From Flavobacterium keumense (GTDB lineage: Bacteria; Bacteroidota; Bacteroidia; Flavobacteriales; Flavobacteriaceae), in assembly GCF_029866485.1 (NCBI RefSeq), contig NZ_CP092332.1, positions 558,001-622,000 of the forward strand: DNA of 64,000 bases. The letters are read 5' to 3'. The stretch's first letter is position 1, and each line of letters opens with the position of its first letter. This document shows, in pieces, positions 1-64,000 of the stretch. Both the position numbers and the translations under genes were made by a program. The notes beneath the pieces are model-generated. The model did no database searches, was not told the DNA's origin, and saw only the letters and a list, made by a program, of their open reading frames with translations.

Positions 1-1
1 A

Positions 2-31
2 AATGACCTTAAAATTAATTAAGGCCATTGG
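2..31. repeat. Inverted repeat, copy 1 of a three-copy family
   Basis: An imperfect 11-bp inverted repeat (AATGACCTTAA facing TTAAGGCCATT, one mismatch). The same motif recurs at 18306-18335 and 28845-28877. Here it lies downstream of the fructokinase gene, so it may act as a transcript end, but no T-tract follows on either strand. Confidence 0.6.
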
Positions 32-126
32 TACAACTTGCTCCCCTTATTGACGAAAGTTACAAATTTCAATTTCTTAGAAATTATTTAACTATCATAA
101 AATCAAGTATTTAATTTAAAATTTAT

Positions 127-1047
127 TTATTGCACACTATTTTTAAACTCTTTCAACATCATAAATTTTTTAATTTCTTTTTCTGAAATTTCAGGATTAG
201 CTCCTTCTTTTGAAGCAACTAATGCTCCTATTGCACATGCAAAATTTAGTGACTTTTGAGGTGAATCTCCACGCAAAAGTTTCGTTACTAAAGAAGCTAA
301 AAATGAATCCCCCGCTCCCACCGTATCAGCTACTTTTATAAAATACCCACTATTATAATAAAACTTGTCATTATAAAACAAAACAGCACCAAACGCACCT
401 TTCGTAACACAAATTTGACTCGACCCCATTTGAGAAGCTATGAAACGGATATTCTGCTCAAATGAATTGAATGGGGACTCTAACATTTGAGATAATTCGA
501 ATAACTCTTCATCATTTAATTTAATGAAATCAGACGCTTTCATTAAATCAATTAAATTTTCTTTTGTATAATACGGTTGCCTCAAATTGACATCAAATAC
601 TGAATAATTTGAATGATTAATAATAGAGAATAAAGAATTTTTTGACACCTCATCTCTACAAATTAAACTCCCAAAAATAAACACATCCGAATTTGATACT
701 AAAGAAAGTAAATCTTCGTCTGGTTCAATTTTATCCCAAGCAGAAGGATATGCAATATCATATGACGCATTCCCTTTTTCATTTATCATTACATGTACAA
801 CTCCTGTTCTGTATTCTTTGGATTTTTGAATAAAAGAGACATCTATTTCTTTGGATTTCAAATAATCAATTATCTCTTGACCCTCTTCATCTAATCCAAC
901 TTTACTAATAATTTTTGTTTTTACACCCAACGATTTCATTCTTAGCGCTACATTTAAAGGCGCTCCTCCGATTTTTTTATGGGTTGGAAATAAATCAAAC
1001 AAAACCTCTCCAAAACTAACTGCACTTAGTGCATATTTTTTTTCCAT
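127..1047 (-). CDS. Fructokinase, PfkB family carbohydrate kinase
   Basis: A 306-residue ribokinase/PfkB-family sugar kinase. It shows the N-terminal substrate-binding GGAPLNVA segment (residues 27-34) and the C-terminal PfkB signature DTVGAGDSF (residues 241-249). D247 is the expected catalytic base and the GAG turn the anion hole. The length is normal for the family. It is the last gene of the fructan locus, behind the SusCD and surface-protein genes, so ATP-dependent phosphorylation of fructose brought in by the nearby MFS porter is the natural role. Fructose is inferred from context: the fold alone does not separate fructose from related sugars. The symbol scrK would be a guess and is not given. 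Confidence 0.88.
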   Translation of the reverse strand: MEKKYALSAVSFGEVLFDLFPTHKKIGGAPLNVALRMKSLGVKTKIISKVGLDEEGQEIIDYLKSKEIDVSFIQKSKEYRTGVVHVMINEKGNASYDIAYPSAWDKIEPDEDLLSLVSNSDVFIFGSLICRDEVSKNSLFSIINHSNYSVFDVNLRQPYYTKENLIDLMKASDFIKLNDEELFELSQMLESPFNSFEQNIRFIASQMGSSQICVTKGAFGAVLFYNDKFYYNSGYFIKVADTVGAGDSFLASLVTKLLRGDSPQKSLNFACAIGALVASKEGANPEISEKEIKKFMMLKEFKNSVQ

Positions 1048-1069
1048 TTAAAATTAAATTAAAATCAAA

Positions 1070-1089
1070 GGGCAAGAATTAACTTGCCC
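1070..1089 (-). terminator. Small hairpin between surface-protein gene and fructokinase
   Basis: A perfect 7-bp stem (GGGCAAG / CTTGCCC) with a 6-base loop. On the minus strand it is followed by TTTGATTTTAATTT, a weak U-rich tail. It sits in the 69-bp gap before the fructokinase start, so it could be a partial terminator or an mRNA-processing or stability hairpin that sets kinase expression below that of the surface proteins. Confidence 0.4.
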
Positions 1090-1116
1090 AATAATCTACT
1101 ACAAACTAATTAAACT

Positions 1117-2268
1117 TTATTTTGTTTGCAAATAATTAATCGCGTTTTTATAAATTCCTCTTACATTTCCATCATAAGGATTCGTTCTTCCATCATTCAT
1201 AGACCATTCCATCCCACCAATTCCAATAGCTATAATTGTACCTGAATATACAGAATTTGCTTTAAACTCGATAATACCTGGACAACATTCATCAGTTACT
1301 CCTCCCCATAGCCCTATTACCTTACCACCATATAATCTTTCAAATTCAGCAAATTGCCCTTTTTGATGTCCAGGCCCTAATAATGGAGCAATGTCCCATA
1401 AAGTATTATGATTTTCTTTAAACCCACCATCAATAATTCGTACAAATCCATTTGAATCAGTTGGTATTACATTACTAAAATTATAAATAGGATGATTGCG
1501 TTGGTCATTAACGTAATTGACTCCCCCATCAATTGTCCATATATCAGGATTATTACCTCCTGCACCATTGTCTTTAATAGTTAACATCCCACTTTTATCT
1601 CTACCTAATAATTCAGCATAACTTGTGGCCATACCACCAAGCAACATCTTACCACCTTCAACAACATATTGAATTAAAATACTTTTTTTATCAATACTTC
1701 CTTGAGGTAAAGCAGATGTTCCTATAGTGTCATAGTAAAAGAAAACTACATTGACTGATTTTAATTTTTCAGTAGTTAAATCTGAGAAAGGAATATAAAC
1801 AAATTTATTCCCGTAAATAGATTGAGCCCATAACGCTGCAGCTTTTACATCATCGTCTAAAATATCATTAATAGATGCTGCATCATTAACAAAGGCAATC
1901 TGACTTGGTAAAACTCTAGCATTTATTATATATTTTCTAACTTTCCCATTCACAGTAGCTTTCAACTCTAATGGTGTTGTAAGATTAACTGTGGAACCAG
2001 ATTCAGGACTTAATGTTACACCCTGAGGACTTTTCATTATAAGTTTTACAGCTGATAAATTTGTATCTGAGGGTAGAACAAAATTAACCACGCCAGATAA
2101 ATTATCTATTGTTGCTTCAGTATTGCCTATTTTTATCGATTCAACAATATTAAGTGAAGATGGGAGACTATCATCATAGTTTAGTCTATCCTCGCAAGAA
2201 TATATCAGAGTTGCTAGTAATAGCAACCCGATATATCTCATATTTAAAACCATTTTTAAATTTTTCAT
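1117..2268 (-). CDS. Surface lipoprotein of the fructan locus (DUF4960-like, SusE/F position)
   Basis: A 383-residue predicted lipoprotein. The N-terminus has a hydrophobic stretch ending in a lipobox (LIYSC, Cys at about residue 25). M11 is an alternative start that would give a tighter signal peptide. Residues about 40-120 form a beta-sandwich of the type repeated in the upstream neighbour (DUF5018-like). The rest resembles the C-terminal half of that neighbour (DUF4960-like), including the shared pattern of a DDDVKAAA-type segment followed by WAQS/WMQS. The position after susCD matches the SusE/SusF-like surface glycan-binding proteins of Bacteroidota fructan loci. Glycan binding is inferred from that position; I see no catalytic motif. 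Confidence 0.72.
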   Translation of the reverse strand: MKNLKMVLNMRYIGLLLLATLIYSCEDRLNYDDSLPSSLNIVESIKIGNTEATIDNLSGVVNFVLPSDTNLSAVKLIMKSPQGVTLSPESGSTVNLTTPLELKATVNGKVRKYIINARVLPSQIAFVNDAASINDILDDDVKAAALWAQSIYGNKFVYIPFSDLTTEKLKSVNVVFFYYDTIGTSALPQGSIDKKSILIQYVVEGGKMLLGGMATSYAELLGRDKSGMLTIKDNGAGGNNPDIWTIDGGVNYVNDQRNHPIYNFSNVIPTDSNGFVRIIDGGFKENHNTLWDIAPLLGPGHQKGQFAEFERLYGGKVIGLWGGVTDECCPGIIEFKANSVYSGTIIAIGIGGMEWSMNDGRTNPYDGNVRGIYKNAINYLQTK

Positions 2269-2306
2269 TCGTTTTTTATTTTTAATTTAAGAAAAACCCT
2301 CAATTA

Positions 2307-4133
2307 TTAATCATTATTAAGACTATACAAGTAGTCTAAAATATTTTGGGTAAAAACTTTAATATTATTTTGATAACTATTTGTAGTCCCATTAGAATCC
2401 CATTCATAACCTACAATTGTATTAGCAATGGTAAAAACATGTCCCTTGAAATTAGTTGGAATATTTGAATCGAAATTTGCTGAATTTGTTAAATCTGTTC
2501 TTTTAAATTCAACAGCTCCATATCCAAATGAATCTCCAATATGTCTTAGAGTTCCAAACTTTGTAGCTTGCATAACATTTTCAAATTTTGTTGCTGCATC
2601 TTGACCACAACAAGAAGGGTTAATTATACCATCAAAATGTTGCCACCAAATTAAACGAACCTCCCTAGTTGCACTATTTTGCAAAGAAAGATATTCACCA
2701 TTAGTAAAAGTTAAACCATTAAAAATAGGATGAGTTCTGCGGTTTCCTGAATTATTAGCATCTCGCATTCCTAGTCCCCAAATATCATCTGAAGGTTTAC
2801 CAGTATCAACACATCCTGAAGCACTTGAACAACCGAATTCAGAATAAACATAATTACCTGGAGCTCTAGCATCACCAAAATTAGCTGGTACACGACCCAA
2901 AGAGAAAATAAATGGATTAGGATCTCCTGCAATTAACATATCTCCACCTGCTTTAACCCATGATTTTAATACCTCAGCTTGTGCTCCACCTGGACGCAAT
3001 CCTATAGGTAGCATCGTTGCAACATTAGTATTTGTAGAACTAAATCCTTGATTTTCTGCTGGAGTTAGATAATATAACATTGCCACTTTAACATCTGCAA
3101 TATTTTGAGCAGTTATATTAGCAATTTTAATGTATTTAAAATTTGCTCCATAATGAGATTGCATCCAAGTTGCTGCAGCTTTTGCGTCATCATCAATTAA
3201 TGAATTAACATCATTTTCTAAACCTAAAAATGCATATTTAGTAGGTGCAATTAACTGAACTGTAACTGCATATGTCTTAGTTAAGTTTTCTTTGTTAGTA
3301 ACAGTATAATTAACAACTTGAGTGAAATCTTTAGTTGCATTAGAAGCTGGGTTAATTGTTTGTCCTGAAGGGGCTGTAATTACAGGGCTAAGTGCAGTTT
3401 TATTTGTCCCTGGAGGTAACACTACTAAAATAGTATTATTTGCATTATCAATAATACCTGCTACCCCGTTGATTGTAAACGATGAAATTGCCGGCGCTTC
3501 AATTTGAGTAACATTCACCGTATATTGTCTAGCTGTATATCCGTTGTTTGAAGTAATTGTGTAAACTTTAGGCGTCGTAAAATCTCTTGCAACGCCAGAT
3601 GAAATGTCAACAGTAGTTCCTTTTGCAATAACAAAAGTTGGAGCTAAATTATTTAAATTCCCATCCTGACTGCCAATTTCTACAGATATTGTTCGATTAG
3701 TTTCATCTATTACCCCTAATTTGTCCCCAATTGAGAAAGAGAGTATCTTTGGGTCGCCATAGGCTGCTATACTAACTGTATATTTTCTATTGGCACCATT
3801 TGTTGATTTTACTTGAAATACAACTGGTCCTTTGGAAAAATCTATAGTTGAACCAGAAGTTGGTGATACCGTAGCCGTTTCAGGCATACGAATTTCCGGT
3901 ATTACTTTAGTCAAATCTGTTCCAGAAGGCAAAGTCATTGTAATTGTACCTAGTGTATGATTAATTTCCGCATATTGATTACCAACCTTAAAAGATTGAA
4001 TAATTGATTCCGAATAATCTGGGACCCTATCGTTAAAAAAATCATCTTTAGCACATGATAGAATCGTAAAAGCAATAGTAATTAAGATTCCAAAGAATCT
4101 AAGATAGGATTGTTTTTTGTTAAATGTTTTCAT
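2307..4133 (-). CDS. Multi-domain surface glycan-binding lipoprotein (DUF5018/DUF4960-like)
   Basis: A 608-residue predicted lipoprotein (lipobox ILSC, Cys at about residue 27). Three successive Ig-like beta-sandwich repeats of 75-90 residues span about 40-300. Each has the cadence of a short strand, then 'I.NT..TI.V.LP.GT....L.P', then 'Y.VT'. The C-terminal ~300 residues are related to the C-terminal part of the next gene. It lies 22 bp behind susD and is probably in one operon with it. The stacked Ig-like spacers with a distal domain match surface glycan-binding proteins that hold polysaccharide for SusCD. The ligand, levan or inulin, is inferred from the GH32 genes nearby. Paralogy with the next gene suggests tandem duplication. 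Confidence 0.75.
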   Translation of the reverse strand: MKTFNKKQSYLRFFGILITIAFTILSCAKDDFFNDRVPDYSESIIQSFKVGNQYAEINHTLGTITMTLPSGTDLTKVIPEIRMPETATVSPTSGSTIDFSKGPVVFQVKSTNGANRKYTVSIAAYGDPKILSFSIGDKLGVIDETNRTISVEIGSQDGNLNNLAPTFVIAKGTTVDISSGVARDFTTPKVYTITSNNGYTARQYTVNVTQIEAPAISSFTINGVAGIIDNANNTILVVLPPGTNKTALSPVITAPSGQTINPASNATKDFTQVVNYTVTNKENLTKTYAVTVQLIAPTKYAFLGLENDVNSLIDDDAKAAATWMQSHYGANFKYIKIANITAQNIADVKVAMLYYLTPAENQGFSSTNTNVATMLPIGLRPGGAQAEVLKSWVKAGGDMLIAGDPNPFIFSLGRVPANFGDARAPGNYVYSEFGCSSASGCVDTGKPSDDIWGLGMRDANNSGNRRTHPIFNGLTFTNGEYLSLQNSATREVRLIWWQHFDGIINPSCCGQDAATKFENVMQATKFGTLRHIGDSFGYGAVEFKRTDLTNSANFDSNIPTNFKGHVFTIANTIVGYEWDSNGTTNSYQNNIKVFTQNILDYLYSLNND

Positions 4134-4155
4134 TTTATTTTGGTTTAGTTAAATA

Positions 4156-5859
4156 TTAATACCCTGTTCTTTGTTTTAAAACTCCTGCACTAGCATCAAT
4201 TTCAATTTGTGGTATTGGTAGATACAACTCGTGAGATTGTAACACTGCTGTTGTTAAATAGGTACGTCTAGTTTTTTCTGTTTGTATATAATTATTCACG
4301 TATTGTTCGGCAATACCCCAACGAACAAGATCGTAAAAAGTATGTCCTTCATTAGCTAATTCTAGTCGTCTTTCCATTCGTAATGCTTTAATAGCTTCAG
4401 CTTGAGACAAAGTTGTCGGATACATACCTATAGAATAATTTGCAGCGTTCTGAGTAGGATTTACAAAATCTTTTACATAAGGAGAGTTTTTAGCTCTTGT
4501 TCTAATCTGATTTATAATACTAATTCCTGAAACTACATTTCCTGATTCAATTAGTGCTTCTGCTTTCCATAATAATAAATCGCTATACTTGATAATCGGA
4601 AAATCCAAATTACCTAATGCCCATGGAAAACCAGTAGGATTAGAAGCTAACCCATTAGATTTAGGAGAAATCACATTTTTTTTGTTTAAAAAATAACCAT
4701 AGGTAGCAGGGTCTCTACTCCAATCTAATTGTTGTTGTCTAATTGACCAATCTTTCCATGTAATACCAGGTCTACCAACTGTATGATCTAGTCTTGGGTC
4801 AACAGCATCTGTTGAAGTTACATTACTATTGTTATATGTGTCAAATAATGGTAATCCGTTTGATCCCACTTTAAACGAATTGACCAAATTTTGTGAAGGT
4901 TTATGAAAGTCATCTCCGTTCAAATATGGATTATTAGCATCATCCCCTGGACTATCAGGGGCATTTAATAAGTCCCCAAAATTTAAATTCCCATATTGAG
5001 AACCGTCTTTAATTGAAAACTGAATTGCAAAAATATTCTCTCTGTCACCATAACCAGGAATAGAATATAATTTTTCTAAATCCGAAACAAGTTGGTATTT
5101 ACCAGAAGCAATTACTTTGTCAGCGCTTTCAATAGCATTTGCCCATTTTTTTTGAAAAATCTGAGCTTTACATAAAAATGCATACGCTACCATTTTATTA
5201 GCTCTTCCTAGCTCTGTTTGGGTTTCTGGTAATTTTGATATAGCATCATTCAAATCTGCTTCAATCTTCGACCACATGAATGCTGAATCAAAGGAGTTTG
5301 GAATTTTATTAATTTCTGCAATTGGTGTATTCTCATCATACCAAACAAACGAACCAAAATTTTTAAATGCTTCAAAGTAAAAATGAGCTCTTAGAACTTT
5401 TAACTCTCCAATTCTAGTTGTTCTTGCTGGATATTCTTGTTCACTTTTTGCAGTTACAACACGTAAAGCAGTATCTACTCTCTTAATACCAAAATAGATG
5501 GCTCTCCATAAATTGTAAACGTTTTCACTAGAAGGAAATATATCGTGAGTTTCTAATTGCAACATTCCTCCTCCTGGATTATCTCCAGTTCCACCACCAC
5601 CTTTGTAGGCATCTCCTGCTCTCAAATCTGAAGTTGCCCAGTTAGAAGGAGCATGGTCAAATGGCCATAAATCCCTAAATTGACCAGTATTATATCTATA
5701 ATCTATTGCACTATATGCAGCAATAACTAATTTATCTGGATCAAGATTTTCAGCAGATAACACATTATATTCTTCAACTTCTAATTGGCTATCATTAACG
5801 CAGGATTGTATTTGGAATCCTAACAGTACAACTAGTATTATTTTATATTTATTTTTCAT
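4156..5859 (-). CDS. susD: SusD/RagB family nutrient-binding lipoprotein
   Basis: A 567-residue SusD-family lipoprotein with lipobox IQSC (Cys at about residue 20). The N-terminal region is TPR-like (residues about 100-260, including LRAHFYFEAFKNFG), and the C-terminal SusD signature includes MERRLELANEGHTFYDLVRWG. It caps the SusC barrel and delivers fructo-oligosaccharides to it. The gene starts 12 bp after the susC stop, so the two are surely cotranscribed. Length and order are typical. The symbol is used in the generic family sense; fructan specificity comes from the neighbouring GH32 genes. Confidence 0.95.
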   Translation of the reverse strand: MKNKYKIILVVLLGFQIQSCVNDSQLEVEEYNVLSAENLDPDKLVIAAYSAIDYRYNTGQFRDLWPFDHAPSNWATSDLRAGDAYKGGGGTGDNPGGGMLQLETHDIFPSSENVYNLWRAIYFGIKRVDTALRVVTAKSEQEYPARTTRIGELKVLRAHFYFEAFKNFGSFVWYDENTPIAEINKIPNSFDSAFMWSKIEADLNDAISKLPETQTELGRANKMVAYAFLCKAQIFQKKWANAIESADKVIASGKYQLVSDLEKLYSIPGYGDRENIFAIQFSIKDGSQYGNLNFGDLLNAPDSPGDDANNPYLNGDDFHKPSQNLVNSFKVGSNGLPLFDTYNNSNVTSTDAVDPRLDHTVGRPGITWKDWSIRQQQLDWSRDPATYGYFLNKKNVISPKSNGLASNPTGFPWALGNLDFPIIKYSDLLLWKAEALIESGNVVSGISIINQIRTRAKNSPYVKDFVNPTQNAANYSIGMYPTTLSQAEAIKALRMERRLELANEGHTFYDLVRWGIAEQYVNNYIQTEKTRRTYLTTAVLQSHELYLPIPQIEIDASAGVLKQRTGY

Positions 5860-5871
5860 CTTAAAATTATT

Positions 5872-8800
5872 TTAGAAATTAGTAGTAATACCAAAAGTGA
5901 TAGATTTTGAATGCGGAATACCATAACCTGCAATTCCTATTCCATTGGCACTAAGACCCGAAACCTCATAATCAAACCCAGTAAATGAAGTGATTGAAAA
6001 TAAATTCTGACCTAATAAATACATCCTTAATTTATTCAATCGTAATAATTTTGTGATTTTTTCATTAAAAGTATACCCTAATGAAATTGTTTTCAATCTG
6101 ATATACGATCCATCTTCAACATAATAACTCGAAGGTTGTAATTCGTTGTTTGTATTCAACGTTGATAAGGCTGGGACATTTGAATTTGCTTTACTTGGTG
6201 ACCAAGCATCAAGAGTATTGGTACCGTGATTAAAAGCGAAATAGTCAAAATCCATTAAATATCGTTGTGTATTATAAATTTTGTTTCCTTGTTTTCCATC
6301 AAAATACATAGAAAAATCAAAGTTCTTATAAGATCCATACAGATTCACACCATATATGAAATCTGGATGTGGACTACCAATAATAGTTCTATCTGATTGA
6401 TTTATAACACCATCTCCATTAATATCTCTGTATCGCAATCTACCAAGTGCTTTGCCTGGCTGGTCGGCATGCACTGCAACTTCTTCTGGAGTTCTAAAAA
6501 TACCATCAGCAATCAAACCATAAAATGATGCAATTGGCGAACCTTTTTGAGTTATTGCTACACCATTATTTAATAAGAAATTCGAATCAGAATCTAAACT
6601 TTCAACGTTATTTTTGTACATCGCAAAATTTACATCTAAACCATATTTAAAACTATTTTCTGATTTGTTTTTATAACTCAGCACTGTTTCAAAACCTTTG
6701 TTGCTAACAGAACCCGCATTAATTGTTGGAGGTGTAGATTCACCAGTTACAGAAAGCGCAATAGGGTTTAAAATCAAATCATTTGTAGTTTTCACGAAAT
6801 AATCAGTCTGAATTGAAATACGGTCATTAAATAACCCCAAATCAAAACCCACATTATATTGTTCTGTTTTTTCCCATTTAATATCAGGGTTAGCTTGTCT
6901 TGATTGCAATACACCACTCGATGAACCAATACCTGTACCTGCAATATCATAATCAGAAAATTCAACTACTCCAGCTACACTATTATTAATAAAGCTAGAT
7001 AAATAGAGATAATCTCCAATTAAATCATTCCCATTAACCCCCCAAGAGGCTCTTAATTTTAAATTAGAAACGTATTTATTATTTTTTAGGAAATTTTCTT
7101 TATTTGCATTCCAAGCAAATGATCCAGCAGGGAAAATAGCATATTTGTTATTCGGTCCAAAACGAGAAGAACCATCTCTTCTGATACTTCCAGATAAAAT
7201 ATATTTATCATTAAAAATATATTTTAAAGACCCAAATTGTGAAATCTTATAGGATTGTACTTTTCCTATAATTGTCTGAAATTGAGCATCATTTTTAACC
7301 ACATAGCCATTTGCTCCTGTTATATCTACACCTCTTATTAAATCTGTAAAGGAATTATCTTTTCTAGCAGAATTTTCAACACCTAACAATAATGAAACAG
7401 AATGTTTATTGAACTTTCTATCATATTTAAGTGTATTTGTAAAAATAGTTGCCAAGTAATCGTTATCAACAGCTGATGTTGTAATGTTTTGGAATACAGA
7501 AGGGACAGCCCCATTAACTGAAAAAGATTCTGATGCTGTATTGAACTTATAAGTTCCATAATCAAAATTCAAAGTGGTATTAAACGTTAAATTATCTAAT
7601 ACTGAATAATCTAAATAGATATTTCCTAAAATTCGATTATTTTTCTGAACATTATTCCTATTACTCCACAAATTGGCCAAAGTATTTGGTTTGTCTTGTA
7701 ATCCTCCTCCGATAGGAGCAGCATAATCTCCCTTGTTTGTGTAAATTGGGATTAATGGATTTTGTAAAATTGAGTTTTCAAATTCATTTGCTTTAACTTC
7801 ATTAAATTTAGAATACAATAAATTCTCACCAATAGTTATTTTATCCTTCCATAATTTATACGAAGCATTTAACCTCATGTTGATACGATCGTAATATGTA
7901 TATTTTTGAATACCATTATCTTTAGAATAACTTAATTGAGAATACAAATTCAATTTATCAGTACCTTTTCTATATGAAAAATCTGTATTAGTAGAAATAG
8001 ATTGTTGTGTTATTGCTTTAACCCAATCCGTATCCGAAGAAGAAACTAAACCATTGGCATCTAAAAACTGAGGAATAGTAAACCCTGAACCATTATTTTG
8101 TAAAATAGGATGAGTAGGTATAGCAATCCCTGCTCCTAATTGTGATTGATACTCTACATCTGCCCATTGTTGAGCATTTAACAATTTAATTTTATCACGA
8201 AGTGTATTTGTTGTTATTTCAGATTTAAAACTAAATTCAGAAACTCCTTTCTTACCTTTTTTGGTAGTGACTACAATTACACCATTAGCAGCAGAAGTAC
8301 CATATATTGCAGCAGAAGCACCATCTTTTAATACTTGTATTGATTCAATTTCTTCTGGATTTAATGCCGAAGAATTTGTTGTTTGTACACCATCAATAAC
8401 CCACAATGGAGCAGAACCACTATTTACTGTTGTTAATCCTCTAATCGTGATTTGAGAATCATTACCCCCAGGAGTACCTCCGGAATTTATCTGTAATCCT
8501 GCAACTCTCCCTTGTAAAGCGGTAAGAATATTAGGACTAGATTCCTGAGCAATATCCGCAACCTTTACTACTGTAATAGCACCGGATATGTCAGATTTTT
8601 TCTCTCTACTATATCCTGTAACTACAATTTCATTCAGGGTATTTGTAGCTGATTTCAATGTGATCTTATAACTAGTTTGCGAATTCACCTCAACTTTCCC
8701 ATCGATATAGCCAACATAAGTTATTATTAAAACACTGCCTATGTTAGCGTTGATAGTAAAATTACCGTCAAAATCAGTAACCGTTCCTTGTTTTGTCCCT

Positions 8801-8952
8801 TGGACAAGTACACTAGCTCCTGGCAAAGGGGCTCCATCATCTGAGTATACCTTCCCTTTCAGCCTGTTTTGCTGAGCAAAAGAGATAAGTACAATGAAAA
8901 GCATCATAATTGTATAAATGCTTTTCTGATTTTTGAAATACTTAATTTTCAT
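5872..8952 (-). CDS. susC: SusC/RagA TonB-linked outer-membrane transporter
   Basis: A 1026-residue SusC-family TonB-dependent transporter. In order it has a signal peptide (about 1-26), a carboxypeptidase-regulatory-like domain (about 30-110, with the GKV..DDGAPLPGASV pattern), a TonB-box-like EIVVTGYS, a plug domain (about 115-230, ending in the SusC signature AAIYGTSAANGVIVVTTKKG), and a long beta-barrel ending in an aromatic residue (TTNF). It imports oligosaccharides across the outer membrane using TonB energy and works with the adjacent SusD. It starts 35 bp after the MFS porter stop, suggesting one transcript from porter to fructokinase. Confidence 0.95.
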   Translation of the reverse strand: MKIKYFKNQKSIYTIMMLFIVLISFAQQNRLKGKVYSDDGAPLPGASVLVQGTKQGTVTDFDGNFTINANIGSVLIITYVGYIDGKVEVNSQTSYKITLKSATNTLNEIVVTGYSREKKSDISGAITVVKVADIAQESSPNILTALQGRVAGLQINSGGTPGGNDSQITIRGLTTVNSGSAPLWVIDGVQTTNSSALNPEEIESIQVLKDGASAAIYGTSAANGVIVVTTKKGKKGVSEFSFKSEITTNTLRDKIKLLNAQQWADVEYQSQLGAGIAIPTHPILQNNGSGFTIPQFLDANGLVSSSDTDWVKAITQQSISTNTDFSYRKGTDKLNLYSQLSYSKDNGIQKYTYYDRINMRLNASYKLWKDKITIGENLLYSKFNEVKANEFENSILQNPLIPIYTNKGDYAAPIGGGLQDKPNTLANLWSNRNNVQKNNRILGNIYLDYSVLDNLTFNTTLNFDYGTYKFNTASESFSVNGAVPSVFQNITTSAVDNDYLATIFTNTLKYDRKFNKHSVSLLLGVENSARKDNSFTDLIRGVDITGANGYVVKNDAQFQTIIGKVQSYKISQFGSLKYIFNDKYILSGSIRRDGSSRFGPNNKYAIFPAGSFAWNANKENFLKNNKYVSNLKLRASWGVNGNDLIGDYLYLSSFINNSVAGVVEFSDYDIAGTGIGSSSGVLQSRQANPDIKWEKTEQYNVGFDLGLFNDRISIQTDYFVKTTNDLILNPIALSVTGESTPPTINAGSVSNKGFETVLSYKNKSENSFKYGLDVNFAMYKNNVESLDSDSNFLLNNGVAITQKGSPIASFYGLIADGIFRTPEEVAVHADQPGKALGRLRYRDINGDGVINQSDRTIIGSPHPDFIYGVNLYGSYKNFDFSMYFDGKQGNKIYNTQRYLMDFDYFAFNHGTNTLDAWSPSKANSNVPALSTLNTNNELQPSSYYVEDGSYIRLKTISLGYTFNEKITKLLRLNKLRMYLLGQNLFSITSFTGFDYEVSGLSANGIGIAGYGIPHSKSITFGITTNF

Positions 8953-8987
8953 ACATAATTTGGTTTTGGTTTGTAAATAGTTAAAAA

Positions 8988-10304
8988 TTATTTTTGTTTA
9001 GAAAGATTCTGATTCATTTCCTCTAGAGTTATTCCTTTAGTTTCTGGCATCATGAAGAGTACAAAAACTAACTGAAGAACCATCATTAAGGCAAAGAAGG
9101 CAAATACATTACCCACTCCATAATTTGAAAATAAAATTGGTATCATCGATGGGATAATAGCGGCTAATACCCAATGGACCGAACTTCCAAAAGATTGACC
9201 AGAAGCTCGAAGATGATTGGGAAATATTTCAGAAATGAATACCCAAATAACAGCACCTTGCCCTATTGCATGAGACGCAATAAAAACAAAAAGGAAAATA
9301 GGTACCGCTAAACCTGTCCATTGAAGAAAAAATGCTAATGCAACTAATGAAAGTGATGCTATATATCCAATAGAGCCAATAATCATTAATATTCTTCTAC
9401 CTAACTTATCAATTAAGTAGACCCCTAGCATCGTAAAAATTAAATTAATAATACCAATACCTATACTACTCAACAATGCAGTTTTAGAACCTAGACCTGC
9501 TTCTTCAAAAATTCTAGGTGCATAATATAAAAAAGCATTAATTCCAGACAACTGATTGAAGCTAGAAATAAGAAAAACTAGTATTAAAGGGTATCTATAT
9601 TTTTTTATAAAAATAGTTTCACTTAACGGTATATTAGTATTTTCAATCCCTGAAACTAAAAGGTCTTGTTCATCTTGAGTTGTAAAAAGATTTAAAACTT
9701 CTTTTGCTTCTTCAATTCTGTTATTAGACAATAGCCACCTAGGACTTTCAGGAATGTACAATACTAGAATTGAATATACAATGGAAGGAAATAACTGAAT
9801 TCCCAACATCCATCTCCAAGAGTTCTCTCCAAAATCACTCAAGAAAAAATTGGATAAAAAAGCACATAAAATCCCTAGAACTATATTGAATTGATAAAAC
9901 CCTACTAAGCGTCCTCTTTCTTTAGCTGGAGCAATTTCTGAAATATAAGAAGGAGCTGCAATTGTAGATGCACCTATTCCTAATCCACCTATAAATCTAA
10001 AAAATGCAAATACCCATGGATTATTTGCTAGAGATGACCCTAAAGCCGAAATTGAAAATAAGAATCCAATAATTAGCAACGTTTTTTTACGACCTATTTT
10101 GTTTGTAGGTATTCCTCCAAAAAGAGCCCCTATTACAGTACCCCATAATGCCATTGCCATCACTACTGATCCATGGAAGAAATCACTCGAATGCCACAAT
10201 TGCTGCAAGGCTTTGTCTGCACCAGAAATAACTACTGTATCAAATCCAAATAAAAAACCTGCAAATGATGCAATCAATGACCATATTAAAATTTTGAACT
10301 TCAT
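8988..10304 (-). CDS. MFS sugar porter (probable fructose importer)
   Basis: About 438 residues from the chosen ATG at 10304, which opens directly on TM1 (MKFKILIWSLIASFAGFLFGFD). An upstream in-frame ATG at 10358 would add 18 hydrophilic residues. Sugar-porter family marks are present: the TM1 GFDTVVISGA segment, the loop NKIGRKKTL, the R-G-R motif after TM4 (KERGRLVGF), PESPRWLL after TM6, and PETKGITLEE near the C-terminus. Twelve hydrophobic segments fit an inner-membrane proton symporter. It probably moves fructose released in the periplasm into the cytoplasm for the locus fructokinase. Substrate is inferred from context. Confidence 0.88.
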   Translation of the reverse strand: MKFKILIWSLIASFAGFLFGFDTVVISGADKALQQLWHSSDFFHGSVVMAMALWGTVIGALFGGIPTNKIGRKKTLLIIGFLFSISALGSSLANNPWVFAFFRFIGGLGIGASTIAAPSYISEIAPAKERGRLVGFYQFNIVLGILCAFLSNFFLSDFGENSWRWMLGIQLFPSIVYSILVLYIPESPRWLLSNNRIEEAKEVLNLFTTQDEQDLLVSGIENTNIPLSETIFIKKYRYPLILVFLISSFNQLSGINAFLYYAPRIFEEAGLGSKTALLSSIGIGIINLIFTMLGVYLIDKLGRRILMIIGSIGYIASLSLVALAFFLQWTGLAVPIFLFVFIASHAIGQGAVIWVFISEIFPNHLRASGQSFGSSVHWVLAAIIPSMIPILFSNYGVGNVFAFFALMMVLQLVFVLFMMPETKGITLEEMNQNLSKQK

Positions 10305-10604
10305 AATAGAATTGTATTTAATTTTATCCAAAACTATCCGAAATCGATTTTTTAACAATTACATAATGTATCAATTACATTCAATTAAGTTACATTTTAA
10401 TCAAAAACCTGATTATCAATATTTTAAAATTTATTTATGTAGATTATTATTAATAAAATTTCAAATATGTAACAAGATGTTCTAAAAATGTATCTTAAAA
10501 AATGAAGTTAAAAATACCAATTGCAAAATATCTACTTAAAACCTAGAAAAGAACACAATTACATTTATCAAATTCATTTTTTTATGAGGAAAAAAATATA
10601 GTTC
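10305..10604 (-). promoter_or_regulatory. Intergenic control region upstream of the porter/SusCD block
   Basis: About 300 bp of very AT-rich DNA without a supported gene, lying between the terminator of the GH32 pair and the porter start. Since the GH32 transcript ends at 10605-10637, a promoter for the porter-susCD-kinase block, and probably a binding site for the hybrid regulator, should lie here. I found no exact TTTG-N19-TANNTTTG match on the minus strand, so the exact promoter is not assigned. Confidence 0.4.
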
Positions 10605-10637
10605 AAAAAAAAAAGACTGCTTAAAAACAGTCTTTTT
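10605..10637 (-). terminator. Rho-independent terminator after the GH32 pair
   Basis: A 9-bp perfect stem (AAAAGACTG at 10611-10619 facing CAGTCTTTT at 10628-10636) followed on the minus strand by a long T-run. It ends the transcript of the two GH32 genes. Confidence 0.85.
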
Positions 10638-10655
10638 CAAATTGATTTTCATTTT

Positions 10656-12191
10656 TTATTTAAATTTTTGAAGAGAAAAATCTAATAATTTAATCTTTGG
10701 ATTTAAAGATTTTATCTCAACTCTAGCCGACTTTTCGCCTGAAGGGAAAAATAAATTAGTAGCTACCTTCTTTCCATTGTCTAAAAATATCTCAGCTGAA
10801 TTTTTATCAATGATTATTCGAACATGCTTTCTCTTTTTTGAATAAGAACTTGTTTCTTTTAGAGTTTGAATAGATTGATATTCTTGTTTATTAATCTCTT
10901 TATCTTTTCTAATTATAATCCAGTTGTCAGTGTTTGAATTATAAGTCAAATTAATATATTGCTTTTCATCATTTACAATTTGAAATATTAAATCTCCATT
11001 TGCTTTTTGAGGAAGGAAAGAAAAACTCAAATCAAATGACAAACTATATGAATTATTTGTTTCAAAAAGGGTATTTACCTCATCAATAGATATTTTTTTA
11101 GACAGAACACACATTCCCTTATCATAAGATTCAGTTAAGTTAATTGGCTCCTGTCTTAATAGATAGCCTGTATCGTCTTTGTCTAAATATAAATTTCTTG
11201 GGATAGTCATTGAACCTCTCCACCCTCTTGAGGGTATGTCAGAAGCATATTGCCAATTATTCATCCATCCTAGCCATTTTCTCGATTTCGTAGTTTGATT
11301 AGGAATTCCATCCCAGGTTACAGCAGCATAAAAATCCTTACCATAATCCAAAAATTGATACTCTAAACCAGATGAAGTCTTAGTTCCATCTAAAACGAAA
11401 TTTTTTCCGTCGAATTCACCAATAAAGTAATGAATTCCAGAACCCCCTGCTATATTTCCATTCCCCAAATTGACCGTTAATATCCATTTCGTTTTATCTT
11501 TATAACTTAAAGGAAATAAATCCGGACATTCCCAAACTCCTTCAGTGATTCCTTTTGAGCCAAACTCACTCATTTTAGTCCATTCTTTTAAATTAGTAGA
11601 ACTATAAAATAGGATTTTCTTTTCCATAGACATTGCTACAATCATAACCCAGTTTTTATGAATTTCATCCCAAAATACTTTTGGGTCACGAAAATCTTTG
11701 CTATTTAAATTTAAGACTGGATTATTCGAATATTTAGTGAACGTACGAGCATTGTCATTACTGTATGCTATACTTTGATGTTGAAAACCCGTTGTTGCAT
11801 CATAGCTGGTATAGATAGCTACTATTGGCGGATTTTTTTTACTTCCAAAACCACTGGTGTTTTCCCAATCAACTACAGCTGAACCTGAAAAATTCATTAT
11901 TTTGTTTTCCTCTTCTAATGCAATTGGCAAATGCTCCCATTTTACTAAATCTTTAGTTTTTGCATGACCCCAACTTATATGACCCCATACATCAGCATAT
12001 GGATTATATTGGTAAAATAGATGGTATTCTCCGTTATAATAAAACATCCCATTAGGGTCATTTATCCAATTTTTTTGAGGCGTAAAATGTACTTTAGGCC
12101 TGAATTCTTCAGCTTGTTTTATATCTTGAGCATTTACAAAGTATAGAGAAAATACACATAGAATTAGTTGTTCAATCTTTAGTTTTATCAT
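10656..12191 (-). CDS. GH32 fructan hydrolase (levanase/inulinase/beta-fructosidase)
   Basis: A 511-residue glycoside hydrolase family 32 enzyme with a signal peptide (about 1-21). All three catalytic motifs are intact: WINDPNG with nucleophile D45, the transition-state-stabilising FRDP (R168, D169) and the acid/base motif WECP (E221). The five-bladed propeller (about 30-340) is followed by the usual C-terminal beta-sandwich (about 365-505). It should release fructose from beta-fructans or their oligosaccharides, probably in the periplasm since no sorting domain is seen. It starts 2 bp after the upstream GH32 gene stops, so the two are cotranscribed. Exo versus endo action and linkage preference cannot be read from sequence alone. 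Confidence 0.93.
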   Translation of the reverse strand: MIKLKIEQLILCVFSLYFVNAQDIKQAEEFRPKVHFTPQKNWINDPNGMFYYNGEYHLFYQYNPYADVWGHISWGHAKTKDLVKWEHLPIALEEENKIMNFSGSAVVDWENTSGFGSKKNPPIVAIYTSYDATTGFQHQSIAYSNDNARTFTKYSNNPVLNLNSKDFRDPKVFWDEIHKNWVMIVAMSMEKKILFYSSTNLKEWTKMSEFGSKGITEGVWECPDLFPLSYKDKTKWILTVNLGNGNIAGGSGIHYFIGEFDGKNFVLDGTKTSSGLEYQFLDYGKDFYAAVTWDGIPNQTTKSRKWLGWMNNWQYASDIPSRGWRGSMTIPRNLYLDKDDTGYLLRQEPINLTESYDKGMCVLSKKISIDEVNTLFETNNSYSLSFDLSFSFLPQKANGDLIFQIVNDEKQYINLTYNSNTDNWIIIRKDKEINKQEYQSIQTLKETSSYSKKRKHVRIIIDKNSAEIFLDNGKKVATNLFFPSGEKSARVEIKSLNPKIKLLDFSLQKFK

Positions 12192-12193
12192 CT

Positions 12194-14755
12194 TTAATTC
12201 AAAATTATTTTAGCTTCAAATAAGCTATTATTAATAAATCCTTTTACAATATATACACCTTGATTCGCTTTAAATCCATTATCTAAAAACCCATCCCAAT
12301 AGAACGTTGGATTAGAATTATCTACTGTTGTTTCAATTTTTTTAACAGGAAAACCATTTAAATCAAATACATATGCATAAATTGAGCTTAATGATTTAAT
12401 ATTTTCAAAATGAAAATTAAAAAACGAATTAGATGGATTTGGAAAAACAATAGGATGAATTAATTCCTCCTTTTCCGAGGTGGTTTTTGCGACCGAGGTT
12501 ACGCCTCCAGTACTTATATTATAAATTTTAACTTCTGAAGCGTTTGCGGTTCCTCCCCTTGCATAGAGATCAATTCCATTAACAACACCTGATGGAAATA
12601 CTCTTGTAGCGAAAGCTAGTTCTTCATTAATAAATACCTCTACTACTGAAGCATCAACAAAAATTCGCCATTTAATATCGCCGGCTGGAAGTTCGTATGC
12701 AGTAGATTGATTTGTTTTTGGCACATCGCTAAGTACTGATGATTTACTTCTATCTACAACAAAACTTTTATTAGCTACATCATAATATATAAGTGTTTGT
12801 TCAGTAGTTGCTGTATTTTTATGTAAAACGAAACCTACTTTAGTTGCTGTCCCTGGATTTGTAGTGGCAACAATTTCATATTGAGAACCACTTGCTCCAT
12901 TTAAGATATTGGTACTAGAGTCATCATAACTTAAATTACTAAAAGACGTTGATTGACCACTTCTCAAATTTAGAAGATTGGGATGGGGTACCTGCTTGAT
13001 TTTAGAATTTACAAGAGTCCATGCTCTTGGTAAACTGAATACATTAGCCCAACCTTGACTCTTATGCTTTGCAGAAGTTACATTATCAGGAATAATCCCA
13101 ATCGCAGTTAAATTTCCATTAGCATCCTTACCAATGGAAGGGGATAATAATTGATTGATTAATTCTAAACTTGTAGGAACTTGTGAATCAACAATAAATT
13201 TTGAGCCATTAAAATTACCTGTCCAGTATAAAGAATTCGCATTCGGAAGTTTATTAATCAAAAGAATCGATTTAGACCCAAAATTATAATATATAGGCAT
13301 CTCCCAGAATTCACCAGTCTGATCTACACTAGGACTACCTTCTAACATAGTCCCTTGTAAATCCCATTTAGTAAAATCTGGCAAAGCTGATTTATATAAA
13401 AACAATCCACCTCTAGCGGTTCCGTTTCTTAATCCGGTACCCACCATCATATACCAATTTGAGTTATATTCAAAAACAAAAGGGTCTCTAAAATCGGCAT
13501 GAGTATATCCGGTTGTAGGAGCACTTGTAATAACAGGAGAAGTGTTTTTATTCCATGTGTCAAAAGGTGAATTTGATTTAGCAAGTCCAATTGCGGCTTT
13601 TGCTTTGTTCACTCCTGTATAGAATAAATAAGGATTATCGCCCGTAACAACAACATGACCTGACCAAATACCAACTTCATCAAAACCTGGCTGAGGCCAT
13701 AATACTTGTTGTTTTTCTTCCCAATTCACCAAATCAGTGCTCACATAATGTCCCCAATTGATATGTTCTAAATAGGGACCGTTAAAGTTACGCTGACTAA
13801 ATAGATGGTATTTTCCTTGTAAATAAAACAATCCATGTGACTCATTTGTCCATCCAGCAGAAGGCGCTAAATGATACTTAGGTCTGTGCTTATCGTTTTT
13901 ATATCTTTCTGCTATAGGTATTGACAAATTAGGTGTTGGTACAGTCACTGTACTAAATTGAGATTTAATTTCATTAGTAGTTAAAATATTGTCCCAAACA
14001 CTCACTTTATCAATCGCCCCAGTCAATCCATTAGTATCAAAACCCGCAACAGTTTTAACCTTAGACTCTTTCCCAATAAATACTGACGCTGAATTATCCC
14101 ACACCAGACTACCTCCAGTAAATGTTTTAGTTTGTACCAAATCTCCATTTAGATAAAGCTCGGCTTTTCCATTTGTTCCAGTCACATTCATTGTAATAAA
14201 ACTCCATTTTTTAAGTGGAATTTGAACGTCCGAAACGATCTGACTTAATGTGCTTCCTACCATACATTGACCAATTATTCTCCCATACTGATCAACTCCT
14301 AAAGCAACTCCAGCCCCTGTTGAAGGATTCACGTTTGAGAAAATAGAAGCTACAGTATTTTCAGTAATTGGGTCAGCATCTTTTCTCTGTACAGGAAAAG
14401 CAGAAGGAGCTACCCATCCAGTTATTGCAACATTTGAAGTTGGATAAGTGACATTAATTTTCCCAGAGGCCCAACCATAAAAACCATTTACAACTATGGC
14501 ATTACCCTCTACGCCTACTATTCTCTCTGCAGCCCCACTAGGAACATTAATCGTTAAATTTGAACCGGTTTTACTTTCATTTGTTGTTTCTCCATTTGAT
14601 TCATTAAACTTGAATGATACTATTTCTTTAGCATTGATAGTTGTTGGCGGTTTTGGATTAGGGTCAATTGGAGAAGGTGGTGTTGATGTTTTTTTAGAAC
14701 TACAACTCACTAATATAACCATAGATAGGAAACCCAAAAAGATACATTTCTTCAT
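12194..14755 (-). CDS. LamG-GH32 surface protein with T9SS sorting domain and altered nucleophile motif
   Basis: An 853-residue protein. In order it has a lipoprotein-type signal (ILVSC, Cys18), a low-complexity Pro-rich linker, a LamG/concanavalin-like domain (about 45-270), a GH32 propeller and sandwich (about 288-755), and a T9SS type A sorting domain (about 770-853, PNPSNSFFNF... and GVYIVKG). In the GH32 part the usual WMNDPNG is WTNESHG, putting E305 where the nucleophilic Asp is expected. The FRDP motif is intact (R423, D424), and the acid/base motif reads WEMP (E485). It may be a divergent surface endo-fructanase or a binding protein. Carrying both a lipobox and a T9SS domain is unusual. 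It is the first gene of the GH32 pair. Confidence 0.88.
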   Translation of the reverse strand: MKKCIFLGFLSMVILVSCSSKKTSTPPSPIDPNPKPPTTINAKEIVSFKFNESNGETTNESKTGSNLTINVPSGAAERIVGVEGNAIVVNGFYGWASGKINVTYPTSNVAITGWVAPSAFPVQRKDADPITENTVASIFSNVNPSTGAGVALGVDQYGRIIGQCMVGSTLSQIVSDVQIPLKKWSFITMNVTGTNGKAELYLNGDLVQTKTFTGGSLVWDNSASVFIGKESKVKTVAGFDTNGLTGAIDKVSVWDNILTTNEIKSQFSTVTVPTPNLSIPIAERYKNDKHRPKYHLAPSAGWTNESHGLFYLQGKYHLFSQRNFNGPYLEHINWGHYVSTDLVNWEEKQQVLWPQPGFDEVGIWSGHVVVTGDNPYLFYTGVNKAKAAIGLAKSNSPFDTWNKNTSPVITSAPTTGYTHADFRDPFVFEYNSNWYMMVGTGLRNGTARGGLFLYKSALPDFTKWDLQGTMLEGSPSVDQTGEFWEMPIYYNFGSKSILLINKLPNANSLYWTGNFNGSKFIVDSQVPTSLELINQLLSPSIGKDANGNLTAIGIIPDNVTSAKHKSQGWANVFSLPRAWTLVNSKIKQVPHPNLLNLRSGQSTSFSNLSYDDSSTNILNGASGSQYEIVATTNPGTATKVGFVLHKNTATTEQTLIYYDVANKSFVVDRSKSSVLSDVPKTNQSTAYELPAGDIKWRIFVDASVVEVFINEELAFATRVFPSGVVNGIDLYARGGTANASEVKIYNISTGGVTSVAKTTSEKEELIHPIVFPNPSNSFFNFHFENIKSLSSIYAYVFDLNGFPVKKIETTVDNSNPTFYWDGFLDNGFKANQGVYIVKGFINNSLFEAKIILN

Positions 14756-14934
14756 CTTTATATTTTTTTATAAAAATAAGGAGGGTGCCTTTAAAGAGTA
14801 TTAGATATTGTTACATCTATATAAAAATTAAAATATTATTTTAAAATGCTAAAAATCAATATTTTATAAAAATTATATTTTTTTTATTTTAAGAAAAATA
14901 ATGTGATTTATAAAAATGTTACACCGTACAATTT

Positions 14935-17667
14935 CTATAACGAATTCCTGTATTCTTTTGGAGAGATTAAATATTTGTTTTTGAAAGCTGTAGAAAAATA
15001 ATTAGGGGAGGCAAATCCGCACGAGTAAGCAATTTCAGAAATATTTAAATCCGAATCTTTTAACATTTGAATTGCTTTGTCAAGTCTAAAATTGACAATA
15101 TAATCTCCAATTCCAATATTCAAAATAGCTTTTACTTTACGATACAATTGTACCCGTGATATATGTAAACATGATGCTAACTCTTCTACTGAAAAATTAG
15201 AATTATCTAGATTGGAATTTAAAATGGCGTCGATTTTATTTAAAAACTCTTTTTCATTTTTTCCTACTCCTACAATATCAGTAATGATACTATTATTCTT
15301 GGAGTAAAATGTTCTTATTCTTTCTCTATTAAAAAGTAAGTTTTTTATAGACTGTTGTAAAACTTTTAAATTAAACGGTTTATTTAAAAATAAATCAGCA
15401 CCCGATTCTAACGATTTAATATAATTTTCTTGACCATCCATGGCGGTTAAAATTATGGTAGGTATATGAGATGTTAATTCATTTGATTTTAAAATTTTAC
15501 AGATTTCAAACCCATTCTTACCAGGAAGATTTAAATCACATAGTATTATATCTGGAATAGTTTCAAAAGCTTTTTCAATTGCATCATTGCCGTCTGAACT
15601 AAAGACGGAATATTCTATTTGCATTTTAGCAATCAGAAATTCTAATAACTCAGAATTATCCTCAATTATTAAAATGGATTGTTTTTCCTCTGAATCCAAA
15701 TTTGAGGAGCGAGTATTACTGTCTGTATCGAAATACTCATAGTCTAATTTAGTTGTACCTGAAGTAGAATCAGGCAGTTGTACAATTGATTCAGGAAATT
15801 GATTATCTATGGGTAAAATCACTCTAAATTCTGTGCCAATTTCAGAAAGAACTTCAATTGTACCATGGTGTAAATCAATGAATTTCTTAGATAAATTTAG
15901 CCCTATTCCAGAACCATTTTTTGTACTGTTTGAACCTTGATAATAAATTTCAAAAATCTTATCTCTCTCTCCCTTTGGAATACCAATTCCATTGTCCTTG
16001 AATGAAATACAAACATTTCTTAATTCATCATTCTTTTTAATCTCAATTTGTATTTTACCATTATCGGGTGTAAACTTAAAGGCGTTCGAAAGTAAATTAT
16101 AATAAACCTTATCCATTAAATTTTGGTCAACATACAGTTCCAATTCTTCACAATTAGAAACAATAGTGTATTCAATATTTTTCTTTTTAGCTTCTCTTTT
16201 AAATTCTTCAAAGATTTCAACAGAGAATTTATATAAGTTGATTTTACTAGGCCTAATTGTAAAATCTTTATTTTCGATTCTTCTGAAGTCTAATAACTGA
16301 TTTATTAAGCGCAACAATCTCATTGAATTATTGTGCATCAAAACTAATTCCTTCTTGAGATGTTGGTTTTTATTTTGGAACTCATCATTCAAAGATTCGA
16401 CAGCACTTAAAATTAATGTAAGAGGTGTTTTGAATTCATGAGAAATTCCAGTAAAAAAATTAATTTTAGCTTCATTACTGATTTTTAATTTTTTTGCATA
16501 TTTCTGTATTTCATTTTTTTGAATACTAATTTTATCGTTATTTATCTGAAGCATTCTATTCTTATTCCGTATAGAAATCATACTGTATACACTAAAAAGC
16601 ACCAAAAAAACAATAACAACTATAAAGAAAGTTAGTAATTTAATTAAGTTAAAAAGTGTGATATATTCTTTTTCTTGTTCTTTAATTACATTTTGCTGTT
16701 GTTCTATATTAAGCATTTGTTGAGAAACCTTATCAAATTGGTTACTCATTATATCAGCATTCAGAGAATCAATTAGTGTAGTTGCAAGTTTAGTATTTTT
16801 GGGTACGATTTCTTTATTTACAATTTGTAATGCAATTTTTATAGCTTCACTCCCTCCTGTTGGATATAAAACTGTAGCTGTTAGTTTTCCTTCTTTAACT
16901 GCTTGAATTCCTCCAACAGGACCATTTAACCCATCGACTCCGATGAATTTAATATTACCTATTTTATTTTTTTTCTTAGCAACATCCCAAACTTGTAGTG
17001 CAATGTTATCATTAAACGCAAATACATAATCCAAATTTGGAATACTATCTAAGACTCTGCTAAATGATTGATTTAAAGAATCCAGACTAACCGCAGTAAT
17101 ACTTTTTCTATTAATATTAGAGAATTGATTTAATACTTGTTTAAAACCAAGACTTCTTTCAACTCCAGGAGAAATATTTGTGGTCGCTCTAATTTCAAGT
17201 ACATTTGTTACTTTATTCGCTCTAGATGCAATATATTTTCCTGCAATTTTTCCAACTTCTACATTATCAGACCCAATGAATGTGGTATAATTTGACGTAT
17301 TAACTTTTCTGTCAAGTATTATAATTGGAATTCCTTTTTTAAAAGCTTTGTCTATAACAGGTGTAATTGAATCATTTCCTAAAGGGGCAATAATAATGAC
17401 ATCCATATGATTGTCAATCATATTTTCAATATCATTTATTTGTTTTTTGGAGCTACTATTTGCATTATAAATGGAGAGGTCTATTTCAGGATGCAGAGAC
17501 GCCTCAACCTTCATCGAATTATCCATTGATTTTCTCCAACTATCATCTTCTGAAATACTTTGTGAGAATCCAATTTTAATCCTAGAACTCTTGTCTGAAT
17601 AATTTTCACAAGAAATCAACCCAATTATTAGGATGAAAACTATTAAAAAAGACTGTCTTTTTTTCAT
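14935..17667 (-). CDS. Hybrid two-component sensor/regulator with sugar-binding periplasmic domain
   Basis: A 910-residue one-protein phosphorelay. In order it has an N-terminal signal or anchor (1-20, with a lipobox-like Cys20), a type I periplasmic sugar-binding domain of the ribose/fructose-binding kind (about 28-305), a transmembrane helix (about 341-366), HisKA with H410 in GISHEFKTPL, an HATPase domain (about 515-622, N528 box and DNGIGIP), a receiver domain with D711 (CDLNLPG), and an AraC-type HTH (about 805-908, FSTAFKNKYLISPKEYR). This matches the fructose-sensing hybrid regulators of Bacteroidota fructan loci. It should sense monomeric fructose in the periplasm and activate the GH32 and SusCD blocks. 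It is transcribed toward them, about 180 bp upstream of the first GH32 gene. Confidence 0.93.
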   Translation of the reverse strand: MKKRQSFLIVFILIIGLISCENYSDKSSRIKIGFSQSISEDDSWRKSMDNSMKVEASLHPEIDLSIYNANSSSKKQINDIENMIDNHMDVIIIAPLGNDSITPVIDKAFKKGIPIIILDRKVNTSNYTTFIGSDNVEVGKIAGKYIASRANKVTNVLEIRATTNISPGVERSLGFKQVLNQFSNINRKSITAVSLDSLNQSFSRVLDSIPNLDYVFAFNDNIALQVWDVAKKKNKIGNIKFIGVDGLNGPVGGIQAVKEGKLTATVLYPTGGSEAIKIALQIVNKEIVPKNTKLATTLIDSLNADIMSNQFDKVSQQMLNIEQQQNVIKEQEKEYITLFNLIKLLTFFIVVIVFLVLFSVYSMISIRNKNRMLQINNDKISIQKNEIQKYAKKLKISNEAKINFFTGISHEFKTPLTLILSAVESLNDEFQNKNQHLKKELVLMHNNSMRLLRLINQLLDFRRIENKDFTIRPSKINLYKFSVEIFEEFKREAKKKNIEYTIVSNCEELELYVDQNLMDKVYYNLLSNAFKFTPDNGKIQIEIKKNDELRNVCISFKDNGIGIPKGERDKIFEIYYQGSNSTKNGSGIGLNLSKKFIDLHHGTIEVLSEIGTEFRVILPIDNQFPESIVQLPDSTSGTTKLDYEYFDTDSNTRSSNLDSEEKQSILIIEDNSELLEFLIAKMQIEYSVFSSDGNDAIEKAFETIPDIILCDLNLPGKNGFEICKILKSNELTSHIPTIILTAMDGQENYIKSLESGADLFLNKPFNLKVLQQSIKNLLFNRERIRTFYSKNNSIITDIVGVGKNEKEFLNKIDAILNSNLDNSNFSVEELASCLHISRVQLYRKVKAILNIGIGDYIVNFRLDKAIQMLKDSDLNISEIAYSCGFASPNYFSTAFKNKYLISPKEYRNSL

Positions 17668-17794
17668 TACTCCTGAGTTATCAAAATCAATTATAGATTA
17701 AATTCCAAATATATCATTTTAAAACAACTGATTAGGATTAAATAAATTTCAAATTTGTAACATTTGTTTTAAAATTGTTTCGGATTTTCAAAAA

Positions 17795-18100
17795 TTAAAT
17801 TACAATATGTTGGTTTTCAAGATACAATATTTCTTCTTGAGAAAAATGATCTGTATCCTCTATATCGACGGAAACACTTCCAATGACAAGTTCTGCAACA
17901 CTATAATCTATCCGTTGATTTAATTTTTCTACTGTATCAAATTCAATATTTAAGTACTCTCACTTGTAATTGCCAACAATTAGTATAATTACATTTATCT
18001 AATTAGATTCTTGTGTTAAATCTTTTATATATCCTTCAACATCTAACCCAAACAAATTTTCAATTCTAAAAATTTTGATAGTATTTTTTTGAGTATGTCG
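17795..18100 (-). pseudogene. Degenerate ORF interrupted by two stops
   Basis: One minus-strand frame reads as a plausible acidic protein (..IENLFGLDVEGYIKDLTQ..., then EYLNIEFDTVEKLNQ..., ending ..LENQHIVI and TAA at 17795-17797). It is broken by an in-frame TAG and an in-frame TGA about 13 codons apart. Composition and a continuous frame on both sides of the stops suggest a decayed gene rather than chance. I do not recognise the family. It lies at the left edge of the restriction island. Confidence 0.45.
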
Positions 18101-18192
18101 GTTTCGAACTCTGGTTTAAAAAACATTAGAAATGTTTAAAATTTAGAAAATAAAATAACCATTTGTTTGACCTATGTTTGACCTGTAAAAAC

Positions 18193-18219
18193 AAAAAAAC
18201 CTTTACATTTCTGTAAAGG
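18193..18219 (-). terminator. Rho-independent terminator, minus strand
   Basis: A perfect 8-bp stem (CCTTTACA at 18200-18207 and TGTAAAGG at 18212-18219) with a 4-base loop, followed on the minus strand by seven Ts. No intact minus-strand gene lies upstream of it, so it is probably left over from a lost gene. Confidence 0.65.
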
Positions 18220-18261
18220 CTTATTGTTGCTTGCTCCCGATATTGATTTAAAATCAAACCA

Positions 18262-18345
18262 ACTTATTGATTTTCTTAAGGTTATCGGTTCGATATAAAA
18301 CAACAAATGACCTTAAAAATGAATTTAAGGTCATTGGTTCAACTT
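18262..18345. repeat. Inverted-repeat element, copy 2 (left flank of restriction island)
   Basis: Contains a perfect 12-bp inverted repeat (AATGACCTTAAA at 18306-18317 facing TTTAAGGTCATT at 18324-18335), preceded by a TTGATTTTCTTAAGGTTAT-type segment and GATATAAAA. The same order of parts occurs at 28802-28882, on the other side of the restriction island. A second TTGATTTTATGAAGGTTAT segment follows at about 18380-18398. Confidence 0.7.
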
Positions 18346-18400
18346 GTGAACACTATAAATTTAAAATAAAATCAACTCATTGATTTTATGAAGGTTATAA

Positions 18401-18568
18401 AGTATCTTAGAAGCCATTGACCAAATCAACCTCAAAACAGGAAATAAAATTCCGTTTGGCGGTAACGGACTAAAAGAAAAGATGAAAGACGAGATAAGAA
18501 AAATTGTCTTATTGGTATACAACAAGATTGAACGAAATTGTTACTATTTACTGCGACAATATAACTAA
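18401..18568 (+). pseudogene. Short gene remnant
   Basis: An open frame of about 55 codons without a start codon (..ILEAIDQINLKTGNKIPFGGNG...), ending in TAA at 18566-18568. It reads like the tail of a real protein. The AIDQIN..G motif is faintly like the C-terminal region of UmuC-type polymerases, but that is too weak to call. It lies in the gap between the left flank repeat and hsdR. Confidence 0.35.
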
Positions 18569-18771
18569 AGACATCTAAAACTCTCACTAGGAATTTGATA
18601 GGAATGTCTTCCGATCTAATTCCCAGCAATAAAAAACCTAAAATTAAAATTCAATCAGTTATATTTTTTTAGTTTAGCCGTTAAACTTTGGCTAATATTT
18701 ATTCTTTATAGAGGTCATTTACAACTATGCTAACGATAATAAATTATTTTTATAATTCATTATGTATTATA

Positions 18772-18802
18772 TTTGAATTTTACCATAAAAAACCTACATT
18801 TG
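18772..18802 (+). promoter_or_regulatory. Bacteroidota-type promoter of the restriction operon
   Basis: TTTG at 18772-18775, a 19-nt spacer, then TACATTTG at 18795-18802. This matches the Bacteroidota consensus TTTG-N19-TANNTTTG exactly. It ends 22 bp before the hsdR ATG at 18825, giving a short leader. Confidence 0.62.
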
Positions 18803-18824
18803 GTTTTACCAAATCAATTTGCCC

Positions 18825-21611
18825 ATGTTCAACCAAAACCCTGAACAAATAGCACGTGATAATATTGACAAGCAGTTAATTGCTTGTGGATGGATTATTC
18901 AAGATAAAAAGAAATTGAATCTTGCTGCTGGCTTAGGAATTGCTATCAGAGAATATCAAACCGATATTGGTCCTGCGGATTATGTTTTATTTGTTGATAA
19001 AAAACCTATTGGTATTATTGAAGCCAAACGTGAAGAAGAAGGGGTACGACTGACTACGGTTGAAGAGCAATCTTCGCAATATGCCAATGCTAAACTTCGT
19101 TTATTGAATAATGATCCTTTGCCGTTTGTGTATGAAAGCACAGGAGAAGTCACTCGATTTACAGATTACAGAGACCCAAAACCTCGTTCGAGAAATGTGT
19201 TTACGTTTCATCGTCCTGAAACTTTTGTGCAATGGTTAAGTCAAACGAAAACCTTACGCGGTCGTTTGCATGATTTACCAGCTTTACCTGAAGAGGGGTT
19301 AAGAGATTGTCAAGTAACTGCTATTACGAATTTAGAAAAATCCTTTAAAGACCAACGCCCAAAAGCCTTAATTCAAATGGCTACGGGTTCAGGAAAAACC
19401 TTTACTGCGATTACCTTTATTTATCGTTTGTTGAAGTTTGCCAAAGCGAAACGCATTTTATTTTTAGTTGATACCAAAAACTTAGGCGAACAAGCCGAAA
19501 GCGAATTTCGTGCCTTTACTGCAAATGATGATAACCGTTTGTTTACCGAATTGTATGGTGTAACTCGTTTGGGTAGCTCCTTTATCCCCAATGATTCACA
19601 AGTATATATTAGTACGATTCAGCGCATGTATTCGATTTTGAAAGAAACCGAATTGGATGAAAGTGCCGAAGAAGAAAATCCTAACGAAATGGCGTTTCAG
19701 GCAAAAGAGCCTGTTCCTGTGGGGTATAATGAAAAAGTGCCGATTGAGTTTTTCGATTTTGTAGTCATAGACGAATGCCACCGCAGTATTTACAACCTTT
19801 GGAAACAAGTATTGGATTATTTTGATGTGTTTCAAATTGGGTTAACCGCTACGCCTGATAATCGAACGTTTGGGTATTTCAACCAAAACTTAGTGTGTGA
19901 TTATGGCTATGAAAAAGCGGTTGTTGACGGGGTTTTAGTGCCATACAATGTGTTTACCATTGAAACTGAAATCACTAAAAACGGTAGTGTCATTACCTTA
20001 GGCGAAAAAGTAGATAAACGGGAACGCCTGACTCGTAAAAAGTTTTGGGAAGCCTTAGACGAAGATGAAGTTTATAACGGTAAACAATTGGACAAAGACA
20101 TTGTAAACCCAAGTACAATTCGAACGATTATACGTGCCACCAAAGAAAATTTACCTGCAATGTTTCCTGACCGCTTGGATAGTAACGGAAACTTTGAAGT
20201 ACCTAAACTCTTAATTTTTGCAAAAACCGATAGCCATGCCGAAGACATTATCGACATAGTGCGTGAGGAATTTGGCGAAGAAAATAAGTTTTGCAAAAAA
20301 ATTACTTACCGAAGCGAGGAAGACCCAAAAAGCGTCTTGCAACAGTTTCGAAACGATTATTACCCACGAATTGCCGTTACGGTAGATATGATTGCTACAG
20401 GAACCGACATACGTCCACTGGAAGTATTGTTGTTTATGCGTGATGTAAAAAGTCGTTCTTATTATGAGCAAATGAAAGGGCGTGGTACACGAACTTGCTC
20501 GGTGGAAGAATTGAAAGCCAAAGGAACACCCACGGCAAAATACAGCAAAGACCATTTTGTAATTATTGACGCTATTGGTGTGGAGCAATCGCAAAAAACA
20601 GACAGCCGACCTTTAGAGAAAGCACCAGGTGTTTCGTTAAAAGATGTGTTGCAAAGTGTAGCCATGGGAAACACAAGCGAAGACATGTTGACTACGCTTG
20701 CTAACCGATTAATTCGTTTAGACCAACAATTAAAAGACAAAGATAAAACGGCATTTAGTGAAAAAGCTGATGGTTTAAGCATTAAAGAAATTGTAAAAAA
20801 ATTGTTGAACGCATATAACCCTGATACGAATGAGCAAATAGAAGTTGCCGTTAGAGGAAATATGCGCGGTTGTGCACCCATAGAAATTGAAAAAGCCATT
20901 GCTACCGAACAACAAAAGTTAATAGACGATGCTGTAGCCGTATTTAACAGCCCCGATTTGCGAGATTTTATTGTGGACATCCGCAAGAAATATGACCAGA
21001 TAATAGACATTGTAAACATAGATACCATTACCAACATTGGTTGGGTAAAAGACCAAGAAGAAAGTAGCGCAGCTTTAATTGGCGATTTTAAAACTTGGAT
21101 AGAAAACCACAAAGACGAGATTACGGCTTTACAGATTTTTTATGCACAAGACTACCGCCACCGCACGTTTACATACAAAATGATTAAAGACTTGTGCGAA
21201 AAGCTAAAAACCGAGAAACCTGTTTTAGCGCCTTTAGCTGTTTGGAAAGCCTATGAACAATTGGAAAAAACCAATGGCTCGGCTAAAAACGAGTTGATTG
21301 CCTTGGTAAGTTTGATACGCAAAGTGGCGGGTATTGACACCACCTTAACGGCTTATGACAAAACCGTTGACAAAAACTTCCAAGAGTGGATTTTTAAGAA
21401 AAATGCAGGGCAACACAACGCTTTTACCGAAGCTCAAATGCAATGGTTGCGCATGATGAAAGACTATGTAGCCAACAGTTTTAGCATAGACAAAGACGAC
21501 TTTGACCTAAGCCCTTTTAATGCTGAAGGCGGTTTGAGTAAAATGTGGCAATTGTTTGGAGAAGAAACGGATAGTATTATTAATGAATTAAATGAAGTTT
21601 TAGCGGCATAA
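18825..21611 (+). CDS. hsdR: Type I restriction endonuclease subunit R
   Basis: About 928 residues, counted from the ATG at 18825. A TTG two codons upstream could also serve. An N-terminal PD-(D/E)XK nuclease core (D52, then E66-x-K68 in IIEAK) is followed by SF2 translocase motifs: Walker A ATGSGKT at about 185-191, DECH at 316-319, GLTATP soon after, and the motif VI segment KGRGTR at about 553-558. The C-terminal third is the HsdM/HsdS-contacting region. It cuts unmodified DNA after ATP-driven translocation. It has its own consensus promoter and heads the island. Base composition is clearly less AT-rich than the following genes and similar to hsdM. Confidence 0.95.
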   Translation: MFNQNPEQIARDNIDKQLIACGWIIQDKKKLNLAAGLGIAIREYQTDIGPADYVLFVDKKPIGIIEAKREEEGVRLTTVEEQSSQYANAKLRLLNNDPLPFVYESTGEVTRFTDYRDPKPRSRNVFTFHRPETFVQWLSQTKTLRGRLHDLPALPEEGLRDCQVTAITNLEKSFKDQRPKALIQMATGSGKTFTAITFIYRLLKFAKAKRILFLVDTKNLGEQAESEFRAFTANDDNRLFTELYGVTRLGSSFIPNDSQVYISTIQRMYSILKETELDESAEEENPNEMAFQAKEPVPVGYNEKVPIEFFDFVVIDECHRSIYNLWKQVLDYFDVFQIGLTATPDNRTFGYFNQNLVCDYGYEKAVVDGVLVPYNVFTIETEITKNGSVITLGEKVDKRERLTRKKFWEALDEDEVYNGKQLDKDIVNPSTIRTIIRATKENLPAMFPDRLDSNGNFEVPKLLIFAKTDSHAEDIIDIVREEFGEENKFCKKITYRSEEDPKSVLQQFRNDYYPRIAVTVDMIATGTDIRPLEVLLFMRDVKSRSYYEQMKGRGTRTCSVEELKAKGTPTAKYSKDHFVIIDAIGVEQSQKTDSRPLEKAPGVSLKDVLQSVAMGNTSEDMLTTLANRLIRLDQQLKDKDKTAFSEKADGLSIKEIVKKLLNAYNPDTNEQIEVAVRGNMRGCAPIEIEKAIATEQQKLIDDAVAVFNSPDLRDFIVDIRKKYDQIIDIVNIDTITNIGWVKDQEESSAALIGDFKTWIENHKDEITALQIFYAQDYRHRTFTYKMIKDLCEKLKTEKPVLAPLAVWKAYEQLEKTNGSAKNELIALVSLIRKVAGIDTTLTAYDKTVDKNFQEWIFKKNAGQHNAFTEAQMQWLRMMKDYVANSFSIDKDDFDLSPFNAEGGLSKMWQLFGEETDSIINELNEVLAA

Positions 21612-21622
21612 AAGTTTTAATT

Positions 21623-23203
21623 ATGACAAATTATTTTGAATGGCCAAAAAGAAAAATATCAATAACAACTTTAAGGCTTGATTATGAGAATCCTCGACTG
21701 ACACAATTTGGTTCTAGACCAAATCAATCAGAAATTATTGACTATCTTATTGAAAACGAAAAAGTTTTAGATCTAGCAAAAAGTATAATAGTACAAAGCT
21801 ATTTTTTGAATGAGCAGCCTATTGTTACAAAAGAAAACAATAAGTTTGTAGTTTTGGAAGGTAACCGAAGGGTAGCCGCTTGCAAGATTCTTATAAACCC
21901 TGATTTGATAAAATCTGATAATAAAAGAAATTCTCTTAAAAAGCTACTCAAAGACTTTGACTTAAGTATTATTACAAAATTAGAAGTCTATATTTCTCCA
22001 AATAGATCCTCTGCTGACGATATGATTGTAAACAGACATACCGGAGGTTCCGTAGTAGAAAGATGGGACAAGACTAAACAAGATAGATTTATTCATAACC
22101 GGTTTACAGATGGAGAGTCAATAGAAAGTTTATCTAAGAAGTTTTCTATATCAAAAGGAGATATTAAAAAGGCATTGAGAAGATATAATGTATTTTCTGA
22201 AATTAGTAAACTTGATTTAGAAGAGCAGTATAAAAAAGTATTGAGAGAGGAAGTAAAATTTAGTATGACAAATGTTGAAAGAGTTTATGATTCTAAATTT
22301 GGAAGAGATTTTTTAGGAGTTAATTTTGATGATGAAGGTAAAATCAAAAAGCTTCTTCCAAAAGAAGAATTTTCTAAAAGATTAAAAACAATTGTTGAAA
22401 AGGTTATTCAAGGAGAAATAAATTCTAGAACTTTAAATACAGAAAAAGAGAAAGAAGAGTATTTGAAAAATCTAATAAAATCAGATGCTTTTGATTCTAC
22501 CATTGAACTTGACGAAAAATATGCTGATTTTGAACAAGAAGAAGAAAAAAAAATAGAGGAAGAAGAGAAAAAAGAAAAAGAATCTTTAAAAACAGGTAGA
22601 ACTACTTCTTCAGTTAAATTAATTAGTGGAAGTTTGCATTTTATTACTGGTATTAAAAGGATAGATGATATTTTTGATGAAATGAAAGATCTTAATATTA
22701 AAAAACATCCCAATTCTATTGCAGTTCTTTTAAGAAGTTATATTGATATGGTAACGTATCAATTCTTAAAAAACAATAATGGGATTAAAGAAATACTTGT
22801 AGATCAAGGCGTAAAATTAAAGCAGGAAAATGAAAAGACGATAAATACTATTGCTGATTTTTTTAAAACTGAATTTAAAATTGAAGAGGAGATTGATATT
22901 GTCAAGTTGGCTAAAGCTCTAAAATTAAATGGTGGAATCAGTAAAGACTTTATTCCAAGTTTAAGGTTTATGTTGGCTCACTTAACTAAATCTGATTTAA
23001 TTTCTGAACCTAAATTAAAATCAACTCTTCAAAGTTATTTGAATAAAGATAGTAAAGTAGATAAAGTTATTGGTCATAATGAATTTAATCTTCTTGTTCA
23101 TAATGAATATTATATAAATGATCAAGAAGGTTTAAAATCTGTTTGGGATAAACTAGAGCCTATACTTGAATACATGGTAATTAATATAAAATCAAAAAGA
23201 TGA
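21623..23203 (+). CDS. ParB/Srx-like domain protein coupled to an adenine methylase
   Basis: A 526-residue protein. Residues about 10-95 form a ParB N-terminal-like domain with the signature EGNRRVAA (79-86). A helical region with an HTH-like stretch follows (about 150-185), then a highly charged Glu/Lys-rich segment (about 290-325), and a C-terminal domain (about 340-526) that I do not recognise. The gene starts 12 bp after hsdR, and its end overlaps the next methylase by 4 bp, implying translational coupling. It is AT-rich compared with hsdR and hsdM, which suggests a separate origin. ParB-like folds can bind or hydrolyse CTP and bind DNA; its function here is unknown. Confidence 0.7.
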   Translation: MTNYFEWPKRKISITTLRLDYENPRLTQFGSRPNQSEIIDYLIENEKVLDLAKSIIVQSYFLNEQPIVTKENNKFVVLEGNRRVAACKILINPDLIKSDNKRNSLKKLLKDFDLSIITKLEVYISPNRSSADDMIVNRHTGGSVVERWDKTKQDRFIHNRFTDGESIESLSKKFSISKGDIKKALRRYNVFSEISKLDLEEQYKKVLREEVKFSMTNVERVYDSKFGRDFLGVNFDDEGKIKKLLPKEEFSKRLKTIVEKVIQGEINSRTLNTEKEKEEYLKNLIKSDAFDSTIELDEKYADFEQEEEKKIEEEEKKEKESLKTGRTTSSVKLISGSLHFITGIKRIDDIFDEMKDLNIKKHPNSIAVLLRSYIDMVTYQFLKNNNGIKEILVDQGVKLKQENEKTINTIADFFKTEFKIEEEIDIVKLAKALKLNGGISKDFIPSLRFMLAHLTKSDLISEPKLKSTLQSYLNKDSKVDKVIGHNEFNLLVHNEYYINDQEGLKSVWDKLEPILEYMVINIKSKR

Positions 23204-24135
23204 TTAAACAGCATTATAGCCCATTAAGATACCCAGGCGGTAAAGTTTCTCTTTATGATTTTTTAAAAAAAATGCTTAAGCAAAATGGCATAATAGATGG
23301 AGTTTATGCAGAAGGATTTGCTGGCGGTGCAGGAGCTGCATTAAAGTTATTAATGCTTGAAGAAGTCAATGAAATTTATCTAAATGATAAAGATAAATTT
23401 ATTTATAAATTTTGGGATTCAGTTTTAAATCATACAGATGAACTTTTAGCATTGATAAATGATACAAAAGTTAATTTAGATGAATGGAATTACAGAAAAA
23501 AAATTTTAAAAAGCGAAGAAATCCAAAAAGATTTATCTGATGTACAAATCGCATTTACAACCTTCTTCTTAAATAGGTCTAATAGATCAGGAATTTTAAA
23601 AGCTGGTGTAATAGGAGGAAAAGAGCAAGAAGGAGAATGGAAAATTGATGCTAGGTATAACAAAGCTGATTTAATGAAAAGAATTGAAAAGATTTTTTAT
23701 TATAAAGAAAGAATCCATTTGTCAAATAAAGATGTTATAGATTTTTTTAATGATCTAAAAAAGAAAAAATTTAAAGAAAATGAAATTTTGTATTATTTAG
23801 ACCCTCCATATGTTCAGCAAGGTAAAGAACTATATTTAGAATATTTTAATCATTCAGATCATATTAGATTATCAAAATATCTACAAAAAAATTTAAAAAA
23901 TGTTTGGTTGACTTCATATGATGATCATTCACTTATACATTCAATATACAAGGAAGTCACCAAAAATATTTTTGAATTCAATTATTATGCAAATAAAACT
24001 AAAATAGGTAAAGAACTAATTATTGCTAGTAAAAATTGTAAGATGGTAAATGAGTATTCTCATTATTCTAGAAAAAAAATTATTACGGATAATATTGAAA
24101 TTAATGAATTAATACTCAATATTAAGAAGGCATGA
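23200..24135 (+). CDS. Dam-like DNA adenine N6-methyltransferase (D12 class)
   Basis: A 311-residue D12-class (MT-A70-unrelated, Dam-type) methyltransferase. It has the N-terminal SAM-binding RYPGGK (10-15), a glycine-rich motif I-like FAGGAG (40-45), and the catalytic DPPY (201-204). It should methylate adenine N6 at a short site. The start overlaps the ParB-like gene by 4 bp and the stop overlaps hsdS by 4 bp, both in the ATGA arrangement. A D12 methylase is not part of a normal type I system, where HsdM does the modification, so it either protects against the host system, marks a second site, or works with the ParB-like protein. Confidence 0.88.
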   Translation: MIKQHYSPLRYPGGKVSLYDFLKKMLKQNGIIDGVYAEGFAGGAGAALKLLMLEEVNEIYLNDKDKFIYKFWDSVLNHTDELLALINDTKVNLDEWNYRKKILKSEEIQKDLSDVQIAFTTFFLNRSNRSGILKAGVIGGKEQEGEWKIDARYNKADLMKRIEKIFYYKERIHLSNKDVIDFFNDLKKKKFKENEILYYLDPPYVQQGKELYLEYFNHSDHIRLSKYLQKNLKNVWLTSYDDHSLIHSIYKEVTKNIFEFNYYANKTKIGKELIIASKNCKMVNEYSHYSRKKIITDNIEINELILNIKKA

Positions 24136-25352
24136 TCAATAAAAAATTACCAAAAGATTGGAAAATAGTTAAAGTTGGGAAATATGTTATTTCTACAAAA
24201 GGTAAAAAACCAAAAAGAATTTCCAAAGAAAAAACTAATGAATGTTATCTACCTTATGTAAATATAAAAGCATTTGAAAAAGGGATAGTTGACGAGTATA
24301 CGGATGGTGTTGGCTGTGTTATTTGTGAAGAAGGTGACTTTTTAATGGTTTGGGACGGCTCGCGTTCAGGATACGTAGGAAAAGCAATAAAAGGAGCATT
24401 AGGAAGTACTTTAGTGAGACTTAATTTTCCAGATTTAGAAAACAATTATGCTTATTATTTTTTACAATCAAAGTATATTGAGATTAATACAAGAGCAAAG
24501 GGAGTTGGTATTCCTCACGTAGATCCTAACTTACTTTGGAATTATTATTTATTAATACCTCCACTCGAAACCCAACAAGCCATTGTCTCCAAAATAGAAG
24601 AACTCTTTAGTGAGCTAGACAAAGGCATAGAAGATTTAAAAACCGCACAACAGCAACTCAAAACCTATCGACAAAGTGTATTGAAATGGGCTTTTGAAGG
24701 GAAGTTGACCAATGAAAATGTAAAAGAGGGTGAGCTGCCTGAGGGTTGGGAAATGGTTAATATGTCAAAAGTAATTGAAAAACCAAAATATGGAACTTCC
24801 AAAAAATGTGATTATACAATAAAGGGAATCGGAGTTTTAAGAATTCCAAATATTGCAAAAGGAATTGTTGATAGTACAGATTTAAAATTTGCAAAATTTG
24901 ACGAAAAAGAGATAGAAACTTATTCCTTAAAAGAAGGAGATATATTAACTATTCGTTCAAATGGAAGTGTTGATCTAGTTGGTAAATGTGCTTTGATTTC
25001 AAAAAAAGATGAAGGTTATTTATATGCAGGTTATTTGATTCGATTACGTCCAATAATTAATAAAGTAAACCCTAAATATTTAATTAATATACTCACATCA
25101 ATTGATTTAAGAAATCAGATTGAAGAAAAGGCAAAATCTACAAGCGGAGTAAATAACATCAATTCAGAAGAATTATCAACTTTAAAAATTCAACTTCCAC
25201 CAATTGAAGAACAACACCGCATCGTTCAAGAAATCGAAAGCCGTTTGAGTGTGGCGGATAAAATGGAGGAAAGTATTGCACAAAGCTTACAACAAGCCGA
25301 GGCATTGCGTCAGAGTATATTGAAAAAGGCGTTTAGTGGGGAGTTGGTTTAA
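24132..25352 (+). CDS. hsdS: Type I restriction specificity subunit S
   Basis: A 406-residue HsdS with the standard two-half layout. A first target-recognition domain (about 1-150) and a conserved helical spacer (about 150-195, EELFSELDKGIEDLKTAQQQL...) are followed by a second target-recognition domain (about 205-350) and a second conserved helix (about 355-406, ending RQSILKKAFSGELV). It sets the bipartite recognition sequence for both cutting and methylation. The recognition domains are AT-rich and the helical regions are not, the usual mosaic left by domain exchange. It overlaps the upstream methylase by 4 bp. Confidence 0.93.
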   Translation: MINKKLPKDWKIVKVGKYVISTKGKKPKRISKEKTNECYLPYVNIKAFEKGIVDEYTDGVGCVICEEGDFLMVWDGSRSGYVGKAIKGALGSTLVRLNFPDLENNYAYYFLQSKYIEINTRAKGVGIPHVDPNLLWNYYLLIPPLETQQAIVSKIEELFSELDKGIEDLKTAQQQLKTYRQSVLKWAFEGKLTNENVKEGELPEGWEMVNMSKVIEKPKYGTSKKCDYTIKGIGVLRIPNIAKGIVDSTDLKFAKFDEKEIETYSLKEGDILTIRSNGSVDLVGKCALISKKDEGYLYAGYLIRLRPIINKVNPKYLINILTSIDLRNQIEEKAKSTSGVNNINSEELSTLKIQLPPIEEQHRIVQEIESRLSVADKMEESIAQSLQQAEALRQSILKKAFSGELV

Positions 25353-25363
25353 AATAATAGAAT

Positions 25364-26773
25364 ATGGGTGGTTACTTCGGAAAAGGAAATAATAGAAATA
25401 CTGAATCATTGGAGAGTTTAGTTTTTAATAGATTTAAACAATTTCTTAGTAAAGACTTTGTTATTAACAACAAAATTAATTGGGAAGTAGATAATCAACT
25501 CTCTTTTTTTGATTTAGTAATATTCAAAAAAAATGAACCAATAGCGATAATTGAAATTAAAAATAATTTATTAGAGGATGATAAGAATACTTACCTTGTG
25601 TTTTGTGAAAAAACTACCACTCTAACAAATACTAGATTTTGTATTATTACTGACAATAATTCCTTTTATTTTTATGAAAGGAATAAAAACGAAGTTTTGA
25701 AATACACATTTGATGAAATCATAAGTCAAATCAACAATTTTAAATACAGTTCAGTTAATCCCCAGCAAATTGAAACCGTCTTAAAGATTATTAAAGACAC
25801 AGCTAAACTATATCTTGATGATAATAAAGATTTTATTAAATATATTGATGATAATTTAATAGCAAACACTATCGGTTTTGATGAAATAAAAAATTGTTTT
25901 CATTTTAATGAATTGGAAAACAATAACTTTAATTCTTTTGAAAACATTTTCTTTACACATTTACTAGGTGAATTTAAAGCAAAAACAATTTACAGATATA
26001 CATCATTAAATACTCTATTTGATTCAATTAAAAACCTTTCATATAGAATGAGTGGTATAATGGGAATGAATGACAAATCTGAAGCAAATTTTGTAGACCA
26101 ATATTTTAGTAAAATAGAAACAAAGCCGATTAATGAGAAACCATTAAACTTTCAGCACCACAAAACTATATCGTCCTTGAACAAAAGATATATTAGTTCT
26201 TGCTCAACTAACAAAGATGATTTAACACTTTGGCGATTATATGGTGATGATGCTAAAGGTGTTTGTCTAGGATTTAAAATTAATTCTGAAAAAAATAATT
26301 CTAGCTTTCTTATTAATAAAGTTAAATATGCAAATAGTAAAGGTGAGCTAAAAGAGTTAGATTTTATCGCCGAAATAATACGTAATGTAAAAAGCCAAAC
26401 AGACTTTAATTTTGAATTTAGAAAGCTTAAAATATGGAGACATTTTTTTAAACCCTATGAATACGAAATTGAAAAAGAAATAAGAATTTTGGCTATTGAT
26501 AATGAATTCTTGGAAAAAATTAATGAAGATTGGGTTTTAACAAATAGTAATTCAATTATTAATCCAGTGATTGATTTTAGATTAAATGACTTAAAATCTC
26601 CATTTCAACTAAGTGAAATAATTATTGGGCCAAAATGTCCAGAGAAAATTATAAATCAAGTACAAATTAGGGAAATGATAGTGCGGAAAAACATTGAAAT
26701 AAAAGCAAAAAAACTTAATTCAAATTTAAGTGGTATTAAAGTATCACCTTCAAAGATTGAACATTACCGATAA
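25364..26773 (+). CDS. HSDR_N-like nuclease fused to DUF2971-like domain
   Basis: A 469-residue protein inserted between hsdS and hsdM. The N-terminal ~130 residues resemble a type I R-subunit N-terminal nuclease, with D50 in FFDLVIF and E64-x-K66 in IIEIKNN forming a PD-(D/E)XK core. Residues about 215-430 look like DUF2971 (YRYTSLNTLFDSI..., then ISSCSTNKDDLTLWRLYGDDAKGVCLGFK). DUF2971 proteins are common beside defence genes, but their activity is not established. The gene is AT-rich like the ParB-methylase pair. It starts 11 bp after hsdS, so it is expressed with the system. An accessory effector is the likeliest role; this is inference. Confidence 0.68.
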   Translation: MGGYFGKGNNRNTESLESLVFNRFKQFLSKDFVINNKINWEVDNQLSFFDLVIFKKNEPIAIIEIKNNLLEDDKNTYLVFCEKTTTLTNTRFCIITDNNSFYFYERNKNEVLKYTFDEIISQINNFKYSSVNPQQIETVLKIIKDTAKLYLDDNKDFIKYIDDNLIANTIGFDEIKNCFHFNELENNNFNSFENIFFTHLLGEFKAKTIYRYTSLNTLFDSIKNLSYRMSGIMGMNDKSEANFVDQYFSKIETKPINEKPLNFQHHKTISSLNKRYISSCSTNKDDLTLWRLYGDDAKGVCLGFKINSEKNNSSFLINKVKYANSKGELKELDFIAEIIRNVKSQTDFNFEFRKLKIWRHFFKPYEYEIEKEIRILAIDNEFLEKINEDWVLTNSNSIINPVIDFRLNDLKSPFQLSEIIIGPKCPEKIINQVQIREMIVRKNIEIKAKKLNSNLSGIKVSPSKIEHYR

Positions 26774-26815
26774 ATTATTAAAATACAAATCCAAAAAACA
26801 TTTATAACATAACAA

Positions 26816-28306
26816 ATGAGTAAAGAAAATGCAAACGCATCCAGTATAGTCAGTAAAGTATGGGCATTTTGCCAAACCCTTAGAGACGATGGTGTAGGCT
26901 ATGGCGACTACTTGGAGCAGTTAACTTATTTGTTATTTTTAAAAATGGCTGATGAATATAGCAAACCACCACATAATAGAAAAATGCCTATTCCTAGCGA
27001 GTATGCTTGGGATACGCTAATTAGTAAAAGTGGTAGTGAGTTGGAAAGTCACTACAACAATATGTTGCGTGAGTTAGCCAAAGAAAAAGGTATTTTAGGG
27101 CAAATCTTTGTCAAGAGTCAGAACAAAATACAAGACCCTGCCAAGCTATACAAACTCATCGCACTCATCAATGCCGAAAACTGGATATTGATGGGCGTAA
27201 AAGACAAAGGCGATATCTATGAAGGCATCTTAGAAAAAAACGCAGAAGATACCAAGAGTGGCGCAGGGCAATACTTTACCCCAAGACCATTAATTAAGGC
27301 TATGGTAGAATGTTTGCGTCCAGAACCTATGAAAACCATAGCGGATCCAGCTTGTGGTACAGGAGGTTTCTTTTTGGCTGCTTATGATTGGATAGTTGAC
27401 AATAGAGATTTAGACAAAGAAGAAGCTAAGTTTTTGAAATATGAAACGTTTTTTGGTAATGAAATAGTAGCCAGTACACGTCGTTTGGCGTTAATGAATT
27501 TGTTCTTGCACAACATTGGGGATATTGAATCGGATAATTTTATTTCACCTAATGATTCTTTGATTACCGATTCGGGTACACGTTATGATTACATTTTAGC
27601 CAATCCGCCTTTTGGTAAAAAGAGTAGCATGACCTTTACCAATGCAGAAGGCGAACAAGAAAAAGAAGATTTGACCTATAACCGTCAAGACTTCTGGGTA
27701 ACAACAAGCAACAAGCAATTGAACTTTGTGCAACATATTCGCACCATGTTAAAAACTACTGGTCAAGCCGCTGTAGTATTACCTGATAATGTATTGTTTG
27801 AAGGTGGTGTAGGTGAAACCGTACGTAAAAAGTTATTAGAAACCACCGATTTGCATACGATTTTGCGTTTGCCAACAGGTATTTTTTATGCCAATGGTGT
27901 CAAAGCGAATGTATTGTTCTTTGATGGGAAACCCTCAAGTAAAGAACCTTGGACAAAAGAGGTTTGGGTCTATGATTACAGAACCAACATTCACCATACG
28001 TTGAAGAAAAATCCGTTAAAATTATCGGATTTAAAAGATTTCATTGCGTTATACAATCCAGAAAATCGCCATAAGAGAACGGAAACTTACCACGCTGAAA
28101 CCAATCCAGAAGGTCGTTGGAGAAAATTTGGTTACGATGAAATCATAGCAAGAGACAAAACGAGTTTAGACATCACTTGGCTGAAAGATAAATCCTTAGC
28201 TGATTTAGATAATTTACCCGACCCTGATGTTTTGGCAACGGATATTATAGAAAATATTGAAGCGGGATTGGAAAGTTTTAGAGCAATAATAGCGAGTTTG
28301 AAATAA
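26816..28306 (+). CDS. hsdM: Type I modification methyltransferase subunit M
   Basis: A 496-residue HsdM. The N-terminal helical domain (about 8-135) is followed by the N6-adenine methylase core: GQYFTPRPLI (151-160), SAM-binding motif I DPACGTGGF (177-185) and catalytic NPPF (263-266). It methylates adenine in the sequence chosen by HsdS and is also needed for restriction by the R2M2S complex. The order hsdR-(extra)-hsdS-(extra)-hsdM is unusual because M and S are normally adjacent and overlapping. Base composition matches hsdR. Confidence 0.95.
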   Translation: MSKENANASSIVSKVWAFCQTLRDDGVGYGDYLEQLTYLLFLKMADEYSKPPHNRKMPIPSEYAWDTLISKSGSELESHYNNMLRELAKEKGILGQIFVKSQNKIQDPAKLYKLIALINAENWILMGVKDKGDIYEGILEKNAEDTKSGAGQYFTPRPLIKAMVECLRPEPMKTIADPACGTGGFFLAAYDWIVDNRDLDKEEAKFLKYETFFGNEIVASTRRLALMNLFLHNIGDIESDNFISPNDSLITDSGTRYDYILANPPFGKKSSMTFTNAEGEQEKEDLTYNRQDFWVTTSNKQLNFVQHIRTMLKTTGQAAVVLPDNVLFEGGVGETVRKKLLETTDLHTILRLPTGIFYANGVKANVLFFDGKPSSKEPWTKEVWVYDYRTNIHHTLKKNPLKLSDLKDFIALYNPENRHKRTETYHAETNPEGRWRKFGYDEIIARDKTSLDITWLKDKSLADLDNLPDPDVLATDIIENIEAGLESFRAIIASLK

Positions 28307-28320
28307 TTATACATCCAATC

Positions 28321-28761
28321 ATGCCCAACCACAATAAAACCCAACAGCTCCCTATTTATCAAAAGGCTGAACTCTTGTTTCAGTTAGTAGAGAGTTTAGC
28401 GGCTTCCTTGCCAGAAGACAATGAACTGCTTCAAAGTATGAAAGAAATTATGCGCGCAGATGCTATGATGCTACCTGCAAAGATTGCAGGCGCTGAAGCT
28501 GGTAATATATACAGCATACGAATGCAAAATGCAGCTATCATTCGATTTCATGCCATGAGTTTATATACCCAAGTGGGTGGTTTGAGTTTGTATGATGAAT
28601 CTATTGATGAAACATTTACAAATCTTATCCGAACCGAAATAGAAAACTTTAGGTTGCTATTTATTGACTGGGTAAACAGTTTTGATACCTCTGATTACAT
28701 TTGGGACGATTGGGAATTATTTAACCCAAAAGGCGCCATCCCTCCTACTGATTTAAAGTAA
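28321..28761 (+). CDS. Small helical protein (four-helix-bundle-like) after hsdM
   Basis: A 146-residue protein, largely helical by composition, starting 14 bp after hsdM and so probably the last gene of the operon. It has no signal peptide or membrane segment. The spacing of hydrophobic residues (YQKAELLFQLVESLAASL..., later ETFTNLIRTEIENFRLLFIDWVNSF) suits a helical bundle. Composition matches hsdM rather than the inserted genes, so it may be an old part of this operon. I do not recognise a catalytic motif and do not assign a function. Confidence 0.6.
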   Translation: MPNHNKTQQLPIYQKAELLFQLVESLAASLPEDNELLQSMKEIMRADAMMLPAKIAGAEAGNIYSIRMQNAAIIRFHAMSLYTQVGGLSLYDESIDETFTNLIRTEIENFRLLFIDWVNSFDTSDYIWDDWELFNPKGAIPPTDLK

Positions 28762-28801
28762 TTGGATACAAAATACTTCTAATTTTAATCCCAATTTCAA
28801 T

Positions 28802-28882
28802 TAAATCATTGATTTTATGAAGGTTATGAGTTGAATATAAAAAACCAATGACCTCAAAATGAATTTAAGGTCATTGGTACAG
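28802..28882. repeat. Inverted-repeat element, copy 3 (right flank of restriction island)
   Basis: A TTGATTTTATGAAGGTTAT segment, then GAATATAAAA, then a 14-bp inverted repeat (CCAATGACCTCAAA at 28845-28858 facing TTTAAGGTCATTGG at 28864-28877, one mismatch). The parts and their order repeat those at 18262-18345. It can also fold at the 3' end of the restriction operon transcript. Confidence 0.7.
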
Positions 28883-28923
28883 GTGTTGGTAAAACGTGTT
28901 GTATCTTAATTTTTCATCTCCAA

Positions 28924-30036
28924 TTAGTCAAATGTTTCACGACTTACTTTTTGGAATATTTCATCTTCTTTTTCGATAAAAGGGTCATACCACGCCACTT
29001 TATTTTTTGCCCATTCTAACCATTGGGTAACTTCTTCGGTTAAAGAATTAGTTTCTATTGATTTATTTTCAACCTCAGCGATGTATTTTCTTAAAATTTC
29101 AGCTTGATGCCATCTGTTGGCTTTTTGTGATAAACTTTTAAACTCTTTTATCTCAGAGTTTTTTTTAGCCTCAAAATCTGCTTCAATCTTTTTTTTGCGT
29201 TCATATTCTCTTTGCCAAATCTCTCTTTCAATAGCTTTTTGTTTTTCTTCGATGGCTTGTAATTCTAATTTTGCAATTATATTAGGAATTTTATCTTCTA
29301 ATTGAGTAGTATTGGTGTCTGCCCACTCTTTTACTGGATAAATATCTAACCGTAATGATAGAATATTTGAAGGTTCTAATACTGTTGAATCCCAATGGGT
29401 TCCTTTAACTATATTTCTTTTTAATCGTTCTCTAAGATCGATTTTTAATTCAATGTTGTTGATTATTATTTTAGTTCCATTATCAACAATTATTTTATGC
29501 CCCCTACTTTGTATGGCTTTTATGAGAACATCCATAAACAGCAATGCCCGTGTTACATTTTGTGGAGAAACAGCAATGTTAATTATATTTTGAGATGTGA
29601 TTAATAATCCATTTCTATCGTGAAATGAAGAAGGCTTTTTTCCTTTTAAATCATTTTTAGCATCAATTATCAATTGGCTTGGCTTTGCTATTTTTTCGGG
29701 AAATAGGGTAATGTCTTTTAATTGGACTTTCAATTCTTTGGTGAGTTGGTTTAATTGATTTTCTTCCCCATTTATGAGAGTTTCAGAATTATCTCTAAAT
29801 TTCAAAGTTATTGAAGATGCTACGGTATTGTTTAAGGGTAATTTTTCTTTAATTACCTTTTTATTAAATTGAATCTTTTGCCAATACCCATTTTTAGGCA
29901 ATGGAATTTCTAGTTTCTTACAAACTTTTCTTAAGCCATTGTCTGAAAGGTTATATTGTTTAGCTAATTTAGAAAGAGGATTATCCCATACTAAATCATA
30001 AAGTTCTTCTCTTGTTACTACTTGAGTTCTTTCCAT
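28924..30036 (-). CDS. Conserved hypothetical protein with N-terminal HTH-like motif
   Basis: A 370-residue protein. Residues about 7-55 (TREELYDLVWDNPLSKLAKQYNLSDNGLRKVCKKLEIPLPKNGYW) form a recognisable conserved N-terminus: a helix-turn-helix-like segment ending in a P-x-x-GYW motif, seen in a widespread family of unknown function. Residues about 280-310 are a Lys/Glu-rich helix, probably coiled coil (EREIWQREYERKKKIEADFEAKKN). It stands alone, convergent with the restriction operon and upstream of the recombinase in the same direction. DNA binding is plausible from the motif only. No catalytic residues are evident. Confidence 0.65.
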   Translation of the reverse strand: MERTQVVTREELYDLVWDNPLSKLAKQYNLSDNGLRKVCKKLEIPLPKNGYWQKIQFNKKVIKEKLPLNNTVASSITLKFRDNSETLINGEENQLNQLTKELKVQLKDITLFPEKIAKPSQLIIDAKNDLKGKKPSSFHDRNGLLITSQNIINIAVSPQNVTRALLFMDVLIKAIQSRGHKIIVDNGTKIIINNIELKIDLRERLKRNIVKGTHWDSTVLEPSNILSLRLDIYPVKEWADTNTTQLEDKIPNIIAKLELQAIEEKQKAIEREIWQREYERKKKIEADFEAKKNSEIKEFKSLSQKANRWHQAEILRKYIAEVENKSIETNSLTEEVTQWLEWAKNKVAWYDPFIEKEDEIFQKVSRETFD

Positions 30037-30228
30037 AATTTATTTAAAAAAAAAGGTTTATACATATAGACAGTTTATTAAAATAGTTTCATAAATCTGT
30101 GATGGTAATTTAGAATTGTAATTCGGTTTAAACTTTTTATTATATCTTGAAAAAGAAAAAATCAGATTGTCAATTTTCTGTTTAATAAAAAATGACCTAG
30201 ATTAATTTGGAGTGATTTTTTTTAAATC

Positions 30229-31071
30229 CTACAATCTATCTAAAGGGCTTTTAATCTTATTTTTAGCTACATCTGTTAACTGGGTATAGACTTTAGTGGT
30301 ATTTAGGTGACTGTGCCCCAATAGCTCTTGAATGTGACGAATATCAGTACCCATATCCAATAAATGAGTTGCAAAGCTACGCCTAAGAATATGAGGACAA
30401 ATTCTTTTGTTGACACCTGATTTTATAGCACTTTGTTTTACTATTTGTTGAATACTTCTTCCTGAGTATTGCAGATTATTTTGTCCTTCAAATACATAAT
30501 AGCTAGGTTGGTATTTTAAACAATACTGTCTAAAAATTAGTAAGAAACTTTCAGACAGCATCACTTGACGCTCTTCCTTGCCTTTAGCTTGTCGAATAGT
30601 GATGGTCATGGAGTTGGAATCTATATCAGTTATTTTTAAATTAACAACTTCGCTAAGACGCAAGCCTCCTGAGTACAATAGCATTATGATACTTTTGTGT
30701 TTTAAGTTAGTAGTTACATCAATGAGTTTTCTTACTTCGGCAAATGTTAGGAAGTTGGGTAATTTATGTTCTTTCCTTTTTGGGTAAAGATGTTTTAGAT
30801 TGATTCTTTTGACTAATACCAACTCATAAAATTTAGCAATACTAGCCAAAATAATACGTTGATGGGAGGCGCTTATGTTGTCTTTTTTAATTTTCCAAAA
30901 GATGTATTGCTCTATTGCTGCTATTTCAATTTCTTCAGCAGAAGTATACTTGTGAGAAGCAACTGTTAAAAACAGGGACGCATTACTTTGATAGTTCTTT
31001 ATAGAGGAAGGACTGTAACGTTGAATTTGTAAACGCTCGGTATAGCGTTGCAGGTAAATTTGAATATCCAT
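30229..31071 (-). CDS. Tyrosine recombinase, probable integron-type integrase
   Basis: A 280-residue tyrosine recombinase with an N-terminal SAM-like core-binding domain (about 1-90) and a catalytic domain with all expected residues: R138 (GGLRLSEV), K164, H227-x-x-R230 (HILRRSFATH), H253 (LLGHSHLNTT) and nucleophile Y262. The length is close to XerC/XerD, and I do not see the extra helix block that marks classical IntI proteins between the R and HxxR boxes. It is transcribed away from an array of plus-strand cassettes that begins about 180 bp upstream of its start, the layout of an integron. Function as the cassette recombinase is inferred from that layout and the paired cassette ends. Confidence 0.85.
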   Translation of the reverse strand: MDIQIYLQRYTERLQIQRYSPSSIKNYQSNASLFLTVASHKYTSAEEIEIAAIEQYIFWKIKKDNISASHQRIILASIAKFYELVLVKRINLKHLYPKRKEHKLPNFLTFAEVRKLIDVTTNLKHKSIIMLLYSGGLRLSEVVNLKITDIDSNSMTITIRQAKGKEERQVMLSESFLLIFRQYCLKYQPSYYVFEGQNNLQYSGRSIQQIVKQSAIKSGVNKRICPHILRRSFATHLLDMGTDIRHIQELLGHSHLNTTKVYTQLTDVAKNKIKSPLDRL

Positions 31072-31200
31072 CGTAATCGATTTGGGTTGGGATGATAAAT
31101 GTAAGAAACTTGCGTCAATTAAATTAATTTACTTACAAATTTTTTAGTTTTAGTATAGAAATATGGTATTCCCAACAATAAAGCGCTTAATCATAAATGG

Positions 31201-31257
31201 ATGTACGCATGTTTGTAAATTCGAATGTACGCAATGCGTATATTTGGGTGTTATAGG
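31201..31257 (+). other. attI-like primary recombination site
   Basis: Between the recombinase and the first cassette. Two direct repeats ATGTACGCA lie at 31201-31209 and 31225-31233 (24-bp period), as expected of recombinase-binding repeats in attI. The inferred crossover is G31250|T31251: the TTATAGG that follows is complementary to the far end of cassette 1 at 32200-32207. Confidence 0.58.
31212..31246 (+). promoter_or_regulatory. Possible cassette promoter inside the attI-like region
   Basis: TTTG at 31212-31215 and TATATTTG at 31239-31246. The second box fits TANNTTTG exactly, but the spacer is 23 nt instead of 19-21. Its position just before the first cassette is where an integron cassette promoter would lie. 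Confidence 0.4.
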
Positions 31258-31268
31258 AAATTATACAC

Positions 31269-32216
31269 ATGAATACAATAGGATTTTTATCGTTTGAACC
31301 TTGGTATATTTTGGAGGAAACACCAATCGCAAAAGATATACTGTTTTTTGACAAATTAATGTTCAGTTCAGCAAGTATTGCATCTGCAGAATTAGTGTGT
31401 TCAAATCTGCCTTTAAGACCATGCGATAAGGACTTAGTGAAGCGAAAGCTGAAGGAAATAGAAATATATATGAAGGCAGGATTAATTATTGATTATTCTG
31501 CTAATGATTTCAAAAAAGACTATGCAATTTTCCACTCAATTGATGAGACCAAAGATTTAGGTCAATACTTAATTGAAAGCGACTTTGAAAACCCATATTT
31601 AGATAAAAACAATCCGAAAGACAATATTTTTGGTTCTCTTAGTTCGTTAAGAGAAATAGTCGAATTAAAATCTCGGATTTTTTCAATTATTAATAACTCT
31701 AAGAGTTCAGACCATTACATACCAATTATTCGAGAAAAATATAAGAAGACATTAATCACAGAGAAGTTAGATATTTCGGATGCTGTTAGAGTAGTATTAA
31801 AAAAAATTCCAATTATAAATGAAAATATTTCTATTGAAAATGTCATTGAGTTTAAATCCGATCCCGACACAAAATTAAAATTGGGTCGTTTACGAAATTG
31901 GATAACCGAAGTATCTAACACAAAAATGAGTACGAAGGAAATGGAAGAGAAAATAGAATATCTTCTTTTGGAGTATTCGAATCATATGAATCTCCACAGA
32001 ATTGAATACGATTTTGGGAAAATTGAAACTATAGTATCAACTTCCTTGTCTTTCATTGAAAATTTAGCAAAATTGAAGTTAAGTGAAGCTAGCAAAGTAA
32101 TATTTGATTTGACTAGAACTGAAATTCGATTGTTAAAAGCGGAGAATAGTGCACCAGGTAAAGAAGTAGCCTTTATTAATAAATTGAATAAAATAACTTC
32201 CTATAACAGCTTGTAA
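31269..32216 (+). CDS. Cassette 1 gene: hypothetical protein
   Basis: A 315-residue soluble protein with no signal peptide or clear membrane segment and a strongly helical C-terminal half (about 215-300). It opens with MNTIGFLSFEPWYILEETPIAKDILFFDKLMF, which suggests a beta-rich N-terminal domain. I do not recognise the family. It is the only gene in the first cassette. Its start lies 18 bp after the cassette boundary, and its stop codon falls inside the attC-like site, the tight packing typical of integron cassettes. A defence or stress function would be a guess from the neighbouring cassettes. Confidence 0.7.
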   Translation: MNTIGFLSFEPWYILEETPIAKDILFFDKLMFSSASIASAELVCSNLPLRPCDKDLVKRKLKEIEIYMKAGLIIDYSANDFKKDYAIFHSIDETKDLGQYLIESDFENPYLDKNNPKDNIFGSLSSLREIVELKSRIFSIINNSKSSDHYIPIIREKYKKTLITEKLDISDAVRVVLKKIPIINENISIENVIEFKSDPDTKLKLGRLRNWITEVSNTKMSTKEMEEKIEYLLLEYSNHMNLHRIEYDFGKIETIVSTSLSFIENLAKLKLSEASKVIFDLTRTEIRLLKAENSAPGKEVAFINKLNKITSYNSL

Positions 32217-32280
32217 GCAATATTACCTTGCCGCAGGCGCAACACAAGGCAACATCGCCTACAAGCAAACCGTTGGTGGC
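32200..32280 (+). other. attC-like site 1
   Basis: Left core CCTATAAC (32200-32207), then CAGC and the arm GCTTGTAAGC (32209-32218). The opposing arm GCCTACAAGC (32257-32266) follows, then AAACCG|TTGG with the inferred crossover at 32272|32273. The left core is complementary to the start of cassette 1 at 31250-31257. An inner CCTTG/CAAGG pair strengthens the fold. The cores keep only AAC/GTT of the classical RYYYAAC/GTTRRRY consensus. Confidence 0.7.
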
Positions 32281-32308
32281 AATACTACAGAATCTACACA
32301 CCTAACAA

Positions 32309-33202
32309 ATGAGCAACAAAAAAGATAAAGATTTTAAAAAGCTTTCAATTGACACCTTCTTCAATTTTGAAGCAGACGGAATTGATATAGCCCAAAGTCA
32401 AGTCAAATTAATTCATAATTCCGGAGATATTTACGCTTCTGGAAGTCAGTTAGAAGTTGCTATTAGGAATTTCTTCAAAAAGAAACTACCAGAGAAGTAT
32501 TATATAAGTAATGGTCATATTATAGACACTAGCCTTTCAACTAGTCCTCAATTAGATTTAATCATTGCTGACAATTTTAGAACACCAATTTTATACAAGA
32601 CATTTGATGAAACAGAATATTTGACATATGAATCAATTTATGCTTATGCTGAAATTAAATCGAGTTGGAATAAAAAACATATTGACGATTTTGTAACTAC
32701 AAAAGAAAGGCTTAATAAATTCTTAACGAGAGAAAATATTAGCCCACAATTTTTAGATGCTGGAGGAAAAGGAATAATGCTGAATATTCCAACTACTACA
32801 AATGAATATAAAAATCCTTTATTTTCTTTTATGTTTATAGGCGACAGTTCATCATTTTCATTTGAACATATTAAGGATTATTACAATAAAACTGATTGGA
32901 AGTTTTTGCCAAATATCATTTGTCTTTATGATAGAGGGTTAATAGTTAATATAAACAAAGCAGAATTAGAAAGCAATATATTTAAAGTGAACTTATACCC
33001 AGAATTTATAAATAAAAATAATGAGAATAATGAATGGATTCTTTTAAAGTTTGACAAGAAAAGAAGCTCATTAGGCACATTGTATTATATGGTTTTAGAG
33101 CACTTAAATACTTGCGTTTTGGGAAGTCCAAATATGCTTGAGTACTTACAGAATATTTTTGAAATTAACCCTAACAATATTGACTTTATAAACGAATTTT
33201 AA
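32309..33202 (+). CDS. Cassette 2 gene A: DUF6602-like putative nuclease
   Basis: A 297-residue soluble protein resembling the DUF6602 family. The segment KLIHNSGDIYASGSQLEVAIRNFF...LPEKYYISNGHIID is followed by QLDLIIAD (D at about residue 86) and YAEIKSSW (E at about 114, K at about 116). The last two fit a PD-(D/E)XK nuclease core, an inference from motif spacing. It is the first of two genes in one cassette and is separated from the next by a single base, so the two should act together. Family members often occur near defence genes. Confidence 0.68.
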   Translation: MSNKKDKDFKKLSIDTFFNFEADGIDIAQSQVKLIHNSGDIYASGSQLEVAIRNFFKKKLPEKYYISNGHIIDTSLSTSPQLDLIIADNFRTPILYKTFDETEYLTYESIYAYAEIKSSWNKKHIDDFVTTKERLNKFLTRENISPQFLDAGGKGIMLNIPTTTNEYKNPLFSFMFIGDSSSFSFEHIKDYYNKTDWKFLPNIICLYDRGLIVNINKAELESNIFKVNLYPEFINKNNENNEWILLKFDKKRSSLGTLYYMVLEHLNTCVLGSPNMLEYLQNIFEINPNNIDFINEF

Positions 33203-33203
33203 T

Positions 33204-34268
33204 ATGATAGAAATTAGCGAATTAGAAATAAATAGAATAGTAATACACAGAGTTCATAAGAAAACTGATAGTGATGAGTTTGGGTTTGCAGAATATTCTG
33301 AAAATCTCTTTACATTTGGTGCTTTAGAACTTGAAACACTAAAAAGTAGAATTGGCACTGCATTTTCCAAGGCTAAAAGATTTTTTAAACTTGAAATTGC
33401 TAAATCAGACGATAATTCATTTTATGGATATTCGAGGAGTATTAAAAATGCAGATAATGATAGATTTTTAGACTTATCAAAAAGCATTTCAGATTTGTTA
33501 GCAATGAGTCATAATAAAAAGACCATTCCAGCTGGCTTATTGCTCATTCTTGATGGCTTTTTGCACAGAAAACACTTTGTACTTGTAATTAAAGCAGAAT
33601 TACAAGAAGCATTTACAATCAAAGAGTTTAACAATCAGAAACTAATTGAACTTGTAAATGATTTATTCCTCTCACCAGCAAAAGATTTTTACAAAATAGG
33701 TTTTATTATTGAAGATACAAATAATCTTACTCCACCGAATGATATATATTCTTGTTATATGTATGATGACAATTTTAGCAGTGGCAAACGAGATTTAGCA
33801 GAATATTTTTATAATGAGTTTTTAGGTTTTCAAACAAACAGAAATGATAAATTGGTTACAAAAAGATTTAAAGATGACTTATTTCAATTCATTGAAACTA
33901 ATGTAGCATCATTTGAAGATAAAAGAGGGCTTAAAAACGCTTTAAATACATTATACAGAGAAAACACAACAGGAATAATAAATCCTCAAGAATTTGCAGA
34001 AACTCACTTTCCAGAAAATTTATTAAGATTGTTTGGAAGTGAAGTAGGTTCAAATTACCCTACTTCTTTCACTAAAGACTTGACTTTAGTAGAAAGAAGT
34101 TTAACGAGAGGACAAATAAAACTTGTAGATGACCTTAAAATCGAAGGACCTTTAGATGCAATAGATAATGTATCAATTTCAAGTGGACAAAATTTTGACT
34201 TTGAAAGATTAAGAATGCAAATAGAAAACGGTGAGATAAGACAAGTAATAACAATTAAAACCGAATAA
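33204..34268 (+). CDS. Cassette 2 gene B: NA37/YejK-like nucleoid-associated protein
   Basis: A 354-residue protein resembling the 37-kDa nucleoid-associated (NA37, YejK/NdpA) family. It has an N-terminal ..EINRIVIHRVHKK.., a central hydrophobic strand pair (AGLLLILDGFLHRKHFVLVIKAE), a ..YFYNEFLGF.. helix followed by a long helical stretch, a ..FAETHFPENLLRLFG.. segment, and a short beta-rich C-terminus. The match is by pattern recall, not alignment. Family proteins bind DNA in the nucleoid. Pairing with a DUF6602-like putative nuclease in one cassette suggests a two-gene defence or DNA-surveillance unit. Its stop lies 7 bp before the attC-like site. Confidence 0.6.
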   Translation: MIEISELEINRIVIHRVHKKTDSDEFGFAEYSENLFTFGALELETLKSRIGTAFSKAKRFFKLEIAKSDDNSFYGYSRSIKNADNDRFLDLSKSISDLLAMSHNKKTIPAGLLLILDGFLHRKHFVLVIKAELQEAFTIKEFNNQKLIELVNDLFLSPAKDFYKIGFIIEDTNNLTPPNDIYSCYMYDDNFSSGKRDLAEYFYNEFLGFQTNRNDKLVTKRFKDDLFQFIETNVASFEDKRGLKNALNTLYRENTTGIINPQEFAETHFPENLLRLFGSEVGSNYPTSFTKDLTLVERSLTRGQIKLVDDLKIEGPLDAIDNVSISSGQNFDFERLRMQIENGEIRQVITIKTE

Positions 34269-34274
34269 AGTACT

Positions 34275-34410
34275 GCCACCAACAGCATATTTATGAAATG
34301 GCGGGTTTAGTGCTAAAATGAAACTATGTGTATCAAAGAAAGTTAAGTACAAAAAAGAAACATCGGTTTTCAAAAGCCTCCACTTCATAAATATGCAAAA
34401 CGTTGGCAGT
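34275..34410 (+). other. attC-like site 2
   Basis: Left core GCCACCAAC (34275-34283), AGC, then a perfect 13-bp arm pair: GCATATTTATGAA at 34285-34297 facing TTCATAAATATGC at 34384-34396. AAAACG|TTGGCAGT follows, with the crossover at 34402|34403. The left core is the exact 9-bp complement of the start of cassette 2 (GTTGGTGGC, 32272-32280). The loop is about 86 bp. Any short ORF read across it is not a gene. Confidence 0.8.
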
Positions 34411-34448
34411 AATTTTAAAGCCGTACAGAAATCTAAACAACTAAAAAA

Positions 34449-35198
34449 TTGGAAAACAAATACATTTTTACAGTATTTTATCAGAATAATAAATTTCTAT
34501 CACATTCAAATTTATATGGACACGATATATGTATTGTCTGTGAAGAAGATGATAGACCGCCAAATTGCTTATTTACATCTCCACATTTATCAAGTTTAAT
34601 TAATCCAGAAGAAATTTGGGCAAGAGCATTAACTTTAATGTCTTTATACAATGGAGTAGCGAATTTATATTGCACAATAAACGATGATTATGATGACACT
34701 TCTAATCAAAAACTTGTCAAAATGTTTATTTGGGATAAGTTTATAGATATAACTCCACAAAATAAATTTGATATCGCTCAAAGTTATCCCTTTGATGACG
34801 AATTAGTCTTGGATACAAAATTTTTATCAGTCAAAAACAGATTTGCTTATTTAATAAATTTATCAAAAACAGAAAATGATATTTTGCATATTCTTCTACA
34901 ATTAGGTAATGGATTGGAATGGATTAATTTATACTCAATATTTGATTCACTTCGAACTTATTCAAAAAAAATTAATAAAAATCATTTCAAAAATATATTA
35001 GCTGATTCAGGTTATTCAGAAACAGATATTCACGCATTTACAGGAACAGTAAATAATTATGGAATACTTGGTGTTAAAGCAAGACACGGAGAATTAGGTA
35101 TTGGAATGCCTCAAAAAACACTTAATTTAAAAGAATCTCAAATTCTAATTCTCTCTATTTGTAAATCATATATGAAATTGACTTATAGTGTAGAATAA
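34449..35198 (+). CDS. Cassette 3 gene A: hypothetical protein
   Basis: A 249-residue soluble protein of unknown family. The N-terminal part contains a CxxC-like pair region (YGHDICIVCEEDDRPPNCLFTSPHLSSL) followed by predominantly helical sequence. It has no signal peptide, membrane helix or recognised catalytic motif. It begins 47 bp after the cassette boundary and is followed 44 bp later by a HEPN-like gene in the same cassette, so the two may form a functional pair. An overlapping upstream frame (34318-34599) runs through the attC fold and is not supported. Confidence 0.65.
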   Translation: MENKYIFTVFYQNNKFLSHSNLYGHDICIVCEEDDRPPNCLFTSPHLSSLINPEEIWARALTLMSLYNGVANLYCTINDDYDDTSNQKLVKMFIWDKFIDITPQNKFDIAQSYPFDDELVLDTKFLSVKNRFAYLINLSKTENDILHILLQLGNGLEWINLYSIFDSLRTYSKKINKNHFKNILADSGYSETDIHAFTGTVNNYGILGVKARHGELGIGMPQKTLNLKESQILILSICKSYMKLTYSVE

Positions 35199-35242
35199 AA
35201 TTTATAATTACCGCTAAAATAACTCATAAAAATAATGAATTA

Positions 35243-35734
35243 ATGACTTTAAACGAACAAAATTTTTACTCACAAATTGGTCAAATATCAATTGGTTTTT
35301 CAAATCTTGAAAGCCAAATAAAAGAACTTATTTATATCTTAATTAAGTCCGAAGATGAATTTGTAAGTTCTATAATGTTAGAAGATAATTCAATTAGTCA
35401 AAATCTAAAACTCTTATTAAAATTATCGAAATATCACGAAATTGAAGAAGTCAAAATTAAATCTTTACATAATTCAATTGATAAGATTAGAATAAACAGA
35501 AATCTATTTATTCATGGGCTTTGGAGTTTACACGAAACCGAAAATGGATTGGTCTTTGTTTGCGAGGTTAGAAAAGTAGAATTTAAAAAAGTAACTCATG
35601 GGTTCGTAAAAATATTAAATAAATTTCTTGAGTTCAAGCCACAAGATTTTGAAGATGAATTAACTCAAATAAAAAAGTGTTCAGAAATTGCAGTAGAAAT
35701 TACGAACACTTTAAAAGAAAATAGATATTGGTAA
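35243..35734 (+). CDS. Cassette 3 gene B: HEPN-like helical protein
   Basis: A 163-residue, almost wholly helical protein. Around residues 95-102 it reads RINRNLFIHGLW, containing R-N-x-x-x-H, the R-x4-6-H motif typical of HEPN-domain RNases. The preceding helix (FSNLESQIKELIYILIKSEDEF) fits the first HEPN helix. HEPN proteins in defence and toxin-antitoxin settings cut RNA. Activity here is inferred from the motif and cassette setting only. The stop lies 7 bp before the cassette end core at 35742, the same tight spacing as in cassette 2. The upstream gene in the cassette may be its partner or antitoxin. Confidence 0.62.
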   Translation: MTLNEQNFYSQIGQISIGFSNLESQIKELIYILIKSEDEFVSSIMLEDNSISQNLKLLLKLSKYHEIEEVKIKSLHNSIDKIRINRNLFIHGLWSLHETENGLVFVCEVRKVEFKKVTHGFVKILNKFLEFKPQDFEDELTQIKKCSEIAVEITNTLKENRYW

Positions 35735-35741
35735 AAAAAAT

Positions 35742-35756
35742 ACTGCCAACAGCGGT
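35742..35756 (+). other. Truncated attC-like site 3
   Basis: Left core ACTGCCAAC (35742-35750) followed by AGCGGTA. The core is the exact 9-bp complement of the start of cassette 3 (GTTGGCAGT, 34402-34410). The right arm and right core are missing: the sequence runs into the insertion-sequence segment, and no matching half is seen on its other side. Confidence 0.65.
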
Positions 35757-35758
35757 AA

Positions 35759-36837
35759 CTGTTGCACAACTACCATTTTTTAAAATATCCCGAAGCATCG
35801 GGACAAAAAACATAAAATTCCGACCTCGTTTAAGCCCTTTTAAGCGAGGTTTGTTATTTAGTTCTTATAGAAAATTCTAAAATTTTGGGTGCTTAAATTT
35901 GAGATTATGACGTCTTGATAGACCGTTTTTACAAAAGCAAAGCACTTCCCTTGTTTTAGGGAAATAACTTGGGCTAAAATGGATGGTTTTTTGATGGTAA
36001 AGCGTAAGTATTTAGCTTCGCTGCAACTTCGTGGACTTCAAGTTATAGGTTAAACTTGCCATTAATACGTGTTTGTTTGCGTTTTGATACCTCGGTTGTT
36101 TTTAGGCGTTTACTCTTCGGAAGTTATCTAGACCAAAAATAAATCCTTAGCACTGCGCTGAGTACAAGCAAACTTTTAGAAAAACAAATTGACCTTCTAT
36201 TGAGACGTTTTAATTGAGTACGGAGACTCAGATTCTTTCTTTCAATTCTATTGGTTCCAAAACGGGTAACTTTATGAATAGTGTTGTGAATTAAAAATTT
36301 GTAGTGAATCAACCCATCAGTATAAATTCGTTTGGGATTGGAAAGTACTACGGTTTTAATAACTTGATTGAGTGTTTTCTTGGTTCTTGAACCAACAGCA
36401 AAACTGATTACATTTTTATTGACTCTATCTAAAGCATATACAATCCAAATTACCTTCCCTTTATGTCGTAAAAAAGTTCTCATCTCGTCTACTTCATATA
36501 TTTGACTCGAACTAATGGGTGGCGATTGAACTCCTTTGGCAATGAATACTATACGTTTTAGTAAAGTGGTGGTAGAAATACATAAAATGCGAGCCATACT
36601 TCTAATTCCCATACCCTCTTTAATAAGCATTACAATATGGGCATTGATTTCTTTACCATAACCATTATTTGTATAAAAATCGATACATCGTTTCGTGCAC
36701 GTTTTACAATAAAATTGTTGTTTTTGGTTAGCAGTAAACCTATTTTTAATAAGTGTAGGAGCAGTACAATGAGGAAAAATTTTAGTATCGCAAATTTTGA
36801 CTCGAGCTTTTGCGAACTGAACGAAGTTATACACCAG
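35759..36837 (-). mobile_element. IS1-family element, probably inactive
   Basis: A segment of about 1.1 kb holding an IS1-type transposase gene. Possible terminal repeats are weak (CTGTTGCACAACTACC at 35759-35774 against the complement of 36822-36837, 11 of 16). The right one may instead be the edge of the Rhs-array repeat, because the bases from about 36828 onward also match the stretch after 42473. No target duplication is visible, so the ends are approximate. A hairpin at about 35822-35850 (CCTCG...CGAGG) may block read-through from the cassette array. Confidence 0.55.
36124..36834 (-). CDS. IS1-family transposase, likely defective
   Basis: A 236-residue IS1-type (InsAB-like) transposase. 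It has an N-terminal zinc-finger region (about 15-48, FPHC...YCKTC), an HTH (about 70-92) and a DDE-type catalytic part with YEVDE (about 118-122), IYTDGL (about 174-179) and the conserved ERKNLSLRTQLKRLNRR...CFSKS block. Three things point to decay. The finger reads FPHC where CPxC is expected. The open frame begins with GTG and has no upstream ATG. The left-hand sequence abuts a truncated attC. IS1 copies are common in this group, and this one probably caused or followed the loss of the last cassette's attC half. Confidence 0.82.
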   Translation of the reverse strand: MYNFVQFAKARVKICDTKIFPHCTAPTLIKNRFTANQKQQFYCKTCTKRCIDFYTNNGYGKEINAHIVMLIKEGMGIRSMARILCISTTTLLKRIVFIAKGVQSPPISSSQIYEVDEMRTFLRHKGKVIWIVYALDRVNKNVISFAVGSRTKKTLNQVIKTVVLSNPKRIYTDGLIHYKFLIHNTIHKVTRFGTNRIERKNLSLRTQLKRLNRRSICFSKSLLVLSAVLRIYFWSR

Positions 36838-36881
36838 GACTGATAAAAAGCCATTTTAAAAGATTTAAGCGATAATAAATA

Positions 36882-36916
36882 TACAAAAGGAGAGACATAC
36901 AGCCTCTTCTTTTGTA
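36882..36916 (-). terminator. Terminator hairpin of the Rhs array, distal copy
   Basis: A 13-bp stem with one mismatch (TACAAAAGGAGAG facing CTCTTCTTTTGTA). It is the same hairpin family as at 42371, 47385 and 52065. Confidence 0.7.
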
Positions 36917-36991
36917 AAATAAATTAACTTAAACATTGATTATCAATACAGTAACTTATTGATTTAGAGTCATCACTAATTTTGATACATC
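36917..36991. repeat. Rhs-array spacer element, copy E1
   Basis: A conserved ~75-bp element: AATTAACTTAAA, the palindromic TTGATTATCAA, about 20 variable bases, then GTCATCACTAATTTTGATACA. Related copies occur at 39431 (partial), 42404, 42562, 47418, 49190 and 52098, all in the same orientation. Confidence 0.8.
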
Positions 36992-37000
36992 AACGAAATT

Positions 37001-37372
37001 TTACACTATCTGCAAGACCGGATTAATTCGTTTAACATCTCTACTATGGTCTTCAATAATTTTAATAAAGATTCTACGAGGTACATAAGTAAATACTAAA
37101 ACGAAAATAACTCCTAGGTAAAATCCCTCTATAGATAAGTTAAATTTAAGCCAAATTAAGCAAAAAATAAGTAAATTATTTAGTCCAAGTAATAAGGAAG
37201 TCCCTGTTAAAAACCAATATATGATTATTATAGAATTTCTATGATAAAAATAATAATTTAACTTTATTTTTACATTTTCTGGATTTTTTCTAATCTTTTG
37301 AATCCATTTAAAAGTAGCTATACTTACCATTAAAACATCTAACCAATCTAAAAATAAATTAATGTATTTCAT
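37001..37372 (-). CDS. Small membrane protein, possible immunity protein
   Basis: A 123-residue protein with two or three hydrophobic segments (about 8-22, 50-70 and 73-97) and a basic C-terminus. It has no recognisable family motif. Its stop lies 10 bp before spacer element E1, the position held by immunity genes in the other units of the Rhs array. An integral-membrane immunity protein whose toxin tip has been lost is a reasonable reading, based on position only. Confidence 0.5.
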   Translation of the reverse strand: MKYINLFLDWLDVLMVSIATFKWIQKIRKNPENVKIKLNYYFYHRNSIIIIYWFLTGTSLLLGLNNLLIFCLIWLKFNLSIEGFYLGVIFVLVFTYVPRRIFIKIIEDHSRDVKRINPVLQIV

Positions 37373-37438
37373 CGTGTATAAATTTATAATTGTTATTGAT
37401 TTTAATACGCTCCCGTTAAAGTATAAACAATTGAAGTT

Positions 37439-37744
37439 CTATTTACCATGTGTTATTTTTAGAATTTCACAAGTTTTCGCATTGATTTCGGCATATGGTA
37501 CACCACCATCTGAGTTTTCAGGTAATGTCCCCTCAACTACCCAAATAGTGTCATTTTTTAATTTCACAATAAACGGAGTTTGTTTATAGATTTCCTTACC
37601 ATAAATTTTAAGCCATTCTTTTTCGGCAATTTTAGTAGCAGAATTTTCATTGTTTGAACAATATTTTTTATCCAATTCAATTTTGTTCTTGCAACTGGAA
37701 ATTGATATTAATATTAATAAAATTGTAAATTTATATGTTTTCAT
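37439..37744 (-). CDS. NTF2-fold-like immunity lipoprotein (orphan)
   Basis: A 101-residue predicted lipoprotein (lipobox ISSC, Cys at about residue 18). The mature part fits the NTF2-fold immunity family (Imm-NTF2-2-like): A..IAEKEWLKIYG..IYKQTPFIV...D.IWVVEGTLPENSDGGVPYAEINAKTCEILKI. Such proteins neutralise toxins of polymorphic toxin systems. No cognate Rhs tip lies next to it, so it looks like an orphan that protects against a toxin carried by relatives or lost from this array. The lipid anchor suggests it meets its toxin in the cell envelope. Confidence 0.7.
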   Translation of the reverse strand: MKTYKFTILLILISISSCKNKIELDKKYCSNNENSATKIAEKEWLKIYGKEIYKQTPFIVKLKNDTIWVVEGTLPENSDGGVPYAEINAKTCEILKITHGK

Positions 37745-37766
37745 ACCATAAGAGTAATATAATAGA

Positions 37767-38699
37767 CTAATTTACTTTTTTATTCTCAATTGGCTTTATT
37801 TCAAGTAATTCATAACTTAACTTTTCTGTACCAGAAGTAAAAATAGTTTTATAAAAATTGAGATGAAAAACACATGATTTGTTCAAATAGTTTTTGTCAT
37901 ATTCAAGTATTTTTTCCTCGGTTAATTCTGGGCCTATAATGCCTGTAATAGTTTTCCCATCTTCATCTGTAATTTCAAATTTACTACTGTCAAGTAAAAA
38001 CCCTCGCAAAATTCCATTAATAATAATTTCAGAATCTTCATTTACCGTTAGATTAACTCTTTCAAAACCTTGATGAATTTGCTCTTCAGTTATGTTAATC
38101 CCATACGAACCTGATTCTATTTTTAGAATTGATTTTTCCTCATCAATCTGTTTCAAAAAAGCTTTTAAGTTATTAAGATTTCTTTTGGGAGTATGTTCAA
38201 TAGCTTCTTCGAATGCCTCATTACTACTTGTTGTAGCAGAAATTAATTCCATTACTTGATGGATTGCTGTACCTACCTCTTGCTCCACAAACAAATCCGT
38301 TGATTCTAATTGAGATAACTCTATTCCAAATGAACCAATTGGTAAAGCCGTTAAATATAAATCTGAAATACTTGTTTTCTTAGCTCTCCCTCGTTTACCA
38401 ACTTCACCAAAGCGCACTAAAGCCGTTTGAGTTTTTATTAGTTCTTGAATAGGATTGATTGTTTTACTTACAAATTTTGATTTTATTCCGATAGAACCCA
38501 TAACGGCTCCGCCACTAAATAACAATCTTATTTTTGGTTCTTTCGAATCCTTTGGTAAACCTTCTAGTTTATTTTTCAAGAAATTTAATTTTTCTTGAAA
38601 ACTAACGGACATTAGAGGGTGTCCCTTAACTAAATTCAACATTCTTTCAGTATCTACAATCTGAGCTTTCGTTTGTTCAATTTCCCAAAATAAACTCAT
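37767..38699 (-). CDS. Partner of nucleotidyltransferase-like protein, unknown function
   Basis: A 310-residue soluble protein that starts 4 bp inside the end of the preceding gene, so the two are translationally coupled. It has a helical N-terminus (about 1-50) and then a conserved-looking segment RLLFSGGAVMGSIGIKSKFVSKTINPIQELI (about 63-92). The C-terminal half is mostly beta. I do not recognise a catalytic motif. The pairing with a nucleotidyltransferase-like gene suggests a toxin-antitoxin or defence pair placed among toxin and immunity genes. Which member would be toxic is not clear. Confidence 0.6.
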   Translation of the reverse strand: MSLFWEIEQTKAQIVDTERMLNLVKGHPLMSVSFQEKLNFLKNKLEGLPKDSKEPKIRLLFSGGAVMGSIGIKSKFVSKTINPIQELIKTQTALVRFGEVGKRGRAKKTSISDLYLTALPIGSFGIELSQLESTDLFVEQEVGTAIHQVMELISATTSSNEAFEEAIEHTPKRNLNNLKAFLKQIDEEKSILKIESGSYGINITEEQIHQGFERVNLTVNEDSEIIINGILRGFLLDSSKFEITDEDGKTITGIIGPELTEEKILEYDKNYLNKSCVFHLNFYKTIFTSGTEKLSYELLEIKPIENKKVN

Positions 38700-39250
38700 A
38701 ACATAACTTCTTTAAGATATTTAACAGATTCAGCATCGAGTTCCGGAGTATTTAATTCTAAACGCAATATCCCTTTCCATATATTCAACCGATTATGAGT
38801 AAACAACTGTATCCAATACCTTGTTGACTCTACCGTAACCTCAGGACTAAAACAATAATCTACTGGGTAATGGTCTAATTTATATTTTTCTTTAGAAATC
38901 AATGGATTAACAAATTCTAAAAATTCAACAGGTATTTTCTCTTGAAGTTCAGTAGTCAATCCTCCAAAGAAAGTTACCAAATCTAAATCTCTTGGGGCTC
39001 TGTTTTCAGCAATCTCAATATTTTCAATGAAGCTTCCATCTAACCATTGAAATCCTTGCTTTATACCTAAATCGTTCATTTTTTTTCTAAACAATAGTAG
39101 TCCTTTCAAAATTTCAATTCTCTCTTTTGAGGTTGCAAATGTTGTACAAAGTTCTAATGTTGTACAACAATAAGGACTCAAATGTTCTTTAAGAGTTGGG
39201 TTTCCTAGATGCGGGGGTATTACATTATTATGGTCAAAATTTGGTATCAA
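38696..39250 (-). CDS. DUF6932-like protein with nucleotidyltransferase (MNT)-type motif
   Basis: A 184-residue protein. The segment GFQWLDGSFIENIE....RAPRDLDLVTFF (about 62-89) fits the GS-x(n)-D-x-D pattern of minimal nucleotidyltransferases, with the conserved GS in DGSF and the acidic pair in RDLDL. A third acidic residue may be D in HYPVDYCF (about 129). This corresponds to a family annotated as DUF6932 in related genomes, by recall. MNT proteins often act as antitoxins that AMPylate a partner, commonly a HEPN protein. The downstream coupled partner here does not look like HEPN. Confidence 0.62.
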   Translation of the reverse strand: MIPNFDHNNVIPPHLGNPTLKEHLSPYCCTTLELCTTFATSKERIEILKGLLLFRKKMNDLGIKQGFQWLDGSFIENIEIAENRAPRDLDLVTFFGGLTTELQEKIPVEFLEFVNPLISKEKYKLDHYPVDYCFSPEVTVESTRYWIQLFTHNRLNIWKGILRLELNTPELDAESVKYLKEVML

Positions 39251-39430
39251 TATTGCTTATTAAATAGTTTAAATTAATTTATAATTTTTTGATTAAATTA
39301 CAGTACGGGGACAAAACAAATATATTATTAAATATAGTGTATTTGCCTATTTATTTTGTCGCTAGCTGTTATTTTTAGCAGTTACAATTGATACACTTGC
39401 GTCTACTGAGAATTTTTAATTCACTAATTA

Positions 39431-39463
39431 GCAATTGTATCACCATTACTAATTTTGATACAT
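39431..39463. repeat. Rhs-array spacer element, partial copy E2
   Basis: A degenerate copy keeping only the ..ATCACCATTACTAATTTTGATACATT end of the element. It lies directly after the candidate immunity gene at 39470, as in the other units. Confidence 0.55.
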
Positions 39464-39469
39464 TACCCT

Positions 39470-39838
39470 TTACCACTTCACTCGTATCAATTTACCTGAA
39501 TAAATAACTATCTCTCCTTCTTTACCTTTGTTTTTATTTTTCAAATCTTTAGTCTTAAAGTAAATTGTATCATTAGGCATTTCATCCTTATAAAATTCCA
39601 TTTGTAAAGAGGTATTTGTATCTTTTAAAAGTATTCTTTGGTTTGAATACTCAATTTTACCTTTAACAGTTTTTCCATCAGAAAGTTTTCTTTTGTAAAT
39701 ATTGCCATCAAAGTTGACTATGCAATTTTGAGAATTAAATTCCTCTTCAAATTGCATCTCATATCTTCCTTTAATCATACTTTCCTGCGGTAAAATAAAT
39801 CCACAAAAAACTAGATAAATAATTCCTAAAAATTTCAT
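39470..39838 (-). CDS. Secreted small beta-rich protein, candidate immunity protein
   Basis: A 122-residue protein with a signal peptide (about 1-16, MKFLGIIYLVFCGFILPQ). The mature part is a lipocalin-like run of short beta strands (IKGRYEMQFEEEF...). It sits between the small membrane protein at 39851 and spacer element E2, so it belongs to the unit of the Rhs tip at 40051. Either it or the 63-residue membrane protein could be the immunity factor. No family recognised. Confidence 0.55.
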   Translation of the reverse strand: MKFLGIIYLVFCGFILPQESMIKGRYEMQFEEEFNSQNCIVNFDGNIYKRKLSDGKTVKGKIEYSNQRILLKDTNTSLQMEFYKDEMPNDTIYFKTKDLKNKNKGKEGEIVIYSGKLIRVKW

Positions 39839-39850
39839 ATCCTAAATATA

Positions 39851-40042
39851 TTAATTAAAAAACTTTAAAATCTCACTTATTAAAACATAAATTCCCATTA
39901 AAAATAAAATTAAACCTGACATAAACAATTTTATTTCAGCTGGAAATAGCATAGTTTTGGTACTAGTCTTATAAAATTTATTTCTTATCATTATTATTAC
40001 ACCAGCAACAATAAAGACAATACCTAATAAAAAAAGCGTCAT
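39851..40042 (-). CDS. Small two-helix membrane protein, candidate immunity protein
   Basis: A 63-residue protein made of two hydrophobic helices (about 2-18 and 36-58) joined by a basic loop. It begins 8 bp after the Rhs tip stop codon, exactly where the immunity gene lies in the other units. A membrane-embedded immunity protein would suit a toxin acting on the inner membrane. The call is by position; the sequence has no recognisable family. Confidence 0.55.
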   Translation of the reverse strand: MTLFLLGIVFIVAGVIIMIRNKFYKTSTKTMLFPAEIKLFMSGLILFLMGIYVLISEILKFFN

Positions 40043-40050
40043 ATTCGTAT

Positions 40051-42225
40051 TTATTTTCTTTTATCTTCAATGATTTTTTCTGTTGCCTTTTGTCCCGCCA
40101 TTGTTGTTGCTTGGATTATAGATTCAGAAACCATATTTTTACCTGCTTTAACAGTAGCTTCACCAGCAACGGTTTGAGTTCCCTTAACCCCGGCTTTGCC
40201 TAACTCTCCAAAACCAATGCTTAATCCAACTTTAACACCATTGTCAATGACTGTTTCTTTTGAAAGTCCTTCAGTACTTAAATTATCTAAAACTTCTAAA
40301 CCTAAAAAGGTATTACTTATAGCTTCTCCAGCACCTGCAAGTGGTGGAAATGTTACTAACCCTATAGCTGTTATTCCATCCCCAACTCCTTGCCCAACAG
40401 CAGTAATCTGTTCTACACCACTTTTATTTCTATCTATTATGGCTCCAGTCTGAGTTGTATATGCGCCATCAGCCGAATTCATTGTTTTCCCATTAATGCT
40501 GAATTTTCCACCTTCTTGAAAACTAACCACTTCATTAGTCTTATCATTGGTTCCCCTACCTTTTGCAAACACTTGGCTTGCTGTAGAGTATCCTTTATCT
40601 TTTGCCTCTTGTAACGTTTTTATTTTAGGGTCATAGGTTAGATGCTGTTTCCCGTCTTGTCCAGTCCAATTAATCCAATCGACAGGTTTCATCCCATCAG
40701 GGTCAATAAATCTAATTGGGTTATCAAAAGCATAATTGTATGGAGACCATCTACGCATTTTCTCCGCCAATGGGTCAACATTACTCCAACCAGCTCTTGC
40801 AGAGTCATACATACGTGAGCCATAATCATACATATTCAACCCTAACTCTTCTTGCAACTCCTTACCGTTAAAAAGTCTTCTGTTTTCAGGAACTGGTGAA
40901 ATAGGATTATACCCATTATGCTTCAATCCAAATGGATAGTAGTTGCTTTCTTCTAAAATTGTAAGAACGTTGGTGCTTGGGTTTTTGGTGTAACTCAATC
41001 GAGTATTCCTTAAATGGTCAGTGTAGTTAAACACATAACTGTAAGCATTAGTGCTACCCATAGGAGTATTCTTCACATACCCCTCCGCCGTTGGAAAATA
41101 CTGCAATGCTGTATTTTTGTATTGGTAGCCTCCCAAATAATCTGTTGTCACTACACTGGCTGGTGTGGTGGTAGTTACTACCTTTTGTACCTTTTGCCCT
41201 GCCGCATTGTAAATATAAACAATATTTCCTGTTGTAAATACAATTTTTGTAGGTAGGTTCAAGTGGTTGTAGGTGATAGCCGTGATTTTCTTGTTCTTGT
41301 CCAAGGTCATATTACCATTGACATCATAAGCATAATCATTTCCTGATTTATTAAAATCGTTAAAACCACTGGTATTATTAGTATTATCCACCACACTCAT
41401 AAGTTTATTAGAGTTAGTAGCATAGCCATAACTTAAATTATCAATTCCTATGGTTCCTGTTTGTACATCTCTATCGCCATTGCGTTTTAATGTCAAGATG
41501 TTTCCGTTCTTGTCGTAAGTCAGGTTTTCATTATACATATTAGTCACCACGTTTGATTTTTGATAAGTAGCGTCTTTCAAACGATTCAACTGGTCGTATT
41601 TGTAACCGTAGTTTCTCACAAATCCACCATCGGTGGCTGTGCTCCAAAACGTCTCAGCAATATTTCCATTATAGAGTTTGTTTGCCACAGCTACACTACC
41701 CTCTACCGTATTGTAATTGATTTTAAAGCCAAACAAATCCGCAGGGTCTGAGCCTTGTTGTAAAGCATTAGGATTATTAATGGATTTCATCCACCCTCTT
41801 ATGTTATAAGTATAATCCACTTTTTGAAGCGGTGTGGCGATGGTATTCCCTACTTTTTTACTCACGAGTTGCCCCAACTCATCATAGGTATTCTCTGCCA
41901 AGAGTTGCTCTGCTCCACCGTTAATTTGGTGGGTATGTTTCATTAATCTATCCTGTGCCGAGTAGGTAAAATTCTGTTTTACCACCAGTTCAGTATCGGT
42001 TATCAAACGTCTATGGCACTCTATGGTGTATTGCACCTGACCCGTAAAAGCATCTACTTTACTGTCAGTGTACGTATATCCGCCCAAATAGTTTTTGTTG
42101 TGCGTGCGCACTGGGTGGTATTTAACATCATACAAGGTATGTGCTGTTTCGCCCTTGGTCTCTGCCGTGGTAGTAGCCACTCGTGTCCAAGAACCTGTTG
42201 CCAAACCTTTTACTGAAGTTGCCAC
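40051..42225 (-). CDS. Orphan Rhs cassette, tip variant 5
   Basis: A 724-residue Rhs fragment. YD-repeats (about 1-400) lead to the Rhs core (PFGLKHNGYNPI..., ELGLNMYDYGSRMYD..., ending NPIRFIDPDGM at about 508). A unique C-terminal region of about 215 residues follows, with glycine-rich hydrophobic stretches. The shared part is nearly identical to 45119-47239 and to the main gene. The given ATG (MATSVKG) lies inside the repeat. An upstream ATG at 42269 is separated from this frame by a run of ten A. The core carries one odd change (LRNTRLSY for LGNTRLSY). It is probably silent, because a terminator lies just upstream. It is a reservoir copy of a toxin tip. Confidence 0.75.
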   Translation of the reverse strand: MATSVKGLATGSWTRVATTTAETKGETAHTLYDVKYHPVRTHNKNYLGGYTYTDSKVDAFTGQVQYTIECHRRLITDTELVVKQNFTYSAQDRLMKHTHQINGGAEQLLAENTYDELGQLVSKKVGNTIATPLQKVDYTYNIRGWMKSINNPNALQQGSDPADLFGFKINYNTVEGSVAVANKLYNGNIAETFWSTATDGGFVRNYGYKYDQLNRLKDATYQKSNVVTNMYNENLTYDKNGNILTLKRNGDRDVQTGTIGIDNLSYGYATNSNKLMSVVDNTNNTSGFNDFNKSGNDYAYDVNGNMTLDKNKKITAITYNHLNLPTKIVFTTGNIVYIYNAAGQKVQKVVTTTTPASVVTTDYLGGYQYKNTALQYFPTAEGYVKNTPMGSTNAYSYVFNYTDHLRNTRLSYTKNPSTNVLTILEESNYYPFGLKHNGYNPISPVPENRRLFNGKELQEELGLNMYDYGSRMYDSARAGWSNVDPLAEKMRRWSPYNYAFDNPIRFIDPDGMKPVDWINWTGQDGKQHLTYDPKIKTLQEAKDKGYSTASQVFAKGRGTNDKTNEVVSFQEGGKFSINGKTMNSADGAYTTQTGAIIDRNKSGVEQITAVGQGVGDGITAIGLVTFPPLAGAGEAISNTFLGLEVLDNLSTEGLSKETVIDNGVKVGLSIGFGELGKAGVKGTQTVAGEATVKAGKNMVSESIIQATTMAGQKATEKIIEDKRK

Positions 42226-42247
42226 GGTTTGTCCTTCTATGGTTTTG

Positions 42248-42269
42248 TTTTTTTTTTAGCAGCACCCAT
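42248..42269 (-). other. Homopolymer junction A10 at orphan Rhs start
   Basis: ATG-GGT-GCT-GCT (ATG at 42267-42269) followed by ten A and then C. In the copy at 51945-51964 the run is eight A and the frame stays open into Rhs. With ten, the frame meets TAG a few codons on and a -1 shift would be needed. The run ends in A-AAA-AAC, a classic -1 slippery heptamer. Confidence 0.6.
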
Positions 42270-42281
42270 CGCATCTTCTCA

Positions 42282-42365
42282 ACCCGTACTGTCCCGCTAT
42301 CCGCTATATCCCCTCGCGGGGGGTTGTCGCTGCTATCGGGGCTAGAATACCCGTTTATTTTTCAG
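42282..42365. repeat. Intergenic repeat with GC-rich arms, copy 1
   Basis: A segment ending in GATATAGCGGATAGCGGGAC on the minus strand and starting from TAGCCCCGATAGCAGC. It is far more GC-rich than its surroundings. Near-identical copies lie at about 47296-47379 and 51976-52059. Similar sequences are, to my knowledge, scattered between genes in Flavobacterium genomes. Confidence 0.65.
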
Positions 42366-42370
42366 TACTC

Positions 42371-42403
42371 AAAAAAAAGGAGAGACATACAGCCTCTCCT
42401 TTT
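42371..42403 (-). terminator. Terminator hairpin upstream of tip variant 5
   Basis: A 10-bp perfect stem (AAAAGGAGAG / CTCTCCTTTT) with a T-run of eight on the minus strand. It would stop transcripts coming from the previous unit. Confidence 0.78.
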
Positions 42404-42480
42404 GTAAAATAAATTAACTTAAATATTGATTATCAATATGTTAAATTATGAAATTTGAGTCATCACTAACTTTGATACAC
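42404..42480. repeat. Rhs-array spacer element, copy E3
   Basis: A full copy (TTGATTATCAA palindrome plus GTCATCACTAACTTTGATACAC), nearly identical to the copy at 47418-47494. Confidence 0.8.
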
Positions 42481-42529
42481 GAGGACGTATTAAAAGCCAT
42501 TTTTAGCGTTTTTAAGAAACAATAAAAAT

Positions 42530-42556
42530 AAAAAAAGAGAGACATATAGTCTCCCC
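42530..42556 (-). terminator. Short hairpin between spacer copies E3 and E4
   Basis: GAGAC/GTCTC stem with A-rich left side (T-rich on the minus strand). It is a decayed relative of the hairpin at 52065-52094. Confidence 0.5.
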
Positions 42557-42561
42557 TTGTT

Positions 42562-42637
42562 TAAAATAAATTAATTTAAATATTGATTATCAACATATTA
42601 AAATATGGAATTTGTGTCATCACTAACTTTGATACAC
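42562..42637. repeat. Rhs-array spacer element, copy E4
   Basis: A full copy, closest to the one at 52098-52173 (both have TATGGAATTTGTGTCATC). E3 and E4 stand in tandem with a hairpin between them, which suggests that a unit was deleted between two spacer elements. Confidence 0.78.
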
Positions 42638-42711
42638 GACCCACTACCGATACTCACATACCACACGAAAGGATTCGTGCGGGAGCGGGGGGTCTTTGAT
42701 TTATCATCACT

Positions 42712-43206
42712 CTAAATAAAAAATGAAAAACCTTTTCTTCTTTCAAATTTAACTCCTTTTAATATTTGCAATGGTTTTTCCAAATCATATTCTAATAAAT
42801 TTGTCATTATAAAAGACCTACCATCTTTAAGGTAAACTCTTGCTACTCTAAAACTTTCAAATGTTGTATACGGAATACCCCATTTATCCATATTAGCAGA
42901 TTTACAAATAACTATTTTTTTTATATCTGCAGAATAAAATACCTCTTTTTGTCCATTTTTCACCCTCTCTATTTTATCCTCTTTTATACTAAAGTTCTCT
43001 CCTTTATTCTTTAAATAATAAACCAAATGAAGATAAAAGGTAAAAGAAAATTGAATTAGAAGAAAAATATAAAAAACAATAAATCCACTAGTACTACTAT
43101 ACTTATTATACAAATAAAGACATAAAGGAATAAACAATATGGTTTGTAAAAAAAAGTCATACCAATTGTATAATTGACTTTTAAGGTTTATTTTAATATT
43201 CTTCAT
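42712..43206 (-). CDS. Membrane immunity protein candidate for tip variant 4
   Basis: A 164-residue protein from the ATG at 43206. A longer frame from 43266 would overlap the Rhs gene and is less likely. Two transmembrane helices (about 19-36 and 42-65) are followed by a PH-like cytoplasmic beta domain (FSIKEDKIERVKNGQKEVFYSADIKKIVICKS..). It starts 11 bp after the Rhs tip stop. Membrane proteins of this layout are common immunity partners for toxins reaching the inner membrane. The call rests on position and topology. Confidence 0.6.
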   Translation of the reverse strand: MKNIKINLKSQLYNWYDFFLQTILFIPLCLYLYNKYSSTSGFIVFYIFLLIQFSFTFYLHLVYYLKNKGENFSIKEDKIERVKNGQKEVFYSADIKKIVICKSANMDKWGIPYTTFESFRVARVYLKDGRSFIMTNLLEYDLEKPLQILKGVKFERRKGFSFFI

Positions 43207-43216
43207 AAAACAAGAT

Positions 43217-44425
43217 TTAAGGGTGGAAATTAGAATATCCGTGATTATTATTGATTTCATAAACACCCTGATTAATCACAGGCATTACATTATTGTTCCA
43301 ACCGTCATATATGATTTCTCCAGCACTTGTGCCAAGCCCAACAACGAACCCAGCAATGGTGCCAACAGGTCCTCCAAACTCTGTACCTACTGCTGATGAA
43401 GTTACTATAGTAGCGGTATTACTTCCTAATCTATAAGATAGTCTCGCTCCACTTAATTGTCCATTATAATAACTTTTAACATCTAAAAAAGTACTATAAC
43501 CCATCGCAACATTATTAACTTTACCTAAAACTTTCCCAGCCTTTGAATAACTAGCATATTTTGAAGAGAATTTACCCAAAGTTCCTATTCTATCTTTGAT
43601 AGATAGACCTTGTCTAATCTCCAACATTCTCAATTTTTTTAAAGAAATTGCTACTTCTGCTACTTCTGAAATTTTACTTGGGTTGTCTTTAATATTTTGT
43701 GCTAAATTATTTTTTTTCTTTGGTTTATCTTCATTTGAATCACCATCTTCTTTTTCAACTTCATTATCAGCATCCGATGCAGTGACAGTATATTTAGGTT
43801 TTACATATCCATTAGGGTTCGCAACATCAATTCCATCTCCTCCAGCTTGCCTATCCATATCGGCTCTTCTATTGGAGTTCCATTCAGAATTACTCATTCC
43901 GCTACTTCTATCGACTTGCGATTTGTAAGCCTCCATCCCATCAGGGTCAATAAATAACACAGGATTATTAAGAGCATAAGTATAAGGAGAAAAACGTCTT
44001 GACGTTTCCGCTAACGGGTCAATATTCATCCAACGTCCTAATGCAGGGTCATAGTTTCTAGCACCATAATCATAGGAATTTAGCCCCAACTCTTCTTGCA
44101 ACTCCTTACCATTAAAAAGTCTTCTGTTTTCAGGAATTGGAGAAATTGGATTATACCCATTATGCTTGAGCCCAAATGGATAGTAGTTGCTTTCTTCAAG
44201 AATTGTAAGAACGTTGGTGCTAGGGTTTTTGGTGTAACTCAAACGCACATTACCCAAATGGTCAGTGTAGTTAAACACATAACTGTAGGTGTTAGTCCCA
44301 CTAACAGGAGTGTTTTTCACATAGCCCTCTGCCGTTGGAAAAAACTGCAATACGGTATTTTTGTATTGGTAACCACCTAAATAATCTGTAGTAGCTACAC
44401 TAGTTGGCGTGGTAATGGTTATCAA
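43217..44425 (-). CDS. Truncated orphan Rhs tip, variant 4
   Basis: A 402-residue fragment that retains only the end of the Rhs domain (TTDYLGGYQYKN...), the core (NSYDYGARNYDPALGRWMNIDPLAE..., DPDGM at about 160) and a unique 240-residue C-terminus. The C-terminus includes a Lys/Asp-rich linker (DADNEVEKEDGDSNEDKPKKKNN) and a glycine-rich hydrophobic end (FGGPVGTIAGFVVGLGTSAG). Homology to the other copies stops abruptly just upstream of residue 1, and no start signal, spacer element or terminator is seen there. It is most likely a silent tip that can be expressed only after recombination into a full-length Rhs gene. Confidence 0.7.
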   Translation of the reverse strand: MITITTPTSVATTDYLGGYQYKNTVLQFFPTAEGYVKNTPVSGTNTYSYVFNYTDHLGNVRLSYTKNPSTNVLTILEESNYYPFGLKHNGYNPISPIPENRRLFNGKELQEELGLNSYDYGARNYDPALGRWMNIDPLAETSRRFSPYTYALNNPVLFIDPDGMEAYKSQVDRSSGMSNSEWNSNRRADMDRQAGGDGIDVANPNGYVKPKYTVTASDADNEVEKEDGDSNEDKPKKKNNLAQNIKDNPSKISEVAEVAISLKKLRMLEIRQGLSIKDRIGTLGKFSSKYASYSKAGKVLGKVNNVAMGYSTFLDVKSYYNGQLSGARLSYRLGSNTATIVTSSAVGTEFGGPVGTIAGFVVGLGTSAGEIIYDGWNNNVMPVINQGVYEINNNHGYSNFHP

Positions 44426-44469
44426 CTTCTATAAATAATTTGAAATTCTAATTCTAGGATAATTTTATT

Positions 44470-45111
44470 TTACCAAATCAACCCCCAAAAAATTAAAGTT
44501 TTATTTTTACTATTTATAGCAATGCCTTTTGAATAACCATTTTCCCATTCTTTCGGCATTTGGGGATTAGGCAGTAATTCAAATTCCTTAAAATAGTTAC
44601 CCGATTTAGCTTCTAAAATATAAATATCAAAACCAGCTTCTAATTTTAGTTCATTATTCTCTTTCGGGTAACTGTAATCTATAAAATTTGGAATAGGATA
44701 TAAATTTTTATAACAATCTTGATTTATCTTGGTACTATCTTTAATAATAGTAGCTTCCATTTTTTCAAGAGATTCAAAAGTATCAAACCGATTAACAATT
44801 AAAAGACACTTATCCTCAGATTTGTATTTAGCTATATATTTATTTTGTATATGTGATATTAAAGAATCTATTGTATTTCTATCAACTTTATATTCGTAAA
44901 GCATAAAACAAACATTGTTGTTTGATAAATCTTTATTTTTAACAATACTATTGGGAAAACTAGTTACTTGATTAGGAAAATGATTCGTTAGTTCTCTATT
45001 AAACTCATTTTTATACCTAATATATTTTTCTTTAGTTTTCTTACTAATAGATTGCCCATTACAACTAAAAATAAGCATAGAAAATCCGAATAATAATAAT
45101 AATTTTTTCAT
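44470..45111 (-). CDS. Lipoprotein immunity candidate for tip variant 3
   Basis: A 213-residue predicted lipoprotein (MKKLLLLFGFSMLIFSC, Cys17). The mature protein has a helical N-terminal half and a beta-rich C-terminal half; no family recognised. It starts 7 bp after the Rhs tip stop, as expected for a cognate immunity gene. A lipoprotein would meet an incoming toxin in the periplasm. This unit lacks the spacer element after the immunity gene and runs directly into truncated variant 4. Confidence 0.6.
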   Translation of the reverse strand: MKKLLLLFGFSMLIFSCNGQSISKKTKEKYIRYKNEFNRELTNHFPNQVTSFPNSIVKNKDLSNNNVCFMLYEYKVDRNTIDSLISHIQNKYIAKYKSEDKCLLIVNRFDTFESLEKMEATIIKDSTKINQDCYKNLYPIPNFIDYSYPKENNELKLEAGFDIYILEAKSGNYFKEFELLPNPQMPKEWENGYSKGIAINSKNKTLIFWGLIW

Positions 45112-45118
45112 CTTAATT

Positions 45119-47239
45119 TTATTTTGAGATAATTTGTTGTACTAAATCACCTATTATTTGCAGTGGTTTGAGTATGTTATTTGAAGTTTCTTTTGAGCCA
45201 TAAACAGATGTATTATTATTATCTTGCCCATAAGGTTTCGTAAGGATATACTTTGTAGTTTCTATACTACTGTAAGTACTTGAACTTGATTTAATTTGAA
45301 TATCAGCTTTAGAATCTAAATTTTCAGGTTTAGCATAAGTGATTTTACTTTCTCCAACTTGTTTTATAGTACTATGTGTTAATGATATATTCTCTTCTCC
45401 AACTTTCCCTCCTGAAGTATATTCTGTTTCAACAATTTTTACTTTTTCAGCTTTATTATATCCTTGCTTTTCCATAAATACTTCAGAGTTTTCAACAACG
45501 CTAGCCCCTTGTTCTCTAATTTTATTTGCTTTTCCATTTTTATCCCCGAACATATTATCTGCCCCTAAACGTTCATAATTTTTTGCATCACCAGCTCCAA
45601 TTTTATCAGCAGTAGATTGTGTAAGTTTTGATTGTCCTTCAACATGTACAACTGTACCTGTTTTTGTATTAACAAACCAATCAGTAGGCGCCATCCCATC
45701 AGGGTCAATAAATCGAATTGGGTTATCAAAAGCATAATTATATGGAGACCATCTACGCATTTTCTCCGCCAATGGGTCAACATTACTCCAACCAGCTCTT
45801 GCAGGGTCATACATACGTGAGCCATAATCATACATGTTCAATCCCAACTCTTCTTGCAACTCCTTACCATTAAAAAGTCTTCTGTTTTCAGGAACTGGCG
45901 AAATAGGGTTATACCCATTATGCTTCAATCCAAATGGATAGTAGTTGCTTTCTTCTAAAATTGTAAGAACGTTACTGCTAGGGTTTTTAGTATAACTCAA
46001 TCGAGTATTCCCTAAATGGTCAGTGTAATTGTACACATAACTGTAGGTGTTAGTCCCACTAACAGGGGTGTTTTTCACATAGCCCTCTGCCGTTGGAAAA
46101 AACTGGAGTTCGACAGGCTCACTCGCAGTTTTCTTTCTGTATTGGTAACCTCCTAAATAATCAGTCGTGGTTACGGTTGTGTTTTCTGTTACCACTTTCT
46201 GTACTTTTTGCCCACTAGCGTTGTAAATATACACAATATTTCCTGTTGGAAAAACTATTTTTGTAGGTAAGTTCAAGTGGTTATACACAATGCTTGTGAT
46301 TTTCTTGTTCTTGTCCAAGGTCATATTACCATTGGCATCATAAGCATAATCATTTCCTGATTTATTAAAATCGTTAAAACCACTGGTATTATTAGTATTA
46401 TCCACCACACTCATAAGTTTATTAGAGTTAGTAGCATAGCCATAACTTAAATTATCAATTCCTATGGTTCCTGTTTGTACATCTCTATCGCCATTGCGTT
46501 TTAATGTCAAGATGTTTCCGTTCTTGTCGTAAGTCAGGTTTTCATTATACATATTAGTCACCACGTTTGATTTTTGATAAGTAGCGTCTTTCAAACGATT
46601 CAACTGGTCGTATTTGTAACCGTAGTTTCTCACAAATCCACCATCGGTGGCTGTGCTCCAAAACGTCTCAGCAATATTTCCATTATAGAGTTTGTTTGCC
46701 ACAGCTACACTACCCTCTACCGTATTGTAATTGATTTTAAAGCCAAACAAATCCGCAGGGTCTGAGCCTTGTTGCAAAGCATTAGGGTTATTAATGGATT
46801 TCATCCACCCTCTTATGTTATAAGTATAATCCACTTTTTGAAGCGGTGTGGCGATGGTATTCCCTACTTTTTTACTCACGAGTTGCCCCAACTCATCATA
46901 GGTATTCTCTGCCAAGAGTTGCTCTGCTCCACCGTTAATTTGGTGGGTATGTTTCATCAATCTATCCTGTGCCGAGTAGGTAAAATTCTGTTTTACCACC
47001 AGTTCAGTATCGGTTATCAAACGTCTATGGCGCTCTATGGTGTATTGCACCTGACCCGTAAAAGCATCTACTTTACTGTCAGTGTACGTATATCCGCCCA
47101 AATAGTTTTTGTTGTGCGTGCGCACTGGGTGGTATTTAACATCATACAAGGTATGTGCTGTTTCGCCCTTGGTCTCTGCCGTGGTAGTAGCCACTCGTGT
47201 CCAAGAACCTGTTGCCAAACCTTTTACCGAAGTTGCCAC
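45119..47239 (-). CDS. Orphan Rhs cassette, tip variant 3
   Basis: A 706-residue Rhs fragment, nearly identical to 40051-42225 through the YD-repeats and core (DPDGM at about 513). It then has a different C-terminus of about 190 residues rich in Ser, Thr and Lys. A private feature is an insertion where other copies read YKNTVLQYFPT: here YRKKTASEPVELQFFPT, encoded by a stretch at about 46102-46130 containing GTTCGACAGGCTCA. Upstream lie an A10 homopolymer (47262-47271) and an ATG at 47281-47283 that is out of frame with this ORF. It is probably a silent tip copy. Confidence 0.75.
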   Translation of the reverse strand: MATSVKGLATGSWTRVATTTAETKGETAHTLYDVKYHPVRTHNKNYLGGYTYTDSKVDAFTGQVQYTIERHRRLITDTELVVKQNFTYSAQDRLMKHTHQINGGAEQLLAENTYDELGQLVSKKVGNTIATPLQKVDYTYNIRGWMKSINNPNALQQGSDPADLFGFKINYNTVEGSVAVANKLYNGNIAETFWSTATDGGFVRNYGYKYDQLNRLKDATYQKSNVVTNMYNENLTYDKNGNILTLKRNGDRDVQTGTIGIDNLSYGYATNSNKLMSVVDNTNNTSGFNDFNKSGNDYAYDANGNMTLDKNKKITSIVYNHLNLPTKIVFPTGNIVYIYNASGQKVQKVVTENTTVTTTDYLGGYQYRKKTASEPVELQFFPTAEGYVKNTPVSGTNTYSYVYNYTDHLGNTRLSYTKNPSSNVLTILEESNYYPFGLKHNGYNPISPVPENRRLFNGKELQEELGLNMYDYGSRMYDPARAGWSNVDPLAEKMRRWSPYNYAFDNPIRFIDPDGMAPTDWFVNTKTGTVVHVEGQSKLTQSTADKIGAGDAKNYERLGADNMFGDKNGKANKIREQGASVVENSEVFMEKQGYNKAEKVKIVETEYTSGGKVGEENISLTHSTIKQVGESKITYAKPENLDSKADIQIKSSSSTYSSIETTKYILTKPYGQDNNNTSVYGSKETSNNILKPLQIIGDLVQQIISK

Positions 47240-47261
47240 GGTTTGTCCTTCTATGGTTTTG

Positions 47262-47283
47262 TTTTTTTTTTAGCAGCACCCAT
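47262..47283 (-). other. Homopolymer junction A10 at orphan Rhs start, second copy
   Basis: The same layout as at 42248-42269: ATG-GGT-GCT-GCT, ten A, then C. The frame from this ATG closes at TAG unless a -1 shift or a change in run length occurs. Confidence 0.6.
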
Positions 47284-47384
47284 CGCATCTTCTCAACCCG
47301 TACTGTCCCGCTATCCGCTATATCCCCTCGCGGGGGGTTGTCGCTGCTATCGGGGCTAGAATACCCGTTTATTTTTCAGTACTC

Positions 47385-47417
47385 AAAAAAAAGGAGAGAC
47401 ATACAGCCTCTCCTTTT
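47385..47417 (-). terminator. Terminator hairpin upstream of tip variant 3
   Basis: AAAAGGAGAG (47389-47398) facing CTCTCCTTTT (47408-47417), followed by eight Ts on the minus strand. Confidence 0.78.
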
Positions 47418-47494
47418 GTAAAATAAATTAACTTAAATATTGATTATCAATATGTTAAATTATGAAATTTGAGTCATCACTAACTTTGATACAC
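47418..47494. repeat. Rhs-array spacer element, copy E5
   Basis: A full copy. The terminal TTTGATACAC is repeated once more at about 47502-47511, so the end has been partly duplicated. Confidence 0.8.
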
Positions 47495-47509
47495 TACCAC
47501 TTTGATACA

Positions 47510-47959
47510 CTACCCCTTTTTTAGTTTAGTTGTTTTAAGGTTAAATGTTTCTGTTTTAGTTTCATTCAATTTTAGAGTAATACTCGTATCATTTTTTTTA
47601 ATAATTTGATAATAAATAGTGTCAGAAAAATCTTTTATTACCAAATATTCTCCTACTTTATTTTCGCTTTTATTATTTTTATAGATGGAATCAAATATCT
47701 TATATTCATAAATATCTTCAGAAGTAAATTTCATATTTTTAAAGAAAGCTATTTTATTTTCTCGGATACTAATCCCAGACAAACTATCAGTATTACTTAT
47801 CCATTCTCCTCTTTGCAGTTTTTGTCTTTTATTTAATTTAGTAAACTTAGTTACAGAAGAGTTAATCTTATGAAATGAGCCACTATAAATAAAAAATACA
47901 ATAATCATTAAAAAGATACCAAAGGTTATTGTTAGAATTAATTGTTTTTTCAAAATCAT
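47510..47959 (-). CDS. Membrane-anchored immunity candidate for tip variant 2
   Basis: A 149-residue protein with one N-terminal transmembrane helix (about 7-26) and a beta-rich extracytoplasmic domain of short strands (GEWISNTDSLSGISIRENKIAFFKN..., YLVIKDFSDTIYYQIIKKNDTSITLKL). It starts 30 bp after the Rhs tip stop and ends 15 bp before spacer element E5. Layout and position fit an immunity protein that protects in the periplasm. No family recognised. Confidence 0.6.
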   Translation of the reverse strand: MILKKQLILTITFGIFLMIIVFFIYSGSFHKINSSVTKFTKLNKRQKLQRGEWISNTDSLSGISIRENKIAFFKNMKFTSEDIYEYKIFDSIYKNNKSENKVGEYLVIKDFSDTIYYQIIKKNDTSITLKLNETKTETFNLKTTKLKKG

Positions 47960-47988
47960 TATTTATTATTTTATATTATTATTATTTA

Positions 47989-49161
47989 TTATTTCCCCCA
48001 AGAACTTAACCAAGCTGATTTATCAGCATTTCTAGCCGCATTTCTATTGTTTGTTGAGTCCACCTGTCTTTTTACATCTGATGCTTTTCCTTTTAAATTA
48101 ACAGTATTTGTGTTTTTTATAATCGTACTATCATTTAAATTGTAGGTGTAAGTAATCACTTTTATTGATGAAGTCACAATTGGTTCTGTATTCTGTACCT
48201 CCATAGTAGCTGTGTTTCCGTTTTTCTTGATAGCCTCTTGTATAGTAATTCCTTGTTGATATGTATCAATGGAGTTTTTAAAAAGATTTAATACCCATTC
48301 CCAAAGACCTGTCAATTTATTTAAAGAACTTGAAATCTGAGGTGTTATAAAATCACTTGATTCTAGAGAATGTGTAGTAGTTCCTTTTAAACCACTTGTA
48401 TCTCCACTTCTATCAGTCCCCCAAAAAGTTAGCCATCCAAAACCAGTTCCTCCATTTACTCCTTCTTTTTTTGATGGTGCTTGGACTAAAACGGATTCTT
48501 GGACACCATCATTGGCAAATTTTTCATACCCCTGTGAGTCGTCTCCTTTTGAATAACTAATTCCATTTTTTTTATCACTAATTGCAAATGAGCCATCTTT
48601 TTGTTTAGAAATACTACCGCTAATACCATGTTCTTTTCTATATTCTCTTGCTTCTTTCCTTGTTTCAAAAAGACCTGTTGGGTCATTAAAATAAACAGGA
48701 TTATTATTTGCAAAACGATAAGGAGTAATGGAATATGCTAATTCTGACAGAACATCTATAGAGTTAAACCTCCCCAAAGTATTATCATATTGACGATAAT
48801 CCATCGCTGTCATGTTCAACCCCAACTCTTCTTGTAATTCTTTACCGTTAAAAAGTCTTCTATTCTCCGGAATTGGCGCAATAGGATTATACCCATTATG
48901 CTTTAATCCAAATGGGTAGTAGTTACTTTCTTCAAGAATTGTAAGAACGTTATTGCTAGGGTTTTTGGTGTAACTCAATCGAGTATTCCCTAAATGGTCA
49001 GTGTAATTGTACACATAACTGTAGGTGTTAGTCCCACTAACAGGAGTGTTTTTCACATACCCCTTAGCCGATGGAAAATACTGCAATACGGTATTTTTGT
49101 ATTGGTAGCCACCTAAATAATCCGTTGTCATCACACTGGCAGAAGTGATGGTCGTTACCAC
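47989..49161 (-). CDS. Truncated orphan Rhs tip, variant 2
   Basis: A 390-residue fragment with the end of the Rhs domain, then a divergent core (MDYRQYDNTLGRFNSIDVLSELAYSITPYRFANNNPVYFNDPTGL, ending at about 162) and a unique 228-residue C-terminus. Homology to other copies begins just upstream at the NASG codons, right next to spacer element E6. There the expected Gln codon (ASGQKVQ) is TAA, so the fragment cannot be translated from further upstream. It is a silent tip. Recombination downstream of that codon would rescue it. Confidence 0.7.
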   Translation of the reverse strand: MVTTITSASVMTTDYLGGYQYKNTVLQYFPSAKGYVKNTPVSGTNTYSYVYNYTDHLGNTRLSYTKNPSNNVLTILEESNYYPFGLKHNGYNPIAPIPENRRLFNGKELQEELGLNMTAMDYRQYDNTLGRFNSIDVLSELAYSITPYRFANNNPVYFNDPTGLFETRKEAREYRKEHGISGSISKQKDGSFAISDKKNGISYSKGDDSQGYEKFANDGVQESVLVQAPSKKEGVNGGTGFGWLTFWGTDRSGDTSGLKGTTTHSLESSDFITPQISSSLNKLTGLWEWVLNLFKNSIDTYQQGITIQEAIKKNGNTATMEVQNTEPIVTSSIKVITYTYNLNDSTIIKNTNTVNLKGKASDVKRQVDSTNNRNAARNADKSAWLSSWGK

Positions 49162-49189
49162 CTTTTGTACTTTTTACCCACTAGCGTTG

Positions 49190-49260
49190 AAAATTAATTT
49201 AAACCTTGATTATCAACATAATAACTCATTCATTTTAAGCCATCACTAATTTTGATACAT
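49190..49260. repeat. Rhs-array spacer element, copy E6
   Basis: A more diverged full copy (TTGATTATCAA, then GCCATCACTAATTTTGATACA), closest to E1. No terminator hairpin or upstream junction follows; the truncated Rhs starts at once. Confidence 0.75.
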
Positions 49261-49270
49261 CACCAATTGT

Positions 49271-49651
49271 TTATTCCGGTAATTTATAGAATGATTTTTT
49301 ATTCCTATTTAAGTCTTCATAATAATTAATAACATTATTTTCAATTTTATCAAAGAATATAATGTCCTTAATTTTTCCAAAAGTAATTGTCTCTAAAGTC
49401 TGTAAATTTATTCTGCATATCATAAAACCACTTTTTAAAAAGGCTTTTTCGAATTTAGGAATATACAAAAAATTATTCTCACTGATTGCTGGTCCGCCAA
49501 AAAAAGCAGATGGTATAACTTTATTATCAATAGTTATATTTCCGATTTCTGGTCCTCCTTGGCATATCTCGGTTAAGTCAATATATTTCAATTTATGATT
49601 TCCAAAATCTTTTTCTATTTGGAAGTCCATTGGGGTATCTAAATTTGTCAT
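49271..49651 (-). CDS. Immunity candidate for tip variant 1
   Basis: A 126-residue soluble protein without a signal peptide. It contains two similar turns (CQGGPEIGN and FFGGPAISE), suggesting a small all-beta fold that is pseudo-symmetric. It starts 6 bp after the Rhs tip stop and ends 10 bp before spacer element E6, the standard place for the immunity gene. The lack of an export signal suggests the matching toxin acts in the cytoplasm. Family not recognised. Confidence 0.6.
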   Translation of the reverse strand: MTNLDTPMDFQIEKDFGNHKLKYIDLTEICQGGPEIGNITIDNKVIPSAFFGGPAISENNFLYIPKFEKAFLKSGFMICRINLQTLETITFGKIKDIIFFDKIENNVINYYEDLNRNKKSFYKLPE

Positions 49652-49657
49652 ATTAGC

Positions 49658-51964
49658 TTATCTGTTAATTGTTTTGGTTGTTTGCTCGATAACTTCTTTT
49701 GATTTTGTGATAAATTGTAATGACCCTCCAGGATAAAATCCTCCGCTTTGTGGGCCGATTATTCCAGCTTTAGTAGGTGTCCCTTTTGGAATCACACCCT
49801 CTGTGTATGTTGTTAGAGGATTCCATCCTGTTTTAATAGCACCAAAAGTCCTATTAACAAACGAATTAGTTCCTATTTTAGCTCCCCAAAAATTAGTTCC
49901 AGAACTTGACATTTGTCCGCCAAACCTTTGAACTGGTATATCAATAGGAGCTTTTATATTTATTCCTCCTATCAAAAATCCATCTGAAGTTGTAATTGCT
50001 GCTGCTCCTGCTTTTAATCCTGCGCCGATACCTTTAGTTCCAATTACAGCTCCAGCAATATTACCAATAACCTCACCTCTTTGATTACCATTACCATTAA
50101 CTAATTTGTCAGTACCATTAACAACGGAATTCAAAATATTATTGCCCGCTCCTGTTGAATTTGTACCTAAAGCTTTATCTACAGCTTGGGAACCTTGAGA
50201 ACCAACAGCAAGCCACAATACACTATTTCCTACTTCTTTGGCTGTTTCTATAGGATTTGTAATAGCATTCCATAATCCAACAGCACTATTTACAAGTCCT
50301 TGACTAATACCTTGAGTATGAGCACCAATTCCATTAGGATTAACTGCGGCGTCAATAACCAACCAGTTATGTAATTGCAGCTCTTTTCCTTCTAGTTCTG
50401 TGCCCATTCCCATTTTATTTTCTTGGAATGCATAAGTTGAATTATAAGCATATTCTTCAGCTAATGGGTCAACAGACATAAAGCGTCCAATAGCAAAATC
50501 ATAATTTCTATACTTAAAGCTATCCCAATTCAAACCAAGTTCATCTTGGCGTTCTTGCCCTTGGAATTTCACCTTATACTCCTGAGCTGGTGTAATGGTA
50601 TTATACGGATTATGCTTCAATCCAAATGGATAGTAATTGCTTTCTTCAAGAATTGTAAGAGCGTTGGTGCTAGGGTTTTTAGTATAACTCAATCGAGTAT
50701 TACCCAAATGGTCGGTGTAGTTAAACACATAACTGTAGGTATTAGTCCCACTAACAGGAGCGTTTTTTACATACCCCTCAGTCGTTGGAAAATACTGCAA
50801 CACGGTATTTTTGTATTGGTAACCACCTAAATAATCCGTTGTAACCACACTGGCAGGAGTGGTGGTCGTTACTACTTTTTGTACCTTTTGCCCTGCCGCA
50901 TTGTAAATATACACAATATTTCCTGTTGGAAAAATTATTTTTGTAGGCAGGTTCAAATGGTTGTAGGTTATTGCGGTAATTTTTTTGTTTTTGTCCACGG
51001 TCATGTTCCCGTTGGCGTCATACACATAATCATCGCCTGTGGTGTTGCCGTCCTTAAATCCACTTGTTGCTGTAGGTTGGGCTTCGGTTACTCGCATTAA
51101 TTTATTTGAGGTAGTAGCATAAGCATACGTAAGGTTATCAATCCCAATGGTTCCTGCTTGCGCATCGTTATCACCATTACGTTTTAAGGTCATGATATTC
51201 CCGTTCTTGTCATAAGTCAGGTTTTCGTTGTACATATTAGTCACCACGTTTGATTTTTGATACGTAGCGTCTTTCAAACGGTTCAAATTATCATATTTAT
51301 AACCGTAATTTCTAACAAAACCACCATCGGTAGCCGTACTCCAAAACGTCTCGGCAATATTCCCATTATAGAGTTTGTTTGCCACAGCTACACTACCCTC
51401 TACCGTATTGTAATTGATTTTAAAGCCAAACAAATCCGCAGGGTCTGAGCCTTGTTGTAAAGCATTAGGATTATTAATGGATTTCATCCAGCCCCTAATG
51501 TTGTAGGTGTAATCCACTTTTTGAAGCGGTGTGGCGCTGGTATTCCCTACTTTTTTGCTCACGAGTTGCCCCAACTCATCATAGGTATTCTCTGCCAAGA
51601 GTTGCTCTGCTCCACCGTTAATTTGGTGGGTATGTTTCATTAATCTATCCTGTGCCGAGTAGGTAAAATTCTGTTTTACCACCAGTTCAGTATCGGTTAT
51701 CAAACGTCTATGGCACTCTATGGTGTATTGCACCTGACCCGTAAAAGCATCTACTTTACTGTCAGTGTACGTATATCCGCCCAAATAGTTTTTGTTGTGC
51801 GTGCGCACTGGGTGGTATTTAACATCATACAAGGTATGTGCTGTTTCGCCCTTGGTCTCTGCCGTGGTAGTAGCCACTCGTGTCCAAGAACCTGTTGCCA
51901 AACCTTTTACTGAAGTTGCCACGGTTTGTCCTTCTATGGTTTTGTTTTTTTTAGCAGCACCCAT
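49658..51964 (-). CDS. Orphan Rhs cassette, tip variant 1 (frame intact from ATG)
   Basis: A 768-residue Rhs fragment starting MGAAKKNKTIEGQTVATSV. This is the only copy in which the upstream ATG is in frame, because the homopolymer has eight A. YD-repeats run to about 440. The core variant is NWDSFKYRNYDFAIGRFMSVDPLAEEYAYNSTYAFQENKMG, lacking the DPDGM of other copies. A C-terminus of about 250 residues (from GTELEGKELQLHNW, about 518) is rich in Gly, Ala and Ile. No signal peptide is present, so if made from this ATG the protein would stay in the cytoplasm. It is the first unit after the main gene. Confidence 0.78.
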   Translation of the reverse strand: MGAAKKNKTIEGQTVATSVKGLATGSWTRVATTTAETKGETAHTLYDVKYHPVRTHNKNYLGGYTYTDSKVDAFTGQVQYTIECHRRLITDTELVVKQNFTYSAQDRLMKHTHQINGGAEQLLAENTYDELGQLVSKKVGNTSATPLQKVDYTYNIRGWMKSINNPNALQQGSDPADLFGFKINYNTVEGSVAVANKLYNGNIAETFWSTATDGGFVRNYGYKYDNLNRLKDATYQKSNVVTNMYNENLTYDKNGNIMTLKRNGDNDAQAGTIGIDNLTYAYATTSNKLMRVTEAQPTATSGFKDGNTTGDDYVYDANGNMTVDKNKKITAITYNHLNLPTKIIFPTGNIVYIYNAAGQKVQKVVTTTTPASVVTTDYLGGYQYKNTVLQYFPTTEGYVKNAPVSGTNTYSYVFNYTDHLGNTRLSYTKNPSTNALTILEESNYYPFGLKHNPYNTITPAQEYKVKFQGQERQDELGLNWDSFKYRNYDFAIGRFMSVDPLAEEYAYNSTYAFQENKMGMGTELEGKELQLHNWLVIDAAVNPNGIGAHTQGISQGLVNSAVGLWNAITNPIETAKEVGNSVLWLAVGSQGSQAVDKALGTNSTGAGNNILNSVVNGTDKLVNGNGNQRGEVIGNIAGAVIGTKGIGAGLKAGAAAITTSDGFLIGGINIKAPIDIPVQRFGGQMSSSGTNFWGAKIGTNSFVNRTFGAIKTGWNPLTTYTEGVIPKGTPTKAGIIGPQSGGFYPGGSLQFITKSKEVIEQTTKTINR
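51945..51964 (-). other. Homopolymer junction A8 at orphan Rhs start, in-frame copy
   Basis: ATG-GGT-GCT-GCT-AAA-AAA-AAC-AAA: eight A keep the ATG in frame with Rhs. The other two copies have ten. Confidence 0.65.
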
Positions 51965-51975
51965 CCCATCTTCTC

Positions 51976-52059
51976 AACCCGTACTGTCCCGCTATTCGCT
52001 ATATCCCCTAGCGGGGGATGCCACTACTATCGGGGCTAGAATACCCGTTTATTTTTCAG
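51976..52059. repeat. Intergenic repeat with GC-rich arms, copy 3
   Basis: A relative of 42282-42365 with a few changes (for example GCGGGGGATGCC in place of GCGGGGGGTTGTC). Copy 2 lies at about 47296-47379. Confidence 0.62.
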
Positions 52060-52064
52060 TACTC

Positions 52065-52094
52065 AAAAAAAAAGGGAGACTATAGTCTCCCCTT
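52065..52094 (-). terminator. Terminator after the main Rhs/immunity unit
   Basis: A perfect 18-bp palindrome (GGGAGACTATAGTCTCCC, 52074-52091) followed on the minus strand by nine Ts. It should end the transcript of the main Rhs operon and so keep the downstream tips silent. Confidence 0.82.
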
Positions 52095-52097
52095 GTT

Positions 52098-52173
52098 TGA
52101 AATAAATTAATTTAAATATTGATTATCAACACATTAAACTATGGAATTTGTGTCATCACTAACTTTGATACAC
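52098..52173. repeat. Rhs-array spacer element, copy E7
   Basis: A full copy directly after the immunity gene of the expressed Rhs unit. It gives the main gene the same 3' flank as the reservoir units. Confidence 0.8.
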
Positions 52174-52236
52174 GACCCATAATGATTATGTATAATTTTA
52201 TATTTTCTATCCTTAATTATTCAGATATAATTTTCC

Positions 52237-52824
52237 TTAGTTTTTAATATTAAAGAGTGAAAAAAGTACTTTTTCTTTATTAAGAGTCACAATCAGATTC
52301 TTAATAGCCTCTAAATTTTGAACATCATATTCCGAATTATAAATCTTTTGATATTTTTTAATTTGAGCTAAAGCAAATTCTTTATTATTAAAATAATTAT
52401 CCAGAGTTATTTTATAAATTACATTAGTTGAAGATAATTGCTTATCATTCTTATATTCTTCATAAAGCTTCCTCAAATCATTTTTTGCAGAAATAGAGCC
52501 GTCTTTTAATTTTAATACTGAAATCATAAAACTTAAGGATTTATCCCCATCTGAACCCTTAAGTTTTTCAACTTGGCTAATCGCAGCTTTGTAGTCTGCT
52601 ACTTTAATATAAAATTGAATACTATTATTAATAAAATTCGTGTTTTCAGGAGCACATTTCATAGCACTATTAATATAATATCGAGCACTATCAACTTCAG
52701 ATGCAGAATTTTTTTCTTTATATTTTCTGAACAACTCTTTACATTTAAAATCTGTTGACTTACTTTGACAATTCGAAGTCAAAGTTGCCAAGCAAAAAAG
52801 CATTAAGAATAATTTATTTTTCAT
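52237..52824 (-). CDS. Immunity candidate of the main Rhs toxin, TPR-like lipoprotein
   Basis: A 195-residue predicted protein with a signal peptide and lipobox-like end (LATLTSNC, Cys19). The mature part is helical with TPR-like spacing (SARYYINSAMKCAPENTNFINNSIQFYIKVADYKAAISQVEKL). Its ATG overlaps the TAA of the main Rhs gene by one base (TAATG), the tightest coupling in the array, which ensures toxin and protector are made together. Immunity is inferred from position; TPR-like lipoproteins could also act as toxin chaperones. Confidence 0.62.
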   Translation of the reverse strand: MKNKLFLMLFCLATLTSNCQSKSTDFKCKELFRKYKEKNSASEVDSARYYINSAMKCAPENTNFINNSIQFYIKVADYKAAISQVEKLKGSDGDKSLSFMISVLKLKDGSISAKNDLRKLYEEYKNDKQLSSTNVIYKITLDNYFNNKEFALAQIKKYQKIYNSEYDVQNLEAIKNLIVTLNKEKVLFSLFNIKN

Positions 52825-55800
52825 TAGTTTCCTATATTAAATTGTATTTCATCTCCTTGTCCATGTACAGTAGTTGTTTGTGCTGTAGTATTGAATTTTA
52901 AGTCTAAAGCCCCTCCTGTTATACCTGAAGAATAATTTGTAAGTCGAGAATATGCTTTTAAAGAAACTGTTAAATCTGCTTCGGATGTTGCATGAAATGG
53001 TGCGTTACTTAGCATAGGAGTTCCAATATCTTTAAAAGGAGTACTTTCGAAAGTGAAATTTTTCCCTGTAGGTTTCCATTCTTTAACTCCAAACGTCCCT
53101 GAGACACCATCGATTTGCATTCCGGGAGCCCATGTTTCTGAAGAGAATCTAGCATTGACATTTATACCTGTAATTTCACTTTTTCCGCTTATTAATTGTC
53201 CATTTGCTCCTTTGTTTTCGACATTCATACTATATTGTAACTGCACGCTATTTTTAAACGTCACAAGGTTTGCAACAGCACCTGCTTTTCCTGCCCCGTT
53301 TTGACCGTCTGTTCCAAAAGCCTGTAATGAATTATATTTTATTACATCTGTCTTTGGAATATTCATATTTTTTTGAACTTCAGATGTAGTTGCTCCTAAA
53401 TTTGTCCATTTACTTCCATTTCTATCCGTTAAATTTTTAGCTTTACTATCAAACCAGATGATTTTTCCATTTTGACCTTTATACCAATCAGTAGCTTCCA
53501 TCCCATCAGGGTCAATAAATCGAATTGGGTTATCAAAAGCATAGTTGTATGGACTATAACGTCTCATTTTCTCTGCTAATGGGTCAACATTCATCCAACG
53601 TCCTAATGCAGGGTCATAGTTTCTAGCACCATAATCATATTGGTTCAACCCCAACTCTTCTTGTAATTCTTTACCGTTAAAAAGTCTTCTATTCTCCGGA
53701 ATTGGCGCAATAGGATTATACCCATTATGCTTCAATCCAAATGGGTAATAATTGCTTTCTTCAAGAATTGTAAGAACGTTATTGCTAGGGTTTTTGGTGT
53801 AACTCAATCGCACATTTCCCAAATGATCCGTGTAGTTATACACATAACTATAAGCGTTAGTCCCACTAACAGGAGTGTTTTTTACATACCCCTCTGCCGT
53901 TGGGAAGTATTGCAATACCGTATTTTTGTATTGGTAGCCACTTAAATAATCAGTCGTGGTTACCGTTGTATTCTCCGTTACTACTTTTTGTACTTTTTGC
54001 CCACTAGCGTTGTAAATATAAACAATATTTCCTGTTGGGAAAATTATTTTTGTTGGCAGGTTCAGGTGGTTGTAGGTTATGGCAGTAATTTTCTTGTTTT
54101 TGTCCACGGTCATGTTCCCGTTGGCATCATATACATAGTCATCACCTGTGGTGTTGCCGTCTTTAAACCCACTCGTTGCTGTGGGTTGGGCTTCGGTTAC
54201 GCGCATTAATTTATTCGAGTTAGGGGCATAACCATACGTAAGGTTATCAATCCCTATTGTCCCAGCTTGTGTGTCGCTATCTCCGTTGCGTTTTAAGGTC
54301 AATATGTTCCCATTCTTGTCATAGGTCAGGTTTTCGTTGTACATATTAGTCACCACGTTTGATTTTTGATACGTAGCGTCTTTCAAACGATTCAAATTAT
54401 CGTATTTGTAACCGTAATTTCTAACAAAACCACCATCAGTAGTCGTACTCCAAAACGTCTCGGCAATATTCCCATTATAGAGTTTGTTTGCCGCAGCTGT
54501 GCTACCCTCTATCGTATTGTAATTGATTTTAAAGCCAAACAAATCCGCAGGGTCGCTGCCTTGTTGCAAAGCAGTAGGGTTGTTAATGGATTTCATCCAG
54601 CCTCTTATGTTATAAGCATAATCCACTTTTTGAAGTGGTGTGGCGCTGGTATTGCCCACTTTTTTACTCACGAGTTGCCCCAACTCATCATAGGTATTCT
54701 CTGCCAAGAGTTGCTCTGCTCCACCGTTAATTTGGTGGGTATGTTTCATCAATCTATCTTGCGCCGAGTAGGTAAAATTCTGTTTTACCACCAGTTCAGT
54801 ATCGGTTATCAAACGTCTATGGCGCTCTATGGTGTATTGCACCTGACCCGTAAAAGCATCTACTTTACTGTCAGTGTACGTATATCCGCCCAAATAGTTT
54901 TTGTTGTGCGTGCGCACTGGGTGGTATTTAACATCATACAAGGTATGTGTTGTTTCGCCCTTGGTCTCTGCCGTGGTAGTAGCCACTCGTGTCCAAGAAC
55001 CTGTTGCCAAACCTTTTACTGAAGTTGCCACGGTTTGTCCTTCTATGGTTTGAGCTATCCCTATATTCGGGAAAACATAATTATCGTAGTAGTTCACTGT
55101 AAGGAGTTTAAAACTCGTTGGTGCAACTGCATTACTGTAATACGCACTAATACCGTCAATAGTGCCTGAGGTTTGTTTACTCTCACTAATGGTAGTAGCC
55201 GTGTTTTGCGCATCTTGCATGGTTTTTCTTGTGGCTGCCGTGGCACTGCTGTTAACCCAGCCAGTATAGACTACCCTGTTAAACGCATCGTATTTGGTTA
55301 TCAACCAGCCCGAAGCGGTCACATCACTAAAAGGAGAAAACGCTGGTCCTGTCGCCACTACACGGTCTAATTTATCATAGACCATAAACTCCCACTGTTT
55401 ACCCGGTAGTTTTTTAGCCACTAAGCGGTTGCGGTTGTCATACTGGTATTGGTAACACAACTCGTCCAAAATAGCCTGTGTCAATGCCATATCTGCCTTA
55501 GGCGGGAGTACATAAGTCAAATTACCATATACATCATACACATAGTAGGTATCGTGTTTGGCTCCCGCATCATAGGTTCTTTTAAGAACTACCTGTCCTT
55601 CTTTATTTTTGAACTCTACCGTTGACCCACTAGTTTCGCTAGGCGTGGCAGCCGTATTCTCATCATAGGTTAAATTTTTATAGAGTTGGTTTGTATCATA
55701 AAACGTAGTCCCAGCCATATTATCTAAAGCAGTGGTATACAAACCAGAGGTAGCATTCCAAGTAGCCGTAGCCGTATAGAGTTTGACATCATTTGTTACA

Positions 55801-58800
55801 TTGGTTTGGTAATCCAGTTTAATTTCATGCCCTTGCCCTAAAGCCCAGTCCGCACCAGGAGCCGCTTGTTTCAACACTCGGTTCAGTGGTGAGGCTTCCA
55901 TGGCTTTCTCTGAGAAAGGGTTAGCCGTATTCTCGTATTTTGCAGTGTTGTAAAACGCAAGGGTATTGTTTTTTGCACTTCCATCAAATGCCATATTGCG
56001 ATTAGTTCCCACAAAAGGTAAGTAGTCCTTAGTTTGTCTTCCAAAAGCATCGTACTCCATATGCGTTACAATATCCTTACCAGTACTAGACTGCTGATTG
56101 GCAATTTGTTGTATAGGTCTACCCAGTCCATCGTAATACGTAATCCCAACTTTAGCTTGCGTAGGCGTAGGCGAAGCAATTGATGTAGTACTAGCTTGTT
56201 TATATGTTCTAGTAATGATATAGTTTCTATCTTGAGCGGGATTAGACAGAGTGCCACAATCACTACTAGTCCCAGCTACCAAAGGACAATTATCGGTACT
56301 ATTGAGTACATACTTCCCTGCGGGCGCGATACATTGTGTTACAAAAGTTTTAGCATCGCCTAGTCCATCTCCATCGGAATCGACATACCATTTGGTGTTG
56401 GGATTAATGGTGTTTTTGGTATCATCACAATCGGTTTTGTTAGTAACATATCCCGTAGGTTTTACACTATAATACAGCGTTGGTGTGTTCGGACTAGCAT
56501 CTCCAAATCCATCATTATCAGCATCACGGTAAAATATTTGTGGCGCTATGTTGGTAATGTTTGCTGTTGTATCGTCAAAGTCACTATTATTAGTTACATA
56601 CCCTATAGGTTTTACACTATAATACACACTTACTATTTTACTCCCGAAAGTATCTCCGTCGCTATCGGCATAAAATGTCTGGGGTACAATATTGGTAATA
56701 TTGACCGTAGTATCATCATAATCTCCTGTAGTCCTAATATAGCCTGTAGGTTGTGAACATTGTGTTTTAAATACCGTTTTGGAACCAAAACCATCCCCGT
56801 CAGCATCAGCATACCATATTGTATTGGGATTCAACGTAGCATCGCCATCGTTACAATCCAAACTATTCGTAACATAATTTATTGGTTGTACACTATAGTA
56901 AACGGATAAATTAGGATTTCCAAAACCATCCCTGTCGCTATCAGCATAAAAAGTTTGTGGCGCTATATTAGTAATGTTTACGGTACTATCATCATAATCT
57001 CCTGTAGTACGAATATAACCTGTAGGTTGTGTACATTGTGTTTTATATACTGTTTTTGAACCATAGCCATCTCCATCGGCATCCGCATACCATTTGGTGT
57101 TTGGATTTAGGGTGGCATCACCATCGTTACAATCTAAATTGTTGGTGACATAATTTGTGGGTTGTACACTATAGTAAACCGATAAATTAGGATTTCCAAA
57201 ACCATCCCTGTCGCTATCAGCATAAAAAGTTTGTGGAGCAATATTGGTAATGTTGGCTGTACCGTCATTATAATCACTTGAATTGCGTACATAGCCTATA
57301 GGTTGGGTACACGAATTAGTAGTAGTAGCAATTGTTCCATAGCCGTCTCCATCGGCATCTCGGTACCAAATTGTATTGGGATTCAACGTAGCATCACCAT
57401 CGTTACAATCTAAATTGTTGGTGACATAATTTGTGGGTTGTACACTATAGTAAACCGATAAATTAGGATTTCCAAAACCATCCCTGTCACTATCAGCATA
57501 AAAAGTTTGTGGTGCAATATTGGTAATATTGGCTGTACCGTCATTATAATCACTTGAATTGCGTACATAGCCTATAGGTTGGGTACACGAATTAGTAGTG
57601 GTAGCAATTGTTCCATAGCCGTCTCTATCGGCATCTCGGTACCAAATTGTAGCGGGACTTATCGTATTGTCATAATCATTACAATCTCCTGAATTCCTTG
57701 CATAACCTGAAGGTTGTGTACAAGAATTAGTCGTTGTAGTGCTAATTCCATAGCCATCACCATCTACATCACGGTACCAAGTAGTATTAGGATTTAGTGT
57801 AGCATCGCCATCATTACAGTCTAAACTATTAGTGACATAACCCACTGGTTTGACACTATAATATACCGTTACTGTAGTACTGCCATAGCCGTCTCCATCA
57901 GCATCTCTGTAAAAAGTTGAAGGCGCAATATTAGTAATGTTTGCCGTGCCATCATTATAATCACTTGAATTGCGTACGTAGCCTATAGGTTGGGTACACG
58001 AAGTAGTGGTTGTACTGCTGATTCCATATCCGTCACCATCGGCATCACGGTACCAAATCGTTGCGGGACTAAATGAACTATCATAATCATTACAATCGCC
58101 TGTATTTCTAGCATATCCAACAGGTTGTGAACAACTAAATATCGGGGCTCCACCCGAACCATAACCATCACCATCATTGTCTCTAAACCAAGGAGTATTA
58201 GGATTTAAGCCTGCATCCCCATCATTACAATCTAAATTATTAGTGACATAACCTGAAGAAGGTTTAACACTATAATATACCGTAACTGTAGGACTACCAT
58301 AGCCATCTCCATCAGCATCTCTATAAAAAGTTGAAGGTGCAATATTGGTAATGTTGGCTGTACCGTCATTATAATCACTTGAATTGCGCACATAACCTGA
58401 GGGCTGATTACAAGAAGTAGTACTTATTGCGCTGGTTCCATAGCCGTCTCCATCGGCATCCTTATACCAAGTAGAGATAATTGCCACTGTACCGTCCAAG
58501 TCATTACAATCACTGTAATTACTTACATAGCCTGTGGGCTTGGTACAACCCGTAGTGGTAAGAGCCACATTTCCATAGCTATCACCATCGGCATCTTGAT
58601 ACCAAATTGTACCCGGATTAATGGAAGCATTGGAATCATTACAATCGGTATTCATAGTAGAATAGCCACTAGGCACTTTGTATGTACATTGTAAGGTGGT
58701 TGATTTTTGAGTACTACCATAACCATCCTTATCAGCATCGATATAGAGATAATTATGCATATGTTGAAATGAGTAATTGTTATTACTACAATACATCAGC

Positions 58801-58883
58801 ACTTGACTAAAACTGGAGTTAGATACTAAAAAAAGTAGCGCTAAACTTAAATACAGTTGGATTAAAGATTTTTTATTGCTCAT
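52824..58883 (-). CDS. Main Rhs polymorphic toxin protein with MopE-like repeats
   Basis: A 2019-residue secreted protein. It has a signal peptide (about 1-26), then 18 repeats of the type WYRDADGDGYG...GY..N..DCNDGD..LNPNT (about 45-850), resembling MopE/thrombospondin type 3 calcium- or copper-binding motifs. A DUF6443-like region follows (about 883-1030, YYDGLGRPIQQI), then YD-repeats (about 1050-1700), the Rhs core (YDYGARNYDPALGRWMNVDPLAE..., DPDGM at about 1793), and a unique toxin-position C-terminus of about 225 residues. The core normally cleaves itself to free the tip inside the shell. Homology to the silent cassettes begins at about residue 1278 (TIEGQTVATSV). It is followed by an overlapping immunity gene. 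The tip's activity is not recognised. Confidence 0.88.
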   Translation of the reverse strand: MSNKKSLIQLYLSLALLFLVSNSSFSQVLMYCSNNNYSFQHMHNYLYIDADKDGYGSTQKSTTLQCTYKVPSGYSTMNTDCNDSNASINPGTIWYQDADGDSYGNVALTTTGCTKPTGYVSNYSDCNDLDGTVAIISTWYKDADGDGYGTSAISTTSCNQPSGYVRNSSDYNDGTANITNIAPSTFYRDADGDGYGSPTVTVYYSVKPSSGYVTNNLDCNDGDAGLNPNTPWFRDNDGDGYGSGGAPIFSCSQPVGYARNTGDCNDYDSSFSPATIWYRDADGDGYGISSTTTTSCTQPIGYVRNSSDYNDGTANITNIAPSTFYRDADGDGYGSTTVTVYYSVKPVGYVTNSLDCNDGDATLNPNTTWYRDVDGDGYGISTTTTNSCTQPSGYARNSGDCNDYDNTISPATIWYRDADRDGYGTIATTTNSCTQPIGYVRNSSDYNDGTANITNIAPQTFYADSDRDGFGNPNLSVYYSVQPTNYVTNNLDCNDGDATLNPNTIWYRDADGDGYGTIATTTNSCTQPIGYVRNSSDYNDGTANITNIAPQTFYADSDRDGFGNPNLSVYYSVQPTNYVTNNLDCNDGDATLNPNTKWYADADGDGYGSKTVYKTQCTQPTGYIRTTGDYDDSTVNITNIAPQTFYADSDRDGFGNPNLSVYYSVQPINYVTNSLDCNDGDATLNPNTIWYADADGDGFGSKTVFKTQCSQPTGYIRTTGDYDDTTVNITNIVPQTFYADSDGDTFGSKIVSVYYSVKPIGYVTNNSDFDDTTANITNIAPQIFYRDADNDGFGDASPNTPTLYYSVKPTGYVTNKTDCDDTKNTINPNTKWYVDSDGDGLGDAKTFVTQCIAPAGKYVLNSTDNCPLVAGTSSDCGTLSNPAQDRNYIITRTYKQASTTSIASPTPTQAKVGITYYDGLGRPIQQIANQQSSTGKDIVTHMEYDAFGRQTKDYLPFVGTNRNMAFDGSAKNNTLAFYNTAKYENTANPFSEKAMEASPLNRVLKQAAPGADWALGQGHEIKLDYQTNVTNDVKLYTATATWNATSGLYTTALDNMAGTTFYDTNQLYKNLTYDENTAATPSETSGSTVEFKNKEGQVVLKRTYDAGAKHDTYYVYDVYGNLTYVLPPKADMALTQAILDELCYQYQYDNRNRLVAKKLPGKQWEFMVYDKLDRVVATGPAFSPFSDVTASGWLITKYDAFNRVVYTGWVNSSATAATRKTMQDAQNTATTISESKQTSGTIDGISAYYSNAVAPTSFKLLTVNYYDNYVFPNIGIAQTIEGQTVATSVKGLATGSWTRVATTTAETKGETTHTLYDVKYHPVRTHNKNYLGGYTYTDSKVDAFTGQVQYTIERHRRLITDTELVVKQNFTYSAQDRLMKHTHQINGGAEQLLAENTYDELGQLVSKKVGNTSATPLQKVDYAYNIRGWMKSINNPTALQQGSDPADLFGFKINYNTIEGSTAAANKLYNGNIAETFWSTTTDGGFVRNYGYKYDNLNRLKDATYQKSNVVTNMYNENLTYDKNGNILTLKRNGDSDTQAGTIGIDNLTYGYAPNSNKLMRVTEAQPTATSGFKDGNTTGDDYVYDANGNMTVDKNKKITAITYNHLNLPTKIIFPTGNIVYIYNASGQKVQKVVTENTTVTTTDYLSGYQYKNTVLQYFPTAEGYVKNTPVSGTNAYSYVYNYTDHLGNVRLSYTKNPSNNVLTILEESNYYPFGLKHNGYNPIAPIPENRRLFNGKELQEELGLNQYDYGARNYDPALGRWMNVDPLAEKMRRYSPYNYAFDNPIRFIDPDGMEATDWYKGQNGKIIWFDSKAKNLTDRNGSKWTNLGATTSEVQKNMNIPKTDVIKYNSLQAFGTDGQNGAGKAGAVANLVTFKNSVQLQYSMNVENKGANGQLISGKSEITGINVNARFSSETWAPGMQIDGVSGTFGVKEWKPTGKNFTFESTPFKDIGTPMLSNAPFHATSEADLTVSLKAYSRLTNYSSGITGGALDLKFNTTAQTTTVHGQGDEIQFNIGN
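56330..58750 (-). repeat. Tandem repeats encoding 18 Asp-rich metal-binding-like units
   Basis: DNA-level tandem repetition of a unit encoding (W/F)Y-x-D-(A/S)D-x-DG-(Y/F)G followed by (D)CND or DYNDG and NPNT. Several neighbouring units are nearly identical at the nucleotide level (for example around 56880-57200 and 57200-57620), so the copy number may change by recombination or slippage. Confidence 0.88.
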
Positions 58884-58922
58884 AATGATTCTTTTTGCTG
58901 AAATTCAAAACAATTGAATGAA

Positions 58923-61900
58923 TTAATTTTTGTAGTGGTATTCGTTTTCACTCAATATATTCCCTTGAGCATCTTTTACATTTTGTAATCTACCGAGTCC
59001 ATCATAATTATAATAAACCGTTTGTCCTTTAGGGTCAGTAATGCTTGATACTCCTACTAGCGGAATATGGGTATAGGTAGTAACCATAGCGTTAGGTAAT
59101 GCGGTTCTTAATTGATTAAGTGCCGTTATTAAATTCGCTTGAGTTCCAGTATTAGAAAGAGTTTGTAGATTAGTTACATAAGAAGCAACATTGGAATAGG
59201 TAGCATTTTCAATCTTTGCAATTGGTTGGGTTTTGTTATACCCCCAAATAATAGACACTGGTACTCCTCCTTCAGGGGTATACTGAGTCAGATTCCCCGC
59301 ACTATCATAGCTATCGTAGGTGAGCTTCTTTTCTAAATTGCCAATATTGGTGGTAAAAGCAACACTATTAGGAAACTTAGCCCCATAAACACTTTTAGGT
59401 AGTACTAAATTAGAAGTAGTAGCGTCACTAATGAAGATTGTTTTTTCTTTGGATAATAAATTAGTGTTGTACTGTTCAATACTTATAGGTGTTTTAATTC
59501 GATTGGTAGTTATCAAATTCTGCATATAAGGTTCCGAACTAAAATCTTGAGGATAATAATATTTTGAGGTAATATTCTTATTGTTAGAATTTACTAATGT
59601 CTCTTCTGAGAGCTGATTGTTAGAGTTATAAGTAAAATAGGTAGTGGTTACTATTGGATTTTGTCCTTTTAAATCATAATCGGTAATCTCCTGTGAAATT
59701 GGATAATAGGAATAGGTGAAATTTTTAATTGCTACTGCAAACATTAAGGCATCGCCTGAGGTATCACTAGTATAATCACTTGATACAATTTTTTGCTTAA
59801 CAAATTGGTCAAAACGAGCAGCATCGTTTCTAAAGATGTATTTTTTCTTTTGTACTAGATTGTCTTGAGCATTGTAGTGGTAAGTTCCTATTTCTTTCCC
59901 TCTCTCATTCTCCAAAGAAGAAAAAGCCATATAAACACTATTTTCGCCTATTTTCCAACCTGTAAACCCTACAGGGGCTTTGTCATAATGCGATTCTCCA
60001 TTAATATCAGCACCGTAATTAGTAAAATAGTGTTTTGTATATGATTTATCCATGTTTAGTTCTACTACTTCATCATACCCAATATGAGACCCATTGCCCG
60101 TAGGATTACTATTGGTGAATGAGTTCAAACTAAAAGTATCAAAAGAAAAGGTTGTAACTCCAATCTTTCCTTTGTAGTTATTAAAGCTAAAACTATAACT
60201 AGGGATTCCATTTAATACCCCTGATGAAGCAAGGGTACTTGGATTTAATGCAGAAGTATATCCCCTTACATAGAGATATTTTTTTTGACTCGCCAGTACT
60301 CCAACATCAGTATAGTTATCTATTGACTTTATTCTACTTCCTCCTGCATATCCAACATAATCAGTTAATTGGTCTTTGGAGGTGCTCAAAACTTTATTAT
60401 GAGTATGGGCTTCCCAATACAATTTGCTCATCCCTCCGGTAGGGTATTTGATTTGAGACAACAGCCCTTTAGTTACATAATTAGGGTCTGTTTGTCTATC
60501 TTGAAAAGCAGTGTTTAGAGTTGAGCGGATATTTATATTGTTAAAAAATCCCCAGTGGTCGGTGTAATTCCCTCCTAATAAAGGCAAAGAAGCTATATCA
60601 TCATATTGAAACTCATATTTTTGAAAAGCGTTTGCATCCGACCCTAAGATATTTAACTTAGTAAGAGAAAAACGTTGATTAGGAGCTTCAAAGTATTCAA
60701 AAGAACAGCTTTTTAAACTAGTAGTATTTCCTATTTTGGGTTTAATGTCAATATTGGTTAGTTTGTTCCATTTTAGATTTGGAATCCAAATATTGTACTC
60801 GTCTGAATTATCCCAATGGTGGGAACCTGAACTAATTTGAGCTTCTGTGTAATTTAAAGTTGTTGCTGGTGAACTTGTGAAAGAAACGGTCTCCATATCC
60901 GATTCAATTGAAGTCAAATACATTGGGAAAACAAAATTTCCTGCTAATCGATAAGGGTTTATTAGTTGAGAAAAAGAACTACTACTACTACCCTTTGAAC
61001 CAGAATATCCTCCTAATCCCCAACTTCCGCTCCATTTTTGGTCTGCTTGACTTGTTGTATAGGAATTACAGTAATGAGAAAGAGATACATACGGGTATTC
61101 TTTTTTGTAGGTATAGTTTACTGTTCTTCCATTGGTATCTAAGATACTTTTAAGCAACCATGATGTCACATTTATTCCTTCATAAGGGGTAGATTGAGTT
61201 TTTGAATCTGTAAAATTTGTAGTAAATTCAACTCCTTCGATACCTCCAAAAGTATATTTAGTGCCATCAGGGGTAATAAGAGTGAATTCTTTAAAAAAAC
61301 TCGTTTGGTTCATCTTAATATAATCAATTCTACTATCATTATACCATTTAGGGTCGAATGTTTTGTATTTAAACAATGCATCTTTGATAATCTCATAAGG
61401 AGTCAGAAAACCTCTTACTTCTATTTTAATTTTTTCATCAGAAACTACTACCCAACTTTTTGTTGCTCCTGAGAAGTAAAACTTACCACTATGACCTAAA
61501 AAATTAAAATTGAATTCATCTGCTTGTTGTTCACTAAATCCAGCTATTTTATAATACTCTCCATACATTTTATCGGAATCATACCAAGTATTATCCGACT
61601 CAACTGAAGTGGCTCCTCCATTGAGGTAATTGATGACATTGAATACCGAGGTAGCTCCTAAGTCTCTCTCATCATAATAACCGCGAACTTGTCTGCTGAT
61701 AGCGCCACCACAAGATAAATCCCAACCTAAACCAGCCCAACTAGACGGTTGATTCGGTTTCACCAAACTTGGATGATAACGTAGAGCAATTGGAATACTA
61801 ATATTTCCAGAACTCAAATTATAAAGAGGAACTGATATATCCGGAGTACCTGTGAATAAATTTACAGGGATATCACCAAATCTTTCCATAGAAGCCACGT

Positions 61901-62039
61901 TAGGGCTTTTAATGGATTGAAAAGGTTGGTACTGGGCTTCTACTACTTGTACTGAAGAAATAGAAAGCAAAAAAACGAAGGAGTATAGTTGTTTTTTATC
62001 TCTAAGAGATCGATTGAATAATTTGAATATATTTCTCAT
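58923..62039 (-). CDS. Rhs-family secreted protein, upstream partner of the main Rhs protein
   Basis: About 1038 residues from the ATG at 62039; a TTG five codons upstream is less likely. It has a signal peptide ending ..SSVQVVEAQ, an N-terminal region typical of this Bacteroidota group (GDIPVNLFTGTPDISVPLYNLSSGNISIPIALRYHPS, SpvB/TcB-like beta-propeller start), and scattered YD-type repeats ending in YYNYDGLGRLQNVKDAQGN. It has no Rhs core motif and no toxin tip, so it may be a shell or carrier part. It lies 39 bp upstream of the main Rhs gene and 22 bp downstream of the T9SS protein gene: one operon. Confidence 0.82.
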   Translation of the reverse strand: MRNIFKLFNRSLRDKKQLYSFVFLLSISSVQVVEAQYQPFQSIKSPNVASMERFGDIPVNLFTGTPDISVPLYNLSSGNISIPIALRYHPSLVKPNQPSSWAGLGWDLSCGGAISRQVRGYYDERDLGATSVFNVINYLNGGATSVESDNTWYDSDKMYGEYYKIAGFSEQQADEFNFNFLGHSGKFYFSGATKSWVVVSDEKIKIEVRGFLTPYEIIKDALFKYKTFDPKWYNDSRIDYIKMNQTSFFKEFTLITPDGTKYTFGGIEGVEFTTNFTDSKTQSTPYEGINVTSWLLKSILDTNGRTVNYTYKKEYPYVSLSHYCNSYTTSQADQKWSGSWGLGGYSGSKGSSSSSFSQLINPYRLAGNFVFPMYLTSIESDMETVSFTSSPATTLNYTEAQISSGSHHWDNSDEYNIWIPNLKWNKLTNIDIKPKIGNTTSLKSCSFEYFEAPNQRFSLTKLNILGSDANAFQKYEFQYDDIASLPLLGGNYTDHWGFFNNINIRSTLNTAFQDRQTDPNYVTKGLLSQIKYPTGGMSKLYWEAHTHNKVLSTSKDQLTDYVGYAGGSRIKSIDNYTDVGVLASQKKYLYVRGYTSALNPSTLASSGVLNGIPSYSFSFNNYKGKIGVTTFSFDTFSLNSFTNSNPTGNGSHIGYDEVVELNMDKSYTKHYFTNYGADINGESHYDKAPVGFTGWKIGENSVYMAFSSLENERGKEIGTYHYNAQDNLVQKKKYIFRNDAARFDQFVKQKIVSSDYTSDTSGDALMFAVAIKNFTYSYYPISQEITDYDLKGQNPIVTTTYFTYNSNNQLSEETLVNSNNKNITSKYYYPQDFSSEPYMQNLITTNRIKTPISIEQYNTNLLSKEKTIFISDATTSNLVLPKSVYGAKFPNSVAFTTNIGNLEKKLTYDSYDSAGNLTQYTPEGGVPVSIIWGYNKTQPIAKIENATYSNVASYVTNLQTLSNTGTQANLITALNQLRTALPNAMVTTYTHIPLVGVSSITDPKGQTVYYNYDGLGRLQNVKDAQGNILSENEYHYKN

Positions 62040-62061
62040 AGTAAATGGGTGCAATTGGGAA

Positions 62062-63708
62062 TTACTCTTTTTTGGTTTTCTTAATCAGTTTGAGACCATC
62101 GGTTCTCACATCGGTTTTGATATTCACGATATAAACCCCTTCAGGGTACATGGTAAAATCAATCGGTACTGTTCTACTGGTAATAGGGAATTGTTGGAGT
62201 GTTCTTCCTGATAAATCCACTAGGGTAGCCGTACCACTGGTGTACTCATAACCGATAATTACGTTGGTAAAAGTCGAGACCGGATTAGGAAATACCTCTA
62301 CAGCTACTTTAGCAGGTTCTATTTTGGCTTTGTCTTGTAGTTTAACCACCCAAAAGTCATTACTGCCTATGGTGCTATTCTTATCTCCTGACGAACTCGC
62401 ATTCGAGGTTCCGGCTAATAAATAACCACCATCACGAGTCTCGATTAGTTTTCTTAAGATATCTTCTCCTGCACTCCCTACAGATTGTGTCCATACTTCC
62501 TGTCCTGTGGCGTCTACTTTCAAAGCGATGTAATCGTTAATACCTTTGGCTTGTTTCTTTAAGGCTAACCCAGATTCGCTGGAGGTGTCGTTTTGGGAGT
62601 ACCCTCCAATTAAAAACGTATGGTCTTTGTTCTCCACCAAAGAGGTTAAGATGTCCACCTTGCCATAGTCATAGGTTTGTGACCACTCTTCGTTGCCTTT
62701 AGCATCAATTTTAAGTAGCCAAAAATCAGTACCATTACTCACTGTGCCTCCTTTAGAGGTTAGTGAGCTCGTACTATTGGAATTACCTCCTATAAGATAG
62801 CCTTCGTCATTTGTTTGATGAATCACATACAATTGATTGTCGCCATTACCGCCATAGGTTCTTTGCCATTCTATCCCACCCGAAACATCTATCTTCACTA
62901 CCCAATAATCCCCAATACCGATACTAGGCTGGGTTTTATCTCCAGATTGAGGCGAATTAGAATAGCCTCCTAAGATGTAACCCCCATCTTTAGTTTGTTC
63001 CATACTTCTAAGCTCATCAGCATACTTACCTCCATAGGTTTTTTGCCATTGTACTTCGCCTTGTGCATTGAGTTTTACAATCCAGTAGTCCATATTACCA
63101 CGACTAGGCTCTGATTTAGAGGTTAGGTCTTTTTTGGTGATCGTAAGCGCATTTTTATTAGTTGTGGCAATGGCTACAGCTACATCGGAGCTGGAAGAAC
63201 CACCAAGGATATAGCCTCCGTCACTAGTTTGAAAAGCGCATAGTAATTCTTCTTGACCCGAGCCTCCTATGGTTTTTTGCCACTGCTCATCGCCTTTAGC
63301 ATTGAGTTTCAATACCCAAAAATCAGTATTGCCCTTACAGGAATCTTTTTTATGAAGTCCTTTTTCAGAATTGGAAGTACCTCCTAGAATAAAACCACCG
63401 TCTTTGGTTGCCTTGATACTTTTAAGTAAGTCGAATCCGGAGCCTCCTAAGCTTTTTTGCCAATCTGGTTTTCCATTCTCGTCCATCTTCCAAACCCAAT
63501 AATCTAGGTCACCTTGGTTGTTTTCTTCTTTGGTTCCAGATTTATCAGACAAAGAACTACCTGCCAGTATAAAGCCATAATCAGCCGTTGGTTGTACATC
63601 GAATAAGTAATCGGCATATTTACCCCCGTAGGACTTCTCCCAAAGAATAGTTTGCGATTGGATTAAAAACGGTACAAATAGCAATAAATAGAAGTAGATT
63701 TTCTTCAT
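62062..63708 (-). CDS. T9SS-sorted beta-propeller protein heading the Rhs operon
   Basis: 548 residues from the ATG at 63708; the frame also opens at a TTG two codons upstream. It has a signal peptide (about 1-18), then about eight repeats of the form W(Q/E)K(S/T)YGG...D....QT.DGGYILGG.S.S, each closing with ..DYWV.KL(N/D)..G, a beta-propeller. The T9SS type A sorting domain spans about 468-540 (VFPNPVSTFTNVIIGYEY... EGVYIVNIKTD). It is exported and probably anchored at the cell surface. As first gene of the Rhs operon it may display or help export the Rhs proteins, neither of which carries an evident sorting domain. That role is inferred from order. Confidence 0.82.
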   Translation of the reverse strand: MKKIYFYLLLFVPFLIQSQTILWEKSYGGKYADYLFDVQPTADYGFILAGSSLSDKSGTKEENNQGDLDYWVWKMDENGKPDWQKSLGGSGFDLLKSIKATKDGGFILGGTSNSEKGLHKKDSCKGNTDFWVLKLNAKGDEQWQKTIGGSGQEELLCAFQTSDGGYILGGSSSSDVAVAIATTNKNALTITKKDLTSKSEPSRGNMDYWIVKLNAQGEVQWQKTYGGKYADELRSMEQTKDGGYILGGYSNSPQSGDKTQPSIGIGDYWVVKIDVSGGIEWQRTYGGNGDNQLYVIHQTNDEGYLIGGNSNSTSSLTSKGGTVSNGTDFWLLKIDAKGNEEWSQTYDYGKVDILTSLVENKDHTFLIGGYSQNDTSSESGLALKKQAKGINDYIALKVDATGQEVWTQSVGSAGEDILRKLIETRDGGYLLAGTSNASSSGDKNSTIGSNDFWVVKLQDKAKIEPAKVAVEVFPNPVSTFTNVIIGYEYTSGTATLVDLSGRTLQQFPITSRTVPIDFTMYPEGVYIVNIKTDVRTDGLKLIKKTKKE

Positions 63709-64000
63709 ATGCAATGGTGGTTTTGGTTAGTTGTTTAAAAAGCTATTGAAAATAGCACCTTGAAAGGGCGTATTTTCAACGAAGCAATTTTGAAAATGTT
63801 TTCGAACGTGTTCTGCGATTTTTTTAAGATTTTTTTAAGGTTTTCTATAAACCATTAGCAAAGTCAGAATCGTAAACACGGAGTCTTGAAAGAGGGCAAT
63901 TTTTCATAAGTGAAAAAGGTTAGGTATAATACGAACAATTTGGGTACTCTTGCAAATACGTGGTATTTTCTGAATGATATCGCTTTTTAAATCCGTGATA
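63709..64000 (-). promoter_or_regulatory. Upstream region of the Rhs operon
   Basis: About 290 bp with no supported gene. It should hold the operon promoter and an untranslated leader. It contains runs of T (63820-63845) and no exact TTTG-N19-TANNTTTG match on the minus strand, so no promoter is placed. Confidence 0.35.

Follow-up and report, generated by a model that had tools for sequence, protein, structure and literature searches.

The question raised by this locus was whether a tyrosine recombinase gene and the adjoining array of genes with complementary ends form an integron, and if so of which class. The window, the whole stretch of DNA that was analysed, comprised 64,000 nt of Flavobacterium keumense (GCF_029866485.1, NZ_CP092332.1, positions 558,001-622,000, forward strand).

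Structure of the array

At 30229-35750 a divergent tyrosine recombinase gene was located opposite an attI-like site and three cassettes, two of them complete (Table 1). An earlier note on this DNA had described a minus-strand recombinase facing a plus-strand array, and this arrangement was recovered. We regard the locus as very probably a platform of the integron type that belongs to a Bacteroidota class of its own; our verdict is that it is an integron by mechanism, outside the IntI family.

Table 1. Features of the platform in the window (CM, covariance model)
Feature	Position	Strand	Evidence
Tyrosine recombinase, 280 aa, putative platform integrase, divergent to the array	30229..31071	-	Pfam, NCBIfam, alignment, tree
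attI-like site; repeats GTACGCA, core TATATTTGGGTG|TT	31199..31252	+	Comparison with related loci
Cassette 1, 1022 bp	31251..32272	+	Matched ends; 82% identical unit in G410
Cassette 1 ORF, 315 aa, without known family	31269..32216	+	Open reading frame
attC-like site 1, short type, 84 nt including boxes	32199..32282	+	Bottom-strand fold; CM 50.2 bits (training-set member)
Cassette 2, 2130 bp	32273..34402	+	Matched ends 6/6
Cassette 2 ORF, DUF6602 / NucC-like nuclease	32309..33202	+	PF20247 6.4e-19; PADLOC PD_DExK 1.3e-22, NucC 1.8e-13
Cassette 2 ORF, 37-kD nucleoid-associated-like protein	33204..34268	+	PF04245 2.4e-10
attC-like site 2, 138 nt including boxes	34275..34412	+	Fold; 13-bp arms; CM 111 bits (training-set member)
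Cassette 3, incomplete	34403..35750	+	Matched R'' end ACTGCCAAC at 35742-35750; remaining attC missing
Cassette 3 ORF, 249 aa, TTG start, without assigned function	34449..35198	+	Pfam match sub-threshold only
Cassette 3 ORF, 163 aa, without assigned function	35243..35734	+	Window 35230-35767 80% identical in G418
IS1-family transposase, array end	36124..36834	-	NF033558 138.8 bits, cut-off 100

The end motifs on which the earlier note had built its case were all found where it had placed them, pairing GTTATAGG at 31250 with CCTATAAC at 32200 (cassette 1), GTTGGTGGC at 32272 with GCCACCAAC at 34275 (cassette 2) and GTTGGCAGT at 34402 with ACTGCCAAC at 35742 (cassette 3). Its three cassettes all have matched ends, but the third is incomplete and has lost most of its attC beside the IS1 element: after ACTGCCAAC only AGCGGTAACTGTTG... 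remains before the transposase gene, and no third site was returned by the parser or by the covariance model. The attI crossover would lie between 31250 and 31251. No Pfam, NCBIfam or PADLOC match to the cassette 1 ORF was obtained at the thresholds applied.

The classical attC consensus is GTTRRRY for R' and RYYYAAC for R''. The R' boxes of the window are GTTATAG, GTTGGTG and GTTGGCA, none of which fits it. The motif said to be shared by the sites was present, but its 12-mer GCAAAMCGTTGG is not diagnostic alone because, with one mismatch allowed, the reversed control was commoner in the genome (34 copies against 22). The model found no site around further 12-mer copies of the same genome (five 20-kb stretches) or in one adjacent stretch, 113 kb in all (L064-L069). 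What stands above chance is the matched ends, the hairpin and the breakpoints.

Cassette ends and breakpoints

In the first set, where several neighbouring pairs were not scorable, 51/65 end pairs were perfect against a cross mean of 2.69; with repeated end pairs removed, 28/42 were perfect and 34/42 matched at 5/6 or better. The training sites had been picked with matched ends in view, so the arrays held out of model building (G068 and G175) provide the sole unbiased test of the ends. There the 6-nt ends were perfectly complementary in 42 of 44 cassettes, a count in which repeated end pairs were retained; the best of 20000 shuffles had a mean of 3.6/6. Some neighbouring ends were mismatched, 8/65 pairs of the first set (below 5/6) and 2/44 of the held-out set, and these could represent missed sites, insertions or decay. 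Chance palindromes were ruled out as a source of the pattern by the held-out ends together with compensatory changes in the stem, and REP or IS ends were ruled out as the source of the repeats since each cassette has ends of its own.

The attI-like elements of the window and of L061, L062, L070, L074, L075, L110 and L113 are similar up to the G and are followed by unlike sequence. The same constancy up to a fixed cut, with differing cassettes beyond, was seen for L111/L112 and for L101-L105 and L107. The element was searched with a pattern written after inspection of the loci, and a complete cassette was parsed in 11 of the 19 loci bearing it. Three pairs share the same or nearly the same attI and diverge at G|TT: the window with L061 (a further copy within its own genome), L111 with L112, and L102 with L103. 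Cassettes also recur. A tet(X) cassette of 1327 bp is 100% identical in L103, L104, L105 and L122, and where the neighbours differ identity stops 1-7 bases from G|TT. Cassette 1 of the window is found in G410 with its ends unchanged, but there it follows an attI-like sequence of type B and precedes another next cassette. Homologues of the cassette 2 genes in G091 (72%) have ends that differ from those of the window, yet are again matched. Judged from these alignments, cassettes have changed places as whole units whose boundaries are exact. The stretches taken around the displaced copies of the window's cassettes in G410 (7 kb), G091 (12 kb) and G418 (3.3 kb) contained no recombinase.

The attC hairpin

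The site model was built on an alignment of 16 sites from 19 located by a parser requiring matched ends; three of the seven L070 sites were left out (two containing an N), and candidate L104_1, whose end was not located, fell outside the set. The best 94 of 119 model matches were transcribed. Thirteen of them had no located AAC or GTT and were dropped; 81 sites remained, of which 49 were non-redundant and 48 were folded.

The two sites were folded as single-stranded DNA, a check that the earlier note had proposed. Site 1 surpassed its shuffles when the bottom strand was folded (z -3.02, 1/200 as good) and did not with the top strand (z 0.07, 99/200), whereas site 2 surpassed them with either strand (z -4.72 and -4.77, 0/200 as good). 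The perfect 13-bp arm pair of site 2 was confirmed; the model score of site 1 was just 50 bits. Compensatory changes were found at 16 of 17 stem pairs, with a stem covariation of 0.648 against a shuffled mean of 0.152. Of 47 untied sites, 36 had the more stable fold on the bottom strand. G.T wobbles numbered 88 on the bottom strand against 27 on the top strand, 82 of the 88 in the same orientation. The spacers beside the stem are 1 and 5 nt in the window sites. Cassette cores vary outside AAC/GTT, the bases to which the earlier note had limited the agreement with the classical consensus. GTTRRRY was found in 2/49 and RYYYAAC in 4/49 attC sites. Searches of five loci with Rfam at the gathering threshold returned one tRNA, and L070 at a permissive threshold gave ten sub-threshold matches.

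The recombinase family

The window recombinase matched Pfam Phage_integrase at 4.7e-39, NCBIfam NF040815 at 201.2 bits (cut-off 220) and the integron integrase model TIGR02249 at 187.2 bits in two stretches (cut-off 265). Residues R138, K163, H227, R230, H253 and Y262 sit at what we take to be the usual catalytic positions, and the closest solved structures by sequence are 5hxy and 4a8e. The IntI-specific insertion is lacking, as had been suspected: the region comprises 63 residues in the window protein and 63-64 in 48/48 aligned relatives, compared with 105 in four IntI and 69-71 in six Xer rows.

In the tree the type A clade (24 rows) was recovered at 99/99, IntI at 100/100 and the six XerC/D-like rows, taken from the host and relatives, at 100/99, all separate; the tree contained only four IntI rows, drew a long-branch warning from the program and had no resolved root. 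The recombinase therefore branches apart from both groups with which it was to be compared, subject to that warning. Labels A and B were assigned a priori from length and placement, and an array was shown for part of the 48 family rows in alignment and tree. A second recombinase subfamily lies mostly upstream of its array and co-oriented with it.

Sites lie near family members in many genomes, though not all. Among 39 further YR loci a site was close by in 15, and in none of the 10 that were XerC/D-like or other YR loci; for 14 relatives among the 39, no site was present within the short flank examined. The model found no sites in L062, L063, L074, L100, L112, L113, L114 and L120, the array side of L114 being past the contig end and the site of L120 broken. 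Close relatives of the recombinase (E <= 1e-64) were present in only 12 of 398 same-genus genomes, its own included, against 163 of 199 that carry sites. Phage and plasmid records contained relatives only below 60% identity, and a scan of IMG/VR with six peptide patterns from the recombinase confirmed none.

Neither outcome named beforehand as speaking against a divergent integron class occurred: breakpoints were seen in relatives at the predicted crossovers, in the three locus pairs and the recurring cassettes, and the recombinase was found apart from XerC/D and beside such sites.

Proposed mechanism and alternatives

In the mechanism that we propose, the recombinase would join double-stranded attI to an attC folded as a single-stranded hairpin, cutting at G|TT. 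An excised cassette would be a circle with one attC, whose R'' and R' end boxes are perfectly complementary; insertion would split these boxes, the cassette then starting with R' and ending with R''. Repeated insertion would give an array of co-oriented, shufflable sites. Strand polarity would be marked by conserved A.C mismatches of the top strand, which form G.T wobbles on the bottom strand, and a long, nearly duplex stem would take the place of fixed R boxes for an enzyme without the I2 helix. We infer that the window recombinase catalyses the reaction, that the bottom strand of attC is used in single-stranded form and that excised cassette circles exist.

An Xer-like enzyme recombining the short complementary ends as double-stranded cores, the hairpin being a by-product or serving another role, is an unlikely account. 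Such cores would not need a stem kept by compensatory change at 16/17 pairs or a polarity shared by 82/88 wobbles, and their sequences differ among cassettes outside AAC/GTT. Homologous recombination that acts on similar attC repeats once DNA has been taken up, with no site-specific step, could draw on the near copies among the sites (81 reduced to 49) and on the natural transformation reported for R. anatipestifer in the accessible text of PMC13148043. We consider it very improbable: breaks fall at G|TT and are not scattered along the repeat, each cassette has its own matched ends, and the aph(3')-IVb insertion described in that text occurred without flanking homology.

That the locus is a classical IntI integron with diverged sequences is scarcely credible. 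The overall architecture is alike and TIGR02249 is among the best NCBIfam matches, but its cut-off is not reached, the insertion is absent from all 48 relatives, IntI forms its own 100/100 branch and GTTRRRY is all but missing from the sites. The site model also finds nothing in two plasmids that carry IntI, one from Gemmatirosa and one with a class 1 integron, and canonical IntI scored above cut-off in only 2 of 40 site-bearing genomes, the other 38 lacking it at that level.

Comparison with known systems

Xer enzymes act on dif. XerA, XerC and XerD resemble the window recombinase in fold and in the usual catalytic-residue positions; the Bacteroidota platform differs in having its own attI and cassette array, and its recombinases branch apart from XerC/D-like rows. 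With IntI integrons (class 1 to 3 and chromosomal) the platform shares an integrase gene by attI, a co-oriented array of hairpin attC sites, G|TT, split complementary ends, bottom-strand bias and large arrays. It differs in an integrase of a separate clade without the I2-region insertion, in cassette-specific R boxes with the short stem spacers noted above, in a second subfamily mostly upstream and co-oriented, and in an A.C/G.T strand mark where classical sites, according to the available part of PMC2727003, use extrahelical bases.

Some recombinases of this family may already be within the 'integron-like' subgroup of PMC8138268, in which the insertion is not fully conserved; the accessible part of that paper calls the insertion essential for integron function and mentions no member without it that has an attI, attC sites and cassettes of its own. 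The I2 helix is likewise given as required for cassette capture, and recombination of single- with double-stranded sites as unique to IntI, in the text available of PMC7790495. A widespread cassette platform without I2 would be a second solution and would make that claim testable. As far as its accessible text goes, a large survey with its own integrase profiles and attC models (PMC9024848) reported for Bacteroidetes only In0 and then one complete integron, in Salinibacter, yet sites were found here in 142 of 296 sampled Bacteroidota genomes (best 11 or 16 candidates per genome scored). Bacteroidota also figure among the integron-bearing phyla named in the part seen of PMC9668308, where no detail is given. 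An earlier description of the platform elsewhere is possible, the literature covered being without preprints and most subscription journals.

Spread and cassette cargo

Sites were found in 163 of 199 same-genus genomes on the same scoring (best 11 or 16 candidates per genome); E-values of site model R1 are rough. The array of G068 contains 31 sites. In some genomes and plasmids the cassettes carry drug-resistance genes, among them tet(X), erm(F), ere(D), aadS and aph(3').

The predicted aph(3') cassette measures 956 bp (28 + 789 + 139). In PMC13148043 (2026), as far as the text was available, the DNA gained on transformation with aph(3')-IVb comprised 27 bp, the coding sequence and 140 bp; gene and unit length are the same, with a one-base offset within the shared GTT. 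Its authors note an attC-like fold of the 140-bp region and suggest a site-specific mechanism, not fully elucidated; no integrase, attI or matched ends are named and no integron is reported near the insertion in that text.

tet(X3) starts with the common cassette head at a G|TT, and the 221-aa xerD beside tet(X) in Acinetobacter groups with type-B rows in the tree. This xerD-tet(X) context of Acinetobacter and Flavobacteriaceae is not named an integron in the accessible portions of PMC7473080 and PMC7494873; the former reports no integrons adjoining tet(X14) and raises the question of tet(X) mobilisation by XerD. Taken together, we think it probable that an independent, phylum-wide integron lineage of superintegron size exists in Bacteroidota, recombining folded sites without the I2 helix, that tet(X), erm(F), ere(D), lnu, aadS, aph(3') and others became cassettes there and some later reached Acinetobacter and enterobacteria, and that the xerD beside tet(X3) is an integrase remnant. 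The platform offers a mechanism by which tet(X) may have spread and by which the homology-free insertion published in 2026 may have arisen, and a site model of the Bacteroidota class could enter integron and resistance annotation.

Two further resistance genes were left out of the list of cassette genes. FloR lies in L105 within a 2.5-kb segment whose ends match at 1/6 and which resembles an estT cassette that has been interrupted. The ends of the blaOXA segment in L123 also match at 1/6. The blaOXA copy in L102 has matched ends, and the same locus carries one cut-short and one diverged copy of tet(X).

Window locus and classification

Bases 558001-622000 make up the window, taken from a genome of 2.54 Mb in a single contig. 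Upstream of the 280-aa tyrosine recombinase, and divergent to it, come a short conserved element and an array on the plus strand, and the motifs named in the earlier note were all found where it had placed them. Protein records list two close relatives of the recombinase as Flavobacterium sp. Cassette 2 carries genes for a DUF6602/NucC-like nuclease and a nucleoid-associated-like protein, possibly a two-gene defence unit; the other cassettes of the window carry genes without known function. The same pair of genes is also present in G091, a sampled genome. Adjoining the platform are genes for the specificity and methylase subunits of type I restriction-modification.

By three tested features the recombinase is not a member of the family of classical integron integrases (IntI). 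The platform, which very probably works like an integron, was filed as close to a separate lineage. Published work already hints at parts of it. The NCBI model is named 'site-specific tyrosine recombinase/integron integrase', and the accessible parts of published papers contain In0 calls for Bacteroidetes (PMC9024848), an integron-like subgroup of recombinases with incomplete conservation of the insertion (PMC8138268), xerD beside tet(X) (PMC7473080, PMC7494873) and one attC-like fold (PMC13148043). No paper describing this integron class was found by a literature search with preprints outside its reach.

Coordinates of features in the window, in further loci (L numbers) and in the own genome (G000)
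Feature	Locus	Position	Strand	Remark
Tyrosine recombinase	Window	30229-31071	minus	280 aa
Cassette 1	Window	31251-32272	plus	
Cassette 2	Window	32273-34402	plus	
Cargo of cassette 2	Window	32309-34268		
Cassette 3	Window	34403-35750	plus	Matched end present, without complete site; IS1-family element follows
Site 1	Window	32199-32282	plus	DNA hairpin fold vs shuffles
Site 2	Window	34275-34412	plus	DNA hairpin fold vs shuffles
Type I restriction-modification genes	Window	24132-28306		
Paralogous recombinase	L061	6443-7647		Same genome
Paralogous recombinase	L062	6109-7313		Same genome
Further attC-like sites	G000:C1	2501690-2502862; 1833054-1833191		
Type A recombinase	L063	6919-7761		
Type A recombinase	L100	1596-2438		
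APH(3') cassette	L123	13577-14532		956 bp, 262-aa gene; starts 28 bases before gene
3' end of tet(X3) unit	L120	6030-6110		Acinetobacter
FloR segment beside EstT	L105 (oriented)	4359-6837		
Gene-less hairpin elements	L108			Several site ends
Gene-less hairpin elements	L121	13259; 16328		
Gene-less hairpin elements	L041			Downstream of recombinase

Complementarity of cassette ends

A cassette that closes into an integron circle brings its own ends together; the R'' box at its end and the R' box at its start are thus expected to be complementary, and the R'' and R' boxes of one array site need not be. The observed pattern, with complementarity within the cassette, fits this expectation. In the first array set 51 of 65 cassettes matched at 6/6 positions and 57 of 65 at ≥5/6, and the ends of other cassettes matched at 2.69 on average. 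Since the training sites had been picked with matched ends in view, the end test was rerun on the arrays of two sampled genomes outside the model set, G068 and G175. Perfect ends were obtained for 42 of 44 cassettes, the remaining two scoring 2 and 4; the control gave a cross mean of 2.71, and the best of 20000 shuffles was 3.61.

Breakpoints at attI and in moved cassettes

The attI-like element is TATATTTGGGTG|TT both in the window and in L061, a second locus of the same genome whose recombinase is 83% identical to that of the window. Relatives were found to diverge at the crossover predicted in the earlier note, window and L061 agreeing almost fully as far as the G and differing beyond it. 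Divergence at G|TT was likewise observed in the locus pairs L111/L112 and L102/L103. L103, L104, L105 and L122 share a tet(X) cassette of 1327 bp with 100% identity, located directly after attI in L105 and inside the array in L103 and L104. Identity among these four loci ends 1-7 bases from G|TT on both sides, except on the upstream side of L104 vs L122, where the neighbour is common to both. Copies in L123 are 92-93% identical, and L102 contains one cut-short copy and one diverged copy.

Cassette 1 of the window recurs in the sampled genome G410 (82% identity over 31250-32275), preceded by GATGCTATATACAAG|TT, which fits the attI-like ends after second-subfamily recombinases; then comes another cassette. 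In G091 homologues of the cassette 2 genes come after TTATATACAAG|TT, and the cassette ends GTTGGCAGT/ACTGCCAAC vs GTTGGTGGC/GCCACCAAC of the window have both changed with the match kept. No recombinase was found in stretches of 7 kb (G410) and 12 kb (G091) around the moved copies, which may therefore be orphan arrays. Gene-less hairpin elements (GTAGCGAGGAAATCCCT..., GTTGGGAAAAATCGCCC...) recur close to the cut in attI and in several attC sites, and resemble small repeats that had inserted at G|T.

An insertion compatible with these ends has been published. According to the available text of PMC13148043, R. anatipestifer was transformed with aph(3')-IVb, and the gene went in together with 27 bp of preceding and 140 bp of following sequence. 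Flanking homology was absent; relE, an HTH gene and others surround the insertion point. The 140-bp stretch has an attC-like fold, and the authors suggest site-specific recombination by a mechanism "not fully elucidated" (PMC13148043). Strain RCAD0416 is said there to carry aph(3')-IVb on a plasmid, and the record behind L123 comes from this strain. The lengths add up to the L123 cassette (27 + 789 + 140 = 956), and the one-base shift falls inside the GTT common to both ends. The published result was read as independently supporting the insertion of cassettes at the predicted ends, without identifying the enzyme.

Folding and covariation of attC-like sites

Single-strand folding, proposed earlier for sites 1 and 2, held for site 2, which beat shuffles on both strands, and for the bottom strand of site 1 (z -3.02), and failed for the top strand of site 1 (z 0.07). 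In an alignment of 16 sites from ten loci the predicted stem has 17 pairs, 16 of them with changes on both sides. Stem cells are paired in 92%, and covariation is 0.648 vs 0.152 when shuffled and ≤0.103 once the stem was slid by 1-3 columns as a control. AAC and GTT are common to the 49 non-redundant sites by how the count was built; the classical boxes GTTRRRY and RYYYAAC are present in 2/49 and 4/49, respectively.

In folds of the non-redundant set the bottom strand was the more stable one for 36 sites, the top strand for 11. Across the outer stem of 48 sites, bottom folds contain 88 G.T wobbles (82 in one orientation) and top folds 27, and the top strand has A.C mismatches where bottom folds show G.T wobbles. 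Classical attC marks its strand by extrahelical bases (PMC2727003), whereas the Bacteroidota sites would use top A.C and bottom G.T positions, by analogy a putative counterpart.

Distribution of sites and recombinases

With E <= 1e-5 as threshold, a covariance model of the Bacteroidota attC-like site (R1) matched 142 of 296 Bacteroidota genomes, from 80 of 139 genera, and 163 of 199 genomes of the same genus as the window. In G068, 31 sites on one strand only span ∼36 kb and adjoin a recombinase like type B, the second subfamily. Negative controls gave zero sites by R1: L064-L069 (113 kb of the own genome), the surroundings of 10 tyrosine recombinase loci (XerC/D-like or other), and two plasmids with canonical IntI, one from Gemmatirosa and one of class 1; a large integron is reported on a 1.1-Mb Gemmatirosa replicon in the available part of PMC9024848. 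Canonical IntI was above cut-off in 2 of 40 genomes having such sites.

The recombinase was detected at E <= 1e-60 in 21 of 148 genomes from the family of G738, a sampled genome. With the limit set at 1e-64, matches came from only 12 of 398 same-genus genomes, own included, so most arrays there need more distant family enzymes or are orphan. This scarcity, 14 relatives with no site within the flank examined, and the type A (window-like) enzymes of L063 and L100, with zero sites by R1, argue against a simple recombinase-array link. The L063 and L100 enzymes are perhaps a sub-branch with another target. They are 62% and 59% identical, respectively, with the attI-like sequence decayed, and the sequence after them looks partly alike between both genomes.

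Further attC-like sites are located in the own genome away from its four recombinase copies. The paralogous recombinases of L061 and L062 adjoin cas1 and cas2, and that of L061 also adjoins a CRISPR-like repeat array.

Resistance genes in matched-end cassettes

Matched-end cassettes of L105 encode Tet(X), Erm(F), EreD, AadS and a Lnu(H)-like enzyme (below its cut-off); one of L104 encodes APH(3'), and estT is present in matched cassettes of L104 and L123. Genes oriented against the array direction within their own cassettes include erm(F) and ere(D). On a Riemerella plasmid, 13 plus-strand sites are spread over 37 kb, and the genes between them include lnu, tet(X), estT and aph(3').

In Acinetobacter a 221-aa recombinase upstream of tet(X3) groups with the type B rows of the tree. 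The tet(X3) unit starts with the tet(X) cassette head at G|TT after another sequence, and its 3' site is broken. At this 3' end in L120 the R'' box is different (GGCTACTAAC) and the site truncated; the tet(X3) form there is thus not a complete cassette. The part of PMC7473080 available reports no integron beside tet(X14) and raises XerD mobilising tet(X) as a question.

FloR beside EstT in L105 was considered as a further cassette and rejected, the segment ends being unmatched; the segment looks like a later insertion into an estT cassette.
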